Shown here: positions 1-24,620 of the stretch, piece by piece | Layout: each line of letters begins with the position of its first letter | Numbering within the stretch: position 1 is the first letter of the stretch | Origin: a virus | Virus record (IMG/VR): IMGVR_UViG_3300025165_000032 | Location: 1 to 24,620 of that record | Length of the DNA: 24,620 nt | Direction: 5' to 3' (one strand) | Made by a program: the position numbers and the translations under genes | Notes under the pieces: generated by a model | The model's input: the letters and a program-made list of their open reading frames with translations, nothing else | Database searches by the model: none | What the model was told of the DNA's origin: nothing

Positions 1-166
1 TGCCGTAGACGCCGCCTGCGCTACCGAGTCCGAAGACGGCAGCCGTAAGCCATTGTCCGTCGGTCAGGTCTGCGAAGCCGACATCACCAACCATGACGAC
101 GGTGAGTGCGCCGCCGAACGCCATGACGCCGGCGAACGCGGCCTTTGCGAACTGAGCGAAGTTCAT
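1..166 (-). CDS. Putative holin, 3' end cut by window edge
   Basis: An open frame begins at ATG 166 and runs off the left edge, giving 55 visible residues. The start is well supported: a near-perfect Shine-Dalgarno (AAAGGAGGAACC) lies directly before the ATG. The visible protein has a first hydrophobic helix (about residues 9-27), a short polar turn with D and T (about 28-38), and the start of a second small-residue Ala/Gly helix ending GSAGGVYG. This two-helix plan matches small holins that follow the endolysin in many phages of actinobacteria. The expected role is opening the inner membrane for the endolysin. It follows two other small membrane proteins and the endolysin. The holin assignment rests on topology and position, since no signature motif is seen; the C-terminus is outside the window. 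Confidence 0.6.
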   Translation of the reverse strand, partial: MNFAQFAKAAFAGVMAFGGALTVVMVGDVGFADLTDGQWLTAAVFGLGSAGGVYG

Positions 167-185
167 GGTTCCTCCTTTGTTGGAC

Positions 186-494
186 TCAACATTCCGTGGC
201 TGCGAAGCGCCTCAGTCGCTCATCGCGCGAGGATTTCGCTGACGCCACGATCGCGGCCGTCTTCGGGATCCCGAGAATGCGCAACGAGCGATCCAAGTTG
301 CGGAACGAGGAGACTGCGTCCTGGCGAAGAGACGCCTTGATCTCCTCGATCGCAAGACAGTTCACCTCTCGCCCTTCTTCGAGACGCGCCTGGTCTGCGG
401 CCCGCCAGGCGAGCGCCAGGCCGAGCGCGACCATCGCGAAGCTCGCGAACGCGGCGGCGACGAAGAGCGGCACGTTTCGCACAATCTGCCTCAC
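186..494 (-). CDS. Small membrane protein of the lysis cassette
   Basis: This 102-residue protein starts at GTG 494 and overlaps the stop of the preceding gene by 4 nt (GTGA), so it is probably translated by coupling. Residues about 8-30 are a single hydrophobic segment (VPLFVAAAFASFAMVALGLA) followed by a charged helix (DQARLEEGREV...EIKASLRQD) and a basic C-terminal half. One N-terminal membrane anchor followed by a soluble helical domain could be an accessory holin or a spanin-like or antiholin-like partner. No lipobox or known family motif was recognised. It lies between the coiled-coil membrane protein and the putative holin, which is the only strong clue to a lysis role. Confidence 0.7.
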   Translation of the reverse strand: MRQIVRNVPLFVAAAFASFAMVALGLALAWRAADQARLEEGREVNCLAIEEIKASLRQDAVSSFRNLDRSLRILGIPKTAAIVASAKSSRDERLRRFAATEC

Positions 495-745
495 CCTCCA
501 CCAGTGCCAAGCACCGTCACCATCGAAACGACGAGCGTGATCCCGAAGAACGCAAACGTGATGAGGAAGCCGAGGAAGGTCCGACGTAGCGCTCGCACGT
601 CCCCACGCAGCTCCAGCACGTCATCAGACAGATGCGACACCCGCTCGGCCATAACCGCCGGCTGCCCCTGCTTCAGCTCCCTCACGTCGTCCTCGAGTCG
701 CCCGACGCGCCAGGTGATGTTGTTGCGCGGCTCGATGTTGCTCAC
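491..745 (-). CDS. Coiled-coil/TM protein, XhlA/holin-like
   Basis: An 84-residue protein starting at GTG 745, coupled by a GTGA overlap to the endolysin stop. Residues about 10-55 form an amphipathic coiled coil with heptad-like leucines (VGRLEDDVRELKQG...VSHLSDDVLELRGDVRALRR). This is followed by one hydrophobic helix at about 57-80 (FLGFLITFAFFGITLVVSMV) and a Gly-rich end. A cytoplasmic coiled coil followed by a C-terminal transmembrane helix is the plan of XhlA-type lysis accessory proteins and many phage holin-associated proteins. Position right after the endolysin supports that. The precise role (holin, antiholin or membrane anchor) cannot be decided from sequence. Confidence 0.75.
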   Translation of the reverse strand: MSNIEPRNNITWRVGRLEDDVRELKQGQPAVMAERVSHLSDDVLELRGDVRALRRTFLGFLITFAFFGITLVVSMVTVLGTGGG

Positions 746-1518
746 GCGAGAGCCTTCGTCAACTGGTCGCCTACAGTCGGTGCGCCGTGCGTGTAATCGG
801 GGCCGGTTCCGTCTCTGCCATAGAGGAATTGCTTGCCCTCGCCGAGATGCGCCTCGCCATTCACCGCCACGTGACCGTGTGGGCCTCCGCCCTTCGCCGT
901 GTCCACGGTCTTCGCGATGAACTGTCCCTTGCTGAACTTCTTGCCAAGCGGGTAGTCGCGGTCGAGATGTGCGAACCAGTAGCGAAGCTTGGACTTCCCC
1001 GTGAGGTAGAGCGCCTCGCCGGGGCTCGCGCCCGTGTCTTTCGTGTCCACCTCCACGTCCTCCGGGGCGTACATACGGACGCCCGCTCCCCAGGCAAGGT
1101 CGACGGCGGGCCAGAGCGTGACTTCGGCATCGTTCCTCGGAAGCCCGGAGGACTTATGCGTGAGCGAGTGATCGAGCAGCGACTTGTCCCAGATCACAGG
1201 GAGGAAACGACGCTTGGTCACAGCTCCCACGTGGCTCCATGGCAATACCCGCTCGGGCACCTTGAAGGCGCGATAGCGCATCCGTCCGTACGCGTCGAAG
1301 TACGGCCACAGTGCATCGAGCGTCGACTGCGCGAAGCGCCCGTCGTTCGGGATGAGGCTGTGCGCAACCTCGAACGAGCGCACGCGGCGCTTGCTCGTCT
1401 CGCCGTAGATGCCATCGATGAGGATCGTCGTCCGGCTCGGCGCCTTGTTGAGCGCACGCTGGACCATGCGAACGTCGGCCCCGCGCTCGGAGCCTCGGAG
1501 GGGACGCTTCAGTTTCAT
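742..1518 (-). CDS. Endolysin: peptidoglycan-binding domain plus M23-like peptidase
   Basis: A 258-residue cell-wall hydrolase starting at ATG 1518 (ATGA overlap with the upstream gene). Residues about 7-75 are a PG_binding_1-type repeat (GSERGADVRMVQRALNK... IDGIYGETSKRRVRSFE). The C-terminal half, about 130-222, resembles LytM/M23 metallopeptidases: a WPAVDLAWGAG segment (136-146), YWFAHLD (180-186) and GPHGHVAVNGE (212-222), with the HxH motif at H214-H216. In canonical M23 enzymes the first motif is HxxxD; here Trp136 stands where the zinc-ligand His is expected and D140 is kept. There is no signal peptide, so export would depend on the holin. The enzyme would be expected to cleave peptide cross-bridges in the host wall. 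Three small membrane proteins follow. The PG-binding call is firm. Whether the M23-like domain is catalytic is less certain because of the missing ligand. Confidence 0.85.
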   Translation of the reverse strand: MKLKRPLRGSERGADVRMVQRALNKAPSRTTILIDGIYGETSKRRVRSFEVAHSLIPNDGRFAQSTLDALWPYFDAYGRMRYRAFKVPERVLPWSHVGAVTKRRFLPVIWDKSLLDHSLTHKSSGLPRNDAEVTLWPAVDLAWGAGVRMYAPEDVEVDTKDTGASPGEALYLTGKSKLRYWFAHLDRDYPLGKKFSKGQFIAKTVDTAKGGGPHGHVAVNGEAHLGEGKQFLYGRDGTGPDYTHGAPTVGDQLTKALA

Positions 1519-2078
1519 GCGTGCTCGAAGTAGCCGTCGCCCAGAACCAGAGGGCGCTGCAGATAGATCGCCATCGTCACCATTCCGAGTTCCATCGCCG
1601 CGCCACTCAACTGGTAGACGTGCATGTCTACCCCTGGATCAAGGTCTCCCCACCAAGTCGCCGCCACGGTGCAGCGTGAGTGAGGTATCAGCCCGGAGGC
1701 AGGGATCACGAACGAGTTCGTGTAGAAGAAGTTGTTGCTGCCTGCGAACTTGAGAGAGACCCCAATCGTCTCTCCGCCCACGGTCCCCGGAAACGCCGCG
1801 GAGCCAAAGGCGGTATAGAGGCCGAAGTCTTGGCGAGTGATGATTCCCGTATCGAGGTCGTATGTCCACCCCTCAGTCGCCTGGCCTTCCAGCCACCAGC
1901 GAGTAGGGCCGGCCTGCGCGACCGCCTCCCACGTGTCGTCGGCAACTAGATTGTCCCCCACGCCGGAGAAGTCGTATCCACTGAAGATGATCGCGGGGGT
2001 GCTCAAGCACGGAATCGGATCCGGCCCGCCGGGGCAGTGGTCGGCCCCGTGGATCGGGAGGATGACGCGTTCGGTCAC
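1515..2078 (-). CDS. Minor tail / receptor-binding-like structural protein
   Basis: A 187-residue protein starting at GTG 2078 in a GTGA overlap with the preceding minor tail gene. Near the N-terminus it carries HGADHCPGGPDPIPC (about 10-24). This resembles the H-x-x-x-H/C-x-GG-x-DP(I/L) element often found near the start of phage tail-fibre and distal tail proteins. The rest is predicted to be mostly beta, rich in Gly, Thr and aromatic residues (TRWWLEGQ, GGETIGVSLKFAGSNNFFYTN, AATWWGDLDPGVDMHVYQLSG), like a jelly-roll receptor-binding head. Its place between the distal tail protein and the endolysin fits a tail-tip component. No enzymatic motif is visible and the ligand is unknown. Confidence 0.65.
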   Translation of the reverse strand: MTERVILPIHGADHCPGGPDPIPCLSTPAIIFSGYDFSGVGDNLVADDTWEAVAQAGPTRWWLEGQATEGWTYDLDTGIITRQDFGLYTAFGSAAFPGTVGGETIGVSLKFAGSNNFFYTNSFVIPASGLIPHSRCTVAATWWGDLDPGVDMHVYQLSGAAMELGMVTMAIYLQRPLVLGDGYFEHA

Positions 2079-3391
2079 GGGATCGGCGTCGTCCAGTAAG
2101 TCGCGGGGGAGAGGTCAAGCGTCATCTCGACGAACGGGTAGCCCGTGTCGAGATCGGCGACGAGCGGTCGCCACGTCTCCGCGATCCCCTCGACGAAGTA
2201 GACCTCCGCGCTGAAGCCGCCGCCGCCAGGATGCGAGCGCGTCACCGTGATCTGATCGGAGATATCAACCTGCGTGACGAACTCCCACAGGTCAGCTGCA
2301 CGAATATCATCGGGGTGCAGCGCCTTGAACGTGATCTGGTCGATGCGTGTCTGCGGGCTCGCGTAGTTGTCGACGATGTATTGGGCGAAGGCGAGACACT
2401 CCTGCTCACCGGTGTTGCCAGTCGTTATGCCGTCCTTCGTGATGAGGTTCTCGGCTGCCCAGGAACGTACGCCGTGATTGCCCGGAGCTCCGATGGATGC
2501 GAGATCCGTGACGACCTGATTCACGCGGTTTGCCTGCGCGATCGACTGCGGGTAGCACATGGCCGCGTTGCGGATCAGTCGCCTCGAACGAGTGCAAGCG
2601 AAGGGCGGTCGGAGCTGAATATTCCCGACGCCCGCCGTCCACTGGTTGAAGTCCCAGTGTGTCGCCGTGGCCGCAGTCGCTACCGGATCGAAGCGAGCGT
2701 TGCGCCCGTGGAAACACGCCACGCCGTACTTGTCGATGAAGAACTGTCCAATCCCAGGAAGTTCGGCGTCGGCTGCGTCGCGGATGACGGCCAGGAGCGA
2801 CTCGCCGGGAGAATAGACCGTCTCGAGTAGGTTGACGTTCCCGGTGAAGATGGAGGAGAGGCCCGCGGGCCAACCTGCATCGGCGAGCGCCTGGTTGATC
2901 CGGATCTGCGGACCGGTGACCGCCGTGTCCTCGTAGAAGACGTAGCCCTCCGACTGCGCGGGCGGCGTATCGCCGGCCAACCCAGGCGCGAGCTCGAAGT
3001 TCGCGAAGTAGTCGAGTGCATCGACCGCCTCGATGACCACCGTCCCTTTGACCGCCGAGGGATCGAGGTCGTAGTGATGATCGTCCACCGATCCCCGGAA
3101 GCGAGGATGCCAGACGTCCGCCACAGGATCTCGAACAGCGAAGGCGAACGGCCGCGAGATCCAGTCCACCGATGTCGGGTCGACGTCGCCGTCGCGATCG
3201 TTGAAGGTGACCGTGCAGGTGCCCGTGTCTTGCCGCTCGAACTCGTCCTGCCGACCCCTGCGGATCTGGACCACCGGCACGCGCAGGTTTCCGAGGTTGT
3301 CTAGGCGCGTCCACGTCGGCGCGACGGTGAAGAGCGTGTCCGAGGGTGCGACTGAGACGCCTTCCCAGTTGAAGACGTTGAGGACTCCCAA
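2075..3391 (-). CDS. Minor tail protein, distal tail/baseplate hub-like
   Basis: A 438-residue protein starting at TTG 3391, nine nucleotides after the tape-measure stop region. Siphovirus gene order places distal tail and hub proteins straight after the tape measure, and this is the first large gene there. The N-terminal 150 residues are beta-rich with segments typical of hub proteins (VPVVQIRRGRQDEFERQDTG, TCTVTFNDRDGDVDP, RPFAFAVRDP, GTVVIEAVDALDYFA). The middle contains ESLLAVIRDAADAELPGIGQ and FFIDKYGVACFHGR, a pattern seen in hub proteins that share a gp27/VgrG-like fold. It would form part of the tail tip that contacts the host. Assignment is by position plus pattern; no catalytic motif is seen. 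Confidence 0.75.
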   Translation of the reverse strand: MGVLNVFNWEGVSVAPSDTLFTVAPTWTRLDNLGNLRVPVVQIRRGRQDEFERQDTGTCTVTFNDRDGDVDPTSVDWISRPFAFAVRDPVADVWHPRFRGSVDDHHYDLDPSAVKGTVVIEAVDALDYFANFELAPGLAGDTPPAQSEGYVFYEDTAVTGPQIRINQALADAGWPAGLSSIFTGNVNLLETVYSPGESLLAVIRDAADAELPGIGQFFIDKYGVACFHGRNARFDPVATAATATHWDFNQWTAGVGNIQLRPPFACTRSRRLIRNAAMCYPQSIAQANRVNQVVTDLASIGAPGNHGVRSWAAENLITKDGITTGNTGEQECLAFAQYIVDNYASPQTRIDQITFKALHPDDIRAADLWEFVTQVDISDQITVTRSHPGGGGFSAEVYFVEGIAETWRPLVADLDTGYPFVEMTLDLSPATYWTTPIP

Positions 3392-3399
3392 GGCTCAGC

Positions 3400-6300
3400 T
3401 CAGATCCCCGGTCGCACTCCGCGACGAGACGCGCTGCCCCGCCCTCGCTGCTTCTGCTGCTGACGCGTGACGACCGCTGTAAACTCTTTGCCGTCCACGA
3501 CGAGAGTCGCGTTGAGGTCGATGGCGATCGGCGCACCGGCGCCTACGCCGGCTGGCAACGCGAGGCCGAAGGCACTAACCCCGCGGCCGGGCACCGTGCC
3601 GCCAGCACCGAACTGCGAGAACGACTGACGAAGCTCCTTGATTTGGGCAGGCGTCAGGCCGGTGACGTTCTCGATCAGCTTCCCGAAGCCGCCCTTCTTG
3701 AACTTCGTCTGCGGCCCCTTCTGTGCGCCACCCTCGAGCGCACCCGAGATCGAGTTGAACGCCTGCAGGATCGCGGCGCGCACGTCGCGACCAACCTTCC
3801 CAAAGGCTCCCGAGAGCACCTTGCCGATCTGCGCGAGCTGTGTGCGCGTCTTATCGGTGTCGAGGAACGTGCCCTTCACCTGCTCGCGCAGGTTGCCGAG
3901 ACGCTTCGAGAGCGCTCCGACACCGGGCACCCGTTGTTCTCCCGTGGCAGTCAAACCGAGCGCCTCGAACTGCGCCCCCTGCCGTCGCGTCCGTCGCTGC
4001 TCCGCGATCTGTCTCTGGATGTCCGCGCGCTGCTGCTCGACCTGGAACAGCTGCCGTTCGAGGTCGGTCGTGCGGCCGACCGCCTTGATGCGATCGCGGA
4101 TCGCTGCTTCCTGGTCGCGAAGAGCTCGGAGATCGTCGCGCAGACTCTTGATCGCCTGCGCTTGTTCGAGGTCGAGACTCAGAGCGTCGACGAGCGCCTC
4201 GAATGCCTTGCGCGCCTTGGCGGCTGCCTTCTTCGCTTTGTCCGCCGTATTCGTCACGACTCGGCTTGATGTCTCGACAGCCTTCCCTGCGGACGCCGCA
4301 ACGGTCTGAACAGCCCGCGCCTGCTGCTCTACGGCTTGCCCGGATGCGCGCGCTGCTCCTTCTTCCGGTCGCCTCGGACCACCCGGCGCATTGACCACCG
4401 TGTCGATGACGATCTCGATGCGGCGACCCTCGATCTTGTCAATGGCTGTCTGGATGCGCCTAGCAGTCGCTTCGGCGCCTGCGCCCATCTCATCGAGCTG
4501 CGCCTGAAGCGCGTTCTTCGCATCGCGGAACTTCGTACCGAAGATGCTCGGCAGGTGCGTGAACGGCTCCACGACGTCGAGTGCAGCACGGATCGCGTCG
4601 CGTTTCATCGCCTCCCAAGCACGATCCAGCGCGCCAGCGATGGAACGGCCGAGGCTTGCGAACACTCCGGCGACCTTCTGCGCGAACCCGGCTACAGCAT
4701 TGAGCGCCGCCTGTATTCCGAGCACGGTAACGACGAAGCGCGCGATCCGGCCGAGCCTTCCGAAGACACGCGCAACAAGGCGGGTGAGCGGTGCCAGCGC
4801 GCGAGCCGCGATAGCAGGCAGCCGCGAGAGGCCCGCGATGAGCACGCCGCCCAGACGCGGGAAGGCGCTGAGCATCCCGACACCGATGCGCAACACGAGG
4901 TCTGAACCGAGACGGCGTAGCGGCGCCACCACCTTGGCGGCGAGACCAAGGATGCGCGCTCGGAACACCGTCGCTGCGACCGCCAGCGTGAGGTCCCAGT
5001 TGCGAATCCAGAATGCCGGATCGGCGAGCGTTACGAACGCGGTGACAATGGCAGCGGCGAGCGCCGGCCCGAGTCGCTTGCCGAGCTCCTCGAAGTCGAT
5101 CTCTCCCACAGCCGCGTTGACGCGCTCAGCCATCTCCTTCGCGGCCGGAACCGCGACCTTGACAGCGTCCACGAAGGCATCCCCGATCCGCTCACCGACG
5201 ATCGAGAAGTCGACTTCCTCAAGCCGCTTCTGCAATCCGTCCGCGATCCCGCGTGCTTCAGCAAACACCTTGTCGAAGTCGACTGCGCCGATCGCTCGCC
5301 CAAGAAGATCCTGCGCGCCATCGGCAGCGTCCTCAACGCCCTCCCACACGACGGCGAGCTTGGTCCGGATCGTCTTCGCCTCGGAGAGCTCGTCGAGGAA
5401 GTCCTGCACGACACCGAGGGCAGCATTCGCACCCTTGGCGATTACGTTCGCGAGCGGGGAGAAGATCGCGCCGAGCTGGATCCCGATTGCCTGCAGTGAG
5501 GCCATCGTCTGCTTGAACCGAAACGCCTCGCCCTTCGAGACCGCATCGAAGGCGTGAGCAAGAGCGCCTGTGGAGTCCTTCATCCCGTCGAAGACCTCGC
5601 GCGTCGAATCCGCGTTCTCTCCAAGAAGTGAAAGCAACCCGCGAAGTGCCCGGATGTTCGGGAACGCTTCGGCCATCGCCGCGGTGTTGTCGCCGAAGCT
5701 CGTTTTCAGCGTCTCGAGGATGGCGAGCAAGCCCTTCTCCTTGAGCTCCTTGCGCAGCCCCTCTGCGCTGAGTCCCACTGAGGCCAGCGCATCGGCCTGC
5801 TTCGGCGTGACCTTCAGCAGCGACGAGAACGTGGCCTGCAACTGGATCGCAGCCGTCTCGGCCGTAGTTCCGAGTCGTGTCTGAGCCGCGAGCGCTGCGC
5901 CAACCTCCTCGAAGCGCACTCCAAGCGTTGCGGCGAGAGTGGCTACGGTGCCTATGACGGGAGCGAACGCCTCAGCCTCCCCCTTGCCGAACTTCACCGT
6001 GTTCACGAGTACGTCGGTCGCGCGCGCGGCGGTGATGACCGCAGGCCCGTAAGCGTTCAGCGCGGAGGTCACGGCGTCCGCCACCTGCTGCGTCTGTCCG
6101 AGACCCGCTGCCGCAGCCTGCGCCGACAGCTTAACCACCTGCATCTGCTTGTCGACCGCGATTCCCGCGGATGCGACGAAGTAGAGCGCTTCGCCGAGTT
6201 CCTGCGGCCCCTTGGCTACCTGCGGCCCGAGTCGCAGGATCTCCTTGGAAAAGCCCGCGACCGACTCTCGCGCCCCGCCGGCCAGACCGACGACCCTGTC

Positions 6301-6510
6301 CATCGTCTGCTCGAAAGACGCGAACGCCTTGCTGGTGACGATCCCGATGCCGGCTGCGGCTACGCCAACGGCCGCGAAGTTACGCGCGAGCCTGCGGCCG
6401 GTATCGCTTACCCGAGCATCGAAGCGTCGTGCTGCTCCGGATGAGCGGGCGAAAGCACGTTCCAGAGACGCCGAGTTGCCAACGATCGAGACCTCGATCT
6501 TCCTAGCCAG
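3400..6510 (-). CDS. Tape measure protein (CTG start)
   Basis: The longest reading frame of the window: 1036 residues if it begins at CTG 6510, as I propose. The first ATG is at 6303, which would discard 69 in-frame residues including the characteristic opening ARKIEVSIVGNSASLERAF. CTG 6510 has an AAGGAG Shine-Dalgarno 7 nt upstream, and no ATG, GTG or TTG occurs in that stretch. Domains: PhageMin_Tail/TP901-like core at about 90-300 (VASAGIAV..., LVNTVKFGKGEAEAFAPVIG); hydrophobic stretches near 490-517, 537-565 and 587-613; and a Glu/Arg/Gln coiled coil near 775-842. The protein sets tail length, is wrapped by the chaperones encoded just upstream, and is ejected into the host. At the usual ~1.5 angstrom per residue, a tail of about 150 nm would be expected. 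Confidence 0.93.
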   Translation of the reverse strand: MARKIEVSIVGNSASLERAFARSSGAARRFDARVSDTGRRLARNFAAVGVAAAGIGIVTSKAFASFEQTMDRVVGLAGGARESVAGFSKEILRLGPQVAKGPQELGEALYFVASAGIAVDKQMQVVKLSAQAAAAGLGQTQQVADAVTSALNAYGPAVITAARATDVLVNTVKFGKGEAEAFAPVIGTVATLAATLGVRFEEVGAALAAQTRLGTTAETAAIQLQATFSSLLKVTPKQADALASVGLSAEGLRKELKEKGLLAILETLKTSFGDNTAAMAEAFPNIRALRGLLSLLGENADSTREVFDGMKDSTGALAHAFDAVSKGEAFRFKQTMASLQAIGIQLGAIFSPLANVIAKGANAALGVVQDFLDELSEAKTIRTKLAVVWEGVEDAADGAQDLLGRAIGAVDFDKVFAEARGIADGLQKRLEEVDFSIVGERIGDAFVDAVKVAVPAAKEMAERVNAAVGEIDFEELGKRLGPALAAAIVTAFVTLADPAFWIRNWDLTLAVAATVFRARILGLAAKVVAPLRRLGSDLVLRIGVGMLSAFPRLGGVLIAGLSRLPAIAARALAPLTRLVARVFGRLGRIARFVVTVLGIQAALNAVAGFAQKVAGVFASLGRSIAGALDRAWEAMKRDAIRAALDVVEPFTHLPSIFGTKFRDAKNALQAQLDEMGAGAEATARRIQTAIDKIEGRRIEIVIDTVVNAPGGPRRPEEGAARASGQAVEQQARAVQTVAASAGKAVETSSRVVTNTADKAKKAAAKARKAFEALVDALSLDLEQAQAIKSLRDDLRALRDQEAAIRDRIKAVGRTTDLERQLFQVEQQRADIQRQIAEQRRTRRQGAQFEALGLTATGEQRVPGVGALSKRLGNLREQVKGTFLDTDKTRTQLAQIGKVLSGAFGKVGRDVRAAILQAFNSISGALEGGAQKGPQTKFKKGGFGKLIENVTGLTPAQIKELRQSFSQFGAGGTVPGRGVSAFGLALPAGVGAGAPIAIDLNATLVVDGKEFTAVVTRQQQKQRGRGSASRRGVRPGI

Positions 6511-7056
6511 TGGCCGACTCCTTCACCGAGTCCCACATGGCGACGTACGTCGACCAGCGCAGCTCGATCATCCGTTCAGGTCCACCAGCTCCGGGGAACC
6601 AGTGGCCGACCCAGGGCTGCCAGAGGAGGCTGGGATCTCTGACGACGTCGGCCGCAATGAGATCACCTCCGGGGTCGACGACGGTGAGGACCCGTTGGAC
6701 AGTTCGTCCGAAGTTGGCGGCTCGAGGCCGCCCTCGGCCGGGGGGACTGGCTGCTCCTCCGCGTCCGAGTCGACGAATGCGACCTCACCGAGAGAGACGC
6801 CCTGCACGAAGCGCACGACCCGCTCCACCGACCATTCGGTGTGTTTCCCCCTGATCGAGGTCGCCATGAGCGCGAGCAGAATCGGTGCCCGGCCACGATC
6901 GAAGTTGTCCTCGATCGTCTCGAAGAACTCAGCGACCGGCATCCCGGTAAACCTGTCGATGAGCATAAGGTCTTTCCCGGTATCGGTGACAGCCCAGCGG
7001 TAGAACTCGCCCTCTACCTCGAAGCCGTCCTCGTGCCGGTCGATTGTGTCGACCAT
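6503..7056 (-). CDS. Tail assembly chaperone, -1 frameshift product (gpGT-like)
   Basis: Predicted fusion of the upstream chaperone frame (codons 1-106 from ATG 7056) with 78 residues read in the -1 frame from 6739 down to a TAG at 6503-6505, giving 184 residues. The slip would occur at CCCCCCG (6739-6745). The -1 frame has no start codon near its beginning and could not easily be expressed alone, yet it reads as sensible protein: NFGRTVQRVLTVVDPGGDLI, then DPSLLWQPWVGHWF, then MIELRWSTYVAMWDSVKES. This layout (two overlapping frames directly before the tape measure gene) is the conserved gpG/gpGT arrangement of long-tailed phages, in which the fusion binds the tape measure during tail assembly. 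The frameshift itself is inference, but geometry, slippery site and coding quality agree. Confidence 0.8.
6518..6523 (-). promoter_or_regulatory. Shine-Dalgarno that fixes the tape-measure CTG start
   Basis: On the minus strand AAGGAG lies 7 nt upstream of CTG 6510. It sits inside the last codons of the -1 frame of the tail chaperone (VKESATG-stop). Because the next ATG is 207 nt downstream and has no comparable ribosome site, this SD decides the start of the tape measure gene. Confidence 0.7.
6568..7056 (-). CDS. Tail assembly chaperone, unshifted frame (gpG-like)
   Basis: A 162-residue protein from ATG 7056, preceded by a strong AAGGAGGT Shine-Dalgarno. Residues 1-100 are a compact acidic/hydrophobic domain (DRHEDGFEVEGEFYRWAVTD; TGMPVAEFFETIEDNFDRGR; VERVVRFVQGVSLGEVAF). 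From about residue 103 the zero frame becomes a Pro/Ser/Thr-rich, low-complexity tail (PPAEGGLEPPTSDELSNGSS...). That switch in character coincides with the slippery site, as expected when the zero-frame tail is less constrained than the -1 frame. Without the shift this is the shorter, more abundant chaperone. It lies immediately before the tape measure gene, which is where this family always sits. Confidence 0.85.
   Translation of the reverse strand: MVDTIDRHEDGFEVEGEFYRWAVTDTGKDLMLIDRFTGMPVAEFFETIEDNFDRGRAPILLALMATSIRGKHTEWSVERVVRFVQGVSLGEVAFVDSDAEEQPVPPAEGGLEPPTSDELSNGSSPSSTPEVISLRPTSSEIPASSGSPGSATGSPELVDLNG
6739..6745 (-). promoter_or_regulatory. -1 ribosomal slippery heptamer CCCCCCG
   Basis: In the chaperone frame the codons are gtC CCC CCG (V104-P105-P106), a textbook X XXY YYZ heptamer with X=Y=C and Z=G. 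Slipping back one base lets both P- and A-site tRNAs re-pair on CCC CCC and opens the -1 frame, which stays open for 78 codons. The downstream sequence is GC-rich, but I have not folded it. Confidence 0.75.
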
Positions 7057-7071
7057 CGCTTACCTCCTTCG

Positions 7072-7446
7072 CTAGCGCTCGAAGTGATCCGCGACCTTGT
7101 CGATCGCGTCTTCCATCGCGTCCTCGATCTCGCCCTCTTTCGCATCCACGGCGGGCTCGAGTGCCTTGCGCATCTGCAGCGCCCCGAAGTCGGAACGCTT
7201 CCCGGTTGTCTTGCGAAGCGACTGCTCGACCGAGACGCCGCGTTGCCTGACGACGGTTCGGTATCCGGCCGCCGACTTCGCGTCGACTTCGCGGAAGCGC
7301 TCGGCGGCTTCCACCTTCACGATGTCCCCAACCTTGCGGAAAGTCGCGCGGACCTCTCGCTTGGTCTCCCTGCCTGCTAGGTCGCAGGCACGGAGCATCC
7401 CTCGAGGGCCAAAGATACCCCTCGTGACGAGGGAGGGCTGGGCCAC
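7072..7446 (-). CDS. HK97 gp10-like / tail-head joining protein
   Basis: A 124-residue protein from GTG 7446, one nucleotide after the major tail gene stop. It is highly charged and helical (GRETKREVRATFRKVGDIVK, AAERFREVDAKSAAGYRTVV), with a C-terminal acidic helix (EIEDAMEDAIDKVADHFER). The pattern of an N-terminal charged helix, an R/Y-T-V central strand and a C-terminal 'ALxxAxxxxxxxIxxxxxxxxDxxxxxF' helix is like HK97 gp10-type proteins that sit at the head-tail joint. Here it follows the major tail gene rather than preceding it, which is somewhat out of order for gp10. Family assignment is therefore tentative; a structural role is likely from context. Confidence 0.6.
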   Translation of the reverse strand: MAQPSLVTRGIFGPRGMLRACDLAGRETKREVRATFRKVGDIVKVEAAERFREVDAKSAAGYRTVVRQRGVSVEQSLRKTTGKRSDFGALQMRKALEPAVDAKEGEIEDAMEDAIDKVADHFER

Positions 7447-7447
7447 G

Positions 7448-7870
7448 TTACGTCGCGGTCCAGACGAGCCCGGCCGTGTCGGCCGGCAGGAACTCGGCCG
7501 TCACCTCAGCGCGCGCATTGAGCGCACCCGAGAGACCGTTGTACGTGCGCAGCTTGACGTTGCCTGCGAGCTGCGGATTGGTCGCGGAGACCGCTGCCGA
7601 GGTAGGGCGGATCACGATCCCGACCGTCGTGGCGTTCTGGTAGATCGTCCACAGAATGTCGTGGGGACCACCGGCCGCGAAGTCCTGCGTGAACTGTGAA
7701 ACGACGCTGTCGGCGCGCTGCCCGACGAGCGACTCCTTCGTGTTGTTCGGGTTGAACCCTGAGACGTCTACCTCGTCCTTCTCGGACGGCGTGTCGATGT
7801 TGAAGCCGTAGTTCGACAGGTCCTCTCCGTCGACTTCGATGTAGACATCGGTGAGCAAGAACTTGCTCAT
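7448..7870 (-). CDS. Major tail protein
   Basis: A 140-residue protein from ATG 7870 with an AAGGAGGAG Shine-Dalgarno. Typical features of small siphoviral tail-tube subunits: FLLTDVYIEVDGEDLSNYGF at the start (a beta strand carrying the annotated 'DG-V/DLS' turn), an acidic loop DTPSEKDEVDVSGF, SVVSQFTQDFAAGGPHDILW in the middle, and a beta-rich C-terminus ending in NARAEVTAEFLPADTAGLVW. It lies between the tail terminator and the tail chaperones, which is the canonical position. It would polymerise as hexameric rings around the tape measure. It is shorter than lambda gpV but within the range of tail-tube proteins in phages of actinobacteria. Confidence 0.85.
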   Translation of the reverse strand: MSKFLLTDVYIEVDGEDLSNYGFNIDTPSEKDEVDVSGFNPNNTKESLVGQRADSVVSQFTQDFAAGGPHDILWTIYQNATTVGIVIRPTSAAVSATNPQLAGNVKLRTYNGLSGALNARAEVTAEFLPADTAGLVWTAT

Positions 7871-7898
7871 CGCTACTCCTCCTTGTGTGTTGGCCTGG

Positions 7899-8384
7899 TC
7901 ATGCGATGACGGTGAAAGCCCAGGTCGCGAGCAGAACGCGCGAGCCGTTGGTGAGCACGAACGGCGTCTGACCGCGGTACTCGGCGAAAGCCACGTTCTG
8001 AGCGGCAGCTGTCTGCCCGGTGGTCACAACGCCTTGGTCAGAGAGTCGCTTCGTCAGCGTCGGCGTCGCCTCGACTGTCGCCACGAGCGACGTCTCCCCG
8101 GTCGGCGCAAGCAACTTGTTCAGGAGCTTCTGCGCACCGATGTCCGTAACCAGCCCGAGGCAGGCCTCGACCAAGATCGTCCAGATCACGTCCTCGCGGC
8201 CGTAGGTGTGGAAGTCCATGCCTTCTGAATCGACACCGGCAACGAGCACAGCTGGAGGCGTCGGGTTGTCGAGCATGTACGCGCTCACCTGCCCGATAAG
8301 CGGTTGGTTGGGAGCGACCTCTACATCTCTCAGGGCAGCCAGATTCCCCGCGAGCGCCTCGCGGATCGTCTGCAGGTCTGCCAT
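7899..8384 (-). CDS. Tail terminator / tail completion-like protein
   Basis: A 161-residue protein from ATG 8384. The opening (LQTIREALAGNLAALRDVEV), the sequence SAYMLDNPTPPAVLVAGVDS with its N-P-T-P-P turn, and the segment RGREDVIWTILVEACLGLV-like TYGREDVIWTILVEACLGLV followed by D-I-G-A-Q-K-L-L form the pattern of neck/tail-terminator proteins encoded just before the major tail gene. Such proteins cap the growing tail tube and dock it to the connector. No catalytic motif is present. The family call rests on this pattern plus gene order, and a generic minor head-tail protein cannot be excluded. Confidence 0.7.
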   Translation of the reverse strand: MADLQTIREALAGNLAALRDVEVAPNQPLIGQVSAYMLDNPTPPAVLVAGVDSEGMDFHTYGREDVIWTILVEACLGLVTDIGAQKLLNKLLAPTGETSLVATVEATPTLTKRLSDQGVVTTGQTAAAQNVAFAEYRGQTPFVLTNGSRVLLATWAFTVIA

Positions 8385-8390
8385 GTGTCT

Positions 8391-8618
8391 CTAGGTGTCG
8401 GTGTCGGCGCTCTCAGGATCCGCAGACGCGGGTTCCACATTCGGCGCCTTGACGTTCTTCGGGTTGAGCTTCACTTCGGAGCGTTCGAGCAGGCGAATAG
8501 CCCCGCGAGCGAGGGCGCGCTGTTCCACGTCAGGCTCGAGCGTGGCCTCGAACTCCTTGCCGGGCTCGTGCTCGCGGTAGCGGTGTGGCCAATCGGGATT
8601 CACGCGATAGCGACTCAT
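8391..8618 (-). CDS. Small head-tail region protein, unknown function
   Basis: A 75-residue protein from ATG 8618, in an ATGA overlap with the connector gene. The N-terminal half is charged with a clear helical segment (EFEATLEPDVEQRALARGAI) and 'RLLERSEVKLNPKN'. The last 20 residues are a low-complexity Pro/Ala/Ser/Asp tail rich in acid. I do not recognise the family. Small proteins with a 'GxEFEAxLxPxxExRALARGxI' core are common between connector and tail terminator genes in phages of actinobacteria, so a joining or accessory role is plausible but unproven. Confidence 0.65.
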   Translation of the reverse strand: MSRYRVNPDWPHRYREHEPGKEFEATLEPDVEQRALARGAIRLLERSEVKLNPKNVKAPNVEPASADPESADTDT

Positions 8619-9211
8619 ACGAGCAGCGTCCTCCTTCCAAGACCCTTGAGCAGGAAGTTGATCTGCGGGTCGTTGCGGATGATGTAGGCGGCCGTTTCGC
8701 CGTTGAGCGCGAACCCCATCGGCATCGAGCGCTTGCGCTGGATCAACTGCTCGGCGATGAGTCCTGCCGCCTCGATGATCTGAAACGGAATGGAGGGCCA
8801 GCCGAAGATGCCCGACACTTCGACCGCTCCGGGGTATCGCGTTGGGAAACGGTGAGTGCCAGCGGGGCGCACGTTGATCTTCGTGTACGGCTGACTGTCG
8901 AGCGAAGCGTTCAGCGGCTCGAGCACGTAGTCCGTCGCCGCCCAGGTGATCTCGAAGGTGCCGTCGCCGTCCTCGTCCGTCTTGAGAGTGGTCAGCGACA
9001 CGAGATCGTTAATCGTGAGCGCCTTGGGATCGAGCGCCGTGTAGAGCCGCTCGACGTCCTCCTGATCCTGGCCGAACACGCGCCCGAGCTCCAAGTCGAG
9101 ACCTGCGCTCGCAGCAAGACACGCGTTCTCCGCGTCGTCGTCGAGGAAGGTGGTGCCTGCCGCCGCCAGTGTCTTCTTGAGTTCATCTGGATCCACGTAC
9201 AGCGAAGTCAC
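8615..9211 (-). CDS. Head-tail connector protein (gp6-like adaptor)
   Basis: A 198-residue protein from GTG 9211 (GTGA overlap with the GT2-TPR gene). Features of adaptor-type connectors: an N-terminal helical part (YVDPDELKKTLAAAGTTFLD, DAENACLAASAGLDLELGRV), a central strand-rich insertion describing a T-L-K-T-D-x-D-G-D-G motif (about 74-84), and a C-terminal helix (IEAAGLIAEQLIQRKRSMPM) followed by a short hydrophobic tail. Such proteins form a ring under the portal that joins it to the tail. The gene opens the connector-tail block. It is separated from the other head genes by the accessory island (9212-18359). Confidence 0.75.
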   Translation of the reverse strand: MTSLYVDPDELKKTLAAAGTTFLDDDAENACLAASAGLDLELGRVFGQDQEDVERLYTALDPKALTINDLVSLTTLKTDEDGDGTFEITWAATDYVLEPLNASLDSQPYTKINVRPAGTHRFPTRYPGAVEVSGIFGWPSIPFQIIEAAGLIAEQLIQRKRSMPMGFALNGETAAYIIRNDPQINFLLKGLGRRTLLV

Positions 9212-10269
9212 ACGAGCACCTCCTCTCGCTCACCGATCAACTCGTCGATCCACGTCTGGATGCCCTCGGGGATCTCCGTCGCCCGAAGATCGGTGAGGAT
9301 GCAGCGACCTTCCCACTCATCCCCGGCGCGCATCTCAGCAATGCCGAGTTCCATCGGAATCCCCCAGGCGTAAGTCGCGTGCTCGACGAAGAGACGGTCA
9401 TCGGGACGAGGGATCGCTGCCGCCTGACGCGCGAACATGAGCGCTGCGTCGTTCCAGCCGTTGACCCGGCACTGACGCGCGGCCACGTACAGCGGCTCGG
9501 CGCGCGTCGGACGTTCTTGCCATGCCTCAATGCAGGCGCCGATCGCGCCCTGCGGTTCGCGCTCGCACATGAGTCGAGCACGCCTGAGCTTGGCGACGAA
9601 GCGCTCCTGGTCGTAGCCTCCGAGCAGGATGCGTCGGCCGTACTCGCGCAGAGCGTCTGATGTTCGGCCCAGGTCGTCATAGGTCTGCGCGAGGTAGAAG
9701 CTCGAGCGCGCGTCGAGCGGATTCTTCTCCAGCTCGCGTTCCAGCAGCCGCGCGTCCTCTTCGAGCTTCCCCGGCCGCCAGCCGCCCGGTCGACGATCCT
9801 CGATCCGCAGACCACAGACGTCTTCGCTGTAGCGGCCGTCGCCGTCCTCGCAGGCGAGATAGGAATGGGCGACGCCGCGGTAGCTCCAGCGGCGCTTGCC
9901 CGAGACGAGCACCGGCAACACGTACTCCCACGATCCCTCGACGGTCGCGTGGTAGCACTCAGCCTCGCGTGGCTCGGGAGGTAGCTCGCCCTTGATCGTC
10001 ATATCCGCGTCGAGCATCAGGAACCAGTCGGCCTTACCGTGCGCGAGCCTTAGAAGCTCGCTGCGCGCCTGCCCGATCGACTCGAACGCGATGTCGTGGA
10101 ACTCGCCGGGGACGCCTGCGAGAGTCTCCTCCGTCACCTCGCGCGTCTTGTCGGTGGAGCCGGTGTCGCAGATGACCCAGTGGTCGATGCCGAGTGCGAG
10201 CGCTGAGCGCAGCGTCTCGAGAAGCCACTGCTCCTCGTCGCGAACGATCATTGCGAGGCAGATGCTCAT
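9208..10269 (-). CDS. Family 2 glycosyltransferase with TPR-like C-terminus
   Basis: A 353-residue enzyme from ATG 10269, in an ATGA overlap with the upstream fibre-like gene. Residues 1-160 are a GT-A/GT2 domain: SICLAMIVRDEEQWLLETLR, the nucleotide-sugar motif ICDTGSTDKT (34-42), and the metal-binding DAD in FLMLDADMTI (residues 87-89). A later H-S-Y-L segment (about 135-138) is usual in this subfamily. Residues about 165-300 are helical repeats with TPR character (NPLDARSSFYLAQTYDDLGR; an A-x-Y/A pattern repeated). GT2-TPR proteins modify peptides and polysaccharides; the repeats may grip a protein acceptor. The gene follows structural genes and precedes the connector. Its protein substrate is unknown; a virion fibre is a good candidate. 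Confidence 0.85.
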   Translation of the reverse strand: MSICLAMIVRDEEQWLLETLRSALALGIDHWVICDTGSTDKTREVTEETLAGVPGEFHDIAFESIGQARSELLRLAHGKADWFLMLDADMTIKGELPPEPREAECYHATVEGSWEYVLPVLVSGKRRWSYRGVAHSYLACEDGDGRYSEDVCGLRIEDRRPGGWRPGKLEEDARLLERELEKNPLDARSSFYLAQTYDDLGRTSDALREYGRRILLGGYDQERFVAKLRRARLMCEREPQGAIGACIEAWQERPTRAEPLYVAARQCRVNGWNDAALMFARQAAAIPRPDDRLFVEHATYAWGIPMELGIAEMRAGDEWEGRCILTDLRATEIPEGIQTWIDELIGEREEVLV

Positions 10270-10916
10270 ATGTCGTAGAAGCCCTGCACTTGGAAAAACT
10301 TGTTGCCTGAGGCAGTCCATGAGGCGTTTGCCAAATCCTTGTTTGCCGTGGCAGTCGCACTCGCGGCGGGGAAATTAAACTTGGCCGGCGCCGTCATGTT
10401 CACACCGTTGTCTTGACCGCGACAGGGGACGACCTGAGCTGTGACGCAAGTAATGGGCAGCGTGCAAGAGACGCTAGTAGCGTTGCTGGTACCGACATTC
10501 GTCGCGATTGTGATCCAGCATTGATTGCCTACTACCGCGAACTTAGCGAGCGTCACGCCTGGATCGGCAGACCATCCAGTTAGCGTCGGCGTGTAGTTGA
10601 AGTATCCCGGATACCCCTGCGGGTTGGCCGCATACGAGTAGGAGTTCGCGCTGATCGCGGCGTTGGCAAGCGTGTAGTCGGTGCCGCCGGTGATCGTGAC
10701 GGTCGTCGTTCCGGCGGCGTGCAACGAAGCCACGACGACGAAATACTTGACCGTCGTTTGGGTGAGTTTAAGCCGTGTGCCTTTCGAGAACACGGCCGTC
10801 CGGTCGCCTGTGACGGTGAAGGTCGTGGCCGAGACATATGTCCAGGTTGCAGCGGTGTCGTCGGTCCAGCCGTCGGTCGCAGCAGCGCTCGCCGCCGGTA
10901 GCTCGAACGCCGACAC
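10266..10916 (-). CDS. Fibre-like minor structural protein
   Basis: A 216-residue protein that I start at GTG 10916, which follows an AGGAG ribosome site 5 nt upstream. The same frame continues upstream only as Arg/Ser-rich shadow of the preceding gene, so a longer version is unlikely. It is beta-rich, with Thr, Ala and aromatic residues (TTFTVTGDRTAVFSKGTRLK, TTVKYFVVVASLHAAGTTTV, ITGGTDYTLANAAISANSYS), a motif series seen in many phage tail-fibre/appendage proteins. The C-terminal half contains GNQCWITIATNVGTSNATSV and a Cys pair region (CTLPITCVTAQVVPC). No enzyme motif. With the collagen-like protein upstream it may form a fibre or head-decoration complex. Confidence 0.7.
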   Translation of the reverse strand: MSAFELPAASAAATDGWTDDTAATWTYVSATTFTVTGDRTAVFSKGTRLKLTQTTVKYFVVVASLHAAGTTTVTITGGTDYTLANAAISANSYSYAANPQGYPGYFNYTPTLTGWSADPGVTLAKFAVVGNQCWITIATNVGTSNATSVSCTLPITCVTAQVVPCRGQDNGVNMTAPAKFNFPAASATATANKDLANASWTASGNKFFQVQGFYDI

Positions 10917-10923
10917 TCTTCTC

Positions 10924-11184
10924 CTACGCGCTCGCGAAGTTCGCTGCCAGGGCTGCCGAGCGCTTGCGCTGCGTCGCCTGCGAGTCCGCGGCCAGGTCGG
11001 CGAACACCGCGACGTTGCGCTGCCCGGAGATCGCCTCTGCCGAGGCATCGGCCAAGACTGCCGCGAGCTCAGCATCGGTGAGCGTGATCCCGTCCTTGTA
11101 CGAGTAAGCATCGACGTCAGTGCCGCCCGCGTTGATGTTCACGAGCTGTGCATCCGAGCCGTTAACGACCGTGTACGTTGCGAT
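10924..11184 (-). CDS. Small structural protein whose start is disrupted by an HNH insertion
   Basis: The frame reads sensibly from codon ATC 11184 (ATYTVVNGSDAQLVNINAGG) to TAG 10924, 86 residues, rich in Ala/Asp (TLTDAELAAVLADASAEAIS, NVAVFADLAADSQATQ). The region before it carries an AGGGAGG Shine-Dalgarno 8 nt from ATC. ATC is a very rare start and may derive from an ATG lost by mutation. A GTG at 11142 that overlaps the HNH stop (GTGA) could rescue a shorter 72-residue form. The opening ATYTV is identical to the first residues of the upstream HNH protein, and a 14-bp DNA repeat underlies this. The function is not recognised; its neighbours suggest a fibre or capsid accessory role. Confidence 0.65.
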   Translation of the reverse strand: MATYTVVNGSDAQLVNINAGGTDVDAYSYKDGITLTDAELAAVLADASAEAISGQRNVAVFADLAADSQATQRKRSAALAANFASA

Positions 11185-11648
11185 GGTAATCGCCTCCCTA
11201 GTTCGGCTCGGAGTCGCTCGTTCTCCTTCTTGAGCCGCTCATTTTCGGCCTTCAGATGAGCGAGGCCATTGCGGTGGTGACAGTCACGACACAGCAAGTC
11301 GCACTTCAGCAATTCTGCGATGAGTGGCTCGTCTGCTCCCGCAACTAGCAGAGCGACAGCCTTATGCTTTTCTTCAGGATCGCGATGGTGCCAGTGAAAA
11401 TCTCGTGATCTTCGCTCATATGCAGCACCGCACCGCTCACATGCCCAGCCACGCCTAAGAGCCTCAGCATCAACTATCGCGAAACCACGATCACGAGCAC
11501 GATCCATCCTCTCAGCCTTCTTTACACGGCAGCTCCATGTGCTCTTCTTGCCGTTGTAGTCCATCGGCTCACGGTGAAGCTTGCAAAGCGGACGGTCATC
11601 AATCATCTCGTCCGTTTTGCCACATCGCTCTACCGTGTACGTTGCCAA
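11139..11648 (-). CDS. HNH homing-type endonuclease
   Basis: A 169-residue protein from TTG 11648, which has a superb AAAGGAGGAAGACC Shine-Dalgarno. After an N-terminal ATYTV it contains MDDRPLC-like IDDRPLCKLHREPMDYNGKK and CERCGA (about 70-75), then the HNH core FHWHHRDPEEKHKAV (about 84-98) and CDLLCRDCHHRNG (114-126), i.e. two Cys-x-x-Cys zinc pairs around the catalytic HH. A leucine-zipper-like stretch follows (LKAENERLKKENERLRAEL). The last ~16 residues (PSQRTRSLTARMHSS) are the out-of-frame reading of the start of the next gene, so the protein appears to have lost its own stop. It sits between the collagen fibre and the small structural gene. Its spread mechanism (free-standing homing endonuclease) is inference. 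Confidence 0.85.
   Translation of the reverse strand: MATYTVERCGKTDEMIDDRPLCKLHREPMDYNGKKSTWSCRVKKAERMDRARDRGFAIVDAEALRRGWACERCGAAYERRSRDFHWHHRDPEEKHKAVALLVAGADEPLIAELLKCDLLCRDCHHRNGLAHLKAENERLKKENERLRAELGRRLPSQRTRSLTARMHSS
11168..11181 (-). repeat. 14-bp direct repeat, copy 2 (target-gene side)
   Basis: Identical to 11632-11645. Here it opens the small structural gene, preceded by ATC instead of TTG. Counting the flanking bases, 18 of 20 positions match between copies. The pair looks like a duplication created when the HNH gene entered the start of this gene. Confidence 0.9.
11632..11645 (-). repeat. 14-bp direct repeat, copy 1 (HNH side)
   Basis: GCAACGTACACGGT on the minus strand, codons 2-6 of the HNH gene (ATYTV). 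The same 14 bp recurs at 11168-11181, 464 bp away, in the same orientation. Upstream of both copies lie a Shine-Dalgarno and a shared ACC, so the repeated unit is a gene-start region. Confidence 0.9.
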
Positions 11649-11661
11649 GGTCTTCCTCCTT

Positions 11662-14460
<2,799 letters not shown>

Positions 14461-14461
14461 A

Positions 14462-14860
14462 TCACCTTGTCACTTCTGGAGAGACCACGAACTTGCCCAT
14501 CAGCAGTCGCCGCACCTGCCCGCCGGCCGGCACCATCTCGAGGTCGTAGCGCCAGCGACGATCGAACGGCGTGGCAGGAAGCGCGGCCGTCACCGTGGCT
14601 GACATCTCAAGCAGGATCTCGCCGTCCGCGCCGCCGAGGGTGATGTCTCCCTCAGCGGTTACATCCTCGGCCGTCGCCAGCGTGACGATGACGAGGGAGG
14701 ACTCGATGCGCTTGCGTACCTTCATGCGCGCCGTGTAGCCCGTGTTGTCGATCGGGACGTCCAGCTCGTCTTTCCAGATGAGCAGCTTCGCGAAGTACGC
14801 CCCTTGCGTCACATCGAGATCGAAGACGGCAGGGGTTCCGGCGAGCTCGACGGTCGACAC
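14462..14860 (-). CDS. Small beta-rich structural protein beside the fibre
   Basis: A 132-residue protein from GTG 14860, sharing one base with the WbqC-like stop. Its opening ([20 protein letters not shown]) followed by [20 protein letters not shown] matches a recurring phage domain of the type 'F-x-V-x-Q-G-A-x-F-x-x-x-x-x-W-K-D...D-x-T-G-Y-T-A-R-M'. This domain is found in small proteins next to tail-fibre/baseplate genes and is reminiscent of the N-terminal domain of BppU-like proteins. The C-terminus is also strand-like ([20 protein letters not shown]). It directly precedes the collagen-like fibre gene, so it may anchor the fibre to the particle. No enzymatic residues are seen. Confidence 0.65.
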
Positions 14861-15513
14861 TAGGCCGCCACCTCCAGACGTTGCTCGACGAGAGCGAGGG
14901 CACAGGGGTTGTCCCCCTGATGCGACCAGTACGCAACCTCGATGCCCATCTCATCGAAAGGCTCCTCCGACAGGTACTTCTTGCCGCTTGGCCCGCTGAG
15001 GTACACATCCCCACCAAGCTCCGCGACCATCGAGGCGAGCTGCCACGAGATCGGCTTAAGTGCTTCCTTGTCGTCAGAGACGACGGGAACGGTATGGCCA
15101 CCGGCGAGGTGAGACTGGAACGCCCAGAGAATGTCCGGCGCTAGTTCTCTGAGAACGATGTCGAGGATCGCGACGTTCAGCCCCACGAGCAACTTGTACG
15201 GACGCAGGATCTCGCGACAGACCGCGGCCGTCGCATCACCCGGCCAGGCGTCGACCAGCCCGCGGATGAGCGGCTCGCGCCAGTCCTTCGCAGGCTCGCC
15301 GATGCGTACGCGGTTGATCGGCTTGAACGCGCAGTGTCGCTCAACCGGGACGGTGAGCCAGCGGCCGTCGGGCAACTTGTTCCTGTTCGTCCAGCCGTTC
15401 TTCGTGAACTGCACCTCGTCGAGCAGGATCACGGCGTCAGACGCTTTGATCTTCGAGACGATAGAACCCGCGTAGAGGAAGTTCGGCTGGTGCGCAGTCA
15501 CGACGAACGTCAT
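14860..15513 (-). CDS. WbqC-like family protein
   Basis: A 217-residue protein from ATG 15513 (ATGA overlap with the second methyltransferase). The first 60 residues carry the family signature: TAHQPNFLYAGSIVSKIKAS, then VILLDEVQFTKNGWTNRNKL and WLTVPVE. HQPN, the D-E-V-Q-F segment and N-R-N-K/R are the conserved positions of WbqC-like proteins, which occur in bacterial O-antigen and capsule gene clusters and whose reaction is poorly defined. The C-terminus includes GGDVYLSGPSGKKYL, also typical. It lies in a tight operon with glycosyltransferase and methyltransferase genes, which supports a part in making or attaching a modified sugar. The family assignment is confident; the biochemical function is not. 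Confidence 0.88.
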   Translation of the reverse strand: MTFVVTAHQPNFLYAGSIVSKIKASDAVILLDEVQFTKNGWTNRNKLPDGRWLTVPVERHCAFKPINRVRIGEPAKDWREPLIRGLVDAWPGDATAAVCREILRPYKLLVGLNVAILDIVLRELAPDILWAFQSHLAGGHTVPVVSDDKEALKPISWQLASMVAELGGDVYLSGPSGKKYLSEEPFDEMGIEVAYWSHQGDNPCALALVEQRLEVAA

Positions 15514-16073
15514 CTCCGCAGCACCACCAGCACGTCGTTTTCGAGATAGCTCGCGTCGAGCGTGAACGTCGAGCAGCCGAGTCGCCGCGCAAGCTCAATC
15601 AGGTCTTCGGGCGCGTAGCGCAGGCAGGTCGCGTCGTGACCGCGGTAGACGCTGAGCGCGAGGGCCTGTCGCGTGTGCTCCGTCCACAACTCCGAGACAC
15701 GCTCCCAGGTTCGCTCCTTCGTCCAGCCATCGGCCAGGTTGAACGGCCCGATTGCCACGACGAAGTCGAACAGATCGTTCGGTAGCGACTCGAGCGGACG
15801 CGCGCGCGGGTGCTCGTGAACCATGCGATCGAGCATCCCCGGTGCCCAGTCGTAGCCGTGGTAGAGAACGGCTGGCGGGAGAAACTCACAGAAGCGCCCG
15901 GAGCCGCAGCCGAAGTCGAGAAGGGTGTCATCCTCGCGTAGCTCGAGGTGGCGCAGCACGGCGAGGAAGCGGCGCGTCTGTCCGCCCTCAGACCAGAGCG
16001 CGGCCTCCCATGAGGCAGGCCGAAGCGCCCGCTCGCTCCATGCGCGCGGGCTGTTCTCGACGAGAGTGGTCAT
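15510..16073 (-). CDS. Class I SAM-dependent methyltransferase (second of pair)
   Basis: A 187-residue enzyme from ATG 16073. Motif I (LLDFGCGSGRF, residues 51-61) binds SAM. It is followed by an acidic end of strand 2 (YHGYDWAPGMLDRM) and motif-IV-like VVAIGPFNLADG (about 103-114). The frame is open further upstream, but that part is a shadow of the small coupled gene and the first methyltransferase. ATG 16073 overlaps the stop of that small gene (ATGA), which fixes the start. No RNA- or DNA-specific target domain is seen (no N/D-PP-Y/W). The core is the small-molecule/sugar type. Its likely job is methylation of a sugar or fibre-linked glycan; substrate unknown. Confidence 0.82.
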   Translation of the reverse strand: MTTLVENSPRAWSERALRPASWEAALWSEGGQTRRFLAVLRHLELREDDTLLDFGCGSGRFCEFLPPAVLYHGYDWAPGMLDRMVHEHPRARPLESLPNDLFDFVVAIGPFNLADGWTKERTWERVSELWTEHTRQALALSVYRGHDATCLRYAPEDLIELARRLGCSTFTLDASYLENDVLVVLRR

Positions 16074-16195
16074 CGCTTCCGGGGTCTCTTGATGGACTGT
16101 GGTACGTGACGCTTCTCCCACCGCCGTCGCGCGCGTTCGCGCTGGAGCTGCTCGCGTGAGCGCCACGGCGTCGTAGTGGCAGGGACGCTGCTCAC
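16070..16195 (-). CDS. Overlooked 41-residue basic protein between two methyltransferases
   Basis: An open frame of 41 codons plus stop from GTG 16195 to TGA 16070. Its start overlaps the first methyltransferase stop (GTGA) and its stop overlaps the second methyltransferase start (ATGA), so it fills the 118-nt gap with 4-nt coupling at both ends. The peptide begins SSVPATTTPWRSREQLQRER, is strongly basic in its centre and tail (ARRRWEKRH and KRPRKR), and has two Trp. It is too short for default gene-calling cutoffs. Possible roles are an RNA/DNA-binding or membrane-proximal accessory peptide, or a coupling leader for the second methyltransferase. The coding status is inferred from the double overlap and composition; no homologue is recognised. 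Confidence 0.6.
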   Translation of the reverse strand: MSSVPATTTPWRSREQLQRERARRRWEKRHVPQSIKRPRKR

Positions 16196-16794
16196 CAGGA
16201 ATCACCGCGCCTTCGCGTCTCGCAGATGTGGATGCCCTGGCGCTCGGTGCCGACCATGACCCAGCGGCGGAAGTGGAGCAGACGGTCGTAACGCTTCCAG
16301 ATCTCCGAGACGGACCGGAAGACGCGCACATGCGACTCGGAATCGAAGTTCGGAACGGAGAAGATGAAGCGATGGCCTGGCGGGATCCTGCGCACGAGCT
16401 CGCGGTCCTCCTCGATGTGTTCGAGGACCTCGGTGCAGACGTAGACCGCGTTGCCTGACCGCAACGGGTCCGGCCGCCAGTCCATGAGATCGCAGAGCAG
16501 CCACTCTGGTGGCGGTGCATCCGCGTGCCGCGGCTTTACGTAACTCGCCGATTCGAGCAACGCCATCTGGCTCCAGTCGATGCCCGTGACGCGGCCGTAG
16601 TGGTTCCGGCGGTACAGAAGCTCGAGGAAACGCCCGGTGCCGCAGCCGAGGTCGACAACCTCCTCGTGCGGGTCGATCATCTGCGCGACCTCGAGATAGG
16701 TCGTGAACCAGGGCGAATCCTCGAGCGGGATCATGGAGGGCGCATCCGCTTCGGTCATCGCGACGTCGTACCAGGCCGCGTCGTAGGTGGTCAC
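16192..16794 (-). CDS. Class I SAM-dependent methyltransferase (first of pair)
   Basis: A 200-residue enzyme from GTG 16794, GTGA-overlapping the glycosyltransferase stop. Motif I is VVDLGCGTGRF (46-56), motif II has GIDWSQMAL (73-81), then LLCDLMDWRPD (99-109), and a motif-IV-like YVCTEVLEHIEED (118-130). This is the pattern of Methyltransf_11/12/23-type enzymes often found in sugar and lipid modification loci. The GC-rich, compact sequence is like its neighbours. It differs from the second methyltransferase in motifs and probably has a different position or substrate. Substrate unknown; a sugar O-methyltransferase is favoured by context (inference). Confidence 0.86.
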   Translation of the reverse strand: MTTYDAAWYDVAMTEADAPSMIPLEDSPWFTTYLEVAQMIDPHEEVVDLGCGTGRFLELLYRRNHYGRVTGIDWSQMALLESASYVKPRHADAPPPEWLLCDLMDWRPDPLRSGNAVYVCTEVLEHIEEDRELVRRIPPGHRFIFSVPNFDSESHVRVFRSVSEIWKRYDRLLHFRRWVMVGTERQGIHICETRRRGDSW

Positions 16795-18359
16795 GCGAAC
16801 ACCCTCACCCCGCGCCGTTCGTACACTTCGCGCGCGTCCGCAACGGACTCTTCCGGATAGTGGTCGCAGAGCTTGTCCCAGTGATCGGCGCGCTCCGGCC
16901 CCACCTGGAAGGCCTCGCGCAGCGTCTTGTACGTGTTCAGCTGCTCCTCGTGCGACTGGAATCCGACCACCTGCATCGGCTGTACGTCGACGTAGTGGAA
17001 CGGGGGGCGGCCGCCGTGCACACGTCCGAGCCGGTTCCAGATCGACGTGTCCACCGCACGCTCTCGATCCTCCTCGGCCGGCCGATAGCGAAGCGGCTCC
17101 AGCAGGTAGGACGGGATCGTGCGCATCCCGTCGCCGCCATCGTAGTGAATGTTGAGCGGAACCGAGCGATCGCCCGACTCGTGGATCATCGTGAACAAGC
17201 GGTGGGCGCCGATCATTCCCTCGGGCGGCATCTGCGCCAGCACGAGCTCGTGATCGATCCAGTTGTCCGTACCCATCGGCATGACGTAGTCGCAGCCGAG
17301 GTACTCGGGGGAGGCTCCGTACTCGATGCCGTCGTTGAACTTGCGCCCGAGCGGCTGGTTCTCCCGCCGCACGGTGGCGAAGCCGAGCATTTCGGCGAAG
17401 TCGAGGTTCTGATCGTCGCCGACCACAACCGCCGTCGCCTCGATGTCGTATTGGGAGAGCGCATCACAGGTGCGCATCAGTTGCCGGAGACACACGCGCG
17501 TCAACTCGAAGCGCCTGTACGCCGGGACGACGAAGCAGAACGTGGCCTTGCGCATCGGAAACGCCGCGAGCTTGGCCCGCCGCTCGTCCTGCATCCGCTC
17601 CGACAGCGCCTGCGCCTGCGCTACCAGTGGCTCGGGATAGCGCTCCCTGAGTGCCGCCCACGGATCAGCGATCTCGTCTCCGACACCGGCAATCGAGGTC
17701 GTCCGCCTGTACGGCGTGAGATTCTGTTCCGACTTGAAGTCGACTCGACAGAGGTTGTGCGGGTCCGTAAAGACCCATTGCGGGCGAACGCCCAGACCCG
17801 CGACCAGCGACCCGTCGATGCCGCGCTGCAGCGTGTCCTTCACCGGACGGAACTTGCTCGGCTCGAGCGCCTTGCGATGAATGATCCAGGGGATGACCCC
17901 GTAGCGCCCGCGCGAATGGCAGTGCTGCATCCGGCCTGTCGGCAGATCCACGAGCGTGATCTCGCGCCCGCTGACGATCTCTGCCTCAAGGCGACCGACT
18001 ACCACCGGCTGCTCGCGCGAGAGCGCGGGAAGCTCTGCCACCGGCAGCGGCAGCCGGTCGAACATGTCGATATGCATCCAGTCGTCCGAACCGATGAGAA
18101 CGACACAGTCCGCCTCCAGCTCGCGGCAGGCGTGCTCCAGGCCGTCGTTGAAACGCCGACCGAGGTAGGCGTTGTCCCGCTCGACCGTGTGAAATCCGAA
18201 CTCCCTGGCGATGTCCAAGTTCTCGTCGTCGGCCACGATGACGCAGGTCGCCTCGATGCCCCGCCCAGCGAGCTCGCCGCAAAGGTGAGCCCGCTGAGCA
18301 AGGGCAAGCCGCGTGACGTCGAAACGACCCCACGCGGGGGAAACGAGGACGATCCTCAC
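16791..18359 (-). CDS. Tandem-duplicated GT-A-like glycosyltransferase
   Basis: A 522-residue protein from GTG 18359, 2 nt after the major capsid stop. It consists of two copies of the same domain, about residues 2-245 and 272-512. Matching segments: VIVADDENLDIAREFGFHTV vs VVVGDDQNLDFAEMLGFATV; AYLGRRFNDGLEHA vs QPLGRKFNDGIEYG; the metal-site-like IGSDDWMHID (89-98) vs MGTDNWIDHE (362-371); and the C-terminal 'WxxLxxxYPExxVAxAxxL' element in both. The fold-like pattern (Rossmann N-terminus, D-D/D-N motif after a hydrophobic strand) is that of GT-A glycosyltransferases, but it does not match classical GT2 motifs closely. Two domains suggest two successive transfers or a pseudo-dimer. It leads the modification operon. 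Donor and acceptor unknown. Confidence 0.8.
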   Translation of the reverse strand: MRIVLVSPAWGRFDVTRLALAQRAHLCGELAGRGIEATCVIVADDENLDIAREFGFHTVERDNAYLGRRFNDGLEHACRELEADCVVLIGSDDWMHIDMFDRLPLPVAELPALSREQPVVVGRLEAEIVSGREITLVDLPTGRMQHCHSRGRYGVIPWIIHRKALEPSKFRPVKDTLQRGIDGSLVAGLGVRPQWVFTDPHNLCRVDFKSEQNLTPYRRTTSIAGVGDEIADPWAALRERYPEPLVAQAQALSERMQDERRAKLAAFPMRKATFCFVVPAYRRFELTRVCLRQLMRTCDALSQYDIEATAVVVGDDQNLDFAEMLGFATVRRENQPLGRKFNDGIEYGASPEYLGCDYVMPMGTDNWIDHELVLAQMPPEGMIGAHRLFTMIHESGDRSVPLNIHYDGGDGMRTIPSYLLEPLRYRPAEEDRERAVDTSIWNRLGRVHGGRPPFHYVDVQPMQVVGFQSHEEQLNTYKTLREAFQVGPERADHWDKLCDHYPEESVADAREVYERRGVRVFA

Positions 18360-18361
18360 GA

Positions 18362-19216
18362 CTAGGTTGCCGTGACGGTGACCGATGCCATCGCGAGCGC
18401 CTCTGCGCGCACGACCTTGGCGCCGTACAGATGCAGACCACGAACACCGTCTCCGAACTGATCCTCGAGCCGGATGGCCTCGGTCGAGGTGATCTGCTCG
18501 GCGAACGTCGTGGCGATCGGATGTCCAGCGATGACCGCGAACACCGATGCCGTCGGATCCGGCGTCACGTTGGACTCGAACACGTCGAAGCCGGCGATGC
18601 GCCCGACGATTCCGTTCCGAAGCCCCTGCGTCGTGCCCGAAGCGTCGGCCCGAATGAAGCGATCGTCCTGCAGCAGTGCCGCCGTGACCTCCGGTGGAAC
18701 GACGACCCAGCGACCCTGCACCGGCACGTTGTCACGGTTCAGGATCGTCCGCAGCTCGACGAACAGCGCGTAAGCATTCGCCGCTGCGATCGTGGCTGCG
18801 TACGCTCCGAAGTCGTTGGCGGTGCCGTTGACGGCCGCGTACATGGCCGCCGACAGGTACCCGTCAGCCTCGGAGGCGAGGTTGTAGGCCGCGCCACGCG
18901 AAGCCGCCGCGACGAATCCCGGAAGCGCCTGACGCCGGTCGATGTCGTCGACCGTGAAGGCGAAGTAGTCCGCCTGGTCGATGAGCAACGCCCGCGTTGC
19001 ATCCGTCAGCAGATCCCAGGAGATGTCGGTGTTCTTCGTGTAGTCGCGGACCGCCGGATCGGTGAACGACGTGATGTGGACGGTGTCGCCAGCGGTCGCG
19101 ATCTCGCCCTCGTAGTCTCGGTTGATGATGCCGGCCTGGCCGTAGACGAGTGACGCTCGCAGGTTCGCGAGAATCAGCCGCGACCAGATCTCCGGCTGGA
19201 AGTTGGTGATTGCCAT
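18362..19216 (-). CDS. Major capsid protein, P22 coat-like family
   Basis: A 284-residue protein from ATG 19216 with AAGGAG 9 nt upstream. The N-terminus (ITNFQPEIWSRLILANLRAS; LVYGQAGIINRDYEGEIATA; GDTVHI) and a mid-part with FAFTVDDIDRRQALPGF are typical of the P22 gp5-like coat proteins (HK97 fold) used by many siphoviruses of high-GC Gram-positives. Later segments (WVVVPPEVTAALLQDDRFIR; GRIAGFDVFESNVTP; a C-terminal beta end ASVTVTAT) complete the P-domain/A-domain pattern. It follows the scaffold by 14 nt and would form the icosahedral shell around it. No protease gene and no N-terminal cleavable delta domain are visible, consistent with a scaffold encoded separately. Next downstream genes are the glycosylation enzymes, unusual for this position. 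Confidence 0.88.
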   Translation of the reverse strand: MAITNFQPEIWSRLILANLRASLVYGQAGIINRDYEGEIATAGDTVHITSFTDPAVRDYTKNTDISWDLLTDATRALLIDQADYFAFTVDDIDRRQALPGFVAAASRGAAYNLASEADGYLSAAMYAAVNGTANDFGAYAATIAAANAYALFVELRTILNRDNVPVQGRWVVVPPEVTAALLQDDRFIRADASGTTQGLRNGIVGRIAGFDVFESNVTPDPTASVFAVIAGHPIATTFAEQITSTEAIRLEDQFGDGVRGLHLYGAKVVRAEALAMASVTVTAT

Positions 19217-19230
19217 GCGTCAGAGCTCCT

Positions 19231-19845
19231 TCACTTGACGCCCAGAAGGCTGTCGGCGCGTCCTTCCTCGACGGCCTTAGCTGCCTCCTCGGGACTCATC
19301 CTCTGGATGTCCGCAGCCGTGACTTGCTTCTCGCCACCGCCGCGGGCTCCCTGATCCGCGTTTCCGCGTGCGCCTCCGTCCTGAGCGACCAGGAACGACC
19401 GCTGCTCGAGGAGTGAGTCCATCGCCTTCGCGATGTTGGTCGGAGTGCCGTCTTCTGCCAGCTCGAGCGACGAGCGATCGAGCAGAGCGACGACGGCATC
19501 CGGATCGACGACCTTGCGGTCGGGCTTGGCGGCCTCGGCGATGATCGCGGAGCGCAACCGCGTCTCCCTCGCTTCGGCCTCAACCTGTGTGGCGCGCTTC
19601 TCAGCTTCGTCGGCACGCGTCTGTGCCTTCTCGAGCTCGGTCTGGTTTTCGGCCTCGAGCTCAGCGAGCCTGGCAGCCTTCGTCTTCAGCTCGTCGTAGT
19701 CGGCGGGAGGCGCCGCTTTCACGCGCGCGACGCGATCTTGGACGATGCGGTCGACGTCGGCCTGCGAGAACGTGCGCTCGGGATCTGGCGTAGGATCCGG
19801 CGTCGGATCGGGGGTAGGTGTAGGTGTCGGATCGTTGTCCGCCAT
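19231..19845 (-). CDS. Scaffold protein
   Basis: A 204-residue protein from ATG 19845 with GAGGAGAAGAG just upstream. The N-terminus is an unusual low-complexity tract of Asp-Pro-Thr-Pro repeats (about residues 4-24). Then come FSQADVDRIVQDRVARVKA, a long acidic/basic coiled coil (about 50-95: LAELEAENQTELEKAQTRAD, KRATQVEAEARETR), a region around DPDAVVALLDRSSLELAEDG (113-132), and a C-terminal Glu/Ala-rich helix (MSPEEAAKAVEEGRADSLLG). Short scaffold proteins with 'F-T/S-Q-x-D-V-D-x-I-V-x-x-R' and central coiled coils sit between portal and coat in this kind of phage. It would guide capsid assembly and then leave. No protease domain is seen. Confidence 0.87.
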   Translation of the reverse strand: MADNDPTPTPTPDPTPDPTPDPERTFSQADVDRIVQDRVARVKAAPPADYDELKTKAARLAELEAENQTELEKAQTRADEAEKRATQVEAEARETRLRSAIIAEAAKPDRKVVDPDAVVALLDRSSLELAEDGTPTNIAKAMDSLLEQRSFLVAQDGGARGNADQGARGGGEKQVTAADIQRMSPEEAAKAVEEGRADSLLGVK

Positions 19846-19872
19846 CTCTTCTCCTCTGTCGAGTCCGGCCGC

Positions 19873-21324
19873 TTACGCTGCCGTGGGGGTGGGGGTGGGC
19901 ACTCCGTTTGGAGGCACGGGTCCAGGTACGGGCTCCGCGAGCATCCGCGCGATCTGCGTCTGTGAGTAGCCGCAATCCTCGAGCGCCTGCGTGCGCGTGA
20001 TGAGACCTTGCTGGAGCTTCTTGATCGCTGCGTCGGTAATCTCGGCCTCGGTGCGAATCTCCGGGTCCGCCCACACGATCTCAGAGTCCACCGCCGCGTC
20101 ATCCTCGCCAGCGAAACGACGGGCGAGCCGCAGCGCCTCCTCGAGTCCTTCGCCGAAGGGCCGCATCTTGCGCTCCACCTTCTTCACGAGACCCGACTCG
20201 GCCGACTTGATCGCGTCGCCGGAAGGCGACTGGCCCTGCTCGTGCAGGTAGTGACGCGGCGTGCGCGTCGTGACGGCGATGTGCAGGATCTTCTGCTCGA
20301 TCGCGTTGATGTAGCCCGCAAGGTCGGTCTGCGAGAACTCGCCGAACTTCGTGTTCGGGTCCTCCGATTGCCACAAACGATCGATCGCCACGTCGTAAGG
20401 CTCCTTCGGCTTGCCATCCGTGCCCTCGAAGATGCGCAGCCCCACAGCCCAGCGCTGCCGATGCGCTCCGAAATAGCCGGCGAGCGCGAGCAGGAAGAGG
20501 AACCCGTTGATCTGGTTCTGCACGCGGAACACGTCGGCGAGCTCGGACTCTCCCTCGAGCATCAGCCGCGGCCGATTGCGCAGAGCGATGATCGGAACCT
20601 CGCCGAGCGGATTACCGACGAACTCGTCTGGAAGCTCCTTCCAGTGCGACATCGGCGCCTCGCTCGTTCGCAGTACGGGGTAGCGCGGGGACTCGAACGA
20701 GCGCGAGCCCGACACCATCGCCATCGTCTCCGCATCGGAACTCGTAGCCGCGAACTTGTAGATCCCGTTCGGCAGGTAGACGTTCGCGCGGTCCTTGCCG
20801 GACCAGTCGTCACGCCAGACCTTGAGCGCAGCGGCGCGCTTGCGGAAGTTGGAGCCGGGGACGTAGCCGATGATCGTCTGTAGAGGATCCTCGATCGCGA
20901 TGTCTGGGAAGCCGTCGCCGTCACTGTCCGCCCACACGCTCAGGTAGGAGACGCCTTTGACGAGCGCCTCGACGAACGCCACCTGCGACTCCGAGTCCAT
21001 CTGGTTCGCCTGCCAGATGTCCCATGAGTCCGCGTCGGCCTGATCCTCAGAAGATGCCGAAAGCCGAAAGCCCTCGACGCGCAATCGCTCCTCGACGACG
21101 TCGACCACCAGGCGCATGAAGTTCGAGCGCGACTCCTCGAGTAGTCGCCGGAACTCCGTCCGCATCTTCGATTCGTGAGTCTCGGTCAGGAACGGGAGCG
21201 GGTGGTTGCCGACGTAGTAGTCGTTCATCTGCTTCATCAACACCTGGCGGCCGGCGAGCTCATCCGAGAGCTTCCCTAGCCACCACTCAGGCGAGCCCGT
21301 CTGAAGCGGCAAGGCCATGCTCAT
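19873..21324 (-). CDS. Portal protein (SPP1 gp6-like)
   Basis: A 483-residue protein from ATG 21324, in an ATGA overlap with the terminase stop. The frame remains open upstream to 21552, but that part is Arg/Gly-rich shadow of the terminase gene, so ATG 21324 is preferred. Typical portal segments: NDYYVGNHPLPFLT (about 32-45), FMRLVVDVVEERLRVEGFRL (about 68-87), a central NGFLFLLALAGYFGAHRQRW, then AVTTRTPRHYL and GQSPSGDAIKSAESGLVKKV (the S-P-S-G-x-A-I-K/L signature). The C-terminus ends in an extended Pro/Val/Thr tail (PGPVPPNGVPTPTPTAA). It forms the dodecameric ring at one vertex through which DNA is packaged and later ejected. Next are scaffold and coat. Confidence 0.92.
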   Translation of the reverse strand: MSMALPLQTGSPEWWLGKLSDELAGRQVLMKQMNDYYVGNHPLPFLTETHESKMRTEFRRLLEESRSNFMRLVVDVVEERLRVEGFRLSASSEDQADADSWDIWQANQMDSESQVAFVEALVKGVSYLSVWADSDGDGFPDIAIEDPLQTIIGYVPGSNFRKRAAALKVWRDDWSGKDRANVYLPNGIYKFAATSSDAETMAMVSGSRSFESPRYPVLRTSEAPMSHWKELPDEFVGNPLGEVPIIALRNRPRLMLEGESELADVFRVQNQINGFLFLLALAGYFGAHRQRWAVGLRIFEGTDGKPKEPYDVAIDRLWQSEDPNTKFGEFSQTDLAGYINAIEQKILHIAVTTRTPRHYLHEQGQSPSGDAIKSAESGLVKKVERKMRPFGEGLEEALRLARRFAGEDDAAVDSEIVWADPEIRTEAEITDAAIKKLQQGLITRTQALEDCGYSQTQIARMLAEPVPGPVPPNGVPTPTPTAA

Positions 21325-22745
21325 CCGAAGCTCACCGCTCGGAACTCCTGCTTGGCCGGCGTCGACAATGTCCCCCAAAGCGCGATCGTCACGGCCTCCA
21401 ACGGCGAGATGTCGACGGCGGACGCCTTGCGTGCCCAGGCCCACGCCTCGCCGAGCGAACGCTGCGATGCGCCCTTGATCGCTTGCAGCAACTCGGTCGT
21501 ACCGAGGTGGCGCAGTTTGCGGTCCTGCGTGACGTCGAAGAACATCCCACACGCCTTGGCGAACTCCGTGCCGGTGATGGTCGTCACCTCGACGCTCACG
21601 TCCGTGAAGCCAGGAATCAGCGACGCCGCGGGGCCGCCGCCGTCACAAATCACGGCGAGCGGCTGGTGGCGCTCAACGAGTTCTGCCATGCGATCGACGA
21701 TCCAGCCCGTTCCCGGTCTGTGGTCGATGATCTCAATGTGTCCCTTGCCGTCGGGGCGAAGACCCGCTGCAGCGATGGCTCCGCGCGAGCGGTCACGCTT
21801 CACGGCAAACGCGAGGCACACCGGATCGAGCGCGTGCGAGTTCGTGTCTATGAGGTCGCGCCAGAGATCCAGATCGATGAGCGCCGACTCAAGATCAGTG
21901 CTCGGCCAGTCGCCTACGCCCAGCCGCTCGACCGCGAAGTTGCGCGCGGACATCGAGCGCTGCTCATGCGCGACGTGCTCGGCGGCGATTCGCAACCCCA
22001 TCGCTGGGTTCGCCTCGGCCCACGCAGCCTCGTCAGTGGCTACTTCGTCCGGCACCTCGTCTGGGTGCTCGAAGGGCAGCGACCACTCGAAGTACGCGAG
22101 AGATGGGTCGCCGGCAATGCCACGCTCGCGAACACGTGCCAACACGATGCCGTTCTCGTGCGTCTCCTGGTCGACGGACGAGCCCATGTACCAGACCTGC
22201 GGGTTGTCGCGCGCCGACAGCGTCGGTAGCAGCGCCGAGTGCGCAAAGTCCGGTAGGAACATCGCCTCATCGAGAAGCAGGCAGTCGCAGGAGAAACCGC
22301 GGCCACCGCCGCGCGTACGCGTCCTGTAGCGAATGCGGCAGCCATTCATGAAGTCGAAGCCCTGTTCGCCGTGGGCGTTTCGGACTCTGCGGATCGCGAT
22401 CCCGGCAGTCTCGAGGAGCGGAAGCATCCGGTAGAACGCCTCCAGCGAGGTCGCGTACTCGTGAGCGGAGTGGATCAGGAGCTCTTCGCCGAGCAACACG
22501 ATGCCGGCGAGTTCGCGCGCTTCGAGGATCCCGCCCTTGCCGTTCTGCCGGGGCTCCACGACTCCGATCTCGAAAGCCGCGAATGTGTCGTCGTCGCGGA
22601 GGCCCATCGCGGCGGTGATGACGAGTGACTGATGGTCGTCAAGGATGAGCCCGGCCGATGCGCTCAGTTCGATGACCTCACACCCGAGGGAGCGGACGTA
22701 CTCCGGCACCGACTGAACGCGCGGGGCGGCGATCACGGCTACCAC
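21321..22745 (-). CDS. terL: Terminase large subunit
   Basis: A 474-residue packaging ATPase/nuclease from GTG 22745 (a second GTG at codon 4 is an alternative). ATPase: Walker A variant EPRQNGKGG (64-72), the form common in phages of actinobacteria, and Walker B CLLLDEA (155-161), preceded by a FSCD motif. Nuclease (RNase H-like) acidic residues: D318 in AVKRDRSRG, D368 in AVICDGGG and D445 in AVDISPLEAVTIALWG. The C-terminus is typical for this family and the length is within range. It pumps genome DNA into the prohead through the portal encoded next, and cuts it. The preceding gene, an HNH nuclease overlapping by 7 nt, is often coupled to packaging. No clear small terminase gene is recognised upstream. 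Confidence 0.95.
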   Translation of the reverse strand: MVAVIAAPRVQSVPEYVRSLGCEVIELSASAGLILDDHQSLVITAAMGLRDDDTFAAFEIGVVEPRQNGKGGILEARELAGIVLLGEELLIHSAHEYATSLEAFYRMLPLLETAGIAIRRVRNAHGEQGFDFMNGCRIRYRTRTRGGGRGFSCDCLLLDEAMFLPDFAHSALLPTLSARDNPQVWYMGSSVDQETHENGIVLARVRERGIAGDPSLAYFEWSLPFEHPDEVPDEVATDEAAWAEANPAMGLRIAAEHVAHEQRSMSARNFAVERLGVGDWPSTDLESALIDLDLWRDLIDTNSHALDPVCLAFAVKRDRSRGAIAAAGLRPDGKGHIEIIDHRPGTGWIVDRMAELVERHQPLAVICDGGGPAASLIPGFTDVSVEVTTITGTEFAKACGMFFDVTQDRKLRHLGTTELLQAIKGASQRSLGEAWAWARKASAVDISPLEAVTIALWGTLSTPAKQEFRAVSFG

Positions 22746-22981
22746 GCTCGGGATGTCCTCGCCTTCTCACGACCAGCCGTGGCTCTGTTGCAGTGGCGAT
22801 GTTCTGGTCCCGAGTAGCGCGAGCGATCATCGTCATCGTGGCCGAGATCCCACGGTTCTCCGGACTCAATGAGACGCCCGCAACGAGCACAGCTCACGAG
22901 ACCGGCTGCGACCATCGGCGCCACACCTTGCCGACGACGGTGATGAGGCCGTCCGTACTTCCGGCGGCTCACGATCGGCAC
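22739..22981 (-). CDS. HNH endonuclease next to terminase
   Basis: An 80-residue protein from GTG 22981, directly abutting the preceding stop. The nuclease core is CARCGRLIESGEPWDLGHDD (31-50), followed by RYSGPEHRHCNRATAGREK: a Cys pair, the W-D-L-x-H-x-D catalytic element and the H-x-x-C-N ending of the compact phage HNH family. It closely parallels the C-terminal half of the partial gene at 24000-24620 (shared K/R-Y-G-R-P-H, EPWDL, CNRATAG, TSR-x-W). Compared with that paralogue it has DLGH instead of DLDH and an extra Asp. Small HNH proteins beside TerL are known to support DNA maturation in several long-tailed phages. That role is inferred here from position. Confidence 0.88.
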   Translation of the reverse strand: MPIVSRRKYGRPHHRRRQGVAPMVAAGLVSCARCGRLIESGEPWDLGHDDDDRSRYSGPEHRHCNRATAGREKARTSRAW

Positions 22982-23176
22982 TTAGGCCGCGACCCTCCCG
23001 CCTGCGTCGCCGGGGTTCAGCGCGAGCATGAACAGTCGTGCCCGTTCGCGGCGGTCCTTCGCCTCGCGCGCACACTCGCCCGCCGCTCGGATTCGGACCT
23101 CTCGCGGTATGTCGGCAAGGCGCACGAGTCTCGTCCCGGTCGGTTCGGGCTTCGGTACGACGGGCGGTGCGGGCAT
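22982..23176 (-). CDS. Small protein of unknown function
   Basis: A 64-residue protein if it begins at ATG 23176 (PAPPVVPKPEPTGTRLVRLA); an in-frame GTG at 23212 would add 12 residues but has no visible ribosome site and would place the hairpin at 23183-23200 inside the gene. The stop touches the HNH start. A Pro-rich start is followed by a basic-acidic helix (DIPREVRIRAAGECAREAKD; RRERARLFML). It could be a DNA-binding or packaging partner, because small terminase genes usually lie in this region, but it is too short for typical TerS and no helix-turn-helix is evident. Function unknown. Confidence 0.55.
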   Translation of the reverse strand: MPAPPVVPKPEPTGTRLVRLADIPREVRIRAAGECAREAKDRRERARLFMLALNPGDAGGRVAA

Positions 23177-23182
23177 GAAGAA

Positions 23183-23200
23183 ACCGACCTCTCGGTCGGT
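23183..23200 (-). terminator. Hairpin with GNRA loop followed by T-rich stretch
   Basis: On the minus strand ACCGACC-GAGA-GGTCGGT forms a perfect 7-bp stem with a GAGA tetraloop and is followed by TTTCTTC, then ATG 23176. It resembles a weak intrinsic terminator or a leader hairpin. It lies in the longest gene-poor gap of the window (23177-23292), which otherwise shows only GGTCGG-type repeats (near 23226-23243) and no clear promoter. A regulatory function is inference. Confidence 0.45.
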
Positions 23201-23292
23201 ATGAAGAGACACCTACGGAAATGGGTGGTCGGCTGGTCGGTCAGGTATCTCGATCCATTGCCGAGCGCCTAACCGTCTAGCTGGTGGGGAGT

Positions 23293-23550
23293 CTAGCGCA
23301 CCCGCTCGGACGCGAGAAGGGCGGCGAGCGGATCGGTGCCCGGGGCGGTCCCATTCACGCCGCGACAGAACATCGGGATACCGCGCAGGCGGCGGGTGTC
23401 GCCGGGCAGTGTGGCTCGCGGTGCGGTCTCGGGACTCATCGACTCGCGGACGGCTTCGTCGACGGCGGCGCTGTCCTCGGCCTCGAGTTGGCGCCGGTAG
23501 AAACGCGGTAAGTGCAACCCGGCGGACGGCTCCTTCCATCTGTCACTCAC
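23293..23550 (-). CDS. Hypothetical protein, 85 aa
   Basis: From GTG 23550 in a GTGA overlap with the upstream gene and preceded by GAGGAGG. It has an N-terminal charged/aromatic part (SDRWKEPSAGLHLPRFYRRQ) and an acidic helix (LEAEDSAAVDEAVRESMSPE), then RATLPGDTRRLRGIPMFCRG and an Ala-Leu end. No motif recognised. The tight coupling to its neighbours suggests it is genuinely translated. It is the last gene before the ~115-nt gap, and thus possibly the last gene of an upstream transcription segment. Confidence 0.6.
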   Translation of the reverse strand: MSDRWKEPSAGLHLPRFYRRQLEAEDSAAVDEAVRESMSPETAPRATLPGDTRRLRGIPMFCRGVNGTAPGTDPLAALLASERVR

Positions 23551-23771
23551 GTCGCCGCCTCCTCAAACAGTGTCTTGATCCAGACGGTGACGACGGGAAC
23601 CTGTGAATCGAATCCCCGACCAACTTGCCAGCCTCGCTCCACCTGAATGATCTCCTCCCCATCCTCGAGGTCGACGACTAGATCGAGGTCGTCGTAGGTC
23701 ATCCCCACGCCCTGGGGATACTCCCGCTCCCCCACGAACGAGACGCTACGAATGCGGAACCTCTGTTTCAC
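23547..23771 (-). CDS. Hypothetical small protein, 74 aa
   Basis: I start this at GTG 23771, which overlaps the helix-turn-helix gene stop (GTGA) and is preceded by GAGGAGGAGG. An alternative start at 23798 would add a Gly-rich piece that only re-reads the previous gene. The protein is beta-like and acidic (KQRFRIRSVSFVGEREYPQG; YDDLDLVVDLEDGEEIIQVE), with a hydrophobic C-terminal strand (VPVVTVWIKTLF). Unknown function. Its pattern of alternating acidic and hydrophobic residues is unlike a DNA-binding protein. Confidence 0.65.
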   Translation of the reverse strand: MKQRFRIRSVSFVGEREYPQGVGMTYDDLDLVVDLEDGEEIIQVERGWQVGRGFDSQVPVVTVWIKTLFEEAAT

Positions 23772-24010
23772 GCCGCCACCTCCTCCTCGACGAACCATCG
23801 GCCCGACGCATCCTGCCGCACGCCGGCCTTCCGCAGCTTCAGATGCGCACCTTCGATTCGTGACACCGCCGCTCCCTTCGTGATCGAGAGATGCCGCGCG
23901 ATCGTCATCATGCCGTGCCCGCGCTGCTCGAGCTCGAACGCCTCGAGCTGCTTCGCGGTCAGCACGCGCTCGGCGATGACGCGGACGTTGGACGGAAGAT
24001 CACCACACAC
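23768..24010 (-). CDS. Helix-turn-helix protein, sigma-70 region 4/RinA-like
   Basis: An 80-residue protein from GTG 24010, which overlaps the HNH stop by 11 nt and has GGAAG 7 nt upstream. An ATG at 24091 is open in frame but has no ribosome site and would overlap the conserved HNH core, so I reject it. The core is LTAKQLEAFELEQRGHGMMT followed by IARHLSITKGAAVSRIEGAH and LKLRKAGV: the tri-helical pattern of sigma region 4 / LuxR-like DNA-binding domains ('T-x-x-Q-x-E-A-F/V ... I-A-x-x-L ... S-x-x-A-V-x-x-R/I'). In phages such small proteins near the packaging genes act as late-gene activators or, when longer, as small terminases. Both remain possible. The acidic tail (VEEEVAA) ends at the next gene. 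Confidence 0.7.
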   Translation of the reverse strand: MCGDLPSNVRVIAERVLTAKQLEAFELEQRGHGMMTIARHLSITKGAAVSRIEGAHLKLRKAGVRQDASGRWFVEEEVAA

Positions 24011-24620
24011 GCGAGGTCTTCCGCCTAGAGCGACCCGCCGTAGCTCGGTTACATCTTCGATGTGAGGGGCCAAGGTAGCCCGAGCGATCATCGGTGTGGT
24101 CGAGATCCCAAGGCTCAGCTGGATCTATGGCAAGCCCGCAGCGTGCGCAGCGTGCATCGCCCCTTGCGACCACCCTGGCTACCTCAGCACGCACTCGGGC
24201 ATGCGGCCTCCCGTACTTCACCCGCGCTTTTCCTTCCTCGCGATACCGTTGCTGCCGCTCATCATCAAGTTGCCGGGCGCGGCGCAGAGCTTCCGGAGAC
24301 ATGGAGCCGCGCCCTTGCAAACGCTCGTCACGCTTGATGCGGCGATGTGTCGCGCAGTAGCGATGCCGAGATGTAACCGCCGGCTGGTCGCAGAGATCGC
24401 AGATCCGCGGCCCTCGCTCAAGCCGAAGTTCCGCGTTCCGAGCATTCTGTCGCGTTCTCACTCGCTCGGTATTCTGCGCGTAGTACCGCCGCGATTTGCA
24501 ATTGTCGCACTCGCGACACCGACTCATTCGGCCGCTCGCCTTGGTGTGATCTAGCGGAAACGCCTGAAGCGACAACTCGCGGCGACAGACGGGGCAAACC
24601 TTTGGGGGGGGACGCGTGAG
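24000..24620 (-). CDS. Zinc-finger HNH endonuclease, 5' end cut by window edge
   Basis: The frame is open from the right edge to TGA 24000, at least 206 residues. A TTG at 24575 is not the true start: upstream codons read KVCPVCRREL, the first half of a zinc finger completed downstream, so the gene begins outside the window. Cys-x-x-Cys motifs: CPVC, CRECDNC, CDLC (with H-R-Y-C-A-T-H). Then a long basic linker, and the HNH core CARCGLAIDPAEPWDLDHTD with GPSHRRCNRATAG. The last 70 residues are paralogous to the HNH at 22739-22981. The double zinc-finger front and HNH rear suggest a site-specific nuclease, possibly of homing or packaging type. A run of eight C residues near the edge makes the reading frame there slightly uncertain. 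Confidence 0.82.
   Translation of the reverse strand, partial: LTRPPPKVCPVCRRELSLQAFPLDHTKASGRMSRCRECDNCKSRRYYAQNTERVRTRQNARNAELRLERGPRICDLCDQPAVTSRHRYCATHRRIKRDERLQGRGSMSPEALRRARQLDDERQQRYREEGKARVKYGRPHARVRAEVARVVARGDARCARCGLAIDPAEPWDLDHTDDRSGYLGPSHRRCNRATAGRSRRKTSRVW

Follow-up and report, generated by a model that had tools for sequence, protein, structure and literature searches.

A free-standing HNH endonuclease gene of the homing type has probably been inserted by imperfect recombination at the start of a small, conserved tail-module gene, which would leave that gene with poor initiation at an AUC codon. The DNA analysed here (the window) is a virus record from IMG/VR, 24,620 bp long, in which the structural genes lie on the - strand; the features discussed are collected in Table 1. 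If this reading is right, no intron is needed for a selfish nuclease gene to invade a conserved structural gene: it can use its victim's start and leave a weaker second one behind, which would help to explain the persistence of free-standing nuclease genes in tightly packed late operons.

Table 1. Features of the HNH insertion and its surroundings in the window.
Feature	Position	Strand	Basis or remark
Collagen-like tail fibre gene	11662..14460	-	Pfam Collagen E 3.7e-85, many PHROG tail-fibre matches
Fibre gene TAA	11662-11664	-	Abuts the ribosome site ahead of copy 1
Shine-Dalgarno AAAAGGAGG and spacer before TTG 11648	11649..11663	-	-11.6 kcal/mol; L006 layout alike (AGAAAGGAGAGCAC-GTG)
TTG start of the HNH ORF, at the putative ancestral start position of the small gene	11646..11648	-	L006 homologue starts at the homologous codon
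HNH endonuclease ORF, 169 aa	11139..11648	-	PHROG 2255 E 2.9e-11, PHROG 3106 E 1.3e-10; GC3 0.547
Repeat copy 1 GCAACGTACACGGT	11632..11645	-	HNH ORF codons 2-6
Inter-copy stretch, 450 bp, foreign composition (GC 0.55)	11182..11631	-	Composition; L004, L005 and L006 records without HNH match
Second Shine-Dalgarno (GGGAGG region) within the HNH 3' end	11193..11200	-	-11.7 kcal/mol, 8 nt before ATC 11184
ATC at the expected start codon of the displaced gene	11182..11184	-	Sequence layout
Repeat copy 2 GCAACGTACACGGT	11168..11181	-	Small gene codons 2-6
GTG sharing bases with the HNH stop (GTGA); unlikely alternative as a coupled start	11140..11142	-	-3.3 kcal/mol; GCG in L004, L006
Displaced small gene, 86 aa from ATC	10924..11184	-	L004-L006 at 63-66% identity; purifying selection

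The repeat and the hybrid HNH reading frame

The first-pass annotation had placed a 14-bp direct repeat at codons 2-6 of the HNH gene and again at the start of the next gene, 464 bp apart, and the repeat was confirmed as exact at both places. Copy 1 makes up codons 2-5 of the HNH ORF and two bases of codon 6, directly after the TAA of the fibre gene, in the context AAAAGGAGGAAGACC-TTG-GCAACGTACACGGT-AGAGCG...; copy 2 forms the 5' end of the next, small gene in the context CTAGGGAGGCGATTACC-ATC-GCAACGTACACGGT-CGTTAACGGC..., with AGGGAGGCGATTACC-ATC preceding it. Both copies translate as A-T-Y-T-V, are identical over the 14 bp and are dissimilar just outside, the identity stopping sharply on both sides. 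A search for GCAACGTACACGGT allowing up to two mismatches returned 2 occurrences (0.11 expected). First-order Markov sequences of the same composition gave a mean of 0.7 exact 14-mer direct-repeat pairs within 1 kb, with at least one pair in 40% of trials, and the window itself holds a second such pair at 9850/8975. The repeat by itself is within chance; what is unusual is its location at two gene starts in the same register. Because the repeat alone is not rare, the insertion reading leans on other evidence, namely the relatives, the GC3 of the HNH ORF and a cysteine missing from its zinc knuckle. The final codons of the fibre gene (ATC ACG TAC ACG CGA ACG TAA, 11665-11690) also contain a 9-mer, ACGTACACG, common to both repeat copies, perhaps by chance.

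The HNH ORF is a stand-alone reading frame, matched by PHROG 2255 and 3106 and by Pfam HNH at E 0.95 only, and its GC3 (0.547) is below that of the small gene (0.837) and of most neighbours (0.77-0.87). Its N-terminus, MATYTV, is most likely encoded by target-gene sequence, and its C-terminal 14 residues, SQRTRSLTARMHSS, come from the small gene's 5' end translated in a different frame. The HNH frame reaches copy 2 out of register (464 = 3 x 154 + 2) and ends, as had been noted at first pass, on codons that belong to the target start, its stop TGA (11141-11139) overlapping GTG 11142 as GTGA.

The N-terminus Y-T-V-E-R-C...LCKLH matches a zinc knuckle common in actinophage HNHs, C-x-[VI]-E-x-C...LCxxH, with Tyr4 at the position of the first knuckle Cys and its codon, TAC, inside copy 1. 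A phage collection was searched with the knuckle consensus lacking this first Cys, and 12 of the 285 records matched were read; the Cys was present in 12/12, as it was at the same place in 4/4 further motif matches in L080 and L148. Since a Tyr takes the place of the family Cys and its codon falls within copy 1, the first codons of the HNH most likely derive from the target gene, and the left joint may lie inside a likely HNH-target microhomology, ACGGT (TAC-ACG-GT in the target against TGC-ACG-GT-like knuckle codons in the HNH). In the catalytic motif C-x-N-C-H the Asn is replaced by Asp, a residue seen there in 0/144 relatives (Asn in 127/144), so that the nuclease activity of this HNH, judged from its residues, is uncertain. 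Viral and phage matches to the protein are ~30-46% identical over part of its length, and viral contigs and 396 genomes of the phylum of G001 yielded no close relative, or one short match at 45%; for this reason the native ends of the HNH are those that we infer.

Relatives without the nuclease and the start of the displaced gene

Scans with the small protein recovered L003, which belongs to the same virus species, and three more distant ones, L004, L005 and L006 (L007 equals L006 in the compared region). The small gene is conserved in phages having collagen-like fibres, the proteins of L004-L006 being 63-66% identical to that of the window. No HNH match was found in the L004, L005 and L006 records, each of which has a single copy of the repeat region; this absence of the insertion from relatives that carry the target, as is usual for homing endonuclease genes, is seen on records that are diverged (63-66%) and may be fragments. 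The small gene of L006 begins AAAGGAGAGCAC-GTG-GTC-AAC-TAC-ACA-GTC-GTC-AAC-GGG (MVNYTVVNG), which aligns exactly with TTG 11648, and joining the flanks of the window element gives SD-TTG-GCA-ACG-TAC-ACG-GTC-GTT-AAC-GGC (MATYTVVNG), with the start codon in the same position as in L006. The Shine-Dalgarno sequence after the fibre gene is accordingly placed where it can be read as the ancestral ribosome site of the small gene, now serving the HNH. These comparisons bear out the first-pass view that the nuclease gene lies immediately behind the start of an 'xATYTVVNG' gene and uses its start and ribosome site, together with the prediction that relatives lacking the HNH would have a single start with a ribosome site (SD-GTG-VNYTVVNG in L006). 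L004 and L005 have N-terminal extensions, and the start of the small gene differs among relatives.

The exact empty-site string was not found in IMG/VR, nor was a sister genome with an empty site, and among contigs holding the fibre end none was near-identical to the window (best 71%). The small protein had no match in the phage collection; a fragment of it occurs in L021, an Actinomycetota MAG; this is a hint of the host phylum, and the virus is probably one of actinobacteria. The L003 contig (IMGVR_UViG_3300025160_000054; 8,060 bp), which matches 7.47 kb of the window at 99.6% identity, breaks off at window position 11171, inside copy 2. A 14-bp repeat should not break an assembly, whereas a different upstream neighbour would, so this contig end is suggestive, and only suggestive, of some genomes that differ upstream of 11171. 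The junction is carried by one record only, and the ATC may be an assembly or base error.

The frame of the small gene closes upstream at TGA 11241, and the only possible starts before copy 2 are ATT 11190 and ATC 11184. The sequence AGGGAGG, 8 nt before the ATC, is predicted to form an anti-Shine-Dalgarno duplex as strong as that of the HNH site and stronger than that of the L006 site (-8.7 kcal/mol); -11.6 kcal/mol is reached by 0.9% of random positions. Judged by its layout, copy 2 resembles a gene start with every element in place, the start codon being a single base away from ATG. The suggestion that the target lost its ribosome site on insertion is thus contradicted, the site at copy 2 being as strong as that at copy 1 (-11.7 and -11.6 kcal/mol). 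Of the weakened or coupled start that had also been proposed, the first part is favoured, ATC being an abnormal start codon at which the displaced gene would initiate weakly, and the second is unlikely. Codons of the small gene ahead of GTG 11142 are, on comparison of the window with L006 (pS 0.86, pN 0.08), under purifying selection, which makes this GTG a poor and unlikely start; it also has no Shine-Dalgarno sequence and its counterpart is GCG in L004 and L006.

The same observations bear on the explanation that the repeat arose by chance, the HNH gene merely lying between two genes and the small gene starting at GTG 11142, coupled through GTGA. Chance 14-mer pairs within 1 kb do arise and GTGA overlaps are common as coupled starts, but the selection on the codons before the GTG, the GCG in two relatives and the missing Shine-Dalgarno sequence speak against it, as do the L006 start exactly where copy 1 predicts it and the zinc Cys missing inside copy 1, and we consider it very unlikely. 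Under the preferred reading, an insertion, the two start regions, with equal ribosome sites and differing most clearly in the start codon, would offer a natural test of AUC initiation. Modelled with AlphaFold, the small protein reached a mean pLDDT of 49, too low to be usable.

Origin of the duplicated start

On sequence comparison, the ancestral small gene would have started at copy 1, directly after the fibre gene, as SD-TTG-GCAACGTACACGGT followed by CGTTAACGG, and the empty-site allele would have had AGGAGGAAGACCTTGGCAACGTACACGGT joined directly to CGTTAACGGCTCGG. Entry of the free-standing HNH gene at codons 2-6 would have produced an ORF that runs from the ancestral start on the target's original signal and draws its first six and last 14 residues from the target, each set in a different frame, and codons 2-6 of the target would stand a second time at the head of the displaced gene. 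The left joint would have formed at the ACGGT microhomology; on the right side, recombination may have restored the target codons, with a full ribosome site ahead of them and ATC replacing the start codon. Translation of the displaced gene would now begin inefficiently at AUC (or AUU 11190) and depend on the strong Shine-Dalgarno sequence in the HNH 3' end.

Two variants of this explanation were weighed for how the codons came to be duplicated. The first, to which we give somewhat less than an even chance and which differs from the best explanation only in specifying the origin of the duplication, is one-sided homing from a donor whose own small gene followed immediately after the HNH (in the order HNH stop, AGGGAGG, start, GCAACG...). 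Recombination would have proceeded by homology on the right and through an illegitimate joint on the left, leaving the recipient's start in front, and the ATC would be a decayed ATG. Such a donor arrangement would explain the ribosome site at copy 2, where a full start layout (CTAGGGAGG-8 nt-ATC) matches a real start in strength and its ATC is one base off ATG. The copies of a gene overlap around another HNH gene, in L042, share only ~80% identity, as would be expected of a donor and a recipient allele, and the mobile ORFs of fungal mitochondria present a mirror image with gene 3' ends (PMC3630166). Weighing against such homing, no donor was found, and the copies are identical over 14 bp and unlike just outside, as a staggered cut would also leave them.

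The second variant, a simple duplication of 14 target bp through a staggered cut or slippage, appears rather unlikely. It accounts for the exact identity and its sharp ends on both sides; the ribosome site at copy 2 would then be HNH 3' sequence, present by chance or through later selection, and a site of this strength would occur there by chance in ~1% of cases. The left joint, moreover, coincides with the likely HNH-target microhomology, and part of the repeat may not be duplicated target. The site duplication on entry that was claimed at first pass holds in that codons 2-6 occur twice; a simple 14-bp target-site duplication is not established, and recombination with a donor fits at least as well.

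A broader proposal, which we regard as unlikely, is that the HNH cassette travels with a replacement start region, taking the target's signal and giving the target another ribosome site and another set of first codons in return; the target would survive, though with its initiation reduced to AUC. Such a cassette would be the 5'-end bacteriophage counterpart of the fungal mitochondrial hybrids, and L042 would be a second case. At that locus (L042:1-700) a ~47-bp overlap of two genes is present on both sides of the HNH gene at ~80% identity, the upstream gene retaining its C-terminus (LWIRRKPNQVWRKPR and stop) and the downstream gene its start (MDSKKTKSGLEKAP).

Flanking repeats as a general habit of the HNH family were rejected, direct repeats of at least 14 bp flanking 3/138 HNH loci against 1.6% of control stretches, with no enrichment. 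The long flanking repeats of this survey were tRNA-like genes in L120 and a promoter-like repeat in L111 (1684-2290), where an exact 37-bp sequence (TTGACA...TATAAT) occurs twice, once ahead of a tRNA-HNH unit and once immediately behind it.

Restoration of the small gene by a self-splicing intron or an intein is extremely improbable. Nuclease-bearing introns do occur in structural genes of actinobacterial phages (PMC3706429), but there is no Rfam intron match and the ORF fills the element. Splice pairs that would restore the gene end exon 1 and the element on the same base (or on G and C at the repeat edge); as the last base of exon 1 is the last base of the element in a direct repeat, the U...G rule of group I introns cannot be satisfied at any of them. 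An intein was rejected on the 464-bp period, which puts the element and the HNH stop out of frame. An insertion sequence was also rejected, the 450 bp holding the HNH ORF only, with no transposase, and the termini AGAGCGATG... and ...GATTACCATC not being mutual inverted repeats.

Known mobile genes and other genes of the late operon

Free-standing homing endonuclease genes of phages include the T4 mob/seg genes and the HNHs of mycobacteriophage Cluster J, and imprecise junctions have been reported for phage HNH genes, 35 bp having been lost at the Omega gene 51 insertion (PMC2988022, PMC3706429). The window ORF resembles these in being small and intron-less, in its variable presence among relatives, in lying in or beside a conserved gene, and in the overlap at its stop, starts and stops of such genes being sometimes overlapping or coupled. 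It differs in beginning with the ribosome site and first codons of its target, and in the double presence of target codons 2-6. Like T4 mobA in gene 60 and Aeh1 mobE in nrdA (PMC2988022), it is a nuclease gene that disturbs the reading of the phage gene entered; those insertions split the coding region, whereas one at codons 2-6 keeps the whole remaining frame.

In the mobile ORF gene hybrids of fungal mitochondria (Allomyces atp6; Glomus atp6, atp9, cox2 and nad3; PMC3630166) an endonuclease ORF is inserted in a gene, as is proposed for the window, part of the gene is duplicated on either side and the ORF is sometimes in phase. The hybrids duplicate the C-terminal end, in longer, divergent copies, whereas the duplication in the window would be of the target 5' end, over 14 identical bp only, with no donor allele found. 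The displaced copy in the window, unlike theirs, has no normal start codon, and the nucleases belong to different families, LAGLIDADG for Glomus atp6 against HNH here.

The late operon with the Gly-x-Thr collagen-like fibre also encodes a GT2/TPR glycosyltransferase, a WbqC-family protein, two SAM methyltransferases and a 522-aa protein without a Pfam match (the set, with the fibre, occupies 9211-10320, 11662-14460, 14860-15513, 15513-16079, 16192-16794 and 16791-18359). Together these genes could be a phage-borne set that glycosylates the Thr-rich fibre. In L006 a methyltransferase-like gene lies between the fibre and small genes. Near the terminase gene, two ORFs (22739-22981 and 24000-24575) have no Pfam match at E 0.001 and have in common an HNH-like ending, [RG]Y[SL]GP[ES]HR[HR]CNRATAGR; they are apparently paralogous packaging-type HNH genes. 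A strain 99.6% identical to the window over 3112-3703 (L032:1-594) diverges completely beyond 3703, a mosaic boundary at the end of a tape-measure-like gene.
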